Of a DNA stretch of 64,000 nucleotides, positions 1-64,000 are shown piece by piece. The stretch lies in contig NZ_JAJTWW010000023.1 in NCBI RefSeq assembly GCF_021729135.1, positions 1 to 64,000 on the forward strand. Direction: 5' to 3'. The position numbers were made by a program, and so were the translations under genes. The notes beneath the pieces are model-generated. The model was not told where the DNA came from, did not search any database, and saw only the letters and a list, made by a program, of their open reading frames with translations. Source of the DNA: Brevibacterium daeguense (GTDB lineage: Bacteria; Actinomycetota; Actinomycetes; Actinomycetales; Brevibacteriaceae). Within the stretch, counting starts at the first letter, position 1, and each line of letters starts with the position of its first letter.

Positions 1-75
1 AGGCTCCATCCGTGCCAGCGCATCACGCACGACAGCCACGTCGTCGTGACCAGCCAACTGCAGTGATTCGATCAT
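1..75 (-). CDS. 5' end of a truncated gene of unknown function
   Basis: Twenty-five codons of a leftward gene remain, from ATG at 75 to the window edge; the peptide begins MIESLQLAGHDDVAVV. Nothing in it identifies a family. The start is supported by a TAATAT -10-like hexamer exactly 7 nt upstream, the spacing expected of an actinobacterial leaderless transcript. The gene is partial only because the window ends. Confidence 0.55.
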   Translation of the reverse strand, partial: MIESLQLAGHDDVAVVRDALARMEP

Positions 76-88
76 GTGTTCTATATTA
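76..88 (-). promoter_or_regulatory. leaderless-type -10 element for the truncated gene
   Basis: On the minus strand, TAATAT (complement at 83-88) lies 7 nt before the ATG at 75, so transcription would begin at or next to the start codon. No convincing -35 is visible. Inference from spacing only. Confidence 0.35.
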
Positions 89-198
89 GCAAGACCGACG
101 GAGACAGGGAATACCCGAACGGGAGGATTCCTGAAATCCTGCCGCCAGGCATGTCCCCGCCTGCCGGGCATCTCCCCGCCTACCGGCACCGACGACGA

Positions 199-234
199 CA
201 GGGCCCGGGTACCGATATCGGTACCCGGGCCCTG
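199..234. terminator. 36-bp perfect palindrome, probable terminator
   Basis: Positions 199-234 are a perfect, unspaced inverted repeat of 18+18 bases centred on GATATC, with nested GGGCCC and GGTACC palindromes. As RNA it folds on either strand. It lies about 90 nt past the stop of the acyl-CoA dehydrogenase gene and about 120 nt before the truncated gene's start. There is no U-tract, which is common in GC-rich actinobacteria. A protein-binding site is the alternative. The rest of 76-326 shows only a weaker hairpin (AGGATT/AATCCT, 124-140). Confidence 0.6.
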
Positions 235-326
235 GTTGCCCTCATCCTGGAAGCGCAACCCTGAGATCAGCTGTCGGCAGACTTCGGGCTGTCAGCGAAT
301 TCCGGATTGGCGGCAGCCTGCCTGGA

Positions 327-1613
327 TCAGTGCTGCGACAGCTCGTGGCGGCCGACCACCATGTGGTGCACCTCGTCCGGGCCGTCCGCGAAGCGGAGGT
401 GACGCACGTCCGCATAGAGCTCAGGAAGCGGCGTAAACTGCGACATGCCGTAAGCACCGTGGATCTGGATGGCCTGATCGATGATCTGGCAGGCCTTTTC
501 CGGGACCTGGGCCTTTGCCATCGAGACCCACACGCGGGCTTCCTTGTTGCCCAGCACGTCCATAGCCTTGGCCGCCTTGAGCACCAGCAGGCGCATCGAC
601 TCGATGTCGATCCGCGCGCGCGAGATCTTCTCGAGGTTTCCCCCGAGCTTGGCCAGCGGCTGGCCGAACGCAGTCCGCGAGGTGCCGCGCTTGACCATGT
701 AGTCCAGGGCCACCTCGGCCTTGCCGATGGTGCGCATGCAGTGGTGGATGCGACCGGGGCCCAGTCGCACCTGCGAGATCTCGAAGCCGCGGCCTTCGCC
801 CAGGAGCATGTTGGACTCCGGGACCCGCACGTTGGTGAAGCGCATGTGCATGTGGCCGCGCGGGGCGTGGTCCTCACCGAAGACATGCATGGGGCCGACG
901 ATCTCCACGCCAGGGGTGTCCATCGGAACCAGGATCTGCGAGTGATTGCGGCTGCGGTCGTCGCCGTCATTGGTCTTGACCATCATGATCATGATCTTGC
1001 AGCGGGGATCACCTGCGCCGGAGATGTAGTGCTTCTCGCCGTTGATCACCCATTCCCCGTTCTCCAGGACCGCAGACGTCTTGACGTTCTTGGCGTCGGA
1101 GGTGGCGACGTCCGGTTCCGTCATGACGTAGGCGGAGCGGATCTCGCCGTCGAGCAGCGGCTGCAGCCACTGCTTCTTCTGCTCAGGGGTGCCGACCCGC
1201 TCGAGGACCTCCATGTTGCCGGTATCAGGCGCCGAGCAGTTCATCGTCTCCGAGGCCAGCGGGCTCTTGCCCAGCTCGATGGCGATGTAGGCGTAGTCGA
1301 GGTTCGACAGGCCCTCACCGGTCTCCGCGTCGGGCAGGAAGAAGTTCCACAGACCTTCCTCCTTCGCCTTGTCCTTGGCCTGCTGCAGGACTTCGAGCTG
1401 GCCCGGCGCGAAGCTCCAGCGGTCCTCGTGGCCCTCGCCGAGCCTGACGAACTCCTCGTACATCGGATCGACCGTCTCCGCGATGAACCGCTTGACGTGA
1501 TTCAGCAGCGGCATCGCCTTCTCGGACATGCGCAGGTCGTTGAGCGCATCCTGCGGATCCGCGCTTGCGATTCCGACTTGGCTCTGGCTTGTGGTTTCTT
1601 CTGCGAACTTCAT
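327..1613 (-). CDS. acyl-CoA dehydrogenase family protein
   Basis: A 428-residue flavoprotein of the acyl-CoA dehydrogenase family, which introduces an alpha-beta double bond into acyl-CoA thioesters and passes electrons to ETF. The helical N-terminal third is followed by the beta-barrel stretch (YVMTEPDVATSDAKN, then GEWVINGEKHYISGAG) and a C-terminal helical domain with RTAFGQPLAKLGG, IHGAYG and a closing YADVRHLRFADGPDEVH typical of ACAD10/11-like members. The length is normal. A CaiB-type CoA-transferase gene lies 89 bp upstream on the same strand, so the pair probably activates and oxidises an unidentified acid. The substrate cannot be read from the sequence. Confidence 0.93.
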   Translation of the reverse strand: MKFAEETTSQSQVGIASADPQDALNDLRMSEKAMPLLNHVKRFIAETVDPMYEEFVRLGEGHEDRWSFAPGQLEVLQQAKDKAKEEGLWNFFLPDAETGEGLSNLDYAYIAIELGKSPLASETMNCSAPDTGNMEVLERVGTPEQKKQWLQPLLDGEIRSAYVMTEPDVATSDAKNVKTSAVLENGEWVINGEKHYISGAGDPRCKIMIMMVKTNDGDDRSRNHSQILVPMDTPGVEIVGPMHVFGEDHAPRGHMHMRFTNVRVPESNMLLGEGRGFEISQVRLGPGRIHHCMRTIGKAEVALDYMVKRGTSRTAFGQPLAKLGGNLEKISRARIDIESMRLLVLKAAKAMDVLGNKEARVWVSMAKAQVPEKACQIIDQAIQIHGAYGMSQFTPLPELYADVRHLRFADGPDEVHHMVVGRHELSQH

Positions 1614-1631
1614 ATCTCGCCCTCCTTGGCG

Positions 1632-1672
1632 TGATCGTGGTTCTCGATTGCTGAACCTGATCGTGGTTCTCG
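1632..1672. repeat. 26-bp tandem repeat, 1.6 copies
   Basis: TGATCGTGGTTCTCG occurs at 1632-1646 and again at 1658-1672 with no mismatch, a 26-bp period. It occupies the gap between the CoA-transferase stop and the dehydrogenase start, just upstream of the latter's ribosome-binding region. It may be slippage or a paired protein site. Confidence 0.6.
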
Positions 1673-1702
1673 GTGGTGTGAACTTCTTCGGTAAGTCTCT
1701 GC

Positions 1703-2944
1703 TCAGCGTCCGGCGACCGGCACTCCCCCGGCGACGACGCCGTCGGAGGCCAGCCGTTCGACGTCTTCAGGGCTGAACCCGGCCGACTCGAGCACCTCGG
1801 CCGTGTGAGCCCCGGTCTGCGGGGCAGGGGCGGGCTGCGCGTACGGCTCGCCATCCGACTCGCCACCCGCCCAGCTGGCTCCTCCACGCGCGGCGAACCG
1901 CGGTGCGAGGCCAGGCTGGCGCACGCCGGAATCGTCGCGGTAGAAGACCTTGCGCGCCTGGTTGTGGGCGTCGGCCTCCGCCTCGTCGAAGTTGAGGATC
2001 GGGAACACGCAGCCGTCGGTGCCGTCGAAGATCTCGACCAGCTCATCGCGCGTCCGAGAGGCGATCGCCTCGGTGAAGGCAGTGCGGATCTGCGGCCAGG
2101 TGTCCTTCTTGCGGTAGTCGAAGGTGCCGAACGGACCGGGCATCCTGTCCTCAATCCCGAGGCTGTCGATGAAGATCTTGAAGAACTGCGGCTCGATGCA
2201 GCCCACGGACACCCACTGGCCGTCCTTGGTCTCGTAGCGATCGTAGAAGGGCGCTCCCGAGTCGAGCATGTTGGTGCCGCGCTCCTCCTGCCAGTCGCCG
2301 GTCGCGGAGAAGCCGTGCATCATCGCCCACAGGAGGTTCGCGCCGTCCACCATTGCGGCGTCGACGACGGTGCCCTCTCCGGAGGACTTCGCTCGCACCA
2401 GGGCGGCGAGCATTCCGATGGCCAGCAGCATGCCGCCGCCGCCGAAGTCGCCGAGCAGGTTGGCGGGGAACTGCGGGCCCTCACCGGCGCGACCCAGCTG
2501 GTGGAGGACACCGGAGGAGGCGATGTAGTTCATGTCATGGCCGGCCATGTTCGAGCGCGGACCCGTCTGGCCGTAGCCGGTGATGCGGCCGTAGACCAGC
2601 CGCGGGTTGAGCTCCAGCAGCTCATCCGGCCCCAGGCCGAGGCGCTCGGCGACTCCCGGCCGGAAGCCCTCCAGGCAGCCGTCGGCGCCGGCGACCAGCT
2701 TGCGCACGACCTCGACACCCTCGGGCTTCTTGAGGTCGACGACCAGCGACTTCTTTCCCCGGTCGAGGACCGGGCTGTTGGCCGAGTCGAGCTCCGAGGG
2801 ACGCTGCAGGCGGATGACCTCGGCGCCGAGGTCGGCGAGCACCATCGAGGCGAAGGGGCCCGGCCCGATGCCTCCGAAGTCGACGATGCGCACTCCTGCG
2901 AGCGGTGCGGGCGGCGCGGTGGGGGTGGACTCTGCTGCGGCCAT
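1703..2944 (-). CDS. CaiB/BaiF family CoA-transferase (class III)
   Basis: About 413 residues from the chosen ATG at 2944; an ATG 7 codons upstream is possible, but MAAAES is nearer the fold. Class III CoA-transferases move CoA between carboxylic acids or act as alpha-methylacyl-CoA racemases. The N-terminal GVRIVDFGGIGPGPFASMVLAD carries the usual GP-x-A pattern. LDRGKKSLVVDLKKPEG and EGFRPGVAERLGLGPDEL follow, then YGQTGPRSNMAGHDMNYIASSG with the usual active-site Asp. The HDMNY context resembles alpha-methylacyl-CoA racemase more than formyl-CoA transferase. It probably shares a transcript with the downstream dehydrogenase. Confidence 0.92.
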   Translation of the reverse strand: MAAAESTPTAPPAPLAGVRIVDFGGIGPGPFASMVLADLGAEVIRLQRPSELDSANSPVLDRGKKSLVVDLKKPEGVEVVRKLVAGADGCLEGFRPGVAERLGLGPDELLELNPRLVYGRITGYGQTGPRSNMAGHDMNYIASSGVLHQLGRAGEGPQFPANLLGDFGGGGMLLAIGMLAALVRAKSSGEGTVVDAAMVDGANLLWAMMHGFSATGDWQEERGTNMLDSGAPFYDRYETKDGQWVSVGCIEPQFFKIFIDSLGIEDRMPGPFGTFDYRKKDTWPQIRTAFTEAIASRTRDELVEIFDGTDGCVFPILNFDEAEADAHNQARKVFYRDDSGVRQPGLAPRFAARGGASWAGGESDGEPYAQPAPAPQTGAHTAEVLESAGFSPEDVERLASDGVVAGGVPVAGR

Positions 2945-3206
2945 GATGTCTCCTCCATGGTTCAATGGCGATGCTCCGCGGCTCCGCGCGGACTTCCGGT
3001 GGGCCGGACCCGACGCGTCTCTGCGGCGACCCCGTTTCCAGCACGTTACCGAACACTTGTTAAGTTGAGACTAGAGTGCCGGGCCGGAGTCCGCAATACT
3101 GGGAGCCTCGAAATGGGGCGGCCACAACCGGGCAAGGCAGTTCCGCCATACCCCCCGACGAAGTTCCGCCACACCGCCAACAACAGTTTTCAGCGAAGGA
3201 AGTGCA
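2945..3206. promoter_or_regulatory. divergent promoter region, CoA-transferase / thioesterase
   Basis: A 262-bp intergenic region between two divergent genes. It must hold promoters for both. I see AACACTTGTTAAG around 3050-3063, a short AACA/TGTT dyad that could be a TetR-type operator for acyl-CoA genes, and TAGAGT nearby as a possible plus-strand -10. Neither is strong. Confidence 0.3.
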
Positions 3207-3620
3207 ATGTCCGAGGTCTTCATCCACAAGCCCGAGATCCGCTGGTCGGACCAGGACATCCTCGGCCACGTCAATAACGGCCGCATCGTCACCCTCATCG
3301 AGGAGGGGCGGATCAACTGGCTGGTCGGCATGCGCGGCAGGGACTCCATCGGTGCCCCGAAGCTGGCAGTTCGCCTGGAGCTCGACTACAAGAAGCCGGT
3401 GCTCTACGGCCCCGAGCTGACCCTGGAGCTGCGGATCGCGCGGGTGGGCAACACGTCATTCACCATCCACACCACCGGAATCCAGCAGGACGAGGTCGTC
3501 TTCGAGGCCCTCAACGTCATGGTGACCGTGGAGCCGAAGACCTTGAAGCCCACGCCCATCAGCGAGAAGGACAAGGAATACCTGCGCACCTACATGGTCG
3601 AGGAGAAGGCTTCCGCCTGA
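3207..3620 (+). CDS. hotdog-fold acyl-CoA thioesterase (4HBT family)
   Basis: A 137-residue single hotdog domain. The N-terminus EIRWSDQDILGHVNNGRIVTL has the Asp and the HVNN loop of 4-hydroxybenzoyl-CoA/YbgC-type thioesterases, followed by the long helix and beta strands including LELDYKKPVLYGPELTLEL. It should hydrolyse an acyl-CoA to free acid plus CoA in the cytoplasm. Its divergent placement beside the CoA-transferase and dehydrogenase suggests that it recycles CoA in the same pathway. GAAGGAAG lies just before the ATG. Confidence 0.88.
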   Translation: MSEVFIHKPEIRWSDQDILGHVNNGRIVTLIEEGRINWLVGMRGRDSIGAPKLAVRLELDYKKPVLYGPELTLELRIARVGNTSFTIHTTGIQQDEVVFEALNVMVTVEPKTLKPTPISEKDKEYLRTYMVEEKASA

Positions 3621-3683
3621 TTCGGCTCACCGGCCGAGAGTCGCCGTCCAGCCGACACCGACTCACCGACTGACCCGGCTGAC

Positions 3684-5129
3684 TCACCCGCCCATCAGCG
3701 GGCTCTGCGGGAACGGCAGCAGCTCCTCGATCGCCGCGCCGACGGTGAAGACCGAGTCGTCGGCATAGGGATGCCCGACGATCTGCACACCCACGGGCAC
3801 GCCGGTCGGACCGACGCCGCTGGGCACGGCGAGCACCGGGTGGCGATTGGCGATGTTGAACGGCACCGCCATGTGCGCCTGCCAGTAGAAGTCGAGCTGC
3901 CCCGCCGGCCGATCGAGCGGCTCCAGGTAGTCCTGGCCCGCCTCCAGCACCGCGATCGCCGAGGTGGGGGTCACCAGCACATCGAAACCAGCCATCGCAG
4001 CCGCGATCTGCTGCTGGATGCGACTCTCCATGAGCAGGGAGTCCAGCAGACTCACCCGCTCCGCGTGAGCACGCGTGTATTCGACGAACCGCTGCGAGTA
4101 CGGCTCCAGCAGGCCGATGTCGCCGCCTGCGGCGCGCAGCATGTTCGCGGCGGCGAGATGTCCGTAGTGCGCACTCGAGACCTCGTTGACCTCGGCCAGG
4201 GACAGGCCGACGTCGACTTCGACCACCTCGGCGCCGGCGTCGGCGAGCGCTGCCACGACCGAGTCCAGCCCGGCGAGCACCTCGGCGTCGACGTCGTAGC
4301 AGCCGAGGTCGCGGGAGACCGCGACTCGCATGCCGGCGACCCCTGCCGCGCCGGTGAACTCGGTCGGCAGCACGTGCGCCGGCCCGATCGTGACGTGATC
4401 TCGCGGGTGCGTGCCGACGATGAGGTTGGTCGCGAGGGCGGAGTCCGCGACGCTGCGGGTCAGCACGTGGTCCCCGCGGTACCAGTCCGCGTTGAGCGGC
4501 GGCACCGCCGGCGTCCGGCCGTAGGGCGTCTTGAACCCGACCAGCCCGGTGAACGCCGCGGGGATGCGCGTGGACCCGGCGATGTCCGAGGCGGTCGCCA
4601 GCGGACCGAAACCGGCAGCCACGGCCGCCGCCGAACCACCGGAGGAGCCTCCGGGGGTGAAGTCCGGGTTGAACGGATTCCGGGTGATCCCCCACGCGGC
4701 GGTCTGGGTGAACGTCGCGCAGGAGAACTCCGGCGTCGTCGTCCGGGCGAAGGGGATCGCTCCGGCAGCGCGCAGCCGGTCGACGATCGGGTGGTCGGCG
4801 TCCGCCACCGCACCCGCCAGCGCGCGCGAGCCGCGCGTGGCAGACATCCCCTCGACATCGTGCAGCTCCTTGACCAGCAGCGGCAGGCCGAGCAGCGGAG
4901 GCAGCGGCCCATCGACCCCGCGCCCGAATGACTGCGCCGCGTAGACCCGCGCCGCCTCCGCCGCCTCCTCCCGCGCCGGCTCCCCCATCACGTCGATCAC
5001 CGCGTTGACCGTGCCGTCGAGGGCCTCGATCCGCTCGATGAGCGCGTCGAGGTAGTCGACCGGGGAGAGCTCCAGCGAGCGGAACGCGGACAGCACTTCC
5101 ATAACCGTCATGTGATGCAGGTCTCTCAT
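3684..5129 (-). CDS. amidase (amidase-signature family)
   Basis: 481 residues from ATG 5129; upstream in-frame sequence runs through the divergent HAD gene and is excluded. The amidase-signature Ser-cisSer-Lys triad is visible: LLVKELHDVEG holds the Lys, FTPGGSSGGSAAAVAAG the glycine-rich signature with the cis-Ser, and ATASDIAGSTRIPAAF the nucleophilic Ser. The C-terminus (PVGVQIVGHPYADDSVF) matches amidases and GatA. It hydrolyses C-N amide bonds of an unknown substrate. It is not GatA, since no gatB or gatC is adjacent. It converges with the thioesterase gene across 63 bp. Confidence 0.92.
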   Translation of the reverse strand: MRDLHHMTVMEVLSAFRSLELSPVDYLDALIERIEALDGTVNAVIDVMGEPAREEAAEAARVYAAQSFGRGVDGPLPPLLGLPLLVKELHDVEGMSATRGSRALAGAVADADHPIVDRLRAAGAIPFARTTTPEFSCATFTQTAAWGITRNPFNPDFTPGGSSGGSAAAVAAGFGPLATASDIAGSTRIPAAFTGLVGFKTPYGRTPAVPPLNADWYRGDHVLTRSVADSALATNLIVGTHPRDHVTIGPAHVLPTEFTGAAGVAGMRVAVSRDLGCYDVDAEVLAGLDSVVAALADAGAEVVEVDVGLSLAEVNEVSSAHYGHLAAANMLRAAGGDIGLLEPYSQRFVEYTRAHAERVSLLDSLLMESRIQQQIAAAMAGFDVLVTPTSAIAVLEAGQDYLEPLDRPAGQLDFYWQAHMAVPFNIANRHPVLAVPSGVGPTGVPVGVQIVGHPYADDSVFTVGAAIEELLPFPQSPLMGG

Positions 5130-5202
5130 GCGCCCAGTCTGCCACGGGACGATACGCTTGGTGCACGAGGGAGGCGGCAGCACGCAGGGCCGGGACGATC
5201 GC

Positions 5203-5874
5203 ATGGACTTCGAGGAATCAGCACGCAGGCGCGCTCGCCACGTGACCCTCTTCCTCGACGTCGACGGGGTCCTCAACTCCTTCCCCGTCACCGGCCTGCG
5301 GTTCCTCCGCGAGCGCCGCAGGCGCGTCCGCGCCTGGCACTACGAACTTCACTTCCGCCCCAGGATCATCCGGCTCCTCGAACGCCTTGCCGAACGACGC
5401 CAGGTCGACATCGTCTGGCTGTCGACGTGGTCGCAGCGGTGCCGCAGCGAGCTCGAGCCGAAATTCGGGTTCCGCAATCGGTACCCGATCATCCCCATGC
5501 CCGACGACTCCTACAACCGCTTCGCCAACGATCCGCACACCTGGTGGAAGGCCATCGCGGTCGAGGAGTGGCTGGCGGAGAACTCGGATGCGCGGGCGAT
5601 CTGGATCGATGACGATCTGGCGGCGCCGGTCACCCGCGACTACTTCTCCACCAAGTACGCGGGCCGGCTGCTGCTGATCGCCCCCGAGTTCTCCCGCGGG
5701 CTCGGGGAGGAGCACTTCGAGGCCATCCGCGCCTTCAGCCACCCGCGCTTCACTCCCCTCTCCACCGTCGCCCTGCGTCCGCGGGCGCTCGTCCGTCTCA
5801 AGCCCGCGACGCGAAAGCCGCCGGCCTCGACGAAGGACAGCACCCGGAACATCCGTGAAAGGAAGAACGAATGA
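5203..5874 (+). CDS. HAD-like hydrolase of the Swiss-Army-Knife RNA-repair type
   Basis: 223 residues from ATG 5203. VTLFLDVDGVLNSF carries HAD motif I with nucleophile D19 and general acid D21; IVWLSTW is motif II and IWIDDDLAAPV is motif IV. The compact layout with a conserved HTWWK segment matches the HAD domain annotated in Swiss-Army-Knife RNA-repair proteins, which act as 2'/3'-phosphatases; that specificity is borrowed from the family. The stop overlaps the start of the racemase-like gene by 4 nt, so the two are translationally coupled. The amidase gene diverges 73 bp upstream. Confidence 0.8.
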   Translation: MDFEESARRRARHVTLFLDVDGVLNSFPVTGLRFLRERRRRVRAWHYELHFRPRIIRLLERLAERRQVDIVWLSTWSQRCRSELEPKFGFRNRYPIIPMPDDSYNRFANDPHTWWKAIAVEEWLAENSDARAIWIDDDLAAPVTRDYFSTKYAGRLLLIAPEFSRGLGEEHFEAIRAFSHPRFTPLSTVALRPRALVRLKPATRKPPASTKDSTRNIRERKNE

Positions 5875-6680
5875 CACGCCGCGCCCGCCCTCTGGTCGGC
5901 TTCATCGACTCCGGTCTGGGACTGGTCGACTTCGCCGACTCCTTCCACCGGCTGCTCCCCGAGGCCGACCTGCTGCTGTCGATGGATCCCGATTGGATGC
6001 CCTACGGCGCGCTCGAGCCGGGCGTCGTCGCCGAACGGATCATCGCCTCGGCGGACGTGTTCGAGCCCTGGGAGCCCGATGCGGTGGTCATCGCCTGCAA
6101 CACCGGCTCTGTGCACGGCCTGGCGGCGCTCCGGCAGGTGCTGGAGCCGGACGTGCCCGTCGTCGGCACGGTGCCGGCGGTCAAGACCGCGGCCGACTCG
6201 AAGGTCCCCTTCGCCGTCTGGGCGACTCAGGCGACGACCGCCAGCGACTATCAGCGCGGCCTCATCGACGCCTTCGCCGCGGAGGCCGAAGTCCATGCCG
6301 TCCCCTGCCCCGGCCTGGCCGAGGCCATCGACGCCGCCGATCTGGCAGCCGTCGACGCCGCGATCGACGCCGCCGTCGCCGAGACCCCGGACCACGTCGA
6401 GGCGATCGTCCTCGGCTGCACCCACTACGGGCTCGTCGAGGACCGGATCCTCGCGCGCCGGCCGAGCACCTCGGCACTCCACGACTCGCCGGTCGCGGTG
6501 GCCCGGCAGACGCTGCGGCGCCTCGGCATCGATCCCGATGAGCGTCCCCCGGCACCCGCCGAGGCGCCGGCCGGCCGAGTACTCGCGACCTACATGTCCG
6601 GCCGCCGGGCCGCCCTGCCGGACACCCTCGACGCCTATCCGGCCGGCGTCCGGCTGCGCGCCATCGAATCCCGCGGCTGA
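5871..6680 (+). CDS. glutamate-racemase-like Asp/Glu racemase family protein
   Basis: 269 residues. VGFIDSGLG corresponds to the FDSGxGG motif of MurI; VIACNTGSVHG (C76) and VLGCTHYGL (C183) supply both catalytic cysteines. These residues argue for a cofactor-independent racemase interconverting L- and D-glutamate or a relative. It differs from canonical MurI: SMDPDWMPYG stands where the DTxxxPYG motif is expected, and it is coupled to a HAD phosphatase and not to cell-wall genes. A dedicated MurI may exist elsewhere on the chromosome, so the symbol murI is withheld. Confidence 0.82.
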   Translation: MTRRARPLVGFIDSGLGLVDFADSFHRLLPEADLLLSMDPDWMPYGALEPGVVAERIIASADVFEPWEPDAVVIACNTGSVHGLAALRQVLEPDVPVVGTVPAVKTAADSKVPFAVWATQATTASDYQRGLIDAFAAEAEVHAVPCPGLAEAIDAADLAAVDAAIDAAVAETPDHVEAIVLGCTHYGLVEDRILARRPSTSALHDSPVAVARQTLRRLGIDPDERPPAPAEAPAGRVLATYMSGRRAALPDTLDAYPAGVRLRAIESRG

Positions 6681-6711
6681 GCAGGTCCGCTTGGGGGTCC
6701 ACTGAGCGGGT

Positions 6712-6760
6712 CGGCCGCGCGGTTCACCGGCCGTTCATCGAGCGGGCCGGTGCGCGGCCG
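6712..6760 (+). terminator. strong hairpin after the racemase-like gene
   Basis: CACCGGCC (6725-6732) pairs with GGCCGGTG (6745-6752), and the flanking CGGCCGCG (6712-6719) pairs with CGCGGCCG (6753-6760) across a small bulge. It starts about 30 nt past the stop at 6680, as expected for a terminator. Confidence 0.6.
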
Positions 6761-6877
6761 GACCACTCCCGAATCGGCTGATGTTTCATCCGTCGTTAAC
6801 TGCTTCTGCCGATTCCTCGGCAATAGGGTGGTCGGGTAGCATCCCCACCCCCCTCAGCCCGGAGGATCCCCCTCGCC

Positions 6878-7177
6878 ATGACCGGCCCCACCGCGGAGAA
6901 GCTCCCCAACCTGTACAAGATCGACCTCGAGATCAGCCGCCCCGGCGTGGACACCTCGGCGAACTCGATGGCGACCCGCCTCGACGCCGCGAAGAGCACC
7001 TTCGCCGGCGACGCCTGGATCGGCGGTGAGTCCGACCAGTTCGGAGGGGAGATGACCCACGAGATCGGCCAGCTCGACATCTCCGCCGACATCGCCAAGT
7101 CGGAGATCCCCGACCAGCTCGCCGGGGAGCCCCTCGAGGTCGAGCCCCTCGACTGGCGCGCCCGCTGGAGCCGATGA
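6878..7177 (+). CDS. small protein coupled to polymorphic toxin
   Basis: 99 residues, no signal peptide, acidic, with alternating hydrophobics (YKIDLEISRPGVDTSANSMATRLDAAKSTFAG). I do not recognise a family, and there is no canonical WXG pair. Its size and its 4-nt stop/start overlap with the large toxin gene resemble the small helical partners or targeting factors of type VII-secreted toxins in actinobacteria; that role is inferred from position only. GGAGGA lies about 10 nt before the ATG, and a TAGCAT at 6837-6842 could be its -10. Confidence 0.7.
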   Translation: MTGPTAEKLPNLYKIDLEISRPGVDTSANSMATRLDAAKSTFAGDAWIGGESDQFGGEMTHEIGQLDISADIAKSEIPDQLAGEPLEVEPLDWRARWSR

Positions 7178-9435
7178 TGGCGCTGGCAGCGATCAACATC
7201 CCCGCGATGACCCGGCTCATCGAGCAGCTGACCACCGCCAAGGACGACATCCGCGGCGACATCCGCGGATTGTCCCGCGAACTCCAGGACCTCAAGCTCA
7301 GCTCCGCCTTCTCCGACAGCGCCGACCGCGTCTGCGAGTGGATCGACGAGCGCATCCCCGACCTGCAGCGCCGCCTGGCGCTCGCAGAGCACATCGAACG
7401 GCAGACCCCCGGCCTGCAGTCCGAGGTCGTCATTGACGAGGGAATGCTGCCGACCGCAACTCCTCAGGAGGCCCGCCGGGCCGCCGGGCACACCGCCGAG
7501 GCGATCGCGGCCTACCTGGACAACGGGCCGGCGTCGGAGATCCCGGTCGAGGTCCTCGACCATCTCCGGCAGCACGCGGGCGACCCGTACTTCGACGCGC
7601 AGCTGGCCAAGCAGGTCTCCCCCGAACAGCTCGCGGAGTTCGTCCGCCGGCTCGGCCAGGGTCGGGACCTCCTGACCCCCGATCCGTTCCGCGGCGCGGG
7701 ATACGGCCCGCCGGGCACACCCACTGCGGCTGAGCAGGAGGCCCTCACCGCATTCGACGAGCAGTACGCGCTGATCGCGGAATATCTGGGCCGCAGCTAC
7801 GGCAACTCCTCGACGCTCACCGCAGAGCTCGCCTGGACGCAGGAGCAGCACTCGGACTGGACCGCCCAGTTCTCGCCGCAGGGGTACGGGATCAGCGACA
7901 ACGCGCAGGCGCTCGGCTGGCTGATGACCTTCGGATCGTGGGATCCGGGCGTCGTGAAATCCACGGTCGAGCACATCTACGCCACCGAGCAGCACACCGG
8001 CGACGGGCCGAGGACCTGGCAGGGCGACGGCCAGTTCACGATGCCCGGCGGGGACAGAATGCAGGACCCGCTCGCCGCCGTGCTGACCCAGGCGGCGGGG
8101 AACCCCGCGCTGGCCCAGGAGCTGTTCGACGAGCAGGCGGGTCGGGAGATCAGCTTCGGCCCTGGTCCTGCGAGCCCCGGCAATCCGAACCCCGAGGACC
8201 GCAGGTACTCGACCGAGGGCCTGCTCGAATACCTCATGCTCCGGCCGTGGCCGCAGGACGAGGGCGAGACGCTGGTGGCCGCCCTGACCGGCGCCATGGG
8301 ACCGGACGCACCGAGCCTTGAGGCGGGCCAGCGGATCTCGAACCGCATCACCGAGTTCGAGGCGAAGGTCCAGGAGCAGATCGCGCAGGCGGAGGCCGAG
8401 CAGCCGTCGAACGGCAGCGCCTGGGTCCACGGACTCCTCGATGCCGCCGGACTGATCCCGGGATTCGGGGAGATCGCCGACGGGATCAACGCCGGCATCT
8501 ACGTCGTCGAGGGTGATTGGGCCAACGCCGGTCTGTCGGCAGCTGCGATGATCCCGTTCTTCGGCTGGGGAGCCACCGGCGCGAAGGGCATCAAGCACCT
8601 CGACAACCTCAATGACGCGCGGCGCGCCATCGACGGCATCGACCTCGCGGCAGATGCCGCGAAGAACCTCGACAACGTCGCCGACGCCTTCAAGGGCCTG
8701 GAGCACGTGGGCGATGCCGCCGTCGACATGAGCAGCTTCGGCAAGCGCATCGACGTGTTCGACACCCCGACCGCGAAGGTCGGCACACACATCCCGACGA
8801 ACACCCCGGGCGTCGAGATCCCGGTCAGGCGGCCCTGGCTCGACGAGATCGGCGACATCGACGACGTCGACGATCTCCTGGACTGGGCCGACGAGGCCGG
8901 CGTCACCACGCACACCAAGGCCGACTACGGCTCGGCCGACCACATGGCCGCGGACATGCTCAAGAAGAGGAACTCGCAGGGTGCGAACTTCGACTTCGAC
9001 ACCTGGAAGGCCGACTACGACACGCGCTACCTCAACTCGAAGAAGGGCTATGCCTTCGAGGAGTCGTGGTGGCGGGCCAACGAGGACCGGTTCGGGCCGG
9101 AGGGCGATCCGACCTCCAATTGGCAGAACCCCAGGCCCGGGGCACAGGACGAGGGCCTGCCGGTCGCGGCCGGTGCCGACAAGACCGACCCCGCGAGGTA
9201 CCACTCCAGCGACAAGCGCTACTTCGACGCGGTCAACCCGGAGACCAAGGAGGCCTTCGAGCTCAAGTCCGGTCAGCCGAAGGCCGACTCCGGGCAGCTG
9301 GCGAAGGACTCCGCGCTGGCCGAGCAGGGCTGGGACATCACCTACGTCTTCGCCCAGGAGCCCACGGCGAGCACCAAGAGGCGCCTGCTCGACGCGGGCA
9401 TCAGCTACGAGGTGACGGGGACGACGTTCAAGTGA
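7174..9435 (+). CDS. polymorphic toxin with C-terminal PD-(D/E)xK nuclease-like domain
   Basis: 753 residues without signal peptide. Residues 1-90 are coiled-coil-prone helices, and 90-370 a helical body. About 420-460 form a glycine-rich hydrophobic hairpin (GLIPGFGEIADGINAGIYVV, then AGLSAAAMIPFFGWGATG) typical of pre-toxin segments in secreted polymorphic toxins. The last ~130 residues are unlike the rest: FDAVNPETKEAFELKSGQ gives D685, E696 and K698 in the D-x(n)-ExK arrangement of restriction-endonuclease-fold nucleases, followed by a beta strand (WDITYVFAQEP) and a helix. It probably cleaves nucleic acid in a competitor after type VII or similar export. The immunity candidate follows 52 bp downstream. 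Confidence 0.8.
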   Translation: MMALAAINIPAMTRLIEQLTTAKDDIRGDIRGLSRELQDLKLSSAFSDSADRVCEWIDERIPDLQRRLALAEHIERQTPGLQSEVVIDEGMLPTATPQEARRAAGHTAEAIAAYLDNGPASEIPVEVLDHLRQHAGDPYFDAQLAKQVSPEQLAEFVRRLGQGRDLLTPDPFRGAGYGPPGTPTAAEQEALTAFDEQYALIAEYLGRSYGNSSTLTAELAWTQEQHSDWTAQFSPQGYGISDNAQALGWLMTFGSWDPGVVKSTVEHIYATEQHTGDGPRTWQGDGQFTMPGGDRMQDPLAAVLTQAAGNPALAQELFDEQAGREISFGPGPASPGNPNPEDRRYSTEGLLEYLMLRPWPQDEGETLVAALTGAMGPDAPSLEAGQRISNRITEFEAKVQEQIAQAEAEQPSNGSAWVHGLLDAAGLIPGFGEIADGINAGIYVVEGDWANAGLSAAAMIPFFGWGATGAKGIKHLDNLNDARRAIDGIDLAADAAKNLDNVADAFKGLEHVGDAAVDMSSFGKRIDVFDTPTAKVGTHIPTNTPGVEIPVRRPWLDEIGDIDDVDDLLDWADEAGVTTHTKADYGSADHMAADMLKKRNSQGANFDFDTWKADYDTRYLNSKKGYAFEESWWRANEDRFGPEGDPTSNWQNPRPGAQDEGLPVAAGADKTDPARYHSSDKRYFDAVNPETKEAFELKSGQPKADSGQLAKDSALAEQGWDITYVFAQEPTASTKRRLLDAGISYEVTGTTFK

Positions 9436-9487
9436 ATCGGACTAGGCTCGAGCACAGCACGACCAACCACAGCGAGCGAACAGGGGG

Positions 9488-10537
9488 ATGCGCGTGAGTG
9501 ATGACGGGCAGGTCGAGGATCTCGTCGAGGTCCGGCGGCGACCGCCTCGGGCGGAGGCAGAGCAGTACTTCTGGGACTTCCAGGACAGCTGCGCCGAGCG
9601 CCTCGACGGCTTCCTCGCAGCGATCGCACCGCGACCGGAGGCACCGGCCTACTCCGTGGAATCCCTCGACGAGATCGAGGCGCTGTACCTCGAGCGCGTA
9701 CGCACACCGGCCGACCTCGACGACGCCGGCCCCCGGTCCTTCTTCTTCGACGTCTTCCGCTACGTCGGTGAGGTCATCCTCCGCACCTGCGGCGGCGAAT
9801 GGGAGTGGGAGGAGCTCTGGGAGCAGGGCGGCCCGGGCGCCGGGCTCCCGTTCGTGCGCGTCGACTCCCCGGAGGGCTACCTGCGGGGCGGCACCGTCAA
9901 CATCTACACCACGCTCACCGGCGCTGCGGGCACCCGCTCGGGACACTACTTCCGCGATCTCACCACCGCCATCCGGAACAGCTTCGGCGACGCGGGCCCG
10001 CTGCGCCGATCGTCGGGGATCACCGCGATGGGCGTCGCGGATCCCGCAGCGGTCAACCCCGCACTGCGGGACTACCTCGCCCACCATCAGGGCGAACTCG
10101 AGCGCTTCACCACCGCGCTGGCCGAGCAGGGCACGAAGCTCGACTTCACCGCGGAATCGCTCGACCGGCTCGAGCAGGTGCTGCTCGACCGCTACCCGGA
10201 CAAGGCCGACATCAAGGCCGACTTCGAGTCCTCGTTCGTCCAGCAGGCGGCCCGCTACATCGCCGAGGTGTTCGTCCGGCTGGCGGGCGGCCGGATCGAC
10301 ATCGTCGACCCGGCCGCGCTGACCCGGCGGGTCACGCCCGAGGATTCGCTGCCCTACCTCGAGCACGTGGCGGCGGACGGCACCGCCTCCCCCGCCCTGC
10401 CGCTGTCCCAGATTCTTTCGGGAGCGGTCCGGGCGAAGGCGGTGGGACGGTCGAGCACGGTCGAACCGCGCACCGGCGACAAGATCCGCGGGCAGCTCGA
10501 GCGCTACGCCGCCTCAGCCCACCCGAACAGCGGCTGA
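9488..10537 (+). CDS. probable immunity protein with an internally duplicated domain
   Basis: 349 residues, acidic, cytoplasmic, no recognised Pfam-like motif. It contains two diverged copies of one helical unit: YSVESLDEIEALYLERV with FFFDVFRYVGEVILRTCGG near 60-120, and FTAESLDRLEQVLLDRY with FVQQAARYIAEVFVRLAGG near 220-275. Its position directly after the toxin points to an immunity role, inferred. The start may instead be GTG 9494, which has better spacing to the GGGGG stretch. The last 24 nt overlap the 3' end of the convergent kinase-like gene. Confidence 0.75.
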   Translation: MRVSDDGQVEDLVEVRRRPPRAEAEQYFWDFQDSCAERLDGFLAAIAPRPEAPAYSVESLDEIEALYLERVRTPADLDDAGPRSFFFDVFRYVGEVILRTCGGEWEWEELWEQGGPGAGLPFVRVDSPEGYLRGGTVNIYTTLTGAAGTRSGHYFRDLTTAIRNSFGDAGPLRRSSGITAMGVADPAAVNPALRDYLAHHQGELERFTTALAEQGTKLDFTAESLDRLEQVLLDRYPDKADIKADFESSFVQQAARYIAEVFVRLAGGRIDIVDPAALTRRVTPEDSLPYLEHVAADGTASPALPLSQILSGAVRAKAVGRSSTVEPRTGDKIRGQLERYAASAHPNSG

Positions 10538-12985
10538 GGGCTGCTCCGGACGCTCCCCTTCCGCCGTGTGCATCCTGATGACTCCGGTGGCCCCGTCGAG
10601 GGTGACGGTCTGACCCTCGGTCAGCCGCGTCGTGACCTCGGGGACGGAGACGACGGCGGGGATGCCGTACTCGCGGGCCACGGTCGGCCCGTGCGCGATC
10701 GGTGAGCCGGTCTCCGTGATCAGACCGCCGATGGTGAGGAACAGCGGCGTCCAGCCCGGGTCGGTCGTGGCCGCCACGAGGATATCGCCGGGCCGCAGCC
10801 GCGCCTCGGACGGCTGGTGGACGATGCGCACCGGGCCGGTTGCACTGCCGGTCGCTGCCGGCACTCCCACCAGGATGTCCGGTCCGTGCTCGGACGGTGC
10901 CGCGTCAGGCAGCGTCAGCGGGTTCGTACCGTCCGACAGCAGCAGGCCCGGGATCTGCCGGCGTCGGGCCTCCCGCTGGTGCTCCCGACGCCGGTCGGAC
11001 ACCAGTGTGCGCTGATCGGCACCCTGGGCGGCGGCGACGGCTTCGGTGAGGGTCAGGAACATGATGTCGCCCGGGGCGTCCAGCAGCCCGGCGGCCGTGA
11101 GTTCGGCGCCCGCCGCCAGGAGCTGCCTGCGCGCTTCGCTGATCGGGGTCAGCCAGAGAAACTTGGGCAGTTCGCGCAGGCCCGCCAGTTCCCGGGTCCG
11201 GTGCAGCAGCGAACCGACGATCCAGGCGCGCAGCGGACGCACCCGCTCGGCTCGTCCGATGAGCTCCCGCAGGGAAGCCTCCGCCTCGGCCGCGGCGCGG
11301 GCGAACCTCGCAGACGGAGCCTGATCGGGGTCGGTGACCAGCAGATATCCGGCCAGGGCGGCGAACACCGGCGCAGGATCCTCGGCCCAGCGCGGAGCAC
11401 CGACATCGATCTCCGCAGTGCCGCGGATCCCGTACTCCGCAAGGAAGGCGGTGAGCCCGAATTCGGGCAGCAGCCCCTGCCGGAAGCGTGCGGCGAGCTC
11501 CTCCGGAGCGGTGCTGATCAGGAGCTCACGGTGGGGCGCGGCCGCCCGGGCGACCGACCAGAGCTCAAGATCCATCTGCGTGGTGACGTTGTGGGGCATG
11601 CCCCGGAGCACCGCATTCAGCTCCCCCGGGCGGATGATGCCGGTGAGGAGTCCGTTCGCCACGTTCTGGGCCAGCAGCGCGGCCCAGAGCGGAGGCAGCG
11701 AGCGCATCATCGGCCCTGTCAGGGCCGGGTCCTGGACGCTGACTGCCGCGCGGATGCGACTGCTCGTGTCCGGCGGGTCAGCAGTCGGCTCGCTGCGCAC
11801 CCGATCGAGCTCGCGGAATGCGCGCTCCCGCGCCCGGCTCGGCCGAGCAAGGGCCCACAGCGCGCCGACCAGGGCCTTGGGCACCGATGTCAGCAGCAGC
11901 CGAGAGGCCGCCCTCCGGGAGAACAGGTGCCCGCCGGGGCGTGGTGCGAAGCGGGGGTCGTCGAGAAGCTTCGCCGCACTTCGCGCAATGGCGGGACCGT
12001 AGACCCGGACGATCTCGGGCACCCGTCCTCGCAGCCGCCGGCTGTGGAGGAAGCCGGTGAGGTCCATGAACATCCGCCCGCCGATGTCGACGAGCAGCGA
12101 GTCGAGGACCGCGTCATCGGCGCCGACGAGGTTCAACCAGCGGCCGGAGACCTCGCGCAGCACCGACATGCCCATCGGGGTGAGCGGCCGGCGCAGACCC
12201 TGCACGTGCCCGACCTCCAGGTAGACACGCAGGTCATCGCGGGCAGGCGGCAGGGGGAAGAGCGTGGTGATCGCACGGGACTGCAGCAGCCAGAGCGTCC
12301 GCTCCGCATCCAGCGCCCACTCGACGTCCTGGGGTCTGTCGAAGATGCGCTGCACCCGGAGGCCGGTCGCGCGGAGTCGGCGCAGCTCATCCGGGGAGAG
12401 ACAGCCGTAGGCAGGCACCGGCCCCCGCTCCGGCAGCACATAGTGGTCGGGGTCCACAGTGCCGTCCACGACGCCGGTGCCCAGGCCCTCCACCGCATCG
12501 ACGACGGTCTCGGTGCGGGTGCCCGTGAGCGGATTGGCCGTGAACATCACGCCGGCGGCTGCCGGGGCGATCATCCGCTGGACCACGACTGCCATGCTCG
12601 GCGGCTCGGCGTCCGCGCTGTGTGCCGCCCGATAGGCGACGGCGCGGTCGCTGTCGAGAGAGCGCCAGCACCTGCGGATCGCGTCGATCAGCTCATCCTC
12701 GCCCGTGACGTCGAGGAAGGTGTCCTGCTGGCCGGCGAAACTGGCGTCGGGCAGGTCCTCGGCCGTGGCACTGGACCGCACGGCGACCGGAGGGCTCCCG
12801 AGGCGTCGGTAGGCGGCCACGACAGCCGCCTCGGGGATGATGCCGGCACGGTGCGCCTCGGTGGTCAGGCAGAAGCCGTCCGGCACCCGCTCCCCTGCGG
12901 AGATCAGGCCGGCGAGGCCGGCGGCCTTGCCGCCGACGAGATCCGTCCGGCCAGGAGGAATCCGTGCAAGGTCGATGACGTCCAT
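10514..12985 (-). CDS. PEP-utilizing enzyme, rifampin-phosphotransferase-like
   Basis: 823 residues. The N-terminal ATP-grasp domain (about 1-280) shows LVGGKAAGLAGL, VAVRSSATAEDLPDASFAGQ, AAGVMFTANPLTGTRTE and VEWALDAERTLWLLQSRAI, all typical of PEP synthase/PPDK. The C-terminal swivelling domain has GSPIAHGPTVAREYGIPAVV with phospho-carrier H765. The long variable middle and ATP-grasp/central/His order match rifampin phosphotransferase (RPH, about 865 residues), which inactivates rifamycins with ATP. There is no PEP/pyruvate TIM-barrel domain, so it is not PEP synthase. Substrate specificity is not proven by sequence. Confidence 0.82.
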   Translation of the reverse strand: MDVIDLARIPPGRTDLVGGKAAGLAGLISAGERVPDGFCLTTEAHRAGIIPEAAVVAAYRRLGSPPVAVRSSATAEDLPDASFAGQQDTFLDVTGEDELIDAIRRCWRSLDSDRAVAYRAAHSADAEPPSMAVVVQRMIAPAAAGVMFTANPLTGTRTETVVDAVEGLGTGVVDGTVDPDHYVLPERGPVPAYGCLSPDELRRLRATGLRVQRIFDRPQDVEWALDAERTLWLLQSRAITTLFPLPPARDDLRVYLEVGHVQGLRRPLTPMGMSVLREVSGRWLNLVGADDAVLDSLLVDIGGRMFMDLTGFLHSRRLRGRVPEIVRVYGPAIARSAAKLLDDPRFAPRPGGHLFSRRAASRLLLTSVPKALVGALWALARPSRARERAFRELDRVRSEPTADPPDTSSRIRAAVSVQDPALTGPMMRSLPPLWAALLAQNVANGLLTGIIRPGELNAVLRGMPHNVTTQMDLELWSVARAAAPHRELLISTAPEELAARFRQGLLPEFGLTAFLAEYGIRGTAEIDVGAPRWAEDPAPVFAALAGYLLVTDPDQAPSARFARAAAEAEASLRELIGRAERVRPLRAWIVGSLLHRTRELAGLRELPKFLWLTPISEARRQLLAAGAELTAAGLLDAPGDIMFLTLTEAVAAAQGADQRTLVSDRRREHQREARRRQIPGLLLSDGTNPLTLPDAAPSEHGPDILVGVPAATGSATGPVRIVHQPSEARLRPGDILVAATTDPGWTPLFLTIGGLITETGSPIAHGPTVAREYGIPAVVSVPEVTTRLTEGQTVTLDGATGVIRMHTAEGERPEQPSAAVRVG

Positions 12986-13216
12986 GTCCGCCTCCCCGTC
13001 AGGCCGCGGACGACGTCCGGCTGACGCTCAGGCGGCAGGAGCCGACCCTCGGGACCCGGACGGCAGAAAGCGGCAGTGCTCCGATGGAAGCCGATGATCC
13101 GCCTTCGGTGATCGCGGGTCAACCCCGGCGGCGCTACTGTTGATAGGAGACCGAGACCGGGGGTGCGAGCCCGACCTCCGGCCGCACGGCCCGACAGCAC
13201 GAGGAAGGTACTTCTC

Positions 13217-13771
13217 ATGTCACTCCCCTTCACCGAATTCCAGCGCAGATCCCGCACTGCCCTCATCATCCAGGGCATCCTCGCGATCATCGTCGGCATC
13301 GTCATGCTGGTGTGGCCGGGCCCCTCGGTCTTCGCATTCATCGCTCTGTTCGCCGCCTGGCTGTTCATCGACGGCCTGTTCTCGATCATCGGCTGGTTCT
13401 GGCAGAGCAAGGCGACCCGCTCCGCCTGGCAGCTCATCAGCGGCATCCTCGCCATCCTCGCCGCGATCGTGGTGATCTTCCTGCCCGGCGCCGCTGCTTT
13501 CGCGATCGTGATCCTCGTCGCGGTCTGGGCGATCGTGGTCGGCATCGTCCAGTTCGCAGGCGCGTTCGGTCTCAGGAAGCTGGGGGCGCGGTTCTGGTGG
13601 GCGCTGCTGATCTCCGGCGCGCTCGGCGTCATCGTCGGAATCCTGCTCCTGATGAACCCGGGCGCCGGCATCATCTCCCTGCTGTGGCTGCTCGCGATCT
13701 TCCTCATCGTCGAGGGAATCGCCGCGATCCTCCTCGGGATCCAGATCAGCCGGGCGGCGAAGCAGCGGTGA
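13217..13771 (+). CDS. HdeD/DUF308 family integral membrane protein
   Basis: 184 residues from ATG 13217, chosen because AGGAAGG sits at 13202-13208; an upstream in-frame start would add 18 charged residues. About six membrane helices in three hairpins are separated by short loops, for example IIQGILAIIVGIVMLVWPGP, IVVIFLPGAAAFAIVILVAV and ALGVIVGILLLMNPG. Each hairpin ends in a WPG/LPG/NPG turn, as in HdeD-type DUF308 proteins linked to acid resistance in enterobacteria. The role in actinobacteria is unknown. It diverges from the kinase-like gene across 231 bp in which I see no clear site. Confidence 0.85.
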   Translation: MSLPFTEFQRRSRTALIIQGILAIIVGIVMLVWPGPSVFAFIALFAAWLFIDGLFSIIGWFWQSKATRSAWQLISGILAILAAIVVIFLPGAAAFAIVILVAVWAIVVGIVQFAGAFGLRKLGARFWWALLISGALGVIVGILLLMNPGAGIISLLWLLAIFLIVEGIAAILLGIQISRAAKQR

Positions 13772-13804
13772 GCTGAGCCCGTCCCCACGTCCGCGTCTAC
13801 TCCG

Positions 13805-13840
13805 GCCCACCGTCGTTTGACATATCAAGTGACGGTGGGC
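13805..13840 (+). terminator. perfect 10-bp inverted repeat after the HdeD-type gene
   Basis: GCCCACCGTC (13805-13814) and GACGGTGGGC (13831-13840) pair perfectly around a 16-nt loop that contains a second dyad, TTGA/TCAA. It lies 34 nt past the stop at 13771 and just before the leader peptide, so it probably insulates the two units. Confidence 0.7.
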
Positions 13841-13852
13841 TTCAATTCATGG

Positions 13853-13933
13853 GTGACCACGCACTCTCCGGGCCTGCTGTCGTGGCGGCGCCTCCACATC
13901 GACCTCATGCGGTTCACCACCGTCCTCTGTTGA
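13853..13933 (+). CDS. Cys-ending regulatory leader peptide upstream of metQNI
   Basis: A 26-codon reading frame from GTG 13853 to TGA 13931-13933 whose C-terminal part reads RRLHIDLMRFTTVLC. Short peptides with an R-R-x-H-[IV]-D-L-x-R-x-x-x-x-L-C ending recur before sulfur and cysteine transport or metabolism genes in actinobacteria, where translation across the Cys codon reports Cys-tRNA supply. The single Cys is the last residue before the stop. It lies 253 nt upstream of metQ, with a GC-rich hairpin at 13981-14007 between them, an arrangement consistent with attenuation. The start could also be internal. No initiating ribosome site stands out. Confidence 0.7.
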   Translation: MTTHSPGLLSWRRLHIDLMRFTTVLC

Positions 13934-13980
13934 CGGTCTCACGCCGGCCCGCGCGCTGACGCCTCCGGTCTGGCAGGCAG

Positions 13981-14007
13981 CGCTGACGCCCGGCCCGCCG
14001 GGCAGCG
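13981..14007 (+). promoter_or_regulatory. candidate attenuator hairpin between leader peptide and metQ
   Basis: CGCT-gac-GCCCGG (13981-13993) pairs with CCGGGC-AGCG (13998-14007) around a 4-nt loop. It starts 47 nt after the leader-peptide stop. It could be a Rho-independent or ribosome-responsive attenuator. The rest of 14008-14186 is GC-rich with no riboswitch signature that I can recognise. Confidence 0.45.
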
Positions 14008-14186
14008 TTGATGCCTCTGAGCGCACCACAGCACCTGCCGCGCGCCTTCCGAACGCGCCATCCTCGCGCGCCACCTTCGATCCGCATTTCACCGCGCCCG
14101 CCGCTTCCGCGGGGCCACCCGCCGGACCTGCTCCGCGAGTCTCCGCCCGCCGCCGAGGCGCGCCACCCGCCACGAAAGACGTCACC

Positions 14187-15140
14187 GTGCCCAATTCATC
14201 CGCTTCATCCAGCTCCACCCACGCCTCCGTCCAGGAGCAGCTCGCCAAGCGCCGCGCCGGACGCAGGAAGGGCCTGATCATCGGCGCCGTCATCCTCGTC
14301 GTCGCCCTGATCGCCGTCTTCGGCATCGCATTCCTGCAGCGCGGCGCCGGCGCTGAGACCACCACCCTCAAGATCGCCGACACCGCCCAGAGCGACTACC
14401 AGGACGCGATCGTCGAAGTCGGCAAGGAGAACGGACTCGACCTCGAGTTCGTCAACTTCGACGATCCCTACCTGCCCAACACCGCGCTGCTGCAGGGCGA
14501 GGTCGACGCGAACTCCTTCCAGCACATCGCCTGGCTGAGCGCCTTCAACACCGAGAACGGCTCCGACATCACGCCGCTGTTCTCGACCAACATCTCCCAG
14601 TGGGGTCTCTTCTCCAGCACCCTCGATTCGGTCGAGGACATCCCGGACGGCGCTCGGATCGCGATGCCGGACGACCCCTCGAACTTCTCCCGCGGCCTGT
14701 TCATCCTGCAGAGCGCCGGCCTGCTCGAGATCAGCGACGAACAGGGCTTCTACCCCACCGAGGAGCAGATCACCGCGAACCCGAAGAACATCGAGTTCGT
14801 CCGGCTCGCCCACGAATCCGTGCAGACCGCCTACGACGACCCGTCGGTCGACGCGCTCGTCGTCGCCACCGACGACTTCGACCCCGCGCTCGGCATCACC
14901 ACCGCCGACGCCCTCCAGGTCGAGGATCCCGAGGCGCCCTCCTCGGTCCCATACACCATCGTGGTGGCGACGCTGCCGGACCGTGCCGAGGATCCGGTGT
15001 GGGAGAAGCTCGAGGAGACCTATCGCGATCAGCGCGTGATCGACGCCTTCAACGAGGAGAAGAACGGCCAGGCCGCCTATGTCGATCGTCCTCGCAGCGA
15101 GCTCGTCAACGTGCTCGAAGAGCTCAGCGCCGGCGAATGA
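14187..15140 (+). CDS. metQ: MetQ/NlpA-type substrate-binding protein, membrane-anchored
   Basis: 317 residues from GTG 14187. Residues 1-28 are polar, and about 29-52 form one membrane helix (GLIIGAVILVVALIAVFGIA), after which TLKIADTAQSDYQDAIVEVG begins the NlpA/MetQ fold. ALLQGEVDANSFQHIAWL and IAMPDDPSNFSRGLFILQSAG are family hallmarks. MetQ binds methionine outside the membrane for MetNI. Unusually there is no lipobox Cys, so it should be held by an uncleaved N-terminal helix with a cytoplasmic tail. Its stop overlaps metN. Confidence 0.9.
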   Translation: MPNSSASSSSTHASVQEQLAKRRAGRRKGLIIGAVILVVALIAVFGIAFLQRGAGAETTTLKIADTAQSDYQDAIVEVGKENGLDLEFVNFDDPYLPNTALLQGEVDANSFQHIAWLSAFNTENGSDITPLFSTNISQWGLFSSTLDSVEDIPDGARIAMPDDPSNFSRGLFILQSAGLLEISDEQGFYPTEEQITANPKNIEFVRLAHESVQTAYDDPSVDALVVATDDFDPALGITTADALQVEDPEAPSSVPYTIVVATLPDRAEDPVWEKLEETYRDQRVIDAFNEEKNGQAAYVDRPRSELVNVLEELSAGE

Positions 15141-16159
15141 TGTCTCGCATCGTCCTGTCCGAGGTGTCCAAGTCGTTCACGACCGACACGGGCGTGCACA
15201 CGGATGCCCTGCGGAACGTCAGCCTGAACGTCGAGTCGGGTGAGATCTTCGGCCTCATCGGCCGCTCCGGGGCGGGCAAATCCACCCTGCTGCGGATGAT
15301 CAACGCCCTGGAGCGGCCCACCTCGGGCTCGGTGCAGGTCGACGGAGTCGACCTCGCGCAGGTGTCCGGGGACCGGCTGCGGAAGATGCGGCACGGGATC
15401 GGCATGGTGTTCCAGCAGTTCAACCTCATGAACTCGCGCACCGTGTTCGGCAACATCGCGGTGCCGCTCAAGCTGGCCGGCTGGAAGGAGGACGACATCG
15501 CCACCCGGGTGGCCGACCTCCTCGACTTCGTGGGCCTCGGCGACAAGGCGTTCGTCAAGCCGCGCCGGCTGTCCGGCGGGCAGAAGCAGCGGGTGGGGAT
15601 CGCGCGGGCGATCGCCAACCAGCCCGACATCCTGCTGTCCGACGAGGCCACGAGCGCGCTCGACCCGCAGACCACCGCGGAGATCGTGGCGCTGCTGCGC
15701 AGCGTCAACGAGGAGTTCGGCATCACCATCGTCGTGGTCACCCACGAGATGGACGTGGTCAGCAGCCTGGCCGACCGGGCGGCGATCCTCAGCCAGGGCG
15801 AGGTCGTGGAGCTGGGGCCGATCCAGCAGATCCTGTCCAAGCCGCAGCACCCGCTGACCGCCGCGCTCGTCCAGTCCTACACCCGCACCTCGCTGACCGA
15901 GGAGGAGAAGGCGGCGCTGCGGGAGGAGTTCCGCGAGCACCGCATCTCCGTGGCGGTGGACGACGCCTTGGTCGAGACCCCGATCCTGTCCCGGCTGGCC
16001 CGTGGCCACACCGTCGACTTCTCGATCATCCAGGGCGGCGTCGCGCGGGTGAAGAACCAGCCCTACGGGCAGCTCAGCCTGGCCCTGCACGGCGAGGAGT
16101 CCGCCATCGAGGCCTTCGTGTCCGAACTCAGCACGCATGCGGAGGTGACGCGCTGGTGA
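15137..16159 (+). CDS. metN: methionine ABC transporter ATP-binding protein
   Basis: 340 residues; two ATGs overlap at 15137 and 15140, and the first gives the ATGA overlap with metQ. It has Walker A GLIGRSGAGKST (about 38-49), a Q-loop in VFQQFNLM, signature LSGGQKQRVGIARA (about 144), Walker B ILLSDEATSALD and a switch His in VVVTHEMD. The C-terminal ~90 residues (ILSRLARGHTVDFSIIQGGV, then GQLSLALHGEE) form a NIL domain, the methionine-sensing module that trans-inhibits MetNI. This makes methionine or a close analogue the likely cargo. Confidence 0.94.
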   Translation: MMSRIVLSEVSKSFTTDTGVHTDALRNVSLNVESGEIFGLIGRSGAGKSTLLRMINALERPTSGSVQVDGVDLAQVSGDRLRKMRHGIGMVFQQFNLMNSRTVFGNIAVPLKLAGWKEDDIATRVADLLDFVGLGDKAFVKPRRLSGGQKQRVGIARAIANQPDILLSDEATSALDPQTTAEIVALLRSVNEEFGITIVVVTHEMDVVSSLADRAAILSQGEVVELGPIQQILSKPQHPLTAALVQSYTRTSLTEEEKAALREEFREHRISVAVDDALVETPILSRLARGHTVDFSIIQGGVARVKNQPYGQLSLALHGEESAIEAFVSELSTHAEVTRW

Positions 16160-16812
16160 TCGATCTCGCCACAGTCCTGCCCAAGGTGGCCCAGGCCACC
16201 GCGGAGACGCTGTACATGGTCACGGTGGCCTTCGTGCTCGCCTCGATCATCGGCCTGACGCTGGGCATCTTCCTGTTCGCCACCCGCCCGGGCCAGATCC
16301 TGGGCAACCGGGTGGTCCACTTCAGCCTCAACTTCGTCGTCAACACCTTCCGGCCGATCCCGTTCATCATCCTGCTGGTGGCGCTGACTCCGTTCACCCG
16401 CGCCCTGATCGGCACGAGCATCGGCCCGACCGCGGCGATCCCGCCGCTGACGATCGCCGGAGCGATGGGGATCGCACGGGTCGCCGAATCCAACCTCGTC
16501 GCCGTCGATCCCGGAGTCGTCGAGGCCGCCGAGGCGATGGGCGCCCGGCCGCTGCACATCCTGTTCGGGTTCGTGGTCCGGGAGGCATTCGGGCCGCTGC
16601 TGCTGTCGCTGACGTTCATCTCCATCTCGCTCATCGACGCCACGGCGGTGGCGGGCGCCGTGGGCGGCGGCGGCCTGGGCAACCTGGCCCTGACGTACGG
16701 CTACCAGCGGTTCGACTGGGCGGTGATGCTGCTGATCATCATCGTGCTGATCGTGCTGGTGCAGCTTGTCCAGTTCCTCGGCAACTGGATCGCGAAGCGC
16801 TTCATCGACTGA
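16156..16812 (+). CDS. metI: methionine ABC transporter permease
   Basis: 218 residues from GTG 16156, overlapping the metN stop as GTGA. About five membrane helices; the cytoplasmic EAA loop reads VEAAEAMGARPLHILFGFVV and would contact MetN. FRPIPFIILLVALTPFTR is characteristic of MetI-type permeases. It completes the metQNI importer. The next gene is 114 bp away, across a hairpin. Confidence 0.93.
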   Translation: MIDLATVLPKVAQATAETLYMVTVAFVLASIIGLTLGIFLFATRPGQILGNRVVHFSLNFVVNTFRPIPFIILLVALTPFTRALIGTSIGPTAAIPPLTIAGAMGIARVAESNLVAVDPGVVEAAEAMGARPLHILFGFVVREAFGPLLLSLTFISISLIDATAVAGAVGGGGLGNLALTYGYQRFDWAVMLLIIIVLIVLVQLVQFLGNWIAKRFID

Positions 16813-16887
16813 GGCACCGCACCACGACCACGACCATGACCATGACAACGACCTCTGCGAGCGCAGTATGGTCGATGGGAACTTGAG

Positions 16888-16912
16888 GACCGGGCCGGCG
16901 AGGAGCCCGGTC
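16888..16912 (+). terminator. hairpin between metI and the aminotransferase
   Basis: GACCGGGC (16888-16895) and GCCCGGTC (16905-16912) form a perfect 8-bp stem with a 9-nt loop. It lies 75 nt after metI and 14 nt before the next ATG, so it could end the met operon or shield the next gene's ribosome site. Confidence 0.45.
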
Positions 16913-16926
16913 AGGGAGGGAATCGC

Positions 16927-18198
16927 ATGAGCAACGACAGCGGCATGAATGCCGAGGACATCGGCACCGGCGCAGCGGCGGGAGCCGGCGGGGCCGTGGG
17001 AGCCGGCGGGCGCCTCGGCGGGGCCAGCTCCCTGCTGAGCAGGCTGCCCGGGCGACAGGGCTTCGGCGACGCGAGCCTCGTCACGGCCGGCGAGGGTGCG
17101 ATCGATCTCAGCGGGGGCAATCCCGACACCTCGCTGCTGCCAGCCGAGCTCCACCGCGAGGCCGCGCGCGACTACTTCGAGGGCGCCGGGTACGCCTCCA
17201 CCCTCGGCTACGTTCCCGCTCCCGGGATCGCTTCGCTGCGTGCCACCCTCGCTGAGCGGGAGGGTGTGGACCTCGAGCGCATCATCGTCACCAACGGCGG
17301 CGCCCACGGGCTGGCGCTGGCCGTGCTCGGCACGCTGGATCCCGGTGACACGATCGTCGTCGACGACCCGGTCTACCCGCTGTTCCTGCGCACCCTGGAC
17401 CTGCTGACCGGGGTCACGATCGAGTCGGTGGGGGTGGAGGCCGACGGGTTCGACGTCGACGAGCTCGAGGCGAAGCTGGCTCGGGGGCTGCGGCCGAAGG
17501 CCGTGTTCACGGTGCCGACCTTCCACAATCCGAGCGGGGCGGTGCTGTCGCTGGAGAAGTCCCGACACCTGACGGAGCTGGCGGAGAAGTACGGCTTCAT
17601 CGTGTTCGCCGACGACCCCTATCAGGAGCTCGCGTTCCCCGGTGTCGAGGTGCCGGAGCACACCTGGGTCCGCGACAGCGAGCATGTCATGGGCATCCAC
17701 ACCTTCGCCAAGACGCTGGGCCCCGCGCTGCGCCTGGGCTGGCTCGTCGTGCCGACGCATCTGAGCGGGCAGTACGTGAAGATGCGCAACCGGATCGAAG
17801 GGCAGACGAGTGGCGTGCTGCAGGAGCTCGCGCAGCGGATCATCACCCGGCCGGAGTTCGCGCAAGTCACCCGGGCGGCCGGAGCCGCCTACGCGCAGAA
17901 GGCGCGGACGCTGACGAATGCGCTGCACCGCGAGCTGCCCGGGCAGCTGGAGATCATCGAGCCGCAGGGCGGGTTCTTCCTGTGGGCGCGCTTCCGGGAG
18001 CAGGACGCCGACTTCGCCCGGCTGTACGACGCCGCGCAGGACGAAGGCCTGGTGTACCAGCGCGGCGAATGGTTCGGAGTCGGCGAACCGGCCCGCACCA
18101 GCGGCTGCCTGCGCCTGACCTTCGCCGCGCCGAGCGTGACCGACCTGGAGGAGGGCGCCGTCCGCCTGGGCCGGGCATGGAAGCGCGTGACGGGGTAG
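16927..18198 (+). CDS. PLP-dependent aminotransferase (class I/II)
   Basis: 423 residues with a glycine/alanine-rich first 40. ISLGGxxP-like DLSGGNPDTSLLP, TNGGAHGLALAVLGTLDPGD, VPTFHNPSGAVLS, VFADDPYQEL and HTFAKTLGPALRLGW (PLP-binding K262) place it in fold type I, nearest the alpha-aminoadipate/kynurenine/MocR-type group that transfers an amino group to 2-oxoglutarate. The substrate is unknown. Being downstream of metQNI suggests sulfur amino-acid turnover, but the hairpin between them weakens the link. GGGAGGG precedes the ATG. Confidence 0.9.
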   Translation: MSNDSGMNAEDIGTGAAAGAGGAVGAGGRLGGASSLLSRLPGRQGFGDASLVTAGEGAIDLSGGNPDTSLLPAELHREAARDYFEGAGYASTLGYVPAPGIASLRATLAEREGVDLERIIVTNGGAHGLALAVLGTLDPGDTIVVDDPVYPLFLRTLDLLTGVTIESVGVEADGFDVDELEAKLARGLRPKAVFTVPTFHNPSGAVLSLEKSRHLTELAEKYGFIVFADDPYQELAFPGVEVPEHTWVRDSEHVMGIHTFAKTLGPALRLGWLVVPTHLSGQYVKMRNRIEGQTSGVLQELAQRIITRPEFAQVTRAAGAAYAQKARTLTNALHRELPGQLEIIEPQGGFFLWARFREQDADFARLYDAAQDEGLVYQRGEWFGVGEPARTSGCLRLTFAAPSVTDLEEGAVRLGRAWKRVTG

Positions 18199-18237
18199 CT
18201 GCCGACCGGCTGGCCGGAAGCGGGTGACGGAGTAGCT
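18179..18237. repeat. 22-nt imperfect direct repeat at convergent gene ends
   Basis: Positions 18179-18200 and 18216-18237 match at 20 of 22 bases. The first copy covers the last codons and TAG of the aminotransferase; the second runs into the end of fdhD. It looks like a local duplication of the gene end. Confidence 0.5.
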
Positions 18238-19096
18238 ACTGGCCGTCGTCGGCGGCGCCGAAGATGCGACTCGGGTGACTGTAGGCGTTGAAGGTGGTGC
18301 CGCGGTTGAAGCCGATGACGGTCACCCCGGTGTCCCGGCCCAGGTCGACGGCGAGCCCGGACGGCGCGCTCACCGCCGACAGCACCGTAATCCCGGCCAT
18401 CGCCGCCTTCTGCACGAGCTCGAAGGATGCCCGGCCCGACACCTGCAGCACGGTCCGGCGCAACGGCAGCCTGTCCTCCAGCAGCGCCCAGCCCAGCACC
18501 TTGTCCACCGCATTGTGGCGACCGACATCTTCTCGCACCGCCAGCAGCTCTGCCTCAGCCCCGTCGTCGGCCACCGCGAACACCGCCGCAGCATGGACGC
18601 CGCCGGTGGCGGTGAACAGCTGCTGCTGCTCGCGCAGCGCGTCCGGCAGCCCGAGCACCGCGCGCGGGGAGATCAGCGGCTCCGGGGGCCCGACCGGGTG
18701 CCGGGTCTCCTTGCGGACCGATTCGATCGAGGCGGTCCCGCAGATCCCGCAGGCGCTCGAGGTGTAGACCTGACGGGCGCCGTACTGCTCGCGGTTCCAC
18801 ACGCCGGGGACCAGCTCCACCCGGGCGACGTTGTAGTTGCGGCTGCCATCGGGATCCAGACCCGAGGCGAAGTCGATCGTGACGATGTCGGCCTTCGAGG
18901 TGATCACCGCCTCGGAGAGCAGGAAGCCGGCGACGAGTTCGACGTCGTTGCCCGGCGTGCGCATGGTGACGGTGAACTGGTCGCCGTCGAGCTGCACCTC
19001 GAGCGGCTCCTCGCCGGCGAGCTTGTCCGCGCGGGCCGTGACCTCGCCGGTGGCGTCGAAGCGGCGCACCCGCGTGCGCACGGTCTTCCGGACCAT
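18236..19096 (-). CDS. fdhD: formate dehydrogenase accessory sulfurtransferase FdhD
   Basis: 286 residues. FdhD carries sulfur from IscS to the bis-MGD cofactor and is needed for active formate dehydrogenases. TSSACGICGTASIES holds the essential CxxC. AVREDVGRHNAVDKVLGWAL and LQVSGRASFELVQKAAMAGI are the family signatures. It is the last gene of a leftward molybdenum-cofactor operon, 51 bp after moeB. No formate dehydrogenase is in the window, so its client lies elsewhere. Confidence 0.96.
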   Translation of the reverse strand: MVRKTVRTRVRRFDATGEVTARADKLAGEEPLEVQLDGDQFTVTMRTPGNDVELVAGFLLSEAVITSKADIVTIDFASGLDPDGSRNYNVARVELVPGVWNREQYGARQVYTSSACGICGTASIESVRKETRHPVGPPEPLISPRAVLGLPDALREQQQLFTATGGVHAAAVFAVADDGAEAELLAVREDVGRHNAVDKVLGWALLEDRLPLRRTVLQVSGRASFELVQKAAMAGITVLSAVSAPSGLAVDLGRDTGVTVIGFNRGTTFNAYSHPSRIFGAADDGQ

Positions 19097-19147
19097 CTCT
19101 CAGCACCTCCGCATCTCAGCACTCCTGCATTTCAGTAGCGCGGCATG

Positions 19148-20227
19148 TCAGTACCGCGGCATGTCCGGCTCGATCTGCCTGGCCCATGCGTCGATCCCGC
19201 CGACGACATCGTGCACGGTGATGCCGCGCCGGCTCAGGGCCGCGGCGGCCCGGGCGGAGCGGCCGCCGGCCTTGCAGTAGACGTAGACATCGGCGCCCGC
19301 CGGCACCTCGGCGGAGCCGTCGAGCAGCTGGCCCAGCGGGACCAGCCGCGAACCCGGGATCGCGGCCACCTCGGCCTCCCACGGCTCGCGGACGTCGATG
19401 AGCTGGAACTCGCGGGCGCCTCGGGCGCGGTCGGCCAGCGCCTCGGTGAGCTCGCGGACGGTGACGGTGGAGCGCAGCCCCGCCCCGATGTCGGACTCGG
19501 ACTGCGGCCGGTACACGTCCGGGTTCGGGGCCACCGGCACCTGCTCCCACGCGGCGGTCGTCATGTCGTAGATGAGCACCGTCCCGATGAGCGGGGTGCC
19601 GTAGCCGAGGACGAGCTTGAGCACCTCGGCGGCCATCGCGACGCCGAGGATCCCGGGCACGACTCCGAGCACGCCGCCCTCTGCGCACGAGGGGACGCTG
19701 CCGGGCGCCGGGACGTCCGGGTAGAGGTCGCGGTAGACGGGTCCGCGGGTGGAGTCGAAGACGCTGAGCTGTCCCCCGGACCCGAGCACGGAGGCCCACA
19801 CGTGCGGGATGCCCAGCAGCGTGCACGCGTCCGAGGTGATGTAGCGGGTGTCGAAGTTGTCGGACCCGTCGACGATGATGTCGTAGTCGCGGAACACCTC
19901 GAGCACGGTGTCGCGGGTCAGCCGCGTGCGGTGGGTCCGGACGGTGATCTCCGGGTTGAGGGCGGTGAGCGCCCGCTGGGCCGAATCGACCTTGGCGGTG
20001 CCGATGTCGGCCGTCCGGTGGATGACCTGGCGGTGGAGGTTGGACAGCTCGACGGTGTCGTCGTCGACGATGCCGAGCGTGCCGATCCCGGCTCCGGCGA
20101 GGTACAGCGCGGCCGGCGCGCCGAGCCCGCCCGCGCCGATGCACAGCACCCGGGCGGCGGCGAGCCGCTCCTGTCCCTCCGCGCCGACTCCCGGCACCGA
20201 GGTCTGGCGGACGTAGCGGTCACTCAT
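19148..20227 (-). CDS. moeB: MoeB/ThiF-type adenylyltransferase with C-terminal rhodanese domain
   Basis: 359 residues from ATG 20227, whose ATG sits 8 nt inside the upstream gene. RVLCIGAGGLGAPAALYLAGAG is the ATP-binding Rossmann motif, followed by SNLHRQVIH and VDGSDNFDTRY. Residues about 265-359 are a rhodanese domain with IDVREPWE and the active loop VYCKAGGRSARA containing the persulfide Cys. Such fusions adenylate the C-terminal Gly-Gly of MoaD-like proteins and deliver sulfur. The MoaD encoded at 28038 ends in Gly-Gly and is the likely client. The two CxxC zinc motifs of E. coli MoeB are not obvious. Confidence 0.93.
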   Translation of the reverse strand: MSDRYVRQTSVPGVGAEGQERLAAARVLCIGAGGLGAPAALYLAGAGIGTLGIVDDDTVELSNLHRQVIHRTADIGTAKVDSAQRALTALNPEITVRTHRTRLTRDTVLEVFRDYDIIVDGSDNFDTRYITSDACTLLGIPHVWASVLGSGGQLSVFDSTRGPVYRDLYPDVPAPGSVPSCAEGGVLGVVPGILGVAMAAEVLKLVLGYGTPLIGTVLIYDMTTAAWEQVPVAPNPDVYRPQSESDIGAGLRSTVTVRELTEALADRARGAREFQLIDVREPWEAEVAAIPGSRLVPLGQLLDGSAEVPAGADVYVYCKAGGRSARAAAALSRRGITVHDVVGGIDAWARQIEPDMPRY

Positions 20228-21380
20228 CGGCGAGTCCCACCCAGGAGTGGTCGCCGGCGGCGTAGCGCTGCTGCTTCCAGATCGGCACCTCGGCCTTGAT
20301 CGCATCGACTGCCTCCGCCGCGCATGCGAAGGCCTCCGCGCGGTGCGCCGAGGCGGTCGCCACCACCAGCGCGTCCTCGCCGATGGCCAGCGGACCGATC
20401 CGGTGGACGGCCACGATGCGCACCTCGAGATGGTCGGCCGCGACACCGCTGACGACGCGCCGCATGATCGCCTCGGCGTCGGGATGGCTGGTGTAGTCGA
20501 GGGCGATGACGTCGGTGCGGCCCTCGTCGTGGTTGCGGATGATGCCGCGGAACACGACCGCGGCGCCGGTCTCCGGGGTGGTGACTGCGGCTTGGACGGC
20601 CCCGACGTCGATCGCCTCGGTGGTGATGGCGGCGTGGACGAAGGGCCGCGGGATGTTCTCCCCGGGGCGGGTGACGGGCTGCGCGGCGGAGGCGGGGCCG
20701 CGGGTGACGGTATCGCTGCCGCGGGTGGCGGATGCGGGGGTGGGGGTGGCGGCCTGCTTCCGGTCGGCTGCCGGGTGGTACGTCACCGGGCCGCCGTCCT
20801 CATCCTCGTCCCGGCGCTCCGTCACGGCGGCTTCCGTCAGGAGGCGCGGCGGGTGGTCGCGAACGTCCTCGATCTGCGCCTGGATGTGGTGGATGATCGG
20901 GTCGAGCACGGCAATCCCGTCACGGACGCCGCCCTTGGAGCCGGGCAGGTTGACGATGAAGGTCCTGCCGCGGACCCCGGCGACGCCTCTGCTCATCACG
21001 GCAGTGGGAACGTGTTTGAGGCCTTCGCTCCACAGGGCGTGCATGATGCCCGGCGTCGGGTAGTCGAGCAGCGGCTGCGTGACCTGCGGGGTCCGGTCGT
21101 CCGGGTTGAGCCCCGTCCCGCCGGTGGTGACGACGATCCGCGGCCGGTCGTCCTCGGGCAGCTCCAGGAGCAGGTGGAACAGCGCCTCGGCAACGGGTGG
21201 GCCGTCGGCGACGACGATGGGGGCCGGGCAGTCGTAGCCGCGTCCCGACAGCCAGTCGACGAGGAGGGGTCCGGTCACGTCGTCGGCCCGGCCGGCGGCG
21301 GCACTCGTCGAGGCGACGATGACGGCGGCGCTGCGGCCCGCCCCGAAGTCGGCCTGCTGATTCGGCCAGTTCGCGGTCAT
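20220..21380 (-). CDS. mogA-moaE: MogA/MoaB-MoaE fusion, molybdopterin synthesis
   Basis: 386 residues. The N-terminal ~165 are a MogA/MoaB domain (TTGGTGLNPDDRTPQVT and VMSRGVAGVRGRTFIVNLPG), which adenylates molybdopterin. A variable linker of about 75 residues follows. From about 245 comes MoaE, the large subunit of molybdopterin synthase (GAAVVFRGIIRNHDEGR, LDYTSHPDAE, VHRIGPLAIGEDALVVA, VPIWKQQ with catalytic Lys). One chain therefore joins two non-consecutive steps. It overlaps moaC by 4 nt and moeB by 8 nt. Confidence 0.94.
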   Translation of the reverse strand: MTANWPNQQADFGAGRSAAVIVASTSAAAGRADDVTGPLLVDWLSGRGYDCPAPIVVADGPPVAEALFHLLLELPEDDRPRIVVTTGGTGLNPDDRTPQVTQPLLDYPTPGIMHALWSEGLKHVPTAVMSRGVAGVRGRTFIVNLPGSKGGVRDGIAVLDPIIHHIQAQIEDVRDHPPRLLTEAAVTERRDEDEDGGPVTYHPAADRKQAATPTPASATRGSDTVTRGPASAAQPVTRPGENIPRPFVHAAITTEAIDVGAVQAAVTTPETGAAVVFRGIIRNHDEGRTDVIALDYTSHPDAEAIMRRVVSGVAADHLEVRIVAVHRIGPLAIGEDALVVATASAHRAEAFACAAEAVDAIKAEVPIWKQQRYAAGDHSWVGLADE

Positions 21381-21898
21381 CCTCGGCTCCAGTCCCCGGA
21401 CACGCCGCCGGCCTTCTCGACCACCCGCGTGGCGGTGATCTGCGCGCCGCGGTCGAGCGCCTTGATCATGTCGTAGACGGTCAGCGCCGCGACCGAGGCG
21501 GCCGTCAGCGCCTCCATCTCCACCCCGGTCACGCCCGTCGTCCTGACCGTGGCGCGGATGTGCACGGCGTCGTCGCGATCAGCCGGCCGCGCGAAGTCGA
21601 CGGTGACGCCGCTGATCGGCAGCGGGTGGCACAGCGGCACGAGCTCCGGGGTCTTCTTGGCGGCCATGATCCCGGCGACGCGGGCGACTGCGAGCGCGTC
21701 TCCCTTGGGCAGGTCGCCGTCGAAGATCTGGGCCACGACCTCCGGCCGGGTGGCCACCGTCGACTCGGCCGTCGCGGTGCGGGCGGTGACGGGCTTGTCG
21801 CTGACGTCGACCATGTGCGCCGAGCCGTCGGCGCGCACGTGCGTCAGTCGCCCTTCGACGCGGGCGTCGGTGTGACCTGTTCGGTCGCCGGTCGTCAT
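21377..21898 (-). CDS. moaC: cyclic pyranopterin monophosphate synthase MoaC
   Basis: 173 residues from ATG 21898, which overlaps the moeA stop as ATGA. It converts the MoaA product into cyclic pyranopterin monophosphate. HMVDVSDKPVTARTATAE, KGDALAVARVAGIMAAKKT, LVPLCHPLPISGV and TGVEMEALTAASVAALTVYD are near-consensus MoaC; the Lys/His/Asp active residues (K in AAKKT, H in LCHPL, D in VYDMIK) are present. The partner moaA is 5 kb away in the rightward operon. Confidence 0.97.
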   Translation of the reverse strand: MTTGDRTGHTDARVEGRLTHVRADGSAHMVDVSDKPVTARTATAESTVATRPEVVAQIFDGDLPKGDALAVARVAGIMAAKKTPELVPLCHPLPISGVTVDFARPADRDDAVHIRATVRTTGVTGVEMEALTAASVAALTVYDMIKALDRGAQITATRVVEKAGGVSGDWSRG

Positions 21899-23274
21899 AG
21901 CTGGATCCCTTCGAGGACGGTGCCGGCCGGCAGCGGCTGCTCCCCTGCCGGAACGGGGACGAGCACCTCGGCGCGGGCCGCCTCGGCGAGCAGGTGCGAG
22001 CTGGTGCCCGGCAGCAGGCGGACATCGTACGGGGCTCCCGAGACGGGGGCGGCTCCCGAGGCGAGGGCAGCTCCCGACGCGAGGGAGGCTCCCGACGCGA
22101 GGGAGGCTCCCGAGGCGGAGGCGACTCCCGAGGCGCCCGTCGCCTCGGCATCCCGGGCTCCCGAGCCGTAGACGCCGCGTCGCACCTGCACCTTCACAGG
22201 CAGCGGCGCGACCTCCTCGGTGAGCCGCACCGGAACGGTCTGCGGCGGCAGCGTCTGCCACTGCGCCGCCAGCGCGGGCTGGAGGAAGATCACGGCACTG
22301 ACCCAGGTGCTGACCGGGTTGCCGGGCAGGCAGACGACCGGGACCGTCCCGCCGAGCACGCCCAGCCCCTGCGGGCCGCCCGGCTGCATGGCGACGGAGC
22401 CGAAGCTCACCTCCGCGCCGGGCAGCTGGTCCGAGGTGAGCGCGGTCCGCACAACCTCGAAGCGACCTGCGCTGATGCCGCCGGAGGTGAGGACGAGGTC
22501 GGGGTCGAGCTCGGCGAGGTCCTGCTGCAGGTGGCCGGCGAAGGCGGCGGGGGTGTCGTCGATGAGGCGCACGCCCACGACCTCGGCGCCGACCCTGGCG
22601 AGGAAGCCGGAGAGGATGGCCCCGTTGGCGTCGTAGATCTGGCCGGGCCCTCGGTCGCTGCCGGGCAGGACGACCTCGTCACCGCCGGTGTAGATGAGGA
22701 CGCGCGGTCGCGGCCGCACTGCCACGGCGGGCAGTCCCGCGGCGGCGAGCGCCCCGAGTGCCACGGCGCTCAGCCGGGAACCTGCCGACAGGAGCACCTC
22801 GCCGGCGGTCAGGTCGCTGCCCTGGGGGCGGACGAAGCGACCGGCGGGCGCCTCGGACAGGGTCACGGTCGCGGCGTCGAAGCTGCGCTCGGGTGTCTCC
22901 TCGATGGGGACGACGGTGTCGGCGCCGGGCGGGATCGGGGCGCCGGTCATGATCGGGACTGCAGTCCCCGGCGCGAGCGGCTCCGGCCAGACACCGGCGG
23001 GAACGGTGGGGCCGACCGGGAGCGTGCCCGGGGTGGATGCGGCCGCGACTGCGAAACCGTCCATCTGCGAGTTGGCGAACGGCGGCAGGTCGATGTCGGC
23101 GCGGACCTCGGAGGCGAGCACGCGCGAGTGCGCCTCGGCCAGACGGACCGTCACCTCGGCGCCGGGCGAACGGACGGCGAGGACGTCGAGCACCTGCCCG
23201 CGGTGCTCCGCCAGGGTCCGCGGGCCGTCCCACGACTGGTCCTGCGACCGCCTGTCCACGTTCGGTATCGACAT
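21895..23274 (-). CDS. moeA: molybdopterin molybdenumtransferase MoeA (copy 1)
   Basis: 459 residues. MoeA inserts molybdate into adenylated molybdopterin. LPPFANSQMDGFAVAA, PIMTGAPIPPGADTVVPIE, RVLIYTGGDEVV, DLVLTSGGISAGRFEVV and VCLPGNPVSTWVSAVIF are hallmark segments. About 45 residues before the end, a low-complexity insert of Gly-Ala-Ser hexapeptides interrupts domain IV (see the repeat at 22029-22136). A second MoeA is encoded at 29049, the paralogy actinobacteria often show. It starts 9 bp after the wHTH gene. Confidence 0.95.
   Translation of the reverse strand: MSIPNVDRRSQDQSWDGPRTLAEHRGQVLDVLAVRSPGAEVTVRLAEAHSRVLASEVRADIDLPPFANSQMDGFAVAAASTPGTLPVGPTVPAGVWPEPLAPGTAVPIMTGAPIPPGADTVVPIEETPERSFDAATVTLSEAPAGRFVRPQGSDLTAGEVLLSAGSRLSAVALGALAAAGLPAVAVRPRPRVLIYTGGDEVVLPGSDRGPGQIYDANGAILSGFLARVGAEVVGVRLIDDTPAAFAGHLQQDLAELDPDLVLTSGGISAGRFEVVRTALTSDQLPGAEVSFGSVAMQPGGPQGLGVLGGTVPVVCLPGNPVSTWVSAVIFLQPALAAQWQTLPPQTVPVRLTEEVAPLPVKVQVRRGVYGSGARDAEATGASGVASASGASLASGASLASGAALASGAAPVSGAPYDVRLLPGTSSHLLAEAARAEVLVPVPAGEQPLPAGTVLEGIQL
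22029..22136. repeat. six-copy 18-bp tandem repeat inside moeA
   Basis: CTCCCG recurs at 22035, 22053, 22071, 22089, 22107 and 22125, an exact 18-base period with flanking GAGG/CGAG text. It encodes hexapeptide units of the form SGASLA in frame, so copy-number change would not shift the frame. Confidence 0.8.
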
Positions 23275-23283
23275 ACGATCAGC

Positions 23284-24447
23284 CTAGTGCTCGATCACCA
23301 GCTCGGCGAGGTCGAGCCCGAGGTAGGCGGCGTACGCCCGTGCCTGCGTGCGGATCGCTGTGACGATCCGATCCGCCGGCGGCCGTTCGAACGGGATCAC
23401 GGCGACGCTGACCTGCCGAGCGCCCGGCTTGGCCCGCCAGGTGCCGATCGCCCGCCCCCGGACCAGGACCGCGGGCTTGAAGATCCCGTTCCCGCCGGGC
23501 ACCACCTTGCCGGCGTGCTCCGCGGGCAGGACTGCGGACCGGTCCGCGTAGCCGAGCAGGACCTCGTCGAATCCCGCCGGGAGCAGCACCTGCCGAGGCG
23601 CCAGCCCGGTCGTCGAATCCAGGGCGGGTGCATGCCCCCAGAGTTCGGTTCCCTGGTAGTCGAAGGTCGTGAGCTCGTCGCCGAGCTCCATGGCCGCGGA
23701 GCGGATCCAGCGCACCGGAAGCTTGGCCCACCACGCCAGGTCGCTGAGCGCTGCTGGTCCGCGCCCGGCCAGATAGCGCCGCACGATCTCGCGGACGGCA
23801 CCCTCGGTGTCGAAGCGCCGGGACTCGGTGATCCACTCATCCACCAGCACCAGCTGGTGCTCGCCGCCGGCGAACGGACCGAAGACGAGGGTGCCTTCGA
23901 GCGCGAGGCGGCTGATGAGATGAGAACCGCGGCCGGCGGTGGCCAGTCCGCCGTCCTCGAAGGCGTCGAGGAGCCGACGACGGGAGGCGTGCTTCCTCCC
24001 ACGCAGGAGCTCGGAGGCGAGCGCCCGGGCGGAATCGACGGTCGCCTCGGTGATCCCGAGTTCCGCGTTGCGTCGGGTCAGGCCTCCCAGGGTGCGCGGC
24101 CCGGTGAGCTCAAGAATCCACGGCAGGTCGGCTGCCGCGAGGGCGTGCAGGGTGCCGCGGAAGGGCCAGCTGCGGACGAGGCGGCCTGCGGTGAACGCAG
24201 CCCGCACCTCCTCGCGAGTGGTACCCGGGGCGCGGACGCCCAGCGCCCACAGAGCACTGCCGAGGTCCTGCCCCTGCCAGGCGAACAGCCGCTCTGCCGC
24301 GGCTGCAGGAGTGCCCAGCGCCGGCGCACCGCGTTGGGATTCCTTGCCGCCGGCAGACCGGACGAGGCCCTGGCTGCGCATCCGCAGCCGGAGCAGCTCG
24401 GCGCGGGTGAGGGCGGTCGGACCACCGCGTATCAGCGTCATCGGCAT
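23284..24447 (-). CDS. winged-helix DNA-binding domain protein (HTH_42/AlkZ-like)
   Basis: 387 residues from ATG 24447; ATG 24441 is as likely, and an upstream GTG frame is rejected. LFAWQGQDLGSALWALGVR, RSWPFRGTLHALAAADLPWIL and FEDGGLATAGRGSHLISRLALEGTL split around positions 40-230 match the winged-helix family that includes AlkZ, a DNA glycosylase for interstrand crosslinks. The WQGQDL segment fits the QxQ/QxD motif region. Why it precedes moeA is unclear; the 9-bp gap suggests cotranscription. Confidence 0.8.
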   Translation of the reverse strand: MPMTLIRGGPTALTRAELLRLRMRSQGLVRSAGGKESQRGAPALGTPAAAAERLFAWQGQDLGSALWALGVRAPGTTREEVRAAFTAGRLVRSWPFRGTLHALAAADLPWILELTGPRTLGGLTRRNAELGITEATVDSARALASELLRGRKHASRRRLLDAFEDGGLATAGRGSHLISRLALEGTLVFGPFAGGEHQLVLVDEWITESRRFDTEGAVREIVRRYLAGRGPAALSDLAWWAKLPVRWIRSAAMELGDELTTFDYQGTELWGHAPALDSTTGLAPRQVLLPAGFDEVLLGYADRSAVLPAEHAGKVVPGGNGIFKPAVLVRGRAIGTWRAKPGARQVSVAVIPFERPPADRIVTAIRTQARAYAAYLGLDLAELVIEH

Positions 24448-24726
24448 GACTGCAGTATGAGGCTGAAGGATCGGCGGGGAGAACCCCGGCGGTCCTCCGA
24501 CCAACAAGCGGGTGCGCGGATCGAGAGTTGCAGACGATAGTTCGACGATGACAGAGCCTGCACTCCGGAATTCGATTTGGACCGCGCACGGCACGGAGTG
24601 CGCGAGTGCGACTTGCTAGACAAATTCTAGTGGGAGTGGGTTATTCGTGCGACGGCTGAAAGAAGACTTTGGTGGCGACGGCCGAATCGACCAGAGCTAC
24701 CCGAGCTAGAGTGTTGCGCCTCACGC
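24448..24726. other. A/T-richer intergenic stretch before the wHTH/moeA operon
   Basis: 279 bp between the wHTH start and the end of a DUF4352 gene. CTAGA-caaat-TCTAG around 24616-24630 is a short dyad that includes a minus-strand TAGAAT -10-like hexamer (24624-24629), a possible promoter for the molybdenum operon with a long leader. No reading frame here looks real. Confidence 0.3.
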
Positions 24727-25650
24727 TCAGCGCTCGTTGATCCAAGCGGCCCGCGAATTGTCGAAGCTTAAAAAGCCTTCAAACAGGAGAACGTACATTC
24801 CGCTCTCGCTCGAATGTTCGAAACAGACTGCACCTTCGGTAGTCCCGCCAGGAGCCAGATCACCAGCAGACAGTTCGTCGTCCTCACCTGAGAAGGTCGC
24901 CATCTGGATGTTGCCATCGGGATATTGCAGGGACCAATCGAGCGAGTTGTAGCTGACCCTTTCGTCGCTGTTGTTTTCGAGCTCGACGATGGAGCACAGG
25001 TACTCACCGAGAAAGCCGCTGCGTTCTTCCAATTCGCTTGCAGCCACCGTGACACCGCGGGCCTCGAGAGTGTCCCCTGGGTCACCCACGATGTCATCAT
25101 CCTGTTGCCCCGAGAATCGCTGTTCGTCCTCAGTCTCCACTGGCTCCGGTTCATCATCGGTCGAAGGCTCCGCCGCTTCGTCGTCAGCTGGAGTCGACGC
25201 CGGTTCATCGCCTCCATCTCCATCCTCCGGCTCTTGCTTGAAGGCAACGGCGTCGTCGGTGGTGCTTGACGAGGCACCGGAAGAATCAGACCCACCGCCA
25301 ATCAAGATTCCTGTCACAACTGACGAGGTAATTGACAAGATGATGGCGAGAGCAGAAGCAACAAGACCGATGACGGTCATCACCTGATTGTTCGCGACGC
25401 CCTTCGAAACCCTGACCAGACCGAGGATGCCGAGTATCGCACCGACAATCCCCAAAGGGATCGAGAAGAACAGCCCGAGGAATGGGATGAAAGCGAGTGC
25501 AAGACCGATCAGCCCAAGCACCAGCGCCGCAATTCCGAACCCGTTCTTGGGTGCTGTCGGAATGGGTCCAGTCGAGTACCCCGATCCGTTGAACCCGTAC
25601 TGAGGATATTGGGACGGTCCGTGGGAGTAGGGCGGCTGTGGGTGTGACAT
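24727..25650 (-). CDS. DUF4190/DUF4352-type membrane protein, paralogue A
   Basis: 307 residues. A Pro/Tyr/Gly-rich N-tail is followed by about three membrane helices (GFGIAALVLGLIGLALAFIP, FSIPLGIVGAILGILGLV, VMTVIGLVASALAIILSITS), a long acidic linker, and a C-terminal extracellular beta domain of DUF4352 (telokin-like) type from about 190, with GEYLCSIVELENNSDERVSY and LAPGGTTEGAVCFE. Two Cys in that domain could form a disulfide. Function unknown; probably a surface-exposed lipoprotein-like sensor. GGAG precedes the ATG. Codon use is less GC-biased than its neighbours. Confidence 0.85.
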   Translation of the reverse strand: MSHPQPPYSHGPSQYPQYGFNGSGYSTGPIPTAPKNGFGIAALVLGLIGLALAFIPFLGLFFSIPLGIVGAILGILGLVRVSKGVANNQVMTVIGLVASALAIILSITSSVVTGILIGGGSDSSGASSSTTDDAVAFKQEPEDGDGGDEPASTPADDEAAEPSTDDEPEPVETEDEQRFSGQQDDDIVGDPGDTLEARGVTVAASELEERSGFLGEYLCSIVELENNSDERVSYNSLDWSLQYPDGNIQMATFSGEDDELSAGDLAPGGTTEGAVCFEHSSESGMYVLLFEGFLSFDNSRAAWINER

Positions 25651-25682
25651 AGGAACTCCAGTGGAGATTGAGGCTGCATGAT

Positions 25683-25702
25683 TGCCCAGGCCTTTCTGGG
25701 CA
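25683..25702 (-). promoter_or_regulatory. small hairpin upstream of paralogue A
   Basis: TGCCCAG and CTGGGCA form a perfect 7-bp stem with a 6-nt loop, 33 nt upstream of the paralogue A start, probably in its leader RNA or its operator. Confidence 0.35.
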
Positions 25703-25815
25703 TCAGATTCATTGTTTGCGAATCACGCCGATATACGAGAGTTTACTTGTGACGTTCCCCATTGTCTTACGCGACGCTCACCCGTCGAGCGTCAATGGTT
25801 CGGGAAAGCAGAAGC

Positions 25816-25857
25816 CCTGCTCCTGCCAACGATCGGATGATCGCCGACAGGGGCAGG
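25816..25857 (-). terminator. imperfect hairpin after paralogue B
   Basis: CCTGCTCCTGCC (25816-25827) pairs with GACAGGGGCAGG (25846-25857) at 10 of 12 positions, 66 nt past the paralogue B stop. It is the only terminator-like structure in the 272-bp gap between the paralogues. Confidence 0.45.
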
Positions 25858-25922
25858 ACCTGGGAGACGAGGACGAACACAGGATCACTGACCCACTCAT
25901 CCACCAGCTCAACTCTTTGAGC

Positions 25923-26735
25923 TCAGAGCTCGTTGATCCAGACTGCACGCGAAGTGTCGAGGCTAAGGAAGCCCTCGAAAAGCAAGACATGGGTGCCGGT
26001 TGCATCTGTCGTCTCGAAGCACACCAATCCCTCGGTGGAGCCACCGGGAGCGAGCTCGCCGGCCGAAAGCTCTTCGTCGCCACCCATGATCGTAGTCATT
26101 TGAATGTTGCCACCCGGCTCCTGCAGGGACCAGTCCATGGTGTTGTAGCTCAGTCGCTCATCGCCGTTGTTCTCGTACTTCACGTTGGAGCACAGGTAGG
26201 TGCCGAAGTCATCGGATTCCTCTTCCAGGGCTCCAGCGGTCACGACCACGCCGCGAGCCTCAAGCGTGTCACCCGCCTGGCCGACGATGTCGCTTTCCTG
26301 CTGTCCCGGGAACTGCTCGTTCTCGACAGCAGAACCTTCACCCTGCTCATCCATCGCGGCGCCATCGGAGGACGATCCGGATTCAACGGATTCCGCCACA
26401 GCGCCGATGAACGCACCGGTCGCAACAGACGAAGTGATTGCGATGACGATCGCCAGAATCGAGGTGACGAGGCCGAAGATGGACATCACCTTATTGGTTG
26501 CTACTCCCTTGGAGACCCGGACGAGACCGAAGATCGCGAGGACGGCACCGATAAGCCCCAGCGGAATCGAGAGAAAGAGGCCCACAAACGGAATGAATGC
26601 GAGAGCGATCCCAACCAGTCCGAGCACCAGGGCAGCGATGCCGAGCCCGTTCTTCGGAGAATTCTGGGGAGGACCGGGGTTGTACTGCGGGTAGCCGCCT
26701 GGGCTCTGCTGGTTTGTAGCGGGGGGAACGGACAT
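25923..26735 (-). CDS. DUF4190/DUF4352-type membrane protein, paralogue B
   Basis: 270 residues from ATG 26735, chosen because AGGAG lies 6 nt upstream; an in-frame ATG at 26780 is less likely. Layout is the same as paralogue A: Pro/Gln/Tyr-rich tail, three membrane helices (NGLGIAALVLGLVGIALAFI), acidic linker and a C-terminal beta domain. The last ~110 residues align closely with A (LEARGV, DWSLQ, GNIQM, ELSAG, LAPGG, LLFEGFLS, WINE). A tandem duplication is evident. The linker is shorter than in A. Confidence 0.85.
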   Translation of the reverse strand: MSVPPATNQQSPGGYPQYNPGPPQNSPKNGLGIAALVLGLVGIALAFIPFVGLFLSIPLGLIGAVLAIFGLVRVSKGVATNKVMSIFGLVTSILAIVIAITSSVATGAFIGAVAESVESGSSSDGAAMDEQGEGSAVENEQFPGQQESDIVGQAGDTLEARGVVVTAGALEEESDDFGTYLCSNVKYENNGDERLSYNTMDWSLQEPGGNIQMTTIMGGDEELSAGELAPGGSTEGLVCFETTDATGTHVLLFEGFLSLDTSRAVWINEL

Positions 26736-26780
26736 CGAAGCTCCTGATTGGTTCGAAGTAGAAAAGGGAGTACCCGGCAA

Positions 26781-26905
26781 TCACCTGGGAACCTTCTGAG
26801 CATAAACTGCTTGATGTTTGAATAGTTAATTTTTCGGAAACTTTAACTTTCGTGGTTCCGTATATTCGGCTGATTTGCGGCAGAGACACCTGTAGACTCG
26901 CTGAC
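26781..26905. promoter_or_regulatory. divergent promoter region, paralogue B / moaA
   Basis: The most A/T-rich stretch of the window. For moaA, TAGACT at 26893-26898 sits 7 nt before the ATG at 26906, a leaderless-type -10. On the minus strand TTAACT with a 17-nt spacer to TTTATG could drive paralogue B. The leaderless start leaves no room for a Moco riboswitch. Confidence 0.45.
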
Positions 26906-28036
26906 ATGTCGGTACAACTGGGCATCCCCTCAGTGCGACCGGGCGAAGGCGATCCGGAGTCCGTGGCCCGCGCTGTGCAGAAGGAGCTCGGGAACCGGGC
27001 GGCGAAGGCGCCGCGCTCGGGTCCGCTGCTCGACCAGTTCGGCCGCGTGGGCGAGGATCTGCGGATCTCGCTGACCGACAAGTGCAATCTTCGCTGCACC
27101 TACTGCATGCCCGCCGAGGGCATGCCCTGGATGCCGCAGGACTCCCTGCTCACCCCCGCCGAGGTGCTGCGCCTGGTGACGATCGCCGTCCGCGACCTCG
27201 GCATCCGGGAGCTGCGCCTGACCGGCGGTGAGCCGCTCATCCGCCCCGACCTCGAGGTCATCATCGGCCTGCTGCGGGAGCATCACCCTCAGCTGCCGAT
27301 CTCGATCACCACCAACGGCATCGGCCTCGACCGCCGCGCCGCGAAGCTCGCCGCTGCGGGCCTGACCCGCATCAACATCTCACTCGACACCATCGATGCC
27401 GACACCTACGCCGCGCTCGCCCGCCGCAACCGCCTGCAGCAGGTGCTCGACGGCATCACGGCCGCCCAGGCCGTCGGACTGAGCCCGGTCAAGATCAACG
27501 CGGTGCTGATGCGCGGCGTCAACGACGACCAGGCCCCCGATCTCCTCGAGTTCGCGCTGCAGCACGGGCTCGAGCTTCGGTTCATCGAGCAGATGCCGCT
27601 CGACGGAGCCCACGGCTGGACGCGCACGAACATGGTCACGGCGGCGGAGATCCGCGAGGCGCTGTCCACCCGCTTCCGCCTGCGTCCCGACGAGGAACCC
27701 CGGAACGGGGCGCCCGCCGAGCGTTACATCGTCGAGTCGCCGGCAGGTGAGCGCCTGGGCCGGGTGGGCGTCATCGCCTCGGTCACGGAGCCGTTCTGCG
27801 CCGCCTGCACCCGCACCCGCATCACCGCCGAGGGCAAGGTCCGCTCGTGCCTGTTCTCGCACGAGGAGTTCGACCTCGGAGCGCTGCTGCGGTCGAGCGC
27901 CACCGACGAGGAGATCGGGCAGGCGTGGCGGCAGGCGATGTGGCTCAAGCCGAAGGCCCACGGGATGGGCCATCCCGGGCTCGACAGCGAGGACTATGTG
28001 CAGCCGAAGCGTTCGATGAGCGCCATTGGGGGTTGA
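26906..28036 (+). CDS. moaA: GTP 3',8-cyclase MoaA
   Basis: 376 residues from ATG 26906. A radical-SAM enzyme that, with MoaC, turns GTP into cyclic pyranopterin monophosphate. RISLTDKCNLRCTYCMP supplies the first 4Fe-4S cluster (C60, C64, C67); PFCAACTRTRITAEGKVRSC supplies the C-terminal cluster. RLTGGEPLIRPDL binds SAM, and the chain ends in the required Gly-Gly. The first ~38 residues are an extension over E. coli MoaA. It heads a rightward operon with 1-nt to 4-nt junctions. Confidence 0.97.
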   Translation: MSVQLGIPSVRPGEGDPESVARAVQKELGNRAAKAPRSGPLLDQFGRVGEDLRISLTDKCNLRCTYCMPAEGMPWMPQDSLLTPAEVLRLVTIAVRDLGIRELRLTGGEPLIRPDLEVIIGLLREHHPQLPISITTNGIGLDRRAAKLAAAGLTRINISLDTIDADTYAALARRNRLQQVLDGITAAQAVGLSPVKINAVLMRGVNDDQAPDLLEFALQHGLELRFIEQMPLDGAHGWTRTNMVTAAEIREALSTRFRLRPDEEPRNGAPAERYIVESPAGERLGRVGVIASVTEPFCAACTRTRITAEGKVRSCLFSHEEFDLGALLRSSATDEEIGQAWRQAMWLKPKAHGMGHPGLDSEDYVQPKRSMSAIGG

Positions 28037-28037
28037 G

Positions 28038-28301
28038 ATGCTCACCGTTCGATACTTCGCGGCCGCCCGCGCGGCCACCAGCCGGCAGACCGAGGAGATC
28101 CCGATCAGCTCGCCGCTGGACCGCGACGATCTCATCCGGGTGCTCGTCGAACGCCATCCCGAGGCGCCGGCCGGCGAACCGGCGCTGTCCACCGTGCTCG
28201 CCCAGAGCAGCCTGCTCGTCAGCGGGGTCGCGATGCGACCGGGCACCACGGTCGAGCCGGGAGCCGTCGTCGACGTCCTCCCCCCGTTCTCCGGCGGCTG
28301 A
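28038..28301 (+). CDS. moaD: molybdopterin synthase sulfur-carrier subunit MoaD
   Basis: 87 residues from ATG 28038, one base after the moaA stop. A beta-grasp protein beginning MLTVRYFAAARAAT and ending VDVLPPFSGG; the terminal Gly-Gly is thiocarboxylated by MoeB and its sulfur is used by MoaE. Both partners are in the leftward operon. Confidence 0.95.
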   Translation: MLTVRYFAAARAATSRQTEEIPISSPLDRDDLIRVLVERHPEAPAGEPALSTVLAQSSLLVSGVAMRPGTTVEPGAVVDVLPPFSGG

Positions 28302-28302
28302 G

Positions 28303-29052
28303 GTGGCGTTCCTGTCCACGGTGGGTGCGGTCGTGCTCGCCGGCGGTCGCTCGCGCAGGCTCGACGAATTCCCCAAGCCGCTGCTGCGCGGTGGTGACAC
28401 CACGCTGCTCGGACTGACGCTGCGAGCGCTGACCGACATCGGCGTGGCGGCGGACCGGATCGTCGTGGTCGGCCCGCCGAATGTCCTCACCGGCTCCGGG
28501 TTCCGGGACCTGACCGTAGTCCGCGAGGACCCGCCGTTCGCCGGTCCGGTCGCTGGCATCGCCGCCGGGTTCGAGGCGCTCGCCGCGGACGTGGCGCTGT
28601 CCGGCATGGCGGCCGCCCGCGGCGGGCAGCGCGGTCACCTGGAGTTCGTGCTCACGCTCGCCTGCGACATGCCGAACCTGGAGCCGGGGGTTCGCGCCCT
28701 CCTGGACGCCGCTGCCGCGGCTGGTCCGGCTTCCCCACCCGCACCCGAGGCGTGGGTCGGCGTGTCCCGGGCATCCGCGCCCGGCGAGGAGGAACGGGTG
28801 GAGAACCTCATGAGCCTGCACCGCGCCTCGGCACTGGCCGACGCGCTGCGCGGGCTGGACCCGGAGGGGATGTCCGTCCGCGCCCTGCTGTCGCGGCTCA
28901 CCGTCGCCCATGTCGATCTCCCCGCAGGCGCGGCGGCGGACGTCGACACGTGGGCGGACGCCGAACGGCTGGGGCTGCACTCGCCGCAGGAGAAGCAGGC
29001 GCAGGACACGGAGCAGGTGCAGGGCGAGCAGTCGCAGGAGAGGCACGGGTGA
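28303..29052 (+). CDS. mobA: molybdenum cofactor guanylyltransferase MobA
   Basis: 249 residues from GTG 28303, just after moaD; GTG 28321 is an alternative. AVVLAGGRSRRLDEFPKPLL is the nucleotidyltransferase signature with the Lys, VVREDPPFAGPVAGIAAGF and LTLACDMPNL (metal-binding Asp) follow. It attaches GMP to Mo-molybdopterin, giving the MGD cofactor used by formate dehydrogenase and nitrate reductase. The last 20 residues are Gln/Glu-rich and extra. It overlaps moeA copy 2 by 4 nt. Confidence 0.93.
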   Translation: MAFLSTVGAVVLAGGRSRRLDEFPKPLLRGGDTTLLGLTLRALTDIGVAADRIVVVGPPNVLTGSGFRDLTVVREDPPFAGPVAGIAAGFEALAADVALSGMAAARGGQRGHLEFVLTLACDMPNLEPGVRALLDAAAAAGPASPPAPEAWVGVSRASAPGEEERVENLMSLHRASALADALRGLDPEGMSVRALLSRLTVAHVDLPAGAAADVDTWADAERLGLHSPQEKQAQDTEQVQGEQSQERHG

Positions 29053-30341
29053 GCCGCGAGGCCGTGCACCGCTGCGGCAGCCCCGATTGGGAGCAGGCGA
29101 TGGCCATCGCGGCCGCCCAGCCCGCTCCCCTGCCGATCGTCGAGGCGCCGCTTGCCGAATGCCCCGGTGAGGTGCTCGCCCGCACAGTCCATACGCCGAT
29201 CCCGATCCCGCACTTCGATTCCTCTGCGATGGACGGCTTCGCGGTCGCAGGACCACCGCCGTGGACGCTCGAGAACGAGCTGCCCACTGAAACCGGGTCG
29301 ATGGCGAGAGCGGAGGTGCCGGCTCTCGGAGCAGGCCGGGCCAGGGTGATCGTGACCGGCGGGCCGGTGCCGGCCGGCGCCTCCGGCATCGTCCGCCGAG
29401 AGTATGCGCAGGCCACCGGTGATCGCCTGGACCTGATCGCCGGCTGCCCCGACACGGAGCTGGAAACCGGGCGCCACATCCGGCGGGCGGGCCGCGAATC
29501 CGCGCTCGGCGAGGCGGTCGCCACGGCCGGAACTGTGCTCACTCCCGCACACATCGCCTACGCCGCGGTGGCAGGCTTCGACACCCTCCCGGTTCGGCGC
29601 CGGGCACGGGTGGCGGTGATCCAGACCGGGGACGAGGTGCGAGGAACCGGCATTCCGGCTGCCGGCGAGGTGCGCGACGCCTTCGGCCCCCAGCTTCCCG
29701 CATATGTCCGGCTGCTGGGCGGCGATGTGGTCTCGCAGGTCCGGATCGGCGACGATGCCGCCCAGACCCGAGCCGCGATCGAGGCGGTGTCGGGCGGCAA
29801 CGCGGTGGACCTGGTGCTGACGACGGGAGGCACCGGGCGGTCCGCGGCCGACCATGTGCGCCGGGAGGTCGAGGCGCTGGCGGACGAGGTGCTGTTCGGC
29901 GAGCTCGACATGCGGCCGGGGCATCCGACGATGTTCACCCGGCTGCCGGGGGCGGCCTGCTGGCAGGTGGGGCTGCCCGGCAATCCGCTGGCGGCGATGG
30001 TGGCGATGCGGGTGGTCGTCCAGCCCTTCATGCGCACACTGCGCGGCCTGCCCCCCGAGGTGATCGAGACGGTGCGCCTGGCCGATGGCGCGCCAGGGGC
30101 GCGGGTCCAGCGCCTCACCCCGGCGCGGCGCAGCGGTCGGCCGGGCGTGACCCTTGGCGATGCCGGTGCTGCCGGAACCGACCAGACCGGCGCAGCAAGT
30201 GGAGCGTGGGAGCTGTGCGACAAGACCGGTCCCAACATGCTGCGCGGGCTGTCCCATGCCGACGGGCTCGTGGTGCTGCCGGCGTCGCCGGTTGCGCCCC
30301 GCGGAAGCGTCAGCTGTCTCCGACTCCCGTGGACCACCTGA
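29049..30341 (+). CDS. moeA: molybdopterin molybdenumtransferase MoeA (copy 2)
   Basis: 430 residues from GTG 29049 (GTGA overlap with mobA). IPIPHFDSSAMDGFAVAG, VIVTGGPVPAGASGIVRREY, RVAVIQTGDEVRG, DLVLTTGGTGRSAADHVRRE and WQVGLPGNPLAAMVAMRVVV are MoeA motifs. It is clearly diverged from copy 1 and lacks the hexapeptide repeat. Placement before modABC suggests the copy that is coupled to molybdate uptake. The division of labour between copies cannot be read from sequence. Confidence 0.93.
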   Translation: MSREAVHRCGSPDWEQAMAIAAAQPAPLPIVEAPLAECPGEVLARTVHTPIPIPHFDSSAMDGFAVAGPPPWTLENELPTETGSMARAEVPALGAGRARVIVTGGPVPAGASGIVRREYAQATGDRLDLIAGCPDTELETGRHIRRAGRESALGEAVATAGTVLTPAHIAYAAVAGFDTLPVRRRARVAVIQTGDEVRGTGIPAAGEVRDAFGPQLPAYVRLLGGDVVSQVRIGDDAAQTRAAIEAVSGGNAVDLVLTTGGTGRSAADHVRREVEALADEVLFGELDMRPGHPTMFTRLPGAACWQVGLPGNPLAAMVAMRVVVQPFMRTLRGLPPEVIETVRLADGAPGARVQRLTPARRSGRPGVTLGDAGAAGTDQTGAASGAWELCDKTGPNMLRGLSHADGLVVLPASPVAPRGSVSCLRLPWTT

Positions 30342-30513
30342 ACAGGTCGCGCAGCACGACCGAGAACCGGTGGTTCTTCCGCAGATGCGCAGCTAAACTG
30401 CAGACGACGACTCAGATGCGGAACGCCGGCGAGTGGCAGCTCGCTTGACGCCGGTTGGCCGGCACCGGCTTCCGCGCAAACCGAGGTGCCGATCCGCCAT
30501 CCGAAGGAGCACC
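30342..30513. promoter_or_regulatory. gap before modA with possible promoter and dyad
   Basis: 172 bp. AGAACC-ggt-GGTTCT (30363-30377) is a perfect 6-bp dyad lying where a -35 would fall for TAAACT (30394-30399), so it could be an operator for modABC. It does not match the ModE consensus that I know. No reading frame is credible. Confidence 0.35.
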
Positions 30514-31290
30514 ATGAAGCGCTGGCCCGCACTCACCGCCGCGGCTCTGCTGCTCGCAGGAGCCTCCGGGTGCGGCGGCAGTGGAAACGCTGCCGACAGG
30601 GGATCAGGGGACAGCCACTCCGCCCTCCGAGTCTTCGCGGCGGCCTCCCTCACCGCGACCTTCACCGAACTCGCCGACGTCTACGAGCAGGAGAACCCGG
30701 GCACGACGGTCGAACTGAACTTCGCGGGTTCCTCGGATCTCGTCTCCCAGATCCAGGAGGGAGCGCCCGCTGACGTCATCGCCACGGCCGACGAGCCGAA
30801 CATGACCCGGCTCACCGACGAGGATCTGCTCGCCGAGGCGCCGCAGGTCTTCGTCACCAACTCCCTGACGATCGCCGTGGCCCCGGGGAACCCGCTGGGC
30901 ATCAGCGGACTGTCCGACCTCGCCGCCGAAGACATCACGACCGTGGTCTGCGCGGTCCAGGTCCCCTGCGGCACCGCCTCGGCTCAGCTCCTCGACAGGG
31001 CGGGGGTGGAGGTGTCTCCGGTCAGCGAGGAGAACGCCGTGACCGGGGTGCTCTCCAAGGTCGCGACGGGCCAGGCGGACGCGGGCCTGGTCTACACCAC
31101 CGACGCGGCCGCCGAGGGCTCGGGCGTTCAGGCCGTCGATCTCCCCGAGTCCGCCTCAGTGCTCAACCGCTACCCGATCTCCGCGCTGCAGGCTGCAGCC
31201 GACCCGGAGGCCGCCGCCGAATTCGTCGACTTCATCCTGGCGGACTCCGCTCGCGGAGTCTTCGACGAGGCAGGCTTCGGCGTCCCGTGA
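30514..31290 (+). CDS. modA: molybdate ABC transporter substrate-binding lipoprotein
   Basis: 258 residues from ATG 30514 with GAAGGAG upstream. Signal peptide with lipobox LAGASGC; C20 is the lipidation site. LRVFAAASLTATFTELADVY, NFAGSSDLVSQIQEGAPADV and GLVYTTDAAAE are ModA hallmarks, with the Ser residues that hydrogen-bond molybdate. It delivers molybdate to ModBC. The stop overlaps modB by 4 nt. Confidence 0.95.
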   Translation: MKRWPALTAAALLLAGASGCGGSGNAADRGSGDSHSALRVFAAASLTATFTELADVYEQENPGTTVELNFAGSSDLVSQIQEGAPADVIATADEPNMTRLTDEDLLAEAPQVFVTNSLTIAVAPGNPLGISGLSDLAAEDITTVVCAVQVPCGTASAQLLDRAGVEVSPVSEENAVTGVLSKVATGQADAGLVYTTDAAAEGSGVQAVDLPESASVLNRYPISALQAAADPEAAAEFVDFILADSARGVFDEAGFGVP

Positions 31291-32096
31291 GGAGCTCGCA
31301 GACCTATCAGCCGGGCGTTCCGGCGTGGCTGATTCCGATTGCCGTGGTGGCCGCGGCCGTGGTGCTGCTGCCGCTGGTCGGCATGCTCGCACGCCTTCCG
31401 ATGGGCCAGTTCCTCTCCCTCATCACCTCGGTCCCCTCGCTCGAGGCGCTGCGGCTGTCCCTCATCACCGCGAGCTCGGCGGCCGTGCTCTGCGTGCTCC
31501 TCGGAGTTCCCCTGGCGGTGACACTGGTCCGCATCGAGTTCCCCGGCAGGCAGCTTGCGCGCGCGTTCGTGCTGCTGCCTCTCGTGCTGCCACCGGTCGT
31601 GGGCGGCCTGGCCCTGCTGTACACCTTCGGCAGGCGGGGGGTGGTGGGCGCACCGCTCTCGGCGGTGGGGATCGACATCGCCTTCAGCACGATCGCGGTG
31701 GTGCTGGCGCAGATCTTCGTCTCGATGCCGTTCGTCGTCATCACGATCGAGAGCGCGCTGCTGTCGATGGGCACCAAGTACGAGATCGCCGCGGCGAGCC
31801 TGGGCGCCTCGCCGTGGCGCTCGCTCCTCATGGTCACCGTACCGTCGCTCATGCCGGCGATCCTGTCCGGCGGGATCCTCGCGTTCGCGCGTTCCCTGGG
31901 CGAGTTCGGCGCCACCATCACCTTCGCCGGATCCCTGCAGGGGGTGACCCGCACACTGCCGCTCGAGATCTACCTGCAGAGGGAGGCGGATCCGGATGCG
32001 GCGATCGCGCTGTCGGTGCTGCTGGTGCTCATCGCAGTGGTCATCGTCGCGTCCGTCTACCGCCTGCCCGCCCGCTACCGGGGTCTGCGGCCATGA
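31287..32096 (+). CDS. modB: molybdate ABC transporter permease
   Basis: 269 residues from GTG 31287. Six membrane helices; the EAA loop reads EIAAASLGASPWRSLLMVTVP, followed by SLGEFGATITFAGSLQGVTRTLP, both typical of ModB/CysU-type permeases. Overlaps modA and modC by 4 nt each. Confidence 0.94.
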   Translation: MRSSQTYQPGVPAWLIPIAVVAAAVVLLPLVGMLARLPMGQFLSLITSVPSLEALRLSLITASSAAVLCVLLGVPLAVTLVRIEFPGRQLARAFVLLPLVLPPVVGGLALLYTFGRRGVVGAPLSAVGIDIAFSTIAVVLAQIFVSMPFVVITIESALLSMGTKYEIAAASLGASPWRSLLMVTVPSLMPAILSGGILAFARSLGEFGATITFAGSLQGVTRTLPLEIYLQREADPDAAIALSVLLVLIAVVIVASVYRLPARYRGLRP

Positions 32097-32932
32097 GCCG
32101 GGGCCAGGGGCACCCGCGGAAGCCGGAGGGAACCGTGCCCGCGTCCGAGCAGGCGCCCGCAGCCGAGCAGGCGTCAGCAGCCAAGCAGGCGCCCCCATCC
32201 GAGCAGGCGTCAGCAGCCGACCTGCGAGTGTTCGCCGAGGTGCCCGAGCGGGACGTCGCCGCGGACCTCACGGTGCCGGCCGGCACCATTCTGGGCCTGG
32301 TGGGGCCGAACGGGGTCGGGAAGTCGACGGTGCTGCAGGTGATATCGGGACTGCTCATCCCCGCTGCCGGCGAGGTCAGCGTGGGTGCTCGCATTCTCAC
32401 GCGGGTGCCCCGTGACGCGGGAGCGAGGCGGGTGTTCGTGCCTCCGCACCGGCGGGGCGTCTCCCAGCTGCTGCAGGACCCTGCCCTGTTCCCCTCGATG
32501 ACCGCCCGTGACAACGTGGCGTTCGGCCTGCGGGCAGCGGGGTTGCGGAAGGCCGCGGCGCGCGACCGGGCCTCCGAGCTGCTCGCCGACATGGGCATCG
32601 CTCAGCTGGCCGACCGCAAGCCCCACCAGATGTCGGGAGGCCAGCAGGCGCGCACCGCGATCGCCCGCGCGGTCGCGGCCGGACCGGACGTCATCCTGCT
32701 CGACGAGCCGTTCGCCGCGGTGGACGCCGAGGCGGTTGCGGAGTTCCGGGAGACGGTGCGCCGGGCCCTGGCCGGGCACACCGTCGTCCTGGTGTCGCAT
32801 CAGGCGGGCGACCTGTGGGCCCTCTGCGACCACATCGCGGTGATGAGCAGGGGCCGCATCGCGCAGACAGGGTCGGTCGACGCGGTGCTCGGCGATCCGA
32901 GTTCGCAGTTCGTCCGGCGCCTGCTGGGATGA
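32093..32932 (+). CDS. modC: molybdate ABC transporter ATP-binding protein, lacking Mop domain
   Basis: 279 residues from ATG 32093. After a 45-residue repeat-rich tail come Walker A GLVGPNGVGKST (about 66-77), Q-loop SQLLQDPALFPSM, signature MSGGQQARTAIARA (about 178), Walker B VILLDEPFAAVD and switch VLVSHQ. It powers ModB. Canonical ModC is about 350 residues with a C-terminal TOBE/Mop domain that senses molybdate; this one ends right after the ATPase core, so such feedback is absent. It converges with the ThDP enzyme gene 13 bp away. Confidence 0.93.
   Translation: MSRGQGHPRKPEGTVPASEQAPAAEQASAAKQAPPSEQASAADLRVFAEVPERDVAADLTVPAGTILGLVGPNGVGKSTVLQVISGLLIPAAGEVSVGARILTRVPRDAGARRVFVPPHRRGVSQLLQDPALFPSMTARDNVAFGLRAAGLRKAAARDRASELLADMGIAQLADRKPHQMSGGQQARTAIARAVAAGPDVILLDEPFAAVDAEAVAEFRETVRRALAGHTVVLVSHQAGDLWALCDHIAVMSRGRIAQTGSVDAVLGDPSSQFVRRLLG
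32147..32218 (+). repeat. four-copy 18-bp tandem repeat in modC N-terminus
   Basis: Four consecutive 18-base units begin GAGCAGGCG or AAGCAGGCG at 32147, 32165, 32183 and 32201 and encode (E/K)QAxAx hexapeptides. They lengthen a disordered tail ahead of the ATPase core. Confidence 0.8.
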
Positions 32933-32945
32933 GGTGCGAAGCCGC

Positions 32946-34502
32946 TCAGAGCACCACTTCGATGAGGCGCGGGCCGCTGTCGCTCAGTGCGGCTTCGAAC
33001 GCCTTCGACAGCTCCTCGATCGTCTCCACTCGCTGAGCCGGCACTCCCATTCCCTGCGACACCGCGACCCAGTCGATCACGGGGCTGCCGATGTCGAGCA
33101 GCGATTCGGCCTTGGCGCCGAAGTCGTGCACGCCGACGTTGTGCATCTCGTTGCGCAGGATCTGGTACTTCCGGTTCGCGAAGATCAGGCTGACGACGTC
33201 GAGTCCTTCCCGTGCCATCGTCCACAGCGCCTGCGGCATGTACATGCCGGAGCCATCGCTCTCCAGGGCGATGACCTTGCGATCGGGGCACGCGATCGCC
33301 GCTCCTGCGGCCAACGGCAGCGCCCAGCCGATCGCACCGCCGGTCGGGGTGAAGTAGTCGTGCGGCTGAGCGTTCATCGTGGCCTCGAAGAAGCTCCTGC
33401 CGGTGGTGACGGACTCGTCGAGCACGATCCCGTTCTCCGGGATCGCGCTGCCCAGCCAGGCCGCCAGCTTGTCGGCGGTGATCGTGCCGGTCGGCAGGGC
33501 CGGCGGCGCCAACCGGGAGGGAGTCGACGGCGCGGCAGCAGCGCCTTCCCCCAGGACTGCCGAGCACAGCGCCTCCAGGGCCGCCACGGAGTCGGCCTCC
33601 GGCTTGCTCACCTCGTAGAAGGTGGTGCCGGCTGCGGTGAGCACGCTCGATTTGTCCGGGTAGGCGAAGAACGCCACCGGCGCCTTGGAGTCGACGATCA
33701 CGAGCGCGTCGAACCGACTCAGGAGCTGCTGGGCAGCGTCGACCGGATAGGGGACACGCATGGTCGCGTGGCGGCCGGCACCCCGTTCCGTGCGCGGGGC
33801 GAAGGTGTCCGAGAGCAGGGTGGCACCGGTCGCCTGAGCGATCTTCCCGGCCAGCGCGAGCTGTTCGGCGCGCAGGGCGCGCCCGCCCAGCAGGATCGCC
33901 GTCCGCTTCCCGTTGATCCGCAGGTTCCGCGCGGCGGCCTCGATGACGCATTCATCGATGGCGATCTCCGGCAGCGGCTGAGCGGTCGGAGGGGTGGTGT
34001 AGGCGGCGGCGGTGCTCCACGCGGTATCCGCGGGGAGGATGAGCGAGGCGATGCGCCCGGGCCGGCTGACACCGATCGCGTCAGCGGCGTCCTGGGCGAT
34101 CGTGTTCGCCGACGGCGAGGTGCGCACCCAGTGGCTGAACGGCCGCGCCGCACCCTCGATGTCCGAGGTCAGCGGGGCGTTGAGCGCTCGGTGGTAGCCG
34201 GCGTGATCGCCGATGATGTTGACCATCGAGGAGCGTGCCCGCAGCGCGTTGTGCATGCTGGACAGGCCGTTGGCCATCCCCGGGCCCAAGTGCAGCAGGG
34301 TGGCAGCCGGCCTGTCGGTCATGCGCGCGTAGCCGTCTGCGGCACCGGTGACGACTCCTTCGAAGAGCCCGAGGACTCCGCGCACGCCGGGGCTGCGGTC
34401 GAGGGCCGCGACGAAGTGCATCTCCGAGGTGCCCGGGTTGGCGAAGCAGACGTCGATCCCGTTGTGTTCGAGGGTCTCCAGCAGGCTTTCTGCACCGTTC
34501 AC
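32946..34502 (-). CDS. ThDP-dependent acetolactate-synthase-like enzyme
   Basis: 518 residues in the usual three-domain order. CFANPGTSEMHFVAAL and LFEGVVTGAADGYARMTDRP hold the activating Glu of the PYR domain; the C-terminal PP domain has ESDGSGMYMPQALWTMARE and FANRKYQIL, the metal/ThDP-binding DG...N motif. It carries out decarboxylation or carboligation of a 2-oxo acid. It is shorter than anabolic IlvB and has no small subunit nearby; it resembles the benzoylformate decarboxylase/MdlC and acetolactate-synthase-like groups. Substrate unknown. The 59 bp upstream separate it from the helicase gene on the same strand. Confidence 0.87.
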   Translation of the reverse strand: MNGAESLLETLEHNGIDVCFANPGTSEMHFVAALDRSPGVRGVLGLFEGVVTGAADGYARMTDRPAATLLHLGPGMANGLSSMHNALRARSSMVNIIGDHAGYHRALNAPLTSDIEGAARPFSHWVRTSPSANTIAQDAADAIGVSRPGRIASLILPADTAWSTAAAYTTPPTAQPLPEIAIDECVIEAAARNLRINGKRTAILLGGRALRAEQLALAGKIAQATGATLLSDTFAPRTERGAGRHATMRVPYPVDAAQQLLSRFDALVIVDSKAPVAFFAYPDKSSVLTAAGTTFYEVSKPEADSVAALEALCSAVLGEGAAAAPSTPSRLAPPALPTGTITADKLAAWLGSAIPENGIVLDESVTTGRSFFEATMNAQPHDYFTPTGGAIGWALPLAAGAAIACPDRKVIALESDGSGMYMPQALWTMAREGLDVVSLIFANRKYQILRNEMHNVGVHDFGAKAESLLDIGSPVIDWVAVSQGMGVPAQRVETIEELSKAFEAALSDSGPRLIEVVL

Positions 34503-34561
34503 GTAATCCTCCGATCAAGACCAGGCGACTGGTGTCGCGTCCGATCCAACGTAACACCCGG

Positions 34562-37500
34562 TCAGCGCAGGGCGAGCGCGTCGTCGTCGGGGAGGAGCGC
34601 CGAGCGTGAGGACGCCGACTCCAGCAGGCCGATGTAGCCGGAGACGAGGTCGAGAGTCTTCACGCTCGACGGCACGGCCAGCTCCAACTGGGGCGACTGG
34701 ACGAGGAAGGCCGCGCACTGCGCCCGCGAGATCGCCACGTTGAGTCGGTTGCGGGAGAACAGGAAGTCGAGTCCGCGCGGAACCTCCGACGCAGCCGAGG
34801 TCGTCATCGACATGATGGCGATGGCGGCCTCCTGGCCCTGGAACTTGTCGACGGTGCCGACGGGAGTCGCTCTCAGACCTGCGGCATCGAGCTCCTCGCG
34901 GATGGTATTGACCTGTGCGTTGAAGGGAGCGACGACGATGATGTCCGCGGGTTCGAGGAGCCGTTCGGCCACCCCGGTGTCGGTGACCTCGGCGAACCTG
35001 CGGCCGACGGCGTTCCTGACGATGGCCACGACCGCGGCGGCCTCCTCCTCGGACAGGGTCGTGCTGCCGAAATGCTCGACGTCGATGACGTGGAGGCCCG
35101 GGGCGACTCCTTCGACGGTGCGCGCGGGGGCGCAGGAGTCCAGCCGGGATTCGTAGGACAGCCGCGACACCGGGTGGGTGACCTCCGAATGCATGCGGTA
35201 GCTGCGCGGCAGGAAGTACCCGAACTCCGGCGGGAGCACGTCGTGGCCGTCCGACAGCCAGCCGAGCGCTGAGCGGTCGACCGGTTCCGGATGGGCTGCC
35301 TGAGTGACATTGGGCAGCTGCTGGGGATCGCCGAGCAGCAGCAGCCGCGGGGCGAGGGTGGAGATGGCGATCATGTCCGGCAGGGCGTACTGGCCGGCCT
35401 CGTCGATCACCACGAGGTCGAAGTCGCGGTCCTGCCCGGCCATCCACGAGGTGCCGCCGACGAGGCATCCGCCGGGCTGCTCATCGACGTGGGCCCACAG
35501 CTTCTTCCAGTCGGCGAATCCTGTCCAGCCGCAGTGATTGGTCCCCTGGAGGTCGGGATCGCTCGTCTTCTTGAGCAGCTTCTCCGCCGGCACCCCGCGC
35601 TTGGCGACTGCGGCCAGGAAGTTCTCCGCCACCGCGTTCGACTGTCCGGTGACCGCCACCGTCCAGCCGGCTGCGATGAGCGCGGCGATGACGTGCGAGC
35701 CGGTGAAGGTCTTGCCCGTTCCGGGTGGGCCCTGAACCGCGAGGTAGGAGTTGTCCAACGAGCGCAGGGTGGTGAGGATCGCCTCGGCGGCGCCGTCCGC
35801 GCCGGCCGGTGCGATGGCGCCGCGCGGAGGGCGCCGGACCAGAAGATCGAAGGCGGGGTCCCTGATGTCGGCTGTCGGCATGCCGAGGATCTTCGGTGCC
35901 CAGCGCTGCTGGATCGCCGCGAGTTTCGCCTGAGCGGACGGCCCCTCGGTGGGCGTCAGCGCCACCGGCAGGTCCTCGAACGGCTCCTTCTTGGGGCCGA
36001 CCTTGACCTCCACGAGCAGCTGGGTGTCGGCGACCGCGTGGCCGATGTCAAGCACCGTCGCCTTGCAGGCTGCGCGGCCGCCCGGGACAGGAGACCACAG
36101 CGCGGTGGAGGCGGACGGGTCGAAGATCGCGTACATCGCCGTGCCCGGCGACAGCTTGCTGCCCGGACCGAACTGCCCCGTGAGCCGCAGCGTGCGCGCC
36201 TGCGATTTCTTGACCGGATGCCAGTCCTCGACGACCTCGGCGTGCGCGGCGGTGAAGACGTCGCGGGCGTCCGCCCAGTCGTCGATGGGCGCAGTCAGCC
36301 GTGAGAAGTGCTCCTGCCAGAAGGTCTTGGCCTCCCGCTCGTAGTACAGGAGCGACGCCCGGCCCAGTGCCAATGCCGTCTCCTCCGCCGTGCGATTGAG
36401 CGGGTCCGTGCCGGCGAGCGCGGAATCGAAGCCGGCGAGCAGCGCCTGATTCTCCTCGTTCGCGCTTTCCCGGGCGGCCTCCTGCGCGGCCGCCGCCTCT
36501 GTCGCCTGCTCGGGCAGTTGCGGGGGGACGCCCGCGTCCCGGGCCAGGTCGAGCAGCCAATCGCGCAGCCGCAGCGTGGACCGGCAGTCGTACTCGTTGT
36601 AGTCGGCGATCTCCGCCAGCATCTTCCCGGCCCGGGCGGTGTCCCCGGCGCTGCGCACGAGCATGGCCTCCGCGTAGGCGTCGATGCTCGCGGCGGCGTC
36701 CGTCACGCCGTCCTCGTCGCGGAGGTCGGCGCCCATGTACAGCGGTTCGAGCTTCTTGATCGAATAACTGCGCGATCCCACCCGCAGCGCCTGCCGCACC
36801 ACCGGGTAGAGGTCGACGAGCACGCCCCGGCGCAGCAGGTCGTCGACCATGTCCTCGCCGTACTCGTGCCGGCCTGCCAGCGAGAGCAGATGCGTCTTCT
36901 CATAGGGGGCGTAGTGGTAGATGTGCAGATTCGGATTGGCCTGCAGCCTGCGTTCGACGTCCGCGAGGAAGTCGATCAGCGCCTGCCGCTCCTCATCCAG
37001 GTCGTGAGCCCAGTAGGAGGTGAATCGCTCTTGGGTGTCGACGTAGCCGAACAGGTAGTCGAGGCCCCATTGGCCCCGTTCCTGATACAGGGGGTCGCCT
37101 TCGAAGTCGAAGAAGATGTCGCCGGGGTCCGGCTGGGGCAGCAGCCGGAAGTGCTCCGGGTCGATGACCTCGAAGACGGGCGGGACCGCGACCGGTGAGC
37201 CCCCGGCGGCCTCCCCGGCACCGGGCGATCCGCCGACACCGCCTCCCGCAGCATTCTCCGAGGCGATCTGCAGACGCGCCTGACGGTGGAGGTTCTGCAC
37301 CGTGTCCCGGCCGATCCCGCGCACGCGGTCGAGCTGCTCCGGACCGGCTGCCGCGAGCGCGTCGATCGTCGGGATGCCGGCGGCGCGGAAGGCGGCGCGC
37401 TGGGAGACACGGAGTCTGGCGACGAGGACGAGATCGCGGTGCTCCTCCGCGGCGGACGCGCACAGTGAGCACCGCCCGCAGGCGGCGAACTGCTCGTCGC

Positions 37501-38113
37501 CCCACTCCACCGGAGCCGAGGCGGTCTGCCGCAGAGTGATCGCGTCGCGCAGCGCCGCTCGCTGCGAGCGGTAGACCGGAGCGATCCGGCGGGTGTCATG
37601 GGCGGATTCGGTTCCGTCGCCGAGGACGAGGACCGCCCACGGCGAGACCGGGATCCCGGCCTGCTCAAGCCAATCGACGTAGGCTGCGACCTGGATGAGC
37701 GCAGAGACCTTGGCGGAGAGCGCGAGCTTAGTGTCGAGGACCCGGTACCGATCGTCATCGTCGAGGACGAGGAAGTCCGGTCTGCCCTCGAATCCCGACG
37801 AGGAGAAGACTGGCTGATAGATGACGCGGGCGCCGGATTCGAAGGCGTCCATGGTCGCAGCACGGCTGCCCGGGTTGTCCCGGGTGAACTCGATCATGCT
37901 GCCGGGGTGCTCGCGTCGGAGCTGCGCACGGTAGCGCGCTTCGTGCTGAGCGCCCAGGCGTGCGGTGCGCTCGAGCATGGCATCCGCATCTGTCCCCACG
38001 GGATCGGTCAGCCCGAGAATGCCGTCGAGATGGCGGATGACTGCCCATTGGCAGTCCATCCAGGAGCACACGTCCGACGGGGAGATGGTGATGCCTGCAA
38101 CTGTGCGCTTCAT
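34562..38113 (-). CDS. TM0106-type RecB-like nuclease fused to DNA2-like helicase
   Basis: 1183 residues. The first ~500 form a TM0106-family RecB-type nuclease: VCSWMDCQWAVIRHLDG, LDDDDRYRVLDTKLALSAK with the D...DxK core, an FAACGRCSLCASA cysteine cluster, helix-hairpin-helix GIGRDTVQNLHRQA, then IFFDFEGDPLYQERGQWGLD, a DEDD-type exonuclease-like strand, and YNEYDCRSTLRLRDWL. The last ~450 are a superfamily 1 helicase: Walker A GPPGTGKTFTG (about 795), DLVVIDEAGQ, PFNAQVNTIREELD, VDKFQGQEAAIAI and RLNVAISRA. Such fusions act in DNA repair or defence; the precise role is unknown. Confidence 0.9.
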   Translation of the reverse strand: MKRTVAGITISPSDVCSWMDCQWAVIRHLDGILGLTDPVGTDADAMLERTARLGAQHEARYRAQLRREHPGSMIEFTRDNPGSRAATMDAFESGARVIYQPVFSSSGFEGRPDFLVLDDDDRYRVLDTKLALSAKVSALIQVAAYVDWLEQAGIPVSPWAVLVLGDGTESAHDTRRIAPVYRSQRAALRDAITLRQTASAPVEWGDEQFAACGRCSLCASAAEEHRDLVLVARLRVSQRAAFRAAGIPTIDALAAAGPEQLDRVRGIGRDTVQNLHRQARLQIASENAAGGGVGGSPGAGEAAGGSPVAVPPVFEVIDPEHFRLLPQPDPGDIFFDFEGDPLYQERGQWGLDYLFGYVDTQERFTSYWAHDLDEERQALIDFLADVERRLQANPNLHIYHYAPYEKTHLLSLAGRHEYGEDMVDDLLRRGVLVDLYPVVRQALRVGSRSYSIKKLEPLYMGADLRDEDGVTDAAASIDAYAEAMLVRSAGDTARAGKMLAEIADYNEYDCRSTLRLRDWLLDLARDAGVPPQLPEQATEAAAAQEAARESANEENQALLAGFDSALAGTDPLNRTAEETALALGRASLLYYEREAKTFWQEHFSRLTAPIDDWADARDVFTAAHAEVVEDWHPVKKSQARTLRLTGQFGPGSKLSPGTAMYAIFDPSASTALWSPVPGGRAACKATVLDIGHAVADTQLLVEVKVGPKKEPFEDLPVALTPTEGPSAQAKLAAIQQRWAPKILGMPTADIRDPAFDLLVRRPPRGAIAPAGADGAAEAILTTLRSLDNSYLAVQGPPGTGKTFTGSHVIAALIAAGWTVAVTGQSNAVAENFLAAVAKRGVPAEKLLKKTSDPDLQGTNHCGWTGFADWKKLWAHVDEQPGGCLVGGTSWMAGQDRDFDLVVIDEAGQYALPDMIAISTLAPRLLLLGDPQQLPNVTQAAHPEPVDRSALGWLSDGHDVLPPEFGYFLPRSYRMHSEVTHPVSRLSYESRLDSCAPARTVEGVAPGLHVIDVEHFGSTTLSEEEAAAVVAIVRNAVGRRFAEVTDTGVAERLLEPADIIVVAPFNAQVNTIREELDAAGLRATPVGTVDKFQGQEAAIAIMSMTTSAASEVPRGLDFLFSRNRLNVAISRAQCAAFLVQSPQLELAVPSSVKTLDLVSGYIGLLESASSRSALLPDDDALALR

Positions 38114-38191
38114 GCCGCTCCTCTGCGCGCGGGTGACCGGTCGTCATCATTCTTGCGCAGACCACGGACACGGGGCACGACGGGAGAACGA

Positions 38192-38227
38192 CTGAGCACA
38201 GCCGGCGGCTCGGCCGGCTGTGCTCAG
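38192..38227 (-). terminator. perfect 15-bp hairpin terminator
   Basis: CTGAGCACAGCCGGC (38192-38206) and its exact complement (38213-38227) flank a 6-nt loop. It begins 28 nt after the stop of the leftward oxidase-like gene and precedes the helicase start, so it should terminate the former. Confidence 0.85.
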
Positions 38228-38254
38228 ATCAGCTGCGATCCGGGGTTTGGCGTG

Positions 38255-38734
38255 TCACATCCTGACTTCGCCGCTCTCGCCCGCCTTCGGCTCCCCGCCG
38301 ATGGTCGCTGCCTTCAGCATCGACACCGCAGTCGCGGCCCTGCCCGGCGAGGTCCAGTACTCAGCTGTGTCGGGGACGACCTCCAGCACCAGCACGGAGG
38401 GGTCCTCGGGTCCTTGGTCGAACCACGCGTCGGCCCCGAGCCCCCACAGCTCTTCCTTCTTCTTCGCATCGCGATGGAGCAGCGCGCGGCCCGCGATCGA
38501 GATCCAGTCCTGCTTGCCGGCGAACGCCAGATTGACCTCCCGATTGTCGAGGAGATCCTCGACCTTCGGGGAGTTCGCTGCCGTCAGGAACCAGAAGTGG
38601 TTCGCGTCGTCGACGTCCATGACCGCCATCGGCCGGGACACGATCCGATCGTTCTCGTCCAGCGTGGTGAACATGCACATGCGGATGTCCTTGGCGGCCT
38701 GGGCCAGTGCGGTGGCGTCGGTCTCCGCGCTCAT
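38255..38734 (-). CDS. pyridoxamine-5'-phosphate-oxidase-like FMN-binding protein
   Basis: 159 residues, a single split-barrel domain. IRMCMFTTLDENDRIVSRPM, WFLTAANSPKVEDLLDNREV and AFAGKQDWISIAGRALLHRD match general stress protein 26-type flavin-binding barrels. These bind FMN or F420, but their substrates are mostly unknown. It overlaps the upstream small gene by 4 nt and is therefore coupled to it. Confidence 0.9.
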   Translation of the reverse strand: MSAETDATALAQAAKDIRMCMFTTLDENDRIVSRPMAVMDVDDANHFWFLTAANSPKVEDLLDNREVNLAFAGKQDWISIAGRALLHRDAKKKEELWGLGADAWFDQGPEDPSVLVLEVVPDTAEYWTSPGRAATAVSMLKAATIGGEPKAGESGEVRM

Positions 38735-38982
38735 CGAAGCACCTCGCTGTTGACCACGGTCGCGACATCGGCCGGGCCGCGTTCGTTCTCGATGTGATCG
38801 ACCATCGCATCGAAGGACTGATCGTCGAGGTTGTCGAAGCCGGACTCGTCGATCGCCTTCTTCAGCTCGTCCCGGACGGTCGAGTCCGGGGCGCTCTCCT
38901 GCCAGGACTGCACGCGGTCGAAGATGGCCTGCAGCTGATCGTGACGGACGGATGCCTGTTCATTGCTCGCGTTATCTGTCAT
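38731..38982 (-). CDS. small hypothetical protein, coupled to the FMN-binding protein
   Basis: 83 residues, acidic, helical (HDQLQAIFDRVQSWQESAPD, RDELKKAIDESGF), without cysteines or membrane segments. I do not recognise a family. Its stop/start overlap with the downstream FMN-binding protein suggests a shared stress-related operon. Confidence 0.75.
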   Translation of the reverse strand: MTDNASNEQASVRHDQLQAIFDRVQSWQESAPDSTVRDELKKAIDESGFDNLDDQSFDAMVDHIENERGPADVATVVNSEVLR

Positions 38983-39038
38983 GGCTCCAGCCTAGGGAGA
39001 GAGCAGGGCCGCTGAACAGGGTCAGCGGCAAAAATTCT

Positions 39039-39064
39039 GGAAAGGCACCCTGACGGATAACGTT
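39039..39064 (+). promoter_or_regulatory. possible ECF/SigH-type promoter
   Basis: GGAA (39039-39042) and GTT (39062-39064) are separated by 19 nt, close to the GGAA-N(18-19)-GTT pattern of actinobacterial redox-stress sigma factors. It would transcribe the small gene at 39141 with a leader of about 70 nt. A pattern match only. Confidence 0.3.
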
Positions 39065-39140
39065 CGGACTTGTAGGGTGGGTCCACAGCACACAGCAACC
39101 CAGCCGGCCTCTCGAGCAGACGGCCGTACAGAGGAGAACC

Positions 39141-39374
39141 ATGAACAGCGAGCAGTCCGAATCCAGCGGTGTCGGCCCCCTCGACAAGCTCAACGAAGCG
39201 GCCAAGAAGGTGCTCGGTCCCGCCGACCGCGGCACCGACGAGGAGCGCGCGCAGCAGGACCACGAAGGTCGGCCGATGCAGGAGGGCGACCGGCAACAGG
39301 TCGCCCGAGAGCATGGTGACACGCCCTCGACTGACGCGGACGGCAACCCGATCGCCATCTCCGACGAGCGCTGA
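39141..39374 (+). CDS. small hydrophilic protein, LGPAxRGTD family, copy 1
   Basis: 77 residues, highly polar, probably disordered. LGPADRGTDEERAQQDHEG, then DRQQVAREHGDT and DADGNPI, recur in the protein encoded at 39854. No known domain. GAGGAGA precedes the ATG. The next gene converges 24 bp away. Confidence 0.72.
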   Translation: MNSEQSESSGVGPLDKLNEAAKKVLGPADRGTDEERAQQDHEGRPMQEGDRQQVAREHGDTPSTDADGNPIAISDER

Positions 39375-39398
39375 ACGGCTCCGCCCGCGGCCGGGCGT

Positions 39399-39722
39399 CT
39401 AGGACACGACCGACAGCGGGGCGGCCGCCGTGCTGTCACTGAGCATCTCGCGGGCCTCCTTGAGCGCCCACGCCGAATCCTTCTTGTCCAGCTGTGCCAA
39501 CGCCAGGAGATTCGCAATCCGCTGCTCACGCCGCGCCAGGGCCGCCTCGTTCGTCATCTCGACCATCGCGAGGACGCGGGCATGCGCCCGCCGTCCGCGT
39601 GCCTCTGCGGTGGAATCGTCGGCATCGGTATCGCCGAGGATCTCCAGCGCCTCGGTCAGCAGATTCTCCACTTTCACCTCCCAGCACTCTCCGATGAGCG
39701 CTGCGTCGTCCAGCCACCGCAT
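39399..39722 (-). CDS. hypothetical helical protein
   Basis: 107 residues from ATG 39722, all-helical by eye (VENLLTEALEIL, RRAHARVLAMVEMTNEAAL, IANLLALAQLD). No family recognised. The start is uncertain: a TAGAAT -10-like hexamer (minus strand, 39742-39747) would place transcription about 12 nt before ATG 39722, whereas GGGAGG lies 5 nt before GTG 39671. It sits between the two small paralogues. Confidence 0.6.
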   Translation of the reverse strand: MRWLDDAALIGECWEVKVENLLTEALEILGDTDADDSTAEARGRRAHARVLAMVEMTNEAALARREQRIANLLALAQLDKKDSAWALKEAREMLSDSTAAAPLSVVS

Positions 39723-39836
39723 CCTGCGAGGCCACCAGGTGATTCTAGCAAGCAGGCTTGCAGCGGCCCGCACGAAGGTCGATCGGCATGACTCCGCGGG
39801 GCAGGGTCAGCAGAGGCATTTCCCACAGGAGTCGCG

Positions 39837-39842
39837 TAGACT
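39837..39842 (+). promoter_or_regulatory. -10-like element for small protein copy 2
   Basis: TAGACT, identical to the moaA -10, lies 11 nt before ATG 39854. It suggests a leader of only a few bases. No clear -35. Confidence 0.35.
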
Positions 39843-39853
39843 AGCACAGAACA

Positions 39854-40117
39854 ATGGAAGCAACAAACGAGGTGATCGCAGTGGACACCCAGCGACCGGA
39901 CGTCAGGAGAACGGACTCCAGCGGCTACCGCTTCATCGACATGATCGACAGGTTCGTCTTCAGAATCCTCGGCCCGGCGAACCGCGGCACGGACGCCGAC
40001 CGCGCCAAGAAGAACCCGGAGCTGAGCGAGGCTGATCGCGTGCGGATCGCGCGCGAGCACGGCGACACCATCACCTACGGCGAGGACGGGAAGCCGATCT
40101 TCACCTCGGGCGGCTGA
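39854..40117 (+). CDS. small hydrophilic protein, LGPAxRGTD family, copy 2
   Basis: 87 residues. A short hydrophobic patch (YRFIDMIDRFVFRIL) precedes LGPANRGTDADRAKKNPELS, then RVRIAREHGDT and EDGKPIF, which align with copy 1. A later GTG start (VDTQRP, preceded by GAGGTG) is possible. Function unknown; the hydrophobic patch is absent from copy 1, so they may differ in membrane association. It converges with the flavoprotein gene 40 bp downstream. Confidence 0.72.
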   Translation: MEATNEVIAVDTQRPDVRRTDSSGYRFIDMIDRFVFRILGPANRGTDADRAKKNPELSEADRVRIAREHGDTITYGEDGKPIFTSGG

Positions 40118-40157
40118 TGTCGGCCACATGCGGAGGCGGCGCGACCGCTTCCGACTG

Positions 40158-41309
40158 TCACTGCCTGCCGATGAAGTCGCAGTCCGCGAACTCCGGGATC
40201 CCGTCCTTGAACCGCGCGGGCCGAAAATCGCCGAGGAGTTCGGAGGCCTGCCCTGCAAGCTCCTCCGCAGCGAGCCGGCCCAAGAGCGCGGCCAGGGTCA
40301 TACCGCTGTGCGTCACCATGCAGTAGACCTTCTGCTCCTCGTCGACGAAGCCCATGATCGACAACCCGTCCTCAGGGAGGCTGCGCCCGCTGAACCACAC
40401 CTTCTCGACGGGCACCGGCCTTTCGAACAGCCACTCCAGCTCGCCCTTCATCGTCGCGGCGACCTCGGCCAGCAGCCGCGGGGACTCCCCTTCCGCAACC
40501 CGCTGCTCCACGTGCGGCACCTGCACCCACATCCGCCCGTCGTGCCGCGGCCGGACGTTGATCCGGTCCGAGATCAGCACCCGCCGCAGACCGATGTCTG
40601 TCGGGACAGTCAGCCCCAGGAGGCTGTGCGTGCGGGTGCTGGCCGCACTCAGATCGGCCACCGGGATCGTGAACTCCGAATTCTCGCCGAGCTGACGCGA
40701 CCAGGCGCCGGCTGCGAGGACCACGCGGTCGAAGCTTCCGCGCTCACCGTCGGTGGTGACTACCACTGCACCCGCGGCGCTGCTCTCGACCCGCTCCACC
40801 TCCCGCCGCTCGAGGTGTGCACCCGCCGCCGCCAGCGCCCGGACCAACTCCTCGGCGAAGATGTCGGTGTCGAGATAGCCCTCGCCGGGGTAGTACAGGC
40901 CGCCGTCGAGCTCCTGCGGCCACCCGATGCTCGGCTCCAGCGCAGCCAGGTCCTCACGATGAGCTTCGCGGACCGGGTAGCCCTCGGCCTGCGCGGACTC
41001 CAGCCGCGTGGCGTAGGTGTCCCTCCGGGCGTCCGAGAAGTCGGCCAGGATGCTGCCGTTCAGGTGCAGCCAGGCCGTCGCGTCGGGGAGGCGTTCCTGC
41101 AGTCGATCGTGCTCCTCGATGCCGAACGCATTGAGCCGGTGATATGACGACGGGAACTTGTTGTTGGCGTTGAGCCACGCGAATGAACGGTGGCTCGCAC
41201 CGGCGAGCGGGCCTTCCCGGTCGACCAGCGTGGCCTGATGACCCCGGCTGACCAGCTCATATGCTGCAGTCAGCCCCAGCACTCCCGCTCCGACGACGCA
41301 GATCCTCAT
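40158..41309 (-). CDS. FAD-dependent amino-acid oxidase/dehydrogenase (DAO family)
   Basis: 383 residues from ATG 41309. RICVVGAGVLGLTAAYELVSRG binds FAD, followed by the acidic strand end TLVDREGPLAGASHRSFAWLN. DTDIFAEELVRALAAAGAHL, VVLAAGAWSRQLGE and the C-terminal YCMVTHSGMTLAALLGRLAAEEL fit the DAO family (glycine, sarcosine, D-amino-acid oxidases). It oxidises an unknown amine or amino acid. In-frame sequence further upstream lies opposite the M20 gene and is not coding. Confidence 0.9.
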   Translation of the reverse strand: MRICVVGAGVLGLTAAYELVSRGHQATLVDREGPLAGASHRSFAWLNANNKFPSSYHRLNAFGIEEHDRLQERLPDATAWLHLNGSILADFSDARRDTYATRLESAQAEGYPVREAHREDLAALEPSIGWPQELDGGLYYPGEGYLDTDIFAEELVRALAAAGAHLERREVERVESSAAGAVVVTTDGERGSFDRVVLAAGAWSRQLGENSEFTIPVADLSAASTRTHSLLGLTVPTDIGLRRVLISDRINVRPRHDGRMWVQVPHVEQRVAEGESPRLLAEVAATMKGELEWLFERPVPVEKVWFSGRSLPEDGLSIMGFVDEEQKVYCMVTHSGMTLAALLGRLAAEELAGQASELLGDFRPARFKDGIPEFADCDFIGRQ

Positions 41310-41525
41310 GACTCTCCCGCTTCCTCGAAGCATGCTTGGCGCCACCCGAGGGCGGATGCTGCCTGGAACCCCCACGGTAGCCCCACGGCAGCCGAGACCG
41401 AATTCCCTCGTTCCAGCCGCGAAAGCACCCCATCTCCTCTCGACATATCGCCGTGAGTCATTAAAGTCATGTGAAGAGGCAGTAATCAGGCGTTCCCCAC
41501 CGGGAACCCGCTGAGAGGAACCCCC
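41310..41525. promoter_or_regulatory. divergent region, DAO-type oxidase / M20 amidohydrolase
   Basis: 216 bp. TCGACA, a 16-nt spacer and TAAAGT (around 41442-41467) form a plausible plus-strand promoter. A perfect 6-bp hairpin GTTCCC-cacc-GGGAAC (41492-41507) lies in the resulting leader, just before GAGAGGA and the TTG start. No minus-strand promoter stands out. Confidence 0.4.
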
Positions 41526-42758
41526 TTGGCCACGGAGATCTTCGAGAGCCTGGACCGGCAGCTTCAAGCACAGCGCGAGCTGTACATGGAGCTGCATCGC
41601 ACACCCGAACTCAGCATGGAGGAGCACCGGACGGCCGAACGCATCGAGGGTGAGATCGCACGCCTCGGGCTCACGTGCCAGCGGATCGGCGGCACCGGGG
41701 TGGTCGCAGTGATCGAGAACGGCGACGGCCCCACCGTGCTGGCCCGCGCGGACATCGACGCGCTGCCGGTCTCCGAGAACACCGGTCTCGACTACTCCTC
41801 CGAGGTCGACGGGGTCATGCACGCCTGCGCCCACGACATGCATACCGTCGCCCTGCTCGGGGCGGCGGCCGCGCTCGCCGAGAACCGGGCCGCATGGTCG
41901 GGCACGTACATCGCGCTGTTCCAGCCCGGCGAGGAGACGGCCGCCGGCGCCCAGGCGATGGTCGATGACGGGCTGACGGAGAAGCTGCCCGCGCCCGACG
42001 TGGCGCTCTCCCAGCACGTCATGCCCACCGAGGCAGGCACGATCGGGACGGTCGTCGGGCCCGTGCTGTCGGCCGGCGATTCGGTGAGGATCACGGTCCA
42101 CGGCCGCGGTGCCCACGGCTCGATGCCGCACAACGCGGTCGACCCGGTGGTGCTGGCGGCATCGATCGTGCTGCGACTGCAGACCATCGTCTCCCGCGAG
42201 ACCCAGCCCGGCGAGTTCGCCGTGGTGACGGTCGGCGCCTCGAATGCGGGTTTCAAGTCCAACATCATCCCCGACCGAGCCGAGCTGCTGCTCAATGTCC
42301 GGACCTACGACGATGCAGTGCGCGAGCGCGTACTCGCATCGATCGAGAGGATCGTGCGCGGTGAATGCGAGGCGGCGGGCTCGCCCCACGAGCCCGAATT
42401 CGAGTACTACGACCAGTTCCCGCTGACGCGCAACGACGCCGAGGTGACTGACACGGTCACGGCTGCGTTCACCGAGCACTTCGGCGCCGAACGCGTGTAC
42501 GAGGCGACGCCGGTCACCGCGTCGGAGGACTTCAGCCGGATCCCGGATGCGTTCGGCGTCCCCTACACGTACTGGACCGTGGGCTCGGTGCCCGCGGAGA
42601 AGTACCGCACTGCGCTCGAGCGCGGCACCGTCGCCCAGGACATTCCGGCCAACCATTCCCCGTTCTTCGCCCCGGCGATCGATCCCACCCTGGAGACCGC
42701 GACGCGGGCCCATGTGGTGGCGGCCGTGGCGTACCTGGGCGGCCGGGCCCGACCCTGA
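41526..42758 (+). CDS. M20 family amidohydrolase/peptidase
   Basis: 410 residues from TTG 41526, preceded by GAGAGGA. Metal-site motifs of the M20D/hippurate-hydrolase group are present: ADIDALPVSENTG, HACAHDMHTVALLGAA, FQPGEETAAGAQAMV (catalytic Glu) and the late VTASEDFSRIP. A dimerisation domain lies between about 180 and 300. It hydrolyses an N-acyl or aminoacyl amide in the cytoplasm. An MFS transporter gene follows 114 bp later on the same strand and may move its substrate or product. Confidence 0.92.
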   Translation: MATEIFESLDRQLQAQRELYMELHRTPELSMEEHRTAERIEGEIARLGLTCQRIGGTGVVAVIENGDGPTVLARADIDALPVSENTGLDYSSEVDGVMHACAHDMHTVALLGAAAALAENRAAWSGTYIALFQPGEETAAGAQAMVDDGLTEKLPAPDVALSQHVMPTEAGTIGTVVGPVLSAGDSVRITVHGRGAHGSMPHNAVDPVVLAASIVLRLQTIVSRETQPGEFAVVTVGASNAGFKSNIIPDRAELLLNVRTYDDAVRERVLASIERIVRGECEAAGSPHEPEFEYYDQFPLTRNDAEVTDTVTAAFTEHFGAERVYEATPVTASEDFSRIPDAFGVPYTYWTVGSVPAEKYRTALERGTVAQDIPANHSPFFAPAIDPTLETATRAHVVAAVAYLGGRARP

Positions 42759-42872
42759 CTCGCCACTGAGTCCTGCGTCCGACTCGGCATCTGCTGCACC
42801 CCGGACGGCCCCCGAACCGATCCGATCCATCCACGCCGGCCCGCTGGATCCGGCATCATCTGAGGAGTAGCC

Positions 42873-44414
42873 ATGGCAACCGCCGCCCCGGTTCCTGCAC
42901 GGACCGACTGGAAGCCCACCGACAAGTGGCTGCTGGGCGTCGTTCTCGCAGTCGTGACGTTCTGGCTGTTCGCCCAGACGCTGCTCAACGTCATTCCCGG
43001 CATTCAGGGCGAACTCGGCGTCGCGCCGACGGTGGCCAACCTCGCCGTGTCCATCACCTCGCTGTTCTCCGGCATCTTCATCGTCGTCGCCGGCGGACTG
43101 GCCGACCGGATCGGCCGAGTGCGGATCCTGTACATCGGCATCATCCTCAGCATCGTCGGCTCACTGCTCATCGCTCTGACGCCGGAGAACATGGGCGGGC
43201 TGACCTCGGCCATGCTCCTGGGCGGTCGCGTTGTCCAGGGACTGTCGGCCGCGTGCATCATGCCCTCGTCGATGGCGCTCATCAAGACCTTCTACGACGG
43301 AGCTGAGCGACAGCGAGCCCTCTCCTTCTGGTCGATCGGCTCGTGGGGCGGTTCCGGTCTGTGCTCACTGTTCGGCGGCTTCATGGCCACCACGTTCCTG
43401 GGCTGGCGCTCGATCTTCTGGATATCGATCGTGCTGGCCGTGCTCTCCCTGTTCCTGCTGCGCGGCACTCCTGAGTCGAAGGCCGAGCGGGATCCCGAGG
43501 CGGCAGCACACGGCTTCGACTGGGGCGGTCTGGCAACCTTCGTCATCGCACTGCTCGCCATCAATGTCTACATCTCCCAGGGCCCGAACATTGGCTGGCT
43601 GAGCTTGCCGGGTCTGCTGCTGATCCTCGTCACGGTCGTCTCCGGCCTGCTGTTCCTGCAGATCGAGACCCATCGGAAATTCTCCTTCATCGACCTCAAG
43701 CTGTTCGCCAACGGCACCTTCACCGGCGCGACGCTGTCGAACTTCCTGCTCAACGGCGCCGCAGGCACTCTCATCGTGGCACTGGGCCTCGTGCAGGTCG
43801 CCGGTGGCATGAGCGCCCTGCAGTCCGGACTGCTCACCATCGGCTATCTGGTCGCGATCCTCGCCACGATCCGTGTGGGCGAGAAGCTGCTGCAGAAGTT
43901 CGGTCCGCGCAAGCCCATGCTGTGGGGCAGCACGATCACCGGGATCGGCATCCTGCTGTGTTCCCCCACGTTCCTGCTGCTCGAGCAGTACATCGTCCTC
44001 GCCGTCATCGGCTTCACCCTGTTCGGCATCGGATTGGGCTTCTACGCCACCCCGTCGACGGATGCGGCCCTGTCGAACGTGCCCGACAACCAGGTGGGAG
44101 CCGCGTCCGGAATCTACAAGATGGCGTCCTCGCTCGGCAATGCGATCGGAGTGGCCATCTCCGCGGCGCTCTACGTGGCCGGCCAGACCGTCGACCCCGA
44201 CCTCATCCAGTCGTGGGGTCTGTTCATCGGCAGACAGGACAACGTGGCACTGCGCTTCGGCGGTGCGATCGGCCTCCTGTTCAACGTCTTCATGGTTGCC
44301 GTCGCAATCGCCTCGATCATCCTCACCGTGCCGCGCGACAAGAAGGTGGAGGTGGAGCCCGAGTCGCAGCGGCCGGAGCGCCGCGATGTCGCCCCGCCGC
44401 CGATCGGCAACTGA
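42873..44414 (+). CDS. MFS transporter, EmrB/QacA (14-TM) type
   Basis: 513 residues with about 14 membrane helices. GGLADRIGRVRILYIGIIL is MFS motif A; RVVQGLSAACIMPSSMALI is the proton:drug antiporter motif region in helix 4. The C-terminal tail is charged and Pro-rich. It probably exports a small molecule by proton antiport. GAGGAG precedes the ATG. Confidence 0.92.
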   Translation: MATAAPVPARTDWKPTDKWLLGVVLAVVTFWLFAQTLLNVIPGIQGELGVAPTVANLAVSITSLFSGIFIVVAGGLADRIGRVRILYIGIILSIVGSLLIALTPENMGGLTSAMLLGGRVVQGLSAACIMPSSMALIKTFYDGAERQRALSFWSIGSWGGSGLCSLFGGFMATTFLGWRSIFWISIVLAVLSLFLLRGTPESKAERDPEAAAHGFDWGGLATFVIALLAINVYISQGPNIGWLSLPGLLLILVTVVSGLLFLQIETHRKFSFIDLKLFANGTFTGATLSNFLLNGAAGTLIVALGLVQVAGGMSALQSGLLTIGYLVAILATIRVGEKLLQKFGPRKPMLWGSTITGIGILLCSPTFLLLEQYIVLAVIGFTLFGIGLGFYATPSTDAALSNVPDNQVGAASGIYKMASSLGNAIGVAISAALYVAGQTVDPDLIQSWGLFIGRQDNVALRFGGAIGLLFNVFMVAVAIASIILTVPRDKKVEVEPESQRPERRDVAPPPIGN

Positions 44415-44762
44415 CCGCGCTCAGTTCGATCACGTGCTGGACTCCGCAGTCGCGACCGCAGATCCGGAACTCAGTGGAAAAACACCATTGACTAAACATC
44501 TAACATTGCTAGTATTCTTTTCACGCGCTCGGGCTCGGTGATCACCGGTGATCCACACCCGAGATCGGAGCACAGAGCGAGTCAGTCACTGATCTGACTG
44601 ACAACCTCGGCGCTCCAGCAACTCCAGTCAATACAGTCCAGTCATTCTTTTCGCCGAAATCAATCATCAGTTTATGAAGGTTATCGGCTCCAGCGACGGT
44701 TCGGATGCGGCAACGCTGCTGACTCCCGCGGCCGTCCCCGCTCTCTTTCGAAGGACATCAAC
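44415..44762. promoter_or_regulatory. 348-bp structured upstream region of the APC permease
   Basis: TTGACT (44488-44493), a 16-nt spacer and TAGTAT (44510-44515) form the best sigma-70-type promoter in the window. Downstream, CTCGGG (44528-44533) pairs with CCCGAG (44558-44563) around a 14-bp palindrome GATCACCGGTGATC (44540-44553). GTCAGTCA-ctgatc-TGACTGAC (44581-44602) is a second perfect dyad. A weaker TTCGCC-N17-TATGAA (44650-44678) could be a second promoter. The leader would be about 240 nt; no known riboswitch fits. Confidence 0.55.
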
Positions 44763-46370
44763 ATGAAGCGTACGGAGGCCACCCGCCCGGCGGCCGAACG
44801 GCCGGCCGCAGGCCGAGAAGCGCACGCCACCGAATTCAAACGTGACATGGGGTTCTGGGGAAACCTCGCCCTCGGATTCACCTATCTCTCGCCGGTCGTC
44901 GGCGTGTACGCGACCTTCGCGGCCGCCCTCGCGATCGCCGGCCCACCGGCATTCTGGATGCTCATCATCGCGGGAGCAGGGCAGCTGCTCGTCGCAACCG
45001 TGTTCGGCGAGGTCGTGTCCCAGTACCCCGTCGCGGGCGGCATCTACCCGTGGAACCGACGCCTGTGGGGCAAGAAGTGGGGATGGATCAGCGGCTGGAC
45101 CTACATGATCGCGATCAACGCCACGATTGCGTCCGTCGCCTATGGTGCGGGTCCGTTCCTCGGCGCGCTGCTCGGGCTCGAGATGAGCGCCGGCGCGAAC
45201 GTGATGCTGGCGCTCGGAATCATCCTGCTCGCTACGCTCGCCAACCTCGCCGGCACCAAGTTCCTGGCCAACGTCGCGTTCGTCGGTTTCGTCGTCGAGA
45301 TCATCGCCTCAGCGGTGATCGGCGTCTGGCTGCTGCTCACAGTCCGCAAGCATGACCTCTCGGTCCTGTTCCAGGACTTCCGCCCCGCCGAGCTGCAGGA
45401 CAGCACCCCGTTCGCGGTGGCGTTCCTGGGAGCGGCGATCATGGGCATCTACCTGTACTACGGCTTCGAGGCCAACGGTGACGTGGCCGAGGAGGTCCGC
45501 AACCCCGGACGCGTCATCCCCAAGGCGATGCGGATGACGATCTACATCGGCGGCCTGGCCTCGATGTTCATCGCGCTCGGCCTGATCCTGGCCGTCGGCA
45601 GCTTCGAGGACATCATGAACGGCACCATCCCGGATCCGATCTCCGCGATCTTCCTTGAGGCGTTCGGACCCGTGGGCTTCAAGCTCGTCATGGCCATCGT
45701 GCTGATCTCGTTCCTGTCGTGCACCATCTCGCTGCAGGCAGCGGCATCGCGTCTGATGTTCTCGATGGGCCGCGACAACCAGCTGCCGGGGGCCCGGTTC
45801 CTCAAGCTCTTCAGCGCCAAGCGCGCCGTCCCGCCGTACGCCCTGCTCGCTGCGGGAGTCCTGCCGGCGATCGTGGTGCTCATCTCGCTGCTGAGCGAGA
45901 ACGCGCTCATCGCGATCATCTCGTTCGCATCGTTCGGCATCTACCTGGCCTTCTCCTCGGTGGTGCTGGCGGCGATCCGAGCTCGTGCACTCGGCTGGAA
46001 GCCGGGCGGCGAGTTCAGCCTGGGCAACTGGGGCTGGGTCGTGGCGATCGCGGCGTTCGCCTATCAGCTGTTCGCCATGGTCATCGTGGCCTGGCCGGTC
46101 GCGGGAGCACCGTGGTACGAAGCGTGGCTCGTCGCCCTCATGGGCCTGCTGGTGGTCGGCACCGGAGTGATCTACCTGTTCGCCGCCCGGCCCCACGAGA
46201 AAGGCGGGGGCGCTGCCGGAGATGCCACCTCCAATGGCGCTGACCTGGTGTACTCGTCCCCGATCGCGCCGACTGAGGAGATCGTCGACATGGCCGTTCG
46301 GCTCGACGGCGGCAAGCCACATCTCTACCCGCACAATCAGGGACCGCGGGACCAGGGTCCGCGCCACTGA
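44763..46370 (+). CDS. APC family amino acid/amine permease
   Basis: 535 residues, about 12 membrane helices with polar tails at both ends. FKRDMGFWGNLALGFTYLSP starts helix 1 with the unwound Gly-rich substrate site; VSQYPVAGGIYPWNRRLWGK and GFEANGDVAEEVRNPGRVIP are typical of the ACT/BAT group (GABA, choline-type permeases). It imports an amino acid or amine. It lies just left of the gamma-glutamyl amine cluster and could supply it. The C-tail repeats RDQGPR. Confidence 0.92.
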   Translation: MKRTEATRPAAERPAAGREAHATEFKRDMGFWGNLALGFTYLSPVVGVYATFAAALAIAGPPAFWMLIIAGAGQLLVATVFGEVVSQYPVAGGIYPWNRRLWGKKWGWISGWTYMIAINATIASVAYGAGPFLGALLGLEMSAGANVMLALGIILLATLANLAGTKFLANVAFVGFVVEIIASAVIGVWLLLTVRKHDLSVLFQDFRPAELQDSTPFAVAFLGAAIMGIYLYYGFEANGDVAEEVRNPGRVIPKAMRMTIYIGGLASMFIALGLILAVGSFEDIMNGTIPDPISAIFLEAFGPVGFKLVMAIVLISFLSCTISLQAAASRLMFSMGRDNQLPGARFLKLFSAKRAVPPYALLAAGVLPAIVVLISLLSENALIAIISFASFGIYLAFSSVVLAAIRARALGWKPGGEFSLGNWGWVVAIAAFAYQLFAMVIVAWPVAGAPWYEAWLVALMGLLVVGTGVIYLFAARPHEKGGGAAGDATSNGADLVYSSPIAPTEEIVDMAVRLDGGKPHLYPHNQGPRDQGPRH

Positions 46371-46410
46371 TCACCACTCCGAGGGCGAGGCGGAGCGCCC
46401 CCTCATGACG

Positions 46411-46451
46411 ACTCCCCGGGGAGCGAGCCGAACGGCTGATCCCCGGGGAGT
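46411..46451. terminator. strong bidirectional terminator hairpin
   Basis: ACTCCCCGGGGA (46411-46422) pairs perfectly with TCCCCGGGGAGT (46440-46451); inside, AGCCG-aa-CGGCT forms a second stem. It stands between two convergent genes with stops at 46370 and 46527, so it can serve both. Confidence 0.85.
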
Positions 46452-46526
46452 TCCTGCGTGCTCCCGGTGCCCGCGGCCGCCTCGGTCCCGCACTGCCGTC
46501 GAGGCGCGGCGTGCGCGAGGACCGCT

Positions 46527-47234
46527 CTAGGTGCGGTAGAGCAGGCTCAAGCCGAGCTGATCGGCCTTGATCGGGATCCGGCCATAGCCCTCGGGAACGG
46601 CCGAGACCCGCACCCCGCTGCTGAATTCGCCCGAGGTGCCCACGAGGACCTGGTTGTGGCGGCTCAGGACGGCCGCACCCTGCCCCAGGGGGGCCAGCAT
46701 TCGCAGCAGCGTGCTCTCCACGTCGCGCATGAGCATGTCCATGCCGGCGACTCCGACCTTCTCCCCCGCCACGTAGGCGGGCACGGTCATCGTCACCACG
46801 TAGTCGTCGATTCCGAGGTGGTCGATGTAGGGACCGGCGATGGTGCGCACCTCCGAGTTGAAGCCGCCACGGAACCACTCGAGGTATTCGTAGTCGTAGA
46901 ACCGCTCGGAGTCCGGGTCGAGGATGAAGTCCTGGCGCGAGTAGCTGTCGCCGTCCCGCACCCACCACTCGAGCTTGGCCTTGCTCGGCTTGAGGAGGGC
47001 GAGCTGGAAGATGAGCCCCGCGCCGTCGAGGTGCGGATTCTCCTTGAGGAACTCGCCGACCCTGACTTCGAGCTGGGATCTCGCCTTGCGGCTGACCTCG
47101 TAGGGCGGCTCCCCGGCGAAGCACTCCGCGAGCTCAGCAGTGAGCGCATCGCCCAGAGCTTCGAGCCGCTCGAAGAGAGAGTCGAGCCATGCCGCAATCA
47201 CCTGGGACGCTTCCACTGCCTCGCTGCGTGTCAC
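46527..47234 (-). CDS. Cache-domain protein without transmembrane segments
   Basis: 235 residues. After a helix to about 85, DGAGLIFQLALLKPSKAKLEWW, GPYIDHLGIDDYVVTMTVPAYV and VGVAGMDMLMRDVESTLLRML follow the beta pattern of a Cache (PDC) ligand-binding domain. Cache domains normally sense small molecules outside the cell, but I see no signal peptide or membrane helix here, so this one is cytoplasmic. It lies 73 bp downstream of a GntR regulator and may sense the cluster's amine. Confidence 0.78.
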   Translation of the reverse strand: MTRSEAVEASQVIAAWLDSLFERLEALGDALTAELAECFAGEPPYEVSRKARSQLEVRVGEFLKENPHLDGAGLIFQLALLKPSKAKLEWWVRDGDSYSRQDFILDPDSERFYDYEYLEWFRGGFNSEVRTIAGPYIDHLGIDDYVVTMTVPAYVAGEKVGVAGMDMLMRDVESTLLRMLAPLGQGAAVLSRHNQVLVGTSGEFSSGVRVSAVPEGYGRIPIKADQLGLSLLYRT

Positions 47235-47307
47235 GATCCACCTTCTGCAGAAGTCGGTTCTCCCACCGGCCCGGAGCTCAAACCCTGACGCCGATCCCGA
47301 CTGCAGT

Positions 47308-48057
47308 CTAATCCGCGCCGATGGTCTCCAGCGTGAGCTTGACGTCGATCAGGCGGTACACGGTGCTCTTGATGTGGTTCTCCGTCGCCTGCTCGGCGCG
47401 CTCCGCATCCCCTGCCGCAATGGCGTCGATGATGGTGAGGTGATCGTGGTGCACATCCTCGGACGCGACAGCGGCGCCGGCCCGCGACCATTTCAGCGAG
47501 AGGATCTCGCTCTGGAGGCGCATCTCCGTGCGCAGCAGCCGCGGCGACTGGGAGGTGATGGCGACCTGGAGATGGAAGCGACTGTCCGCGCTCGCCGATT
47601 CCGCGGGAGACTCCGCCCGTGCCAGGCGGTCGGCGGCGTGGCGGAGCTGTTCGACAGCCTGGTCATGTGCGCGCTGACAGGCGAGCCGGGCGATGCCCGT
47701 GGACACGGCGGTGTGCTCATCCCCGTAGTCGCGGATCTGCACGATCGTGAGTCGGGACAGGTAAGTTCTGATCTGCTCGTCACTGGGAAACGGGACCTTC
47801 ACTATGAAGGTCCCGCCGCCCCGGCCGCGCCGCGTCTCCACGATTCCGTTGGCGCGCAGCACCGCGAGGCTCTTGCGCAGGGTGGCCACCGCGACGCCGA
47901 AGTGACGTGCCAGCTCGCTCTCCGAGGGGAGCCGCTCGCCGACCGAGATCGAACCGAGCGCGATCGCAGACACGATCTGGTCGGCGAGCGGGTCACCGTA
48001 GCCGAATGGCACGGTGCGGCTCACTCCGTCGGATATGAACGGAAACTGCTGGGTCAA
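47308..48057 (-). CDS. GntR-family (FadR/FCD-type) transcriptional regulator
   Basis: 249 residues from TTG 48057, chosen because GGAGGG lies 8 nt upstream; a GTG at 48135 would overlap the flavodoxin gene by 11 nt. DPLADQIVSAIALGSISVGERLPSE-type text with SESELARHFGVAVATLRKSLAVL is the winged helix; RGRGGGTFIV ends it. A helical FCD effector domain follows (RFHLQVAITSQSPRLL, HHDHLTIIDAIAAGDAE) with the metal-binding His positions. It probably controls the P450/gamma-glutamyl cluster, comparable to PipR of mycobacteria. Confidence 0.88.
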   Translation of the reverse strand: MTQQFPFISDGVSRTVPFGYGDPLADQIVSAIALGSISVGERLPSESELARHFGVAVATLRKSLAVLRANGIVETRRGRGGGTFIVKVPFPSDEQIRTYLSRLTIVQIRDYGDEHTAVSTGIARLACQRAHDQAVEQLRHAADRLARAESPAESASADSRFHLQVAITSQSPRLLRTEMRLQSEILSLKWSRAGAAVASEDVHHDHLTIIDAIAAGDAERAEQATENHIKSTVYRLIDVKLTLETIGAD

Positions 48058-48124
48058 TGCAGGGTCCCTCCGCGTCGGCGTCAGGACGATCCTACCCGGC
48101 GCGATCCGCCCGGGTGCGGCGATT

Positions 48125-48595
48125 CTACTGGCCACCCGCGGGCTCGAGCTCTGTCGCGGCCGCGAGCACGCCCGGCAGCCATTCGAGTGCGACGTCGCTC
48201 GGCAGGTCCCACGAGGAGGCGTCGTGCCGCCCGTACTCGCCGACCCGGGTGGCGCCGAGCTCGGCGAACCTGCGGTCGATGTGCTCGCTGCCCTGGCTGT
48301 AGGTCTCCTCGTAGAAGGTGTCTCCCAACCCGAACATCGCGTAGCGCACCCCGGAGAGGTCCCCGTCGAACTGCTGGAACTTCTCGAAGAACGGGATGGC
48401 GGTGTTGGGCAGGTCGCCTTCGCCGTGGGTCGAGCACACGATGATGTAGAAGCTCTCGGGCGTGATCTGCTCGGGATCGAAGTCCTGCAGATCGAACACC
48501 TCGGAGTCGTGCTCCTTCTGCAGCTCGTCGCCCAGGTCCTGGGCGATGAGCTCGGAGTTGCCGGACTCGGTTCCGTACAGAACTGTGATGCGCAT
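48125..48595 (-). CDS. flavodoxin-domain protein (MioC-like)
   Basis: 156 residues. ITVLYGTESGNSELIAQDLG is the FMN phosphate loop; VCSTHGEGDLPNTAIPF and MFGLGDTFYEETYSQGSEHID surround the isoalloxazine. It carries single electrons in the cytoplasm. With a reductase gene 30 bp upstream and a divergent P450, it is the likely electron donor to the P450, in place of the ferredoxin found in related clusters. Confidence 0.9.
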   Translation of the reverse strand: MRITVLYGTESGNSELIAQDLGDELQKEHDSEVFDLQDFDPEQITPESFYIIVCSTHGEGDLPNTAIPFFEKFQQFDGDLSGVRYAMFGLGDTFYEETYSQGSEHIDRRFAELGATRVGEYGRHDASSWDLPSDVALEWLPGVLAAATELEPAGGQ

Positions 48596-48625
48596 GGTGG
48601 TCTCTTTCTCGGTGAAGGTCAGGGG

Positions 48626-50041
48626 TCAGTGGGCGGTGGCAGCCGGCACGCCGGCTTCGGTGCCGGCCCGGACCGAGGCGCCTGCCGCCTCGGCGAGGGC
48701 GATCGCGACCATGGCGTCATGGTCGACGAGCTTGTGACGCACGCGGTCCTCGGGGGCAGCGGCTCGTTCGGCCTCGTCGATCCGCTGCCACGCCTCGAAC
48801 GACACGGCCTGCTCCCGGACCCGGGCCGGGAGCGACGCGAAGCCGTGCTTGTCACCGGTGAGCGGGGTGAGACCGGACTCGACGTCGGCGATGATCTCCT
48901 TGGCCACCTCGTTCGAATCGGCACGATTGGCGGGGATGGCTCCCACCGGGCCGCGCTTGAGCCACCCGGCGCGGTAAAGCCCGGGCTCGATCCGCCCGCT
49001 GTCCTCCGATGGCGAGAAGTCCAGGTGCTCCGCATAGTGGTTGTGGCCGGGCGCGTTGACGTCGAATCCGATCGCCGAGATCACCGTATCCGCCGGGACC
49101 GTGCCGGGCTCTCCGGCCGGGGCGGCGGCGAGGCGCACGGCCTCGACGCGCTGGTCACCGGTGATGCGGTCCGGGACGGCGCCGAAGACGAAGTGCACGT
49201 GCAGCCGCGGATCCGGCGCCTCCAGCGCGGCGAGCGCTGCGAACGCCTCCTCGCGCTTCCGGCCGAGGGTGTTGTCCTCGGAGGCGCGGCTCGAGTTGGA
49301 GTACGTGTAGCGAACGCGCGGGATCCGTCCCAGCTCCTTGACCATCGCGACATCCGATTTCGCGGATGCGATCGGTGAACGGCTGAGGACGGTCACCTGC
49401 CTAGCGGGTGCGACGAGATACCGGTCGAGCGCGGTGGAGGCGACGTCGCTTCCGGCGTAGTCCTCGGCCCTCTTCGCGAGGAACCGGACGATGTCGATAG
49501 CGACGTTGCCTCCTCCCACGACGACGACACGTTCGCCGATCTCCGGCATCGGGAGGCCGGGCCGCGGGACGGCGTTGAGGGCGTTGATGATGTCGCCCGA
49601 GGGCACGACGCCGGGCAGCCGCGCGCCGGGGACGGTGAGCCGCCGGTCCCGCCACCGGCCGCTGGCCAGGACGACCAGGTCGAAGCACGAGCGCAGTTCC
49701 TCGAGGCTCAGGTCGTTGCCGATCTCGACATTGCCGGCGAACCGCACGTCTCCGCCCATGAAGGCGCGATCGAACTGCCGGGTGATCGCCTTGGTGTGCT
49801 GGTGGTCGGCGGCGACGCCGTAGCGAATGAGTCCGTACGGCACGGCGAGGCGATCGAAGACGGTGATCTCGGCATCGCGCCAGGCCCGCCGCAGCGCCTG
49901 CGCGATGAAGCAGCCGCTGGGACCGCTGCCGACGATCGCAATATGCTGCGGTGTCGGCTGCAGAGCCGACTGCGGCGACTGCGCCGGCCGCGGCGACTGC
50001 TCCGGCTGGTCCGTACTCTGCACTGAGGTGGGAGTGCTCAT
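48626..50041 (-). CDS. fprA: FprA-type ferredoxin/flavodoxin-NADP+ reductase
   Basis: 471 residues from ATG 50041, with GAAGG 8 nt upstream (ATG 50047 is too close). HIAIVGSGPSGCFIAQALRRA binds FAD, YGLIRYGVAADHQHTKAI is the adrenodoxin-reductase signature, and RVVVVGGGNVAIDIVRFLAK binds NADP(H); PVGAIPANRADSNEVAKEI closes the fold. It passes NADPH electrons one at a time to a carrier. The N-terminal Gln/Pro/Ser tail is low complexity. It is first in a leftward fprA-flavodoxin-GntR unit. Confidence 0.92.
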   Translation of the reverse strand: MSTPTSVQSTDQPEQSPRPAQSPQSALQPTPQHIAIVGSGPSGCFIAQALRRAWRDAEITVFDRLAVPYGLIRYGVAADHQHTKAITRQFDRAFMGGDVRFAGNVEIGNDLSLEELRSCFDLVVLASGRWRDRRLTVPGARLPGVVPSGDIINALNAVPRPGLPMPEIGERVVVVGGGNVAIDIVRFLAKRAEDYAGSDVASTALDRYLVAPARQVTVLSRSPIASAKSDVAMVKELGRIPRVRYTYSNSSRASEDNTLGRKREEAFAALAALEAPDPRLHVHFVFGAVPDRITGDQRVEAVRLAAAPAGEPGTVPADTVISAIGFDVNAPGHNHYAEHLDFSPSEDSGRIEPGLYRAGWLKRGPVGAIPANRADSNEVAKEIIADVESGLTPLTGDKHGFASLPARVREQAVSFEAWQRIDEAERAAAPEDRVRHKLVDHDAMVAIALAEAAGASVRAGTEAGVPAATAH

Positions 50042-50149
50042 CTGCATATCCTTCCGCCAGGTTCACTGATACAGCGGCCTGGAACGATGTGGCGGACTCG
50101 CACTGCTTCGCTGCAGGAGGTCCGGATCGCTAAAAGATCTGTTTCTCAA

Positions 50150-50178
50150 TGATTACCGATGATCATGCCGCGCGGCAA
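50150..50178 (-). promoter_or_regulatory. fprA promoter overlapped by palindromic operator candidate
   Basis: On the minus strand, TTGCCG, a 17-nt spacer and TAATCA form a good promoter for fprA. TGCCGCGCGGCA (50166-50177), a perfect 12-bp palindrome, covers its -35. This suits repression by the neighbouring GntR protein, which is an inference. Confidence 0.5.
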
Positions 50179-50263
50179 GTCCCGATTTCCTGAGAACCCC
50201 GGATTCTTCAGGCCGAGGACGCCCTTCTCCTGCTCCGCCGCCCCCGGTGATGTGATCTGGGTC

Positions 50264-50292
50264 TTGCGCGAGCACCCGAGCTGTGCTTGGAT
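50264..50292 (+). promoter_or_regulatory. possible P450 promoter
   Basis: TTGCGC, a 17-nt spacer and TTGGAT lie about 70 nt before the P450 start. The -10 is weak, as expected for an activated or regulated promoter. The remainder of the 318-bp divergent region shows no other structure that I trust. Confidence 0.4.
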
Positions 50293-50359
50293 TCATTCAC
50301 CAACGAAGGTTTAAGAGACCGCTTGAGCAATCAACGAGGATTTGCCCGAAGGGATGCCG

Positions 50360-51568
50360 ATGAGCGCCACCACCCCGACAACCGACCTGCCGTACTTCGA
50401 CATTGCCGATCCCTCTTTCGCGATGCAGTCGGAAGCTGTGCGCGAGGCTCGCGAGAAGTCGTGGATCGCCCGCACCAACTACGGCTACGCCGTGCTCCGC
50501 TACGAGGAGGTGTCACAGCTGCTCAAGAACCCGAAGCTGTCCCAGGGCAGCGCGAAGTGGCCCGAGCACCACGGCGTGCACACCGGAATCTTCTACGAGT
50601 GGTGGAGCAAGAACCTGCTCGTGCTCGAGGGCGACGAGCACCACCGCATCCGCCGGCTCCTCAACCCGGCATTCTCGCCCTCGATGGCGCGCAAGCTGGA
50701 GCCGGAGTTCGCAGCGCTCGCCGAGGAGCTCGTCGACGGGTTCATCGACCGCGGCGAATGCGAGTTCGTCCGCGACTTCTCCGAGCCGTTCGCGACGCGG
50801 GCCCTGTGCATCATGATGGGGCTCGACCACAAGCACTGGCAGTTCATCGCCAGCCGCGCCAACACCGTCGGCTATGCGCTGAGCGTCAGCATCAAGGAGG
50901 ACATCGAGCGCATCGACGTCGCCGTCAAGGAGCTCTACGACTTCGTCGAGGAGCTCATCGAGGAGCGGCGAGCGGACCCGGGCAAGGACGTGATCTCCCG
51001 GCTCGTGCAGTTCAGCGAGGGCGGGGACAAGCTCTCCGGCGAGGAGCTGCGCAACGCTCTGGTGCTCATGCTGTTCGGCGGCATGGACACCACGCGCAAC
51101 CAGCTCGGCCTGGGCCTCCAGACCTTCATCCACAATCCCGGCGAGTGGGAGAAGCTCGCCGCGAACCCGGAGCTGGCCTCGGCAGCGCTCGAGGAGGTGC
51201 TGCGCGTGAACCCGACGACCCGCTGGGTCACCCGAGAAGTCATCGAGCCCTTCGAGTACAACGGGATGAAGTTCGAGGTCGGCACCACGGTCCACCTCTT
51301 CACCGCCTCGTCGGGCACCGACCCCGAGGCGTACCCGAATCCGGAGATCGACATCACCGCAGAGGACCGGAAGCCTCATTTCACCTTCGGCGGCGGCGTC
51401 CACCACTGCCTCGGGCACTACATCGCCCGCGCCGACATGAGCCAGGCGCTGCCGGTGCTCGCCTCACGCATGACGAACATCCGCAGCGCCGGAGGAGACG
51501 AATGGCTGCCCGACTCGGGCAACACCGGCCCCATCCGCTACCCGATCACCTTTGACAAGCGGGGCTGA
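50360..51568 (+). CDS. cytochrome P450, CYP151-like secondary-amine monooxygenase
   Basis: 402 residues from ATG 50360 (GAAGGG upstream). I-helix FGGMDTTRNQ (D243, T244, T245), E279xxR282 in ALEEVLR, and heme loop FTFGGGVHHCLGHYIAR with ligand C350. The N-terminal half (REKSWIARTNYGYAVLRY, QGSAKWPEHHGV, EGDEHHRIRRLLNPAFS) recalls CYP151/PipA/MorA enzymes, which open piperidine, pyrrolidine or morpholine rings in mycobacteria; this is from memory, not a search. A soluble class I-type P450; electrons would come from the flavodoxin/FprA pair. The glutamine-synthetase-like gene follows 49 bp downstream. Confidence 0.9.
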   Translation: MSATTPTTDLPYFDIADPSFAMQSEAVREAREKSWIARTNYGYAVLRYEEVSQLLKNPKLSQGSAKWPEHHGVHTGIFYEWWSKNLLVLEGDEHHRIRRLLNPAFSPSMARKLEPEFAALAEELVDGFIDRGECEFVRDFSEPFATRALCIMMGLDHKHWQFIASRANTVGYALSVSIKEDIERIDVAVKELYDFVEELIEERRADPGKDVISRLVQFSEGGDKLSGEELRNALVLMLFGGMDTTRNQLGLGLQTFIHNPGEWEKLAANPELASAALEEVLRVNPTTRWVTREVIEPFEYNGMKFEVGTTVHLFTASSGTDPEAYPNPEIDITAEDRKPHFTFGGGVHHCLGHYIARADMSQALPVLASRMTNIRSAGGDEWLPDSGNTGPIRYPITFDKRG

Positions 51569-51617
51569 CACAGCCCCTCCCGCACGATCCACATCTTCCC
51601 GGCGACGAGGTCGGGAA

Positions 51618-53126
51618 ATGACGACAGAAGGCGAAGCCATGACCATCACCAAACCCACCACGACCGAACCGGCCATCGAACCGTTCCTCGACCAGCTGCA
51701 GGCGCAGTCGACCACCCACGGCTGCAATCTGTCCGAGCTGTACCAGCGGCGCATCAGCGGGGCGCTCAATGACAACGACGCCCTCAACCGGCACCGGGAG
51801 CGCAACCTCGACGACGACACGGTCGAGCAGCTCAAGGAGAAGATCGAGCGCTCGGGCGTGGAGTACCTCTACTACATGCTGCCGACCCTGCGCTCCCGCA
51901 CGGTGGCCAAGATGGTGCCGGCGAAGCACATCGTGCGCAATCTGGAGAAGGGTGTGAACTTCACCCGGAACGCTCTGATGGACTTCCAGAACGATGTGTT
52001 CGGCAACCCGATCGGCGCCGACATCCACGCCAAGGAGTTCGTCGCCATGCCGGACCCGGAGAGCTTCGACGCGCTTCCCTGGGACAACCAGGTGGGCCGC
52101 ATCTTCTGCACCGCCTATGAGCCCGAGCACCTGGGCGCGATCGGCGGCCGCCCCAATGCACTCGACTCCCGGGCGAATATGCGACGGGCCCACCAGCTCC
52201 TGAAGGATGTCTTCGGCCTGACGATGAGGTCCGGCACCGAGCCGGAGATGGTGTGGGTCGGCGAATCCATCACCCCCCGGACCATTCCCGGCTACAATCC
52301 GGCCTACCAGGTCGAATACCTCGAGGGAATGCGGCCGATCTACAAGCGCGTTCACGAGTACGCGGGTCAGCTGGGCTTCGACATGATCGAGGGCGACTAC
52401 GAGGACCGCGGTCAGATCGAGCTCAACTGGATGTTCGACGAGATCGAGCGCACCGCCGACCGCGTCGTCACCTACCGCCAGATCTGCTCGCAGGTCGCCC
52501 GCGAGTTCGGTGTCGAGGCCTCTTTCATGCCCAAGCCGTTCCTCGGGGAGATGGGTGCGGGCTGCCACCACAACATCTCGCTCTGGGACGAGGACGGCAA
52601 CAACACCTTCGCCGTGCCGGGGAAGACGGAGCTGCACCTGTCGCAGCTGGGCCGCTGGGCGGTGGGCGGAATCATCAAGCATTCCCCCGGCATGATGCTG
52701 ATCATGGCCTCGACCGTGAACTCCTACAAGCGGTTCTGGGACCCGGGTCAGTTCGCACCGGCACGCGCCGACTGGGGCCTCGACGACCGCGCGTCGTCGA
52801 TCCGGATCTCCAGCAATGGCCGCGCGGAGGTGCGAGTGCCGGATGCATCGGTCAACCCGTACCTCTCGCATGCCCTGCTGATCGCGGCGATCGCCGACGG
52901 CATCGGCAATCAGATCGAACCGCCGCCGGCCGGTGCGCTGGGAGCAGACCTCCCGCGGACCCTCGGAGAAGCGGTGGAGACGTTCCGCGCGAGCGACTTC
53001 GTGCGCGCCAACCTCCCGCAGGAGCTCGGGGACGTCTACCTCGAGATGAAAGCGAACGAGTGGGCTCAGTACTGCGGAGTCTTGACTCAGTGGGAGCACG
53101 ACCAGTACTGGCAGGCGATCCCCTGA
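51618..53126 (+). CDS. glutamine-synthetase-family gamma-glutamyl ligase
   Basis: 502 residues from ATG 51618 (GAGG 7 nt upstream); ATG 51639 is the alternative. GS fold: GTEPEMVWVGESITPRTIPG, YEDRGQIELNW (metal ligands), KPFLGEMGAGCHHNISLWDE (the His/Asn ammonia-site region), NSYKRFWDPGQFAPARADWG and SIRISSNGRAEVRVPDASVNPYL-type nucleotide region. Weak resemblance to GlnA and its context suggest an amine ligase making gamma-glutamyl amides at ATP cost, like gamma-glutamylputrescine or -methylamide synthetases. GS-like genes are reported beside pip/mor P450s. The stop shares one base with the next start. Confidence 0.88.
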   Translation: MTTEGEAMTITKPTTTEPAIEPFLDQLQAQSTTHGCNLSELYQRRISGALNDNDALNRHRERNLDDDTVEQLKEKIERSGVEYLYYMLPTLRSRTVAKMVPAKHIVRNLEKGVNFTRNALMDFQNDVFGNPIGADIHAKEFVAMPDPESFDALPWDNQVGRIFCTAYEPEHLGAIGGRPNALDSRANMRRAHQLLKDVFGLTMRSGTEPEMVWVGESITPRTIPGYNPAYQVEYLEGMRPIYKRVHEYAGQLGFDMIEGDYEDRGQIELNWMFDEIERTADRVVTYRQICSQVAREFGVEASFMPKPFLGEMGAGCHHNISLWDEDGNNTFAVPGKTELHLSQLGRWAVGGIIKHSPGMMLIMASTVNSYKRFWDPGQFAPARADWGLDDRASSIRISSNGRAEVRVPDASVNPYLSHALLIAAIADGIGNQIEPPPAGALGADLPRTLGEAVETFRASDFVRANLPQELGDVYLEMKANEWAQYCGVLTQWEHDQYWQAIP

Positions 53127-53842
53127 TGGCAGCGATTCGCTTCTCCTGCATCGATTCCGCGGCCGCGCCGCTGTTCGACCTGTCGGGCGACGGCGGCCGG
53201 ACCCGCACCGGCTTCGAGCCGGAGGCCGCGCAGCTGGTCGCCGACGAACTGGGCCGGACGCTCGAATGGGTCATCGTTCCGTGGGACGAGATGATCCCGG
53301 CGGTCCAGCGCGGCGATGCCGACGGCGTCTGGTGCGGGCAGGGGATCATTCCGTCCCGCCAGGAGCAGGTCGACTTCACCCGCCCCTACGCGGTGTTCAA
53401 CGAGTCCGTGCTGGTGCGCTCCGGCGACCCCGCGCGGGCTCCGGAGGACCTGCGAGGGTACAGGGTGGCGGCGATCACCGGCAGCGCGAACATGCGCCTG
53501 GCGGAGACCTTCCCGGACGTCGAGCTCGTGCCCTTCGCGTCGAGCGATGACGTGTTCGCCGACATGATCGAGGCGGTCCGGAGCGGCACCGTCGACGCGA
53601 TGGTCGACGACGACGTCGTCACCGTCCCACTGGGCGACCAGCCGGAGTTCGACCTGGCGTTCACGGCGGAGACGCGCAACCCCTGGGGAGTCGGCGTCGC
53701 CAAGGACCGGCCCGAGGTGCTCGAGGAGATCGACGGCGCGCTCGCCCGGGTGATCGCGGATGGCCGGCTCGAAGAGGTGTGGAAGAAGTGGATGCCGCAC
53801 CTGCCGTTCCCCGCCGAAGCGCTGCGCGGCGGCACCTCCTGA
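53126..53842 (+). CDS. family 3 solute-binding-type protein without signal peptide
   Basis: 238 residues. FEPEAAQLVADELGRTLEWV, DMIPAVQRGDADGVWCGQGI, RQEQVDFTRPYAVFNESVLV and VAAITGSANMRLAETFP give the two-lobed SBP_bac_3 fold that binds amino acids. There is no signal peptide, lipobox or membrane helix, and MAAIRFSCID begins directly in strand 1, so it should stay in the cytoplasm. No ABC permease is nearby. It may buffer, sense or present an amine or amino acid to the flanking enzymes. Confidence 0.85.
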   Translation: MAAIRFSCIDSAAAPLFDLSGDGGRTRTGFEPEAAQLVADELGRTLEWVIVPWDEMIPAVQRGDADGVWCGQGIIPSRQEQVDFTRPYAVFNESVLVRSGDPARAPEDLRGYRVAAITGSANMRLAETFPDVELVPFASSDDVFADMIEAVRSGTVDAMVDDDVVTVPLGDQPEFDLAFTAETRNPWGVGVAKDRPEVLEEIDGALARVIADGRLEEVWKKWMPHLPFPAEALRGGTS

Positions 53843-53879
53843 TGGACCTGAAGCTGATTCTTCTGTGCAAGGAGTGAAA

Positions 53880-55508
53880 TTGGACAAGCCGATCATCGGC
53901 GTCACCGGCATGGTGTCGAGCTCGATCAACGGCCTGCGCTTCTCCGGCGCGGTCGTGGCGACAGCGGTCCTGGAGGCCATCGTGCGCTCCGGGGCGGAGC
54001 CGCGGATCCTCTTCCCCGGCGGCGATCCCGCATCCGACGACCACTGGGAGGGGCTCGACGGGCTCGTCGTTCCCGGCGGGTCGGACATCAATCCCCGGCT
54101 GTACGGTCAGGATCCGATCGAGGGCGTGACCCTCACGGACGTCGACTATCAGGACGAGTACGACCTGGCGATGCTCAGGGGTGCCATCGACCGCAGGCTG
54201 CCCACGCTGGCGATCTGCCGCGGGATGCAGCTGCTCAACGTGGCCTTCGGCGGTGACCTGATCCAGCACATCGACACGAGCTCCGAGCATGTGGGTTCGA
54301 TCCACCCGGTGGAGCTCGAGGACGGCACCCTGGTGCGCCGGATCCTCGGCAAGCCCAACGTCGACGTGTCCTCGTACCACCACCAGGCGGCGGGGCGCCT
54401 CGGCGAGGGGCTGCTGCCGGCAGCGGTGGCGAGCGACGGCACGATCGAGGCGCTGGAGCTCGCCGGTGCTCCGCTGGTCGCCGTGCAGTGGCATCCGGAG
54501 GACCGGGCGCGGACCGACCGGGACGACCAGGTGCTGTTCGACTGGCTGGCCGAGGCGGCCCGCACCGGGGATGCCGAGGCGGCGGCCGACGCGGTGAGTT
54601 CCGGGAGCACCGGGGACCATCGGCGGGTGTCGCTCCACGAGCTGTTCCCGGAGGACATGCCCGAGTTCCCCGCCGATGCGCCGGAGGTCGCGGTTGTCGC
54701 GCCGCTGTACTATCCGGGCTTCGGCGAGGAGGAGTACGAGCTCATCCGGGATTACGCTGCCTCCACCGTGAGCGCGCTGCATGCCGCGGGTGCCAGGGTG
54801 GTGGTCGTCGATCCGGGCAACCCGGAGACGCGGCGCCTGGAGGACATCGAACGCGCCGATGGGGTGCTGTACCTGGGCGGCGGCGACATCGATCCGCGCC
54901 TGTACGGCGGCGACGCCGAGGCGGTGGCGAAGTCCTCGGGAGTTGATCGGGAGTCCGACGAGTTCAGCGTCGCCGGTATCCGGGCGACGCTGGAGCGTGA
55001 CGCGCCGCTGCTGGCCGTCTGCCGCGGATCCCAGGTGATGAACGTGGCGCTCGGCGGCACGCTGATCCCCGACCTCGTGCCCGGCGACCTTCACCACGGC
55101 GCCAAGGGAGAACCCATGTTCGTCGACGAGGAGATCCACCTCGATCCGGAGTCGAAGATCGGGCGGATCCTGGGGCGGCGGGAGGTGGTGGTCCGCTCGG
55201 GGCATCACCAGGCGGTCGAGGAACCGGGTCAGAACCTGCGCGTGGTCGCCCGTGCCCTCGACGGGACCGTCGAGGGAGTCGAGCACACCAGCGCGCGGTG
55301 GGCCCTGGGTCTGCAGTGGCACCCGGAGGACCCGGTCGGCAACCACGACGACTTCCGGGCCATCATCGAGGAGTTCGTGTCCCAGGTGCGGACGGTGATG
55401 AGAGAACGAGCCACGGCGCAGGCACCTGCAGGCGAGCCTGGGGATGGCGCCGGCGCCGGGGTCGCAGAGTCGGACGAGCGATCCCCGGCAATGGCTCCTC
55501 GCTCATAG
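53880..55508 (+). CDS. double-domain gamma-glutamyl hydrolase (PuuD-like, fused tandem)
   Basis: 542 residues from TTG 53880, with AAGGAG 5 nt upstream. Two complete class I glutamine-amidotransferase domains in one chain: domain 1 (about 1-235) has LAICRGMQLLNVAFGG with C113 and AVQWHPED with H205/E207; domain 2 (about 255-515) has LAVCRGSQVMNVALGG with C381 and LGLQWHPED with H481/E483. PuuD, about 250 residues, cleaves gamma-glutamyl-GABA to glutamate and GABA. This protein should remove the glutamyl group added by the ligase two genes upstream. Both triads look intact. Convergent with the helicase gene 8 bp away. Confidence 0.92.
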   Translation: MDKPIIGVTGMVSSSINGLRFSGAVVATAVLEAIVRSGAEPRILFPGGDPASDDHWEGLDGLVVPGGSDINPRLYGQDPIEGVTLTDVDYQDEYDLAMLRGAIDRRLPTLAICRGMQLLNVAFGGDLIQHIDTSSEHVGSIHPVELEDGTLVRRILGKPNVDVSSYHHQAAGRLGEGLLPAAVASDGTIEALELAGAPLVAVQWHPEDRARTDRDDQVLFDWLAEAARTGDAEAAADAVSSGSTGDHRRVSLHELFPEDMPEFPADAPEVAVVAPLYYPGFGEEEYELIRDYAASTVSALHAAGARVVVVDPGNPETRRLEDIERADGVLYLGGGDIDPRLYGGDAEAVAKSSGVDRESDEFSVAGIRATLERDAPLLAVCRGSQVMNVALGGTLIPDLVPGDLHHGAKGEPMFVDEEIHLDPESKIGRILGRREVVVRSGHHQAVEEPGQNLRVVARALDGTVEGVEHTSARWALGLQWHPEDPVGNHDDFRAIIEEFVSQVRTVMRERATAQAPAGEPGDGAGAGVAESDERSPAMAPRS

Positions 55509-55516
55509 CGCCGGCG

Positions 55517-58024
55517 TCACCTGTCGACCTGCTCCTCCCTGAGCTTCACCAGCATCCGCTCGACCACCGGCAGCACCAAGCCCGGGGCCACCATGCTCTG
55601 CACCTGCTGGATCAGCAGTGCTGCGGCAGCATCGGCCATCGAATCGGTGAGCGACCCGGCCAGGTAGGGTGCTGCCGGTACGGGCTGCCCACCTCCTGTA
55701 TTGAGGCCGGGTTCGTGCTGCACCGCGCGGCGACCGGGCTCCTGCTCTTGCAGTAGGGCTCCGGGCCCAGCCTCCTCGCGGCGCTCGCTCGCGGGGACAG
55801 CGGACGATGCTGTCATTGCGAGCGGAGCGCCGTGGGCATCGGCCGCCGCGGTCGATTCGACGACGGGATGGTCCGCCTCTGCCGCAGTTCGGTCCGGCGG
55901 CAACTTCTCATTCAGCACCTCCGGCCCCGGACCCGCGACAGCCCCGGACTCGAGCTCAGGCTGCGGCTCTGGTGCCCGGAGCTCGGTCCATTCGAATCCG
56001 GCGAGCACCTCGGACAGCGGGGCCGGGACCCGGCTCTCGGCCAGCACCAGGTCGAGCCGTGCGGTGGCGCGAGTCAGGGCGATGTACAGCAGCCGCGCGC
56101 CGTCGTCGGTGCGATAGATCCCGTCCGGATCCGCGATGACCACGGCGTCGAATTCCAGGCCCTTCACCTGATCGGGTGCGAGCAGGTTGATGTTGGTGCC
56201 GAGGCTGCCGTTCTCGGGCAGCGAATGACGCACGCCTTCCGCGTCGAGGACGGCCGAGATCTGAGCAAGCAGTGGGGCAGCCGCGACAACGCCGACCATC
56301 AGCCCACTGCCCGCATGCGTGCGAGCGCGGTTCGCCACCCCTTGGGCGACGACCTCCGCGTCCGCGTTCACGACGGTCGGCGGCACGCCCGTCGAGCGGA
56401 CCGACTGCGGTGGGTCGAGGTGCGGTGCCACCTCGTCCTGCAGTGCGTTCGCCACGTCGAAGATCTCGCTCGGCACGCGGTAGACGTGCTTGAGCGTCTG
56501 CCGGGAGGCGGGCATTCCGTCGCGGTGCAGCGCCGTCATGATCGGATCCCAGGAGTCACGGGCGAACGGACCGGTCGACTGCGCGATGTCACCGACCAGC
56601 GTCATCGCCCCGTTCTCGGACAGCCGCTCCAGCGCCATCAGCTGCATTGCGCTGAGGTCCTGCGCCTCATCGACGACGATGTGCGCGTACCGCCGCTGGT
56701 AGTCAGCACCGATCAGGGCGCGCACCTCATGGAGGAGGAACGCGTCCTCGACCGTCCATGGCTCGTCGCCGATGTACCGGGCCGCCGGCCGGTACAGCAG
56801 CTTGAGCTCGTCAGGTGACAGCTCCTGCTCTCCGGCGTCCTTGAGCCGCCTGGTCGACCCCAGCAGCTCACGCAGGAACTGCTGCGGGGACAGCGTGGGC
56901 CACACTCGGTCGACCTGCTGGTTGAACGAGACGGCATCGAAGGTCCTGTCGAAGGTCGCGCTGGAACGGCTTCCCAGCGCGCGCTGGAGCTCTCCGCGCA
57001 GGGCCTCGACGAAGCGCGCACGTCCTTCCGAGTAGGGCAGGTACGACAGGGGCTTGACCAATCCCTGCACCACCGCGGCGGGAATGTCGACGGTCAGGTT
57101 CGAGGAGGCCCGCCGCACCGCCAGGCCCGTGCTGACGCTCCGCACCCGCTGCCGGAGACCTTCGGCCAGCACGTCGTGCATGCGCCGGTCGCCCTTGATA
57201 CGGGCGATCGCCGGACGGTCGTGGCCGCCGCGGACGCCGAAGTCCCTGACGAGCTGGTCGAGGGCGAGGTGCCGGATGTCGTGGTCGCCGAGGGCCGGCA
57301 GGACGTCCTGGATGTACTTGGTGAATGTCGTGTTCGGACCCACGACCAGGACATCCTCGGACTTCAGTCCCTTCTGATTGAAGAGCAGCCAGGAGACCCG
57401 ATGGAGCGCCACGACCGATTTGCCGGTGCCGGGACCGCCCTGGATGACGAGCAGGGACTTCGGCTCATGGGCGATGACCTGGTACTGCGCCGCCTGAATC
57501 GTACTGACGATGTCCTTCATCTTGTCCGTGCGATTCGATTCGAGGCTGACGAGCAGCTCGTCCTCGATGAGGATCTGGCCCTCGTCGAGCGCGGCAAGCT
57601 CCTCGGCGAGCTGCTCGAAGACGAGATCGGAGAAGCGCTGAATCGTGTTCCGCTCGGTGGTGAAGCTGCGCTTCAGCGCTGCTCCCCTGGGATCTCCCGG
57701 CTGGGCGGAGGCGAATCTGTCACCGATCTTGGACTTCCAGCTGGCGACGAGCACGTCCCCGTGATCGTCGACGATCGCCTGCTTGCCGACGTAGAACCGC
57801 TTGCCGTCCTCGAGGTCGAGGCGGCCGAAGGCGACAGGATCGTTCGGCCCCAGGGCGTTGGGGCGCTGCATGGCCTTGGCCTGTGCCCGGCGGTCGCCGG
57901 CGTTGCCCTCGACGCGCGCAGACGCGCGCTTCTGCTGATCATCCGTGTGCGTCCGGAGCGCGTGGTCGAAGTACCGCTGCTCGGCGCTGAGCTCTGCGGT
58001 CGTGTCAGTGTACTGTGCTGTCAC
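55517..58024 (-). CDS. HelD-family RNA-polymerase-associated superfamily 1 helicase
   Basis: 835 residues. The N-terminal coiled coil (LSAEQRYFDHALRTHTDDQ) and FGRLDLEDGKRFYVGKQAIV are HelD features; Walker A GGPGTGKSVVALHR (about 195), IVVDEAQDLSAMQLMALERL, LVGDIAQSTGPFARDSW, VKGLEFDAVVIADP and LYIALTRATARLDLV complete the UvrD-like core. HelD proteins release stalled RNA polymerase, and the HelR branch also displaces rifamycins. Which branch this belongs to is not certain. The C-terminal ~120 residues are acidic and low complexity. Confidence 0.88.
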   Translation of the reverse strand: MTAQYTDTTAELSAEQRYFDHALRTHTDDQQKRASARVEGNAGDRRAQAKAMQRPNALGPNDPVAFGRLDLEDGKRFYVGKQAIVDDHGDVLVASWKSKIGDRFASAQPGDPRGAALKRSFTTERNTIQRFSDLVFEQLAEELAALDEGQILIEDELLVSLESNRTDKMKDIVSTIQAAQYQVIAHEPKSLLVIQGGPGTGKSVVALHRVSWLLFNQKGLKSEDVLVVGPNTTFTKYIQDVLPALGDHDIRHLALDQLVRDFGVRGGHDRPAIARIKGDRRMHDVLAEGLRQRVRSVSTGLAVRRASSNLTVDIPAAVVQGLVKPLSYLPYSEGRARFVEALRGELQRALGSRSSATFDRTFDAVSFNQQVDRVWPTLSPQQFLRELLGSTRRLKDAGEQELSPDELKLLYRPAARYIGDEPWTVEDAFLLHEVRALIGADYQRRYAHIVVDEAQDLSAMQLMALERLSENGAMTLVGDIAQSTGPFARDSWDPIMTALHRDGMPASRQTLKHVYRVPSEIFDVANALQDEVAPHLDPPQSVRSTGVPPTVVNADAEVVAQGVANRARTHAGSGLMVGVVAAAPLLAQISAVLDAEGVRHSLPENGSLGTNINLLAPDQVKGLEFDAVVIADPDGIYRTDDGARLLYIALTRATARLDLVLAESRVPAPLSEVLAGFEWTELRAPEPQPELESGAVAGPGPEVLNEKLPPDRTAAEADHPVVESTAAADAHGAPLAMTASSAVPASERREEAGPGALLQEQEPGRRAVQHEPGLNTGGGQPVPAAPYLAGSLTDSMADAAAALLIQQVQSMVAPGLVLPVVERMLVKLREEQVDR

Positions 58025-58054
58025 CGATGCCTGCCTCGGGCTGTGCTGTGCGGA

Positions 58055-58070
58055 TCTGCGGCAATGCAGA
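58055..58070 (-). promoter_or_regulatory. TCTGC/GCAGA dyad before the HelD-family gene
   Basis: TCTGC-ggcaat-GCAGA is a perfect 5-bp dyad about 30 nt upstream of the start. It contains TGCGGCAA, part of the rifamycin-associated element core as I recall it, but the full 19-bp element matches only about 12 positions, so this is a weak candidate. Confidence 0.25.
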
Positions 58071-58216
58071 ACTTGTCCGATCCTCGATTGCTTCGGTTTT
58101 CAAGGATCTGTTCACAGTATGACCGGAGGCACGGACACGACGTACTCCCCCGCCGGATGCTGAGAGCGGTTGTACCGGCTCTTCGCCTCGGTGCTGCGCT
58201 GAAGGTCCCGCTCGAA

Positions 58217-59053
58217 TCAGAGGAACAGGTCCTGCCCCAGCGACTCCTCCGTCGCGCCCTCGTGCAGGTAGCGGGAGAAGTCAGTGACTCCTGCCTGGCG
58301 CAGCACCTCCTCGTCGACGAAGCACTCCCCCGTCGCTTCGTCCGCTGACCGGGCGAGCACCTCGGCGGCGGCATCCGCCATGATCTCCGGACGCCGCGCT
58401 GCCCTCATGGCCTCGTCGCCGCCGACGACGTTCTGCACCGCCGCGGTCGCGATGAGCGTGCGCGGCCACAGGCAGTTCGCTGCGATCTTCTGCTCCCGGT
58501 ACTGCTCCGCGACTCCGATGGTGAGCATGGTCATTCCGTACTTGCTCAGGGTGTACGGGGCGTGCTGGGCGAACCACTTGGGATCGAGGTTCAGCGGCGG
58601 CGAGAGCGTCAGCACGCGCGGCTGTGACGACTCCAGCAGCTCCGGCAGGGCAGCCGACAGCACGGTGAAGGTGCCGCGGGAGTTGATGTCCTGCATGAGG
58701 TCGTAGCGCTTGGCGGGCAGCTGTCCGATCCCCTGCAGCGCGATCGCCGAGGCGTTGTTGACCACGATGTCGATGCCGCCGAACCGCTCGACCGTCTGCT
58801 CCACCGCCGAGGCGACCGCCGCGTCGTCACGGATGTCGCCGACGATCGGCAGGGCGCTGCCGCCCGCCTCCTCGATCGCCGCGGCCGCGGTGTGCACCGT
58901 TCCGGGCAGGCGCGGATCGGGGGTGTCGGTCTTGGCGACGAAGGCGATGTTCGCCCCCTCGCCGGCCAGCTTCTGGGCGATCGCCAGCCCGATTCCACGG
59001 CTGCCGCCGGTCATGAAGACGGTCTGCCCGTCGAAGCGCTGCTGCTCTGTCAT
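58217..59053 (-). CDS. SDR family oxidoreductase (HSDL2-like)
   Basis: 278 residues. VFMTGGSRGIGLAIAQKLAG binds NAD(P)H, DIVVNNASA and INSRGTFTVLSAALP follow, and YTLSKYG gives the catalytic Tyr and Lys; the Ser lies in LTLSPP. PGTVHTAAAAIEEAGGSAL and HAPYTLSKYGMTML resemble hydroxysteroid dehydrogenase-like 2 proteins, which act in lipid metabolism. Substrate unknown. The gene to the right, on the same strand, ends 91 bp upstream. Confidence 0.9.
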   Translation of the reverse strand: MTEQQRFDGQTVFMTGGSRGIGLAIAQKLAGEGANIAFVAKTDTPDPRLPGTVHTAAAAIEEAGGSALPIVGDIRDDAAVASAVEQTVERFGGIDIVVNNASAIALQGIGQLPAKRYDLMQDINSRGTFTVLSAALPELLESSQPRVLTLSPPLNLDPKWFAQHAPYTLSKYGMTMLTIGVAEQYREQKIAANCLWPRTLIATAAVQNVVGGDEAMRAARRPEIMADAAAEVLARSADEATGECFVDEEVLRQAGVTDFSRYLHEGATEESLGQDLFL

Positions 59054-59144
59054 GTCCTGTCTCCTTCTCGTGGTGTGCCGAATCGGAAAGTGCTCAGTAC
59101 CTCATCGATAATTCGCAGTGCCCAATCGGAATGCGCACTGTGCC

Positions 59145-60395
59145 TCAGTCAGAATGCTCGCCGCGCCGCAGCGCCGCCAGGCCGAGGATCTCGCAGACCT
59201 GCAGCGCCATCGCCAGGTCGGTGGGCGCGCTGGCCAGCGGCTTCCCACGCAGCTCGATCGCCTTCTCCACCCGGTATCTGACTGTGTTGCGGTGGAGGTT
59301 CATCTCCGCTGCGGTCCGCGTGTAGCTGCTCTCGTTGGCGAGGAAGCAGCCCAGGGTCTCGCGCAGACGTGCGGCGTTCTCGGAGTCCTCGGCGAGTCCG
59401 CGCAGCTGATCGGCGATCCACGCCTGCGTCGCCGGCATCTCGGACACGAGCACCGAGGTGATCGCCACTCCCGGCTCGCCGTAGAACATCGTCCGAGGCG
59501 CAGAATCCTTGGCAGCCAGCGCAACCCGCGTCGCCGCCTCGGCCTGGTCGTGGGAGCGGCGGAATCCGCGCGCGCCCTCCTCGGTGCTGCCGAAGGCGAT
59601 CCTGCTTCCCGGCAGCTCGTCGAGCGCTGCCGTCAGCCTCGTGGCGTCGGGTCGCTCGCCCCAGCCCACGCCGAACCACACCCAGGCCATTCCGCGGTCG
59701 ACTGCGGTGAACAGGCGAGGAGCGGCACGGTTGAAGGCATGCGCGACCCGGGAGGTGAAGGCCGACAGCTCGGGCGTGCAGTCCACGCCCGGGTTGGCCC
59801 GGTCCACCCACACCACGGCCGCCCGATGCGTCCGTCCAAGCCGGTAGTGGGCGTGCGCCTCGAACTCGGTCGCCGCCACGGGTTGGCCGTCGAGCACCTG
59901 CCGCACCAGGCTCGAGGTCGCCGAGGCGCTGTCCTCCAGCCGGCGGCGAGTCTCCTCCGCATGGGCGGCGAGGATCTCCTGGGTGATCCAGTCGACGTAT
60001 CGGTGCATGAAGCCGTCGAGGTGGTGCTGGACGTAGAGCTTCTTCTCCGGCGGGCTCTCGAGGGCCTGGATCTCCGCGAAGACGAAGGTGCGCACGGTCT
60101 CCGAGCCCAGGTGGTAGGCGCGCCGCAGCGCATCGGACGGCACCCCGCGCTGCGCCAGCCGATAGGCATACTCGACGGCGGCGGTGTCCGGCCGCACACG
60201 CTCGAACGGGATGGAGTTGCGCAGCATGGTGACGATCGTGTCGACGTTGCCCTCGACGCTTGCGGCGAGCATGTTCAGCAGCTCCGGCTCATCGAGGAAA
60301 TCGACCTGGGAGGCGATCGTGTTCGTCATCTCCGTGCAGATCTCGTCGAAGCGCTTGTGCAGCCGCTCGCCGATCAGCGCGATCTCCGCATCCAC
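59145..60395 (-). CDS. PucR/CdaR-type transcriptional regulator
   Basis: 416 residues. A helical N-terminal region of about 180 residues precedes a GGDEF-like middle (VWFGVGWGERP, RIAFGSTEEGARGFRRSHDQA) and the C-terminal helix-turn-helix LRETLGCFLANESSYTRTAA with EMNLHRNTVRYRVEKAIEL. PucR-type proteins usually activate neighbouring catabolic genes in response to a metabolite. It ends a leftward operon, 19 bp after the flavoprotein gene. Confidence 0.9.
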   Translation of the reverse strand: MDAEIALIGERLHKRFDEICTEMTNTIASQVDFLDEPELLNMLAASVEGNVDTIVTMLRNSIPFERVRPDTAAVEYAYRLAQRGVPSDALRRAYHLGSETVRTFVFAEIQALESPPEKKLYVQHHLDGFMHRYVDWITQEILAAHAEETRRRLEDSASATSSLVRQVLDGQPVAATEFEAHAHYRLGRTHRAAVVWVDRANPGVDCTPELSAFTSRVAHAFNRAAPRLFTAVDRGMAWVWFGVGWGERPDATRLTAALDELPGSRIAFGSTEEGARGFRRSHDQAEAATRVALAAKDSAPRTMFYGEPGVAITSVLVSEMPATQAWIADQLRGLAEDSENAARLRETLGCFLANESSYTRTAAEMNLHRNTVRYRVEKAIELRGKPLASAPTDLAMALQVCEILGLAALRRGEHSD

Positions 60396-60414
60396 GTGAC
60401 CACTCCAGTCCTCA

Positions 60415-61884
60415 TCAGTCTCCGTCGACTGTGCGCGGACCGACCCGCGCTTCTTCCCCGAGCTGCACTTCTTCCCCGAGCTGGGCCAGTGCGGACCGGG
60501 CCGCGTTGTACCCGCACATCCCGTGCGCTCCGGCTCCGGGCGGGGTGGCCGCCGAGCACAGGAAGAGACCCGGCGCGCCGAGCGAGTACGGATCGACGCT
60601 CACGCGCGGCCGCAGCAGCAACTGGAACGCCGAGTTCGCACCGGTCACGATGTCCCCGCCGACGTAGTTCGGGTTCTTCCCCTCCAGCTCCGCGGTCGAC
60701 CGGACGTGCCGGCCGACGATCCGTTCGCGGAACCCGGGGGCGAACCGCTCGATCTGCTCCTCGATCGCCTCGGTCGCGTCGCCCTCGTAGCCTGCCGGCA
60801 CGTGAGCATAGGCGTCGATCGGGTGGACATCGCCGGCCGAGCGCCCCGGATCCGCCAGGTACTGCTGACCCAGGAGGACGAAGGGCCGCTCGGGCATGAC
60901 GCCCTGGTTGATCTGCCGTTCAGCGGCGGCGATCTCCTCGAAGGTGCCGGCGACGTGGACGGTGCCGGCAGCGCGCGCCTGCTGATACTCCCAGGGGATC
61001 CCGCCTTCGACCGCGAAGTTCACGACGAACGCGCCGGGCCCGTGCCGGAACCGGCGCAGCCCCCGCCGCACCCGAGGCGGCAGCCGGTCTCCCGCGATGT
61101 CCGCCGCTGCCGCCGGGCCGGTGTCGAGCATGATCACCTCGGCGTCCGGGAGATCGGCGAGCGAGCGCACCTGCACGCCCGTCTCCACGCGCCCGCCCAG
61201 GCCCTCGAGCGCTGCGATCGTCGCGGTGGCGATCGCCTGCGATCCGCCCTTGGCCACCGGCCAGCCGTAGGCGTGGGCGGCGGTGCCGAGCGCGACGCCG
61301 ATCGCCGACGACGCGAGCGTGGTCAGCGGGCGGAAGGCATGGGCGGCGACCCCGCCGAACAGGGCGCGCGCCTCGGGCGTCTTCCACAGCTGCGCCACCA
61401 GCGCGGCCGGCATGCCGGCGAAGCCGCCGAAGTGCGCGAGCTTGAACAGGTGCTCCGGGACGTGGAGCATGGGCCGGAGGAAGTCGTCGGTGGTGTCGGG
61501 GAAGTTCCGGGCCAGCGGCCCGAACACCTTCGCCCAGGTGTCCCCGTCGTCGAACAGATGCCGGGCGGTGGTGGCGACGTCCTGCCAGGCCGCCGCGCCC
61601 GCGCCGTGGTCGAGCGGGTGCGCGTACTGGATTTCCGGCCAGAGCCATTCCAGCCCGTAGCGGGACAGGTCGGCCTCGCCGGCGAAGGCGTTGTCGAGGG
61701 CCAGCGGGTGGAAGCCGGAGCACTCGTCGTGGAGGACTCCGGGCAGGGTGAGCTCAGCCGAACGGGTTCCGCCGCCGGGAGTGTCAGCGGCCTCCAGCAC
61801 CGTGACGTCCAGCCCCCGGCGGGCCAGCGTCACGGCGGCAGCGAGCCCGTTGGGCCCGCTGCCGACCACGATCGCCTTCGTCAT
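60415..61884 (-). CDS. phytoene-dehydrogenase-like FAD oxidoreductase (PYROXD2 type)
   Basis: 489 residues. AIVVGSGPNGLAAAVTLARRG binds FAD; TVLEAADTPGGGTRSAELTL, VAKGGSQAIATATIAALEGL with EVIMLDTGPAAAA, and the C-terminal GLFLCSAATPPGAGAHGMCG are shared by the CrtI-like/PYROXD2 group. A carotenoid role is unlikely without crtB nearby; the substrate is probably a lipid-like molecule. It overlaps the DUF3556 gene by 4 nt. Confidence 0.88.
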   Translation of the reverse strand: MTKAIVVGSGPNGLAAAVTLARRGLDVTVLEAADTPGGGTRSAELTLPGVLHDECSGFHPLALDNAFAGEADLSRYGLEWLWPEIQYAHPLDHGAGAAAWQDVATTARHLFDDGDTWAKVFGPLARNFPDTTDDFLRPMLHVPEHLFKLAHFGGFAGMPAALVAQLWKTPEARALFGGVAAHAFRPLTTLASSAIGVALGTAAHAYGWPVAKGGSQAIATATIAALEGLGGRVETGVQVRSLADLPDAEVIMLDTGPAAAADIAGDRLPPRVRRGLRRFRHGPGAFVVNFAVEGGIPWEYQQARAAGTVHVAGTFEEIAAAERQINQGVMPERPFVLLGQQYLADPGRSAGDVHPIDAYAHVPAGYEGDATEAIEEQIERFAPGFRERIVGRHVRSTAELEGKNPNYVGGDIVTGANSAFQLLLRPRVSVDPYSLGAPGLFLCSAATPPGAGAHGMCGYNAARSALAQLGEEVQLGEEARVGPRTVDGD

Positions 61885-63995
61885 TCCTGCATTCTGTCAC
61901 GGTCTCCGGACACGGGCTCGGCGACTGCTTCGAGCCCGGCCTCCGCCGGCTGCGGCTGCCGGCGGACCGGGGCGGGCGCCTCGGCGGCGGCCTGCCCGTC
62001 GAACGCCGCCCGGTCCGTGGGAGGTGCGACCTGCGCGGTGTCCGCCTGTGCCGGGTAGTCGTCCACGGGACGCCGCGCGGCGCGCTGCGCACCTTCCGGC
62101 CCGAAGTCCGCGCTCGTCATGCCGGCCTGGGCGGCGGCGGAATCGACCACCTCGGCGGCGTCCTGCTGGACCTCGACGGCGTCCGCGACGTCGGTGGCCC
62201 CGGCGCTCTGGGCGACGAGCATGGAATCACCCGGAGCGACATAGCCCGGAAGCGTCCACGTCACGCGGTGCGGAATCGGGCCGTTGGGCAGCCAGGGCTG
62301 CGCCTCCGAGGAGTCCTTGGTCCAGTACCAGCCCCGCTCGACCACGCCGAGGGCTGCGTCGATGACCCGGTACTCGGTGTAGTTGCGGTGGATCGGCTCG
62401 GATTCGGTGAACACGACGACCAGGTCGCCGGGCTCGTAGTTGCAGCGCTTCTGGACCGCCGTGATGAGCCGCTCGTCGTGCAGGTGGCCGTCGCCGAACT
62501 GCCAGCCGACGAGTGCCGAGCAGACCGTCTCCGCCTCCCGGATCCGGTAGGTGTCGATGTTCTCGGTGTGCCGGCGCAGCAGCGAGTGCAGCGCGCGGCC
62601 CATGCTGTGCATGCTGCGCCAGGCATTCGTCTTCTGCACGAACATCTCGCCCAGGTCCTCGCCGTATGCCGCCTCCAGTTGGGTGGCGTGCATGGCGTTG
62701 GACTTGATGATGTGCTGCTCGATCTTGAGCTCGGTCTCCTTGTCGCGGAACGCCCACACCGCCGAGGCCCAGTTGCCGGCGTACTGGCGGTAGGAGACGA
62801 GGAAGGAGATCCAGTCCGGCCGGATGTTGCCGACGATCGGCGGCAGCACCATGAGAATCACGACGGCGGCCGCGATCCACGGCGAGCTGAAGTCGAAGAC
62901 CCCGTAGCCGGCCTGCGCCGGGAAGTTCCAGAACAGGAAGATCGCGGAGAAGATGAAGAAGATGTTCCACTCCAGCGGCACCGCGAGCGGGATCGTCGAG
63001 ATGATGAAGACGTGGAACGCGATGATGCCCACGAGCGCGATCGCGGTGATCGTCCGGTCGGTCGAGAACAGCAGCACGAGCGGCAGCAGGCCCTCGAGGA
63101 TGGTGCCCGGCACATGGGCCATGAAGGTGGTGAACTTCGAGGGCCGCAGGTCACGCGGGAAGTCCTTGTACAGTGCCCGCTTGATCGCCCGGGAGGGAAC
63201 CCACGCGGTGTTCGCCATCATCGCGGCCACGGCCGGGCTGAAGTGGCGGCCGAGCTTGGACACGGCCGCACCCACCCACACCACGACGATGACGATCTTG
63301 GCCGCCACGATCATGTCGGTGAAGGACGTCAGGACAGCGAAGGCCAGCAGGATGGGCGGGTACTGCTCGGCGCGCGAGATGAGGAACACGACCTTGTCGC
63401 GCAGGCCCATGAGCCCCAGCAGCCCGAGGTACGTCAGCAGCGCCCAGGCGGGCAGCAGGCCGGCTTCGGCATTCGGCACGAGGTCGATGCGGGCACCCGG
63501 ATGGACCAGCAGGAACACGAGGTTCGCGAGAATCGCCCAGTAGAGCGCGACGTCCCACAGCGTGCGGTGGTCACCGCCCGTGAGCGGAACCTTGTCCGGC
63601 CACGGCGGGACCCGCAGGGTGCCCCTTCGGGCGAAGTACAGGATGCCGCCGATGGGCGGCTTGACCTTGAACGCCATCGGTCCTGACGACGAGGACCAGC
63701 CGGTGATCTCGAACAGGATCGTGAAGACCATGAGCTTGAGGTAGACGATCGGCTCCGTCCACCAGCTGGTGAACTCGGCGAAGCCGCCCAGTGCCGGGGT
63801 GGTGAGCCCGACGATGAGCACGCCGAGCACCATGTAGACGGCCATCTTGATGACGTAGAACATCAGGATGTTCTTCGGCACGCCGAAGCCGTACTCGCCC
63901 CAGTGCTGGGAGAGCGTCTTCATCCGCTCCTGGAACGGCATGCGGACAACGGCGGCGGGGCCTGCGGCGGGCAGGTCCGGTGTTCTGAAACCCAT
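61881..63995 (-). CDS. DUF3556 multi-pass membrane protein with C-terminal extension
   Basis: 704 residues, start ATG 63995 just inside the window edge. MKTLSQHWGEYGFGVPKNIL, GFAEFTSWWTEPIVYLKLMV, PPIGGILYFARRGTLRVPPW and PDKVPLTGGDHRTL match the DUF3556 family, common in mycobacteria; about 9-10 membrane helices to near residue 400. A cytoplasmic domain follows. The last ~100 residues (Ala/Asp/Val/Pro-rich, VADAVEVQQDAAEVVDSAAA) exceed the usual ~575. Function unknown. Coupled to a lipid-type oxidoreductase, so it may handle a lipid. Confidence 0.88.
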   Translation of the reverse strand: MGFRTPDLPAAGPAAVVRMPFQERMKTLSQHWGEYGFGVPKNILMFYVIKMAVYMVLGVLIVGLTTPALGGFAEFTSWWTEPIVYLKLMVFTILFEITGWSSSSGPMAFKVKPPIGGILYFARRGTLRVPPWPDKVPLTGGDHRTLWDVALYWAILANLVFLLVHPGARIDLVPNAEAGLLPAWALLTYLGLLGLMGLRDKVVFLISRAEQYPPILLAFAVLTSFTDMIVAAKIVIVVVWVGAAVSKLGRHFSPAVAAMMANTAWVPSRAIKRALYKDFPRDLRPSKFTTFMAHVPGTILEGLLPLVLLFSTDRTITAIALVGIIAFHVFIISTIPLAVPLEWNIFFIFSAIFLFWNFPAQAGYGVFDFSSPWIAAAVVILMVLPPIVGNIRPDWISFLVSYRQYAGNWASAVWAFRDKETELKIEQHIIKSNAMHATQLEAAYGEDLGEMFVQKTNAWRSMHSMGRALHSLLRRHTENIDTYRIREAETVCSALVGWQFGDGHLHDERLITAVQKRCNYEPGDLVVVFTESEPIHRNYTEYRVIDAALGVVERGWYWTKDSSEAQPWLPNGPIPHRVTWTLPGYVAPGDSMLVAQSAGATDVADAVEVQQDAAEVVDSAAAQAGMTSADFGPEGAQRAARRPVDDYPAQADTAQVAPPTDRAAFDGQAAAEAPAPVRRQPQPAEAGLEAVAEPVSGDRDRMQE

Positions 63996-64000
63996 GATTC

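Follow-up and report, generated by a model that had tools for sequence, protein, structure and literature searches.

A probable cysteine-sensing leader peptide precedes a divergent metQNI-type importer operon in Brevibacterium daeguense

We analysed a 64,000-nucleotide stretch of Brevibacterium daeguense DNA (contig NZ_JAJTWW010000023.1, positions 1 to 64,000 of the forward strand), hereafter called the window; L and G numbers are our handles for loci and genomes. On the plus strand, a 26-codon frame with a GTG start and a TGA stop (13853-13933) lies ahead of an importer operon. The metQ-like gene (14187-15140, +) encodes a divergent NlpA/MetQ binding protein that has a membrane anchor and no cysteine and matches PF03180 at 168.5 bits (cut-off 27). 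It is followed by a metN-like ATPase gene with a NIL domain (15137-16159, +; ABC_MetN 314.4 bits versus a curated 499.7, NIL 51.3 with a cut-off of 24) and a metI-like permease gene (16156-16812, +; MetI 173.6 bits versus a curated 212, BPD_transp_1). A class I/II aminotransferase gene (16927-18198, +; PF00155, 143.6 bits) is probably part of the same operon. An aminotransferase gene also sits directly 3' of metI at L131, L003 and L132, and about 1 kb further on at L133. Elsewhere in the window, the minus-strand gene at 10514-12985 encodes a protein resembling phosphoenolpyruvate synthase or rifamycin phosphotransferase, and its score for the latter is 441 bits, where the cut-off is 999. By eye, a 753-aa protein (7174-9432, +) has the look of a polymorphic toxin with a nuclease-like end, and the gene after it (9488-10537, +) may be its partner.

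The short frame runs from GTG at 13853 to TGA at 13931-13933 and translates as VTTHSPGLLSWRRLHIDLMRFTTVLC*. It matches the NCBIfam model NF042934 ("putative leader peptide", cis_reg_atten) with 19.9 bits and an E value of 4e-4, which is below the curated whole-protein cut-off of 27 bits. Residues 11-26 align with profile positions 4-19 of 19, so that the alignment reaches the last position of the profile with the Cys at the end. When the genome was scanned in six frames with NF042934, this frame was the top match (18.4 bits, E 0.012 for one genome), and the runner-up reached 12.2 bits. Searches of the leader against Pfam gave no match, and the NCBIfam scan reported none to NF042936. There is no polycysteine run: the only Cys is the very last residue, encoded by TGT at 13928-13930 directly before the stop. 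An overlapping ATG frame at 13849 was tried as a coding alternative and rejected, as its first 36 residues have no NCBIfam match. A sequence-only reading of this DNA had proposed a 26-codon frame with Cys as its final codon, and both points are borne out. We conclude that the frame very probably encodes a leader that senses Cys and belongs to a known type.

The frame is conserved within the genus. A DNA pattern for WRRxHIDL occurs once each in 18 of 57 same-genus genomes, and none of the 57 contains the reversed control pattern. All 18 sites fall within short frames that have Cys at or adjoining the stop; 17 end in Cys and one (L062) ends in CCCH. Only DNA similarity revealed a nineteenth genus leader (L028, G033), which sits at the edge of a contig. 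Behind the 18 leaders we found metQ in three (G000, G010 and G029) and another ABC binding protein, marked by a common YFEPQ motif, in the remaining 15. The one of these 15 that we scanned (L055) matches TIGR04028 with 634.8 bits (cut-off 468.5), and one leader before such a protein exceeds the NF042934 cut-off with 30.8 bits. The leaders of the window's two same-genus metQ siblings (G010 and G029) score 24.0 and 24.3 bits, both under 27. The closest named genome found is Brevibacterium sp. CS2 (L003).

Conservation of the last 15 codons in close relatives, whose absence was to count against the sequence-only reading, was found: pairwise, the three metQ leaders differ at 2, 2 and 0 of their last 15 residues, and at 12, 10 and 5 of 78 nucleotide positions. 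The start lies exactly 26 codons before the stop in 16/18 genus leaders, and 17/18 end in UGU UGA. Over 16 distinct genus tails (L062 left out), variation was seen at 12/16 third, 8/16 first and 5/16 second codon positions, a coding-type pattern; the three metQ leaders alone show no third-position excess of substitutions.

The codon for the putative regulatory Cys is itself unusual. It is UGU in 41 of 43 leaders, comprising all 17 Cys-ending genus leaders and 24 of 26 from other families. The Cys codons of the ten genes adjoining leaders are all TGC (14/14, UGU 0/14), and those of the 37 called genes in the window are TGC in 88/93 and UGU in 5/93, counts that rest on rough gene calls that missed metN and also underlie the gap ranking given below. 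Among 25 other-family leaders (L079 left out), 23 have T as the third base of the Cys codon. Elsewhere in the same 25 leaders, A or T occupies the third base in 0-6 of 25 in 13 columns and in 12 of 25 in one Arg column. Because the leader sequences are related, the UGU counts cannot be turned into a probability, yet they clearly depart from the codon use of the genomes themselves. A rare UGU would be expected to raise the sensitivity of the ribosome to charged tRNA-Cys.

We propose a promoter at 13817-13846 (+), with TTGACA at 13817-13822, an 18-nt spacer and TTCAAT at 13841-13846, followed by 6 nt and the GTG. By eye, 16/18 genus leaders share this layout (TTGAC, 17-18 nt, TTCAAT or TTAACT, 6 nt, RTG). 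The shared spacing from promoter to RTG would fit a leaderless transcript, but a scan with the sigma-70 consensus found no promoter at the leader. An inverted repeat at 13805-13840, with 16-nt arms that are 88% complementary and 4 nt apart, covers the proposed -35 box and spacer. It is possibly an operator or a hairpin of the upstream gene, and was not seen by eye in L003 or L131.

Leaders of this kind also occur beyond the genus. NF042934 matches with E up to 0.1 were found in 170 of 396 genomes of the order and exceeded the cut-off in 41; many of the weak matches must be chance, because E values up to 0.1 were allowed. One of 14 control genomes gave a match, and none above the cut-off. The 26 other-family leaders considered here are a subset of the NF042934 matches, made up of L103 and the retrieved loci with the highest scores, no more than one per genome. 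At L103 (G104, another family) a leader with 29.8 bits, above 27, ends 116 nt before the putative start of a metQ whose product is 63% identical to that of the window; the leader and such an importer therefore co-occur in two families. To NF042936, the Ms4527A family Cys-rich leader peptide (cut-off 45), the leader before a genus binding-protein gene and the L103 leader score weakly, at 17.8 and 20.6 bits. At L102, where metQ is 61% identical, a pattern scan of up to 700 nt upstream showed no leader. The same scan found no NF042934-type leader before the more distant MetQ homologs examined, so that L103 alone has one. It covered 39 loci besides the three same-genus ones, including the near-duplicates L011/L012, L013/L018/L019 and L022/L023, and L016 with only 83 nt upstream; nine further metQ matches lie outside this set.

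Most of the ten scanned proteins behind leaders (nine from other families, one from the genus) belong to sulfur metabolism. They include CysD, a nitrite/sulfite reductase, a rhodanese-domain protein, TauE/SafE, a taurine dioxygenase (TauD; 283.6 versus a cut-off of 313) and an importer at L087 (TIGR04028, 187.7 bits, under the cut-off), along with a sodium:dicarboxylate symporter, an FAD/NAD-binding protein and an SBP_bac_1 protein. The likeness to actinobacterial leaders before sulfur genes, which had been noted from the letters of the window, thus holds up, as leaders of the same family precede CysD, nitrite/sulfite reductase, TauD, TauE/SafE and TIGR04028-type importers. The arrangement typical of an actinobacterial Cys-responsive leader attenuator, in which a small conserved frame carries Cys close to its stop codon ahead of genes linked to sulfur, is seen here. 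Many of the best-scoring leaders of the order (L074-L079, L081, L084, L088, L089 and L093) precede a symporter of the sodium:dicarboxylate family, by scan for L074 and by eye for the rest; this symporter is possibly a cystine carrier.

Rfam reported no family at gathering score anywhere in the 64-kb window, and therefore no SAM riboswitch was recognised before its leader; none was seen in the six Brevibacterium loci searched either. In other families, the Cys leader is immediately preceded by a SAM-I or SAM-IV aptamer in the same orientation at 11 of the 26 leader loci at gathering score (L072, L080, L083, L085, L087, L090, L091, L092, L094, L101 and L103), and a twelfth (L100) is just under the threshold with 42.5 of 44.4 bits. 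With a SAM sensor and a Cys leader in such a tandem, a single transcript could respond to both ends of sulfur metabolism. At L105 (861-1042) and L106, a metQ about 50% identical to that of the window stands behind a SAM-I aptamer and then a Cys-rich frame. The L105 frame, the one of the two tested, was matched by no NCBIfam model, NF042934 included.

The MetQ of the window is, by its sequence, a divergent paralog and a second copy. It falls under the NCBIfam MetQ subfamily cut-offs (PRK11063, 116.4 of 374; TIGR00363, 114 of 228.85). The genome's other MetQ is canonical, with 267.9 bits versus 169 for the window copy and with its lipobox and its VIN and PYTN motifs intact. In Neisseria meningitidis MetQ, according to passages of PMC6739813 and PMC12357092, R156, N213 and N238 hold methionine, and Y81, F98, H100 and Y103 pack against the thioether. 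The same passages give affinity losses of over 10^5-fold for N238A and over five orders of magnitude for Escherichia coli N229A. In the window protein, Ile258 stands at this Asn position (E. coli Asn229, N. meningitidis N238), so that the Asn ligand is lost. The column holds Ile in 5 of the 45 rows of our alignment (the window, L009, L010, L102 and L103) and Asn in the other 40. Ligand positions R169, F111 and H113 are kept, and Ala227, Pro94 and Trp116 replace N213, Y81 and Y103; the Ala227 assignment is our own and is less certain because a one-residue insertion follows it. Fourteen rows of the clade to which the window protein belongs carry a membrane anchor instead of a lipobox, as do three rows outside it. 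MetQ, MetN and MetI together contain no Cys in 875 residues, where 5.2 would be expected from 35 other called genes (Poisson 0.005), although 3 of these 35 likewise lack Cys and one of the three encodes 835 aa.

Taken together, canonical binding of free L-methionine by the window importer is improbable, and the importer probably has another cargo. A cargo that includes cyst(e)ine had been suggested. The part of this idea that sets simple methionine aside is plausible, since the methionine-holding Asn is lost (Ile258) and the genome has a second, canonical MetQ, but cyst(e)ine is a possible cargo that nothing in our analysis singles out. SAM riboswitches before metQ at L103, L105 and L106, in other families, also link importers of this kind to the methionine/SAM side. 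Because a probable Cys leader stands before it, the importer is probably switched on when cysteine is short; it is built without cysteine and apparently wanted during cysteine shortage.

The gap between leader and metQ (13934-14186, +) is an untranslated, C-rich and G-poor stretch of 253 nt and a candidate Rho region. Its excess of C over G (C minus G 0.178) ranks first among 26 gene-upstream stretches, by the rough gene calls, and is reached by 0.22% of all 253-nt windows. C exceeds G in 17/17 leader gaps (L054 and L062 are left out of this and of the ribosome-binding-site accessibility and pairing counts). The sequence-only reading had placed control in a GC-rich hairpin downstream of the leader, and this did not survive. 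The hairpin (about 13972-14015, +; -28.7 kcal/mol for 50 nt) is made up of an imperfect 25-nt tandem repeat (76%, 13965-14014), and is not beyond chance, as 15 of 100 dinucleotide shuffles of the gap match its energy. A 361-nt region is no more structured than its own shuffles (z +1.16). A terminator scan found no intrinsic terminator between leader and metQ and no U-run, so that the hallmark of a classical attenuator is missing. Alignments between the gaps of relatives are barely better than those of shuffled gaps: the three same-genus loci give identities of 156, 161 and 166, where the best of 20 shuffles give 166, 156 and 162, with one pair within and two slightly above the shuffled gaps, and no pair with L103 is above.

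We consider it probable that a leaderless, Cys-terminated leader makes expression of metQNI and the aminotransferase depend on charged tRNA-Cys, with an output most likely through Rho. To judge from the promoter spacing, RNA polymerase would begin the transcript on or beside the GTG, with a ribosome loading on its 5' end. With Cys-tRNA plentiful, the ribosome would read UGU and leave at UGA, exposing the 253-nt C-rich stretch, and Rho would most likely stop transcription before metQ. With Cys-tRNA scarce, the ribosome would halt at the terminal rare UGU and the operon would be kept open. Against this explanation stand the sub-threshold scores of the window leader and its two metQ siblings, the single Cys codon, the missing third-position excess among the three metQ leaders, the negative promoter scan and the lack of a leader at L102 in the pattern scan. 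A C-rich, G-poor gap with no terminator favours Rho-dependent attenuation. Two points count against Rho: most of the 253-nt gap would stay exposed with a ribosome on the Cys codon, and at 13 loci with the other binding protein the gap spans just 52-117 nt, which is short for Rho loading. For the output step we tentatively rank Rho first and translational release second.

In translational release, leader RNA free of ribosomes would pair with the metQ ribosome-binding site, and halted or queued ribosomes would break the pairing and allow metQ to be translated. We regard this as rather unlikely for the window, although it is the mechanism reported for the Mycobacterium smegmatis Cys leaders in passages of PMC13236596 and PMC9031893. 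The ribosome-binding-site stretch at 14167-14178 (+) is complementary to leader positions 13877-13888 (12 nt, 92%), and its predicted pairing with the leader of 0.60 is reached by 3 of 30 shuffled leaders. This pairing is 0.02 at L131, and at L103 half of the shuffled leaders reach the native value. Covering the leader lifts predicted accessibility of the Shine-Dalgarno (SD) stretch from 0.39 to 0.59 at L003, which 0 of 30 shuffled leaders do, but in the window accessibility does not rise when the full leader is covered (0.34 to 0.30), and changes at the other loci are small or mixed. Placing a ribosome at the Cys codon shifts it appreciably at one of 17 loci (L003), with 0.34 and 0.34 in the window. 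Termination at the GC-rich hairpin, averted when a ribosome halts, is the least probable mechanism of all. A strong hairpin is present in the gap, but besides the shuffles and the missing U-run, the own best gap folds of relatives are reached by 29, 19 and 13 of 100 shuffles, and at L055, L057, L065 and L066 the 21-nt hairpin-forming stretch that follows the stop in other genus leaders is, by eye, absent altogether. Scarcely more credible is a reading with no Cys sensing, in which the frame encodes a conserved peptide without regulatory function or arose by chance in conserved DNA near the promoter: the low score, the lone Cys and the lack of third-position excess among the three metQ leaders fit it, but the constant length and start spacing (16/18), the UGU UGA ending (17/18), the coding-type variation over the genus and the association of leaders with sulfur genes speak against it.

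Beyond the Cys-responsive leader that we favour, we tentatively put forward a bolder proposal, possible but more doubtful than the leader mechanism itself, in which the operon is a sulfur scavenger for cysteine starvation and not a methionine importer. It would combine a cysteine-free, anchored MetQ paralog, a remodelled site for the amino-acid head group and an aminotransferase behind, and would possibly import a sulfur compound that lacks a free alpha-amino group, for instance a derivative of methionine or cysteine with a 2-oxo or other modification. It would be switched on by ribosome halting at one rare UGU, and the UGU bias (41/43 leaders of the order) would hold as a design rule for actinobacterial Cys leaders generally.

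How does this locus compare with known systems? In 2005, Seliverstov et al. predicted actinobacterial Cys leader peptides and weakly suggested Rho for the mycobacterial ones (PMC1262725). Such leaders were tested in M. smegmatis by Canestrari et al. in 2020, according to passages of PMC9031893, PMC9094748 and PMC13236596. As far as these sources describe them, the leaderless polycysteine leaders of mycobacteria and the 2005 candidates share with the window leader a short frame, Cys near its end, sulfur genes behind and no conserved terminator. The mycobacterial polycysteine leaders have a leaderless start, as we infer for the window, but carry a Cys run before biosynthesis genes, whereas the window leader, known here from sequence, has one Cys codon before an importer. 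In Streptomyces lividans, metL is a leaderless leader that, like the window leader with its presumed leaderless start, precedes a MetNIQ-type operon; termination there is unclear, with no typical intrinsic terminator mentioned in passages of PMC8079986. It differs in encoding another peptide of 29 residues with Met and Cys codons, and its authors call it methionine-dependent (PMC8079986). In the open-licence literature we found no report of Cys leader-peptide attenuation in Brevibacterium, where the search led to a paper on indole production, and no title or abstract describing a tandem of SAM riboswitch and leader. An importer of uncertain cargo is thereby added to the Cys-leader regulon. Its leader gives a clue to the conditions under which the cell needs it, and its binding site makes free L-methionine an unlikely cargo. 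How actinobacteria balance methionine against cysteine supply may show in two general, testable features, namely the UGU bias and the pairing of SAM aptamer with Cys leader in relatives.

The MetQ of the window shares the PF03180 fold family and the Arg, Phe and His ligand positions with the E. coli and N. meningitidis proteins, as far as the sources describe these, but differs from them in Ile258, Ala227, Pro94, Trp116, the one-residue insertion and the missing lipobox. The window leader has the RR-x-H-[IV]-D-L core and terminal Cys of the NF042934 and NF042936 families, but differs in scoring 19.9 of 27 bits and in having its sole Cys as the very last residue. Members above the NF042934 cut-off include the L103 leader before a metQ ortholog and one leader within the genus. 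This kind of leader is thus already known, and the member described here is a new one, attached to an importer of uncertain cargo.
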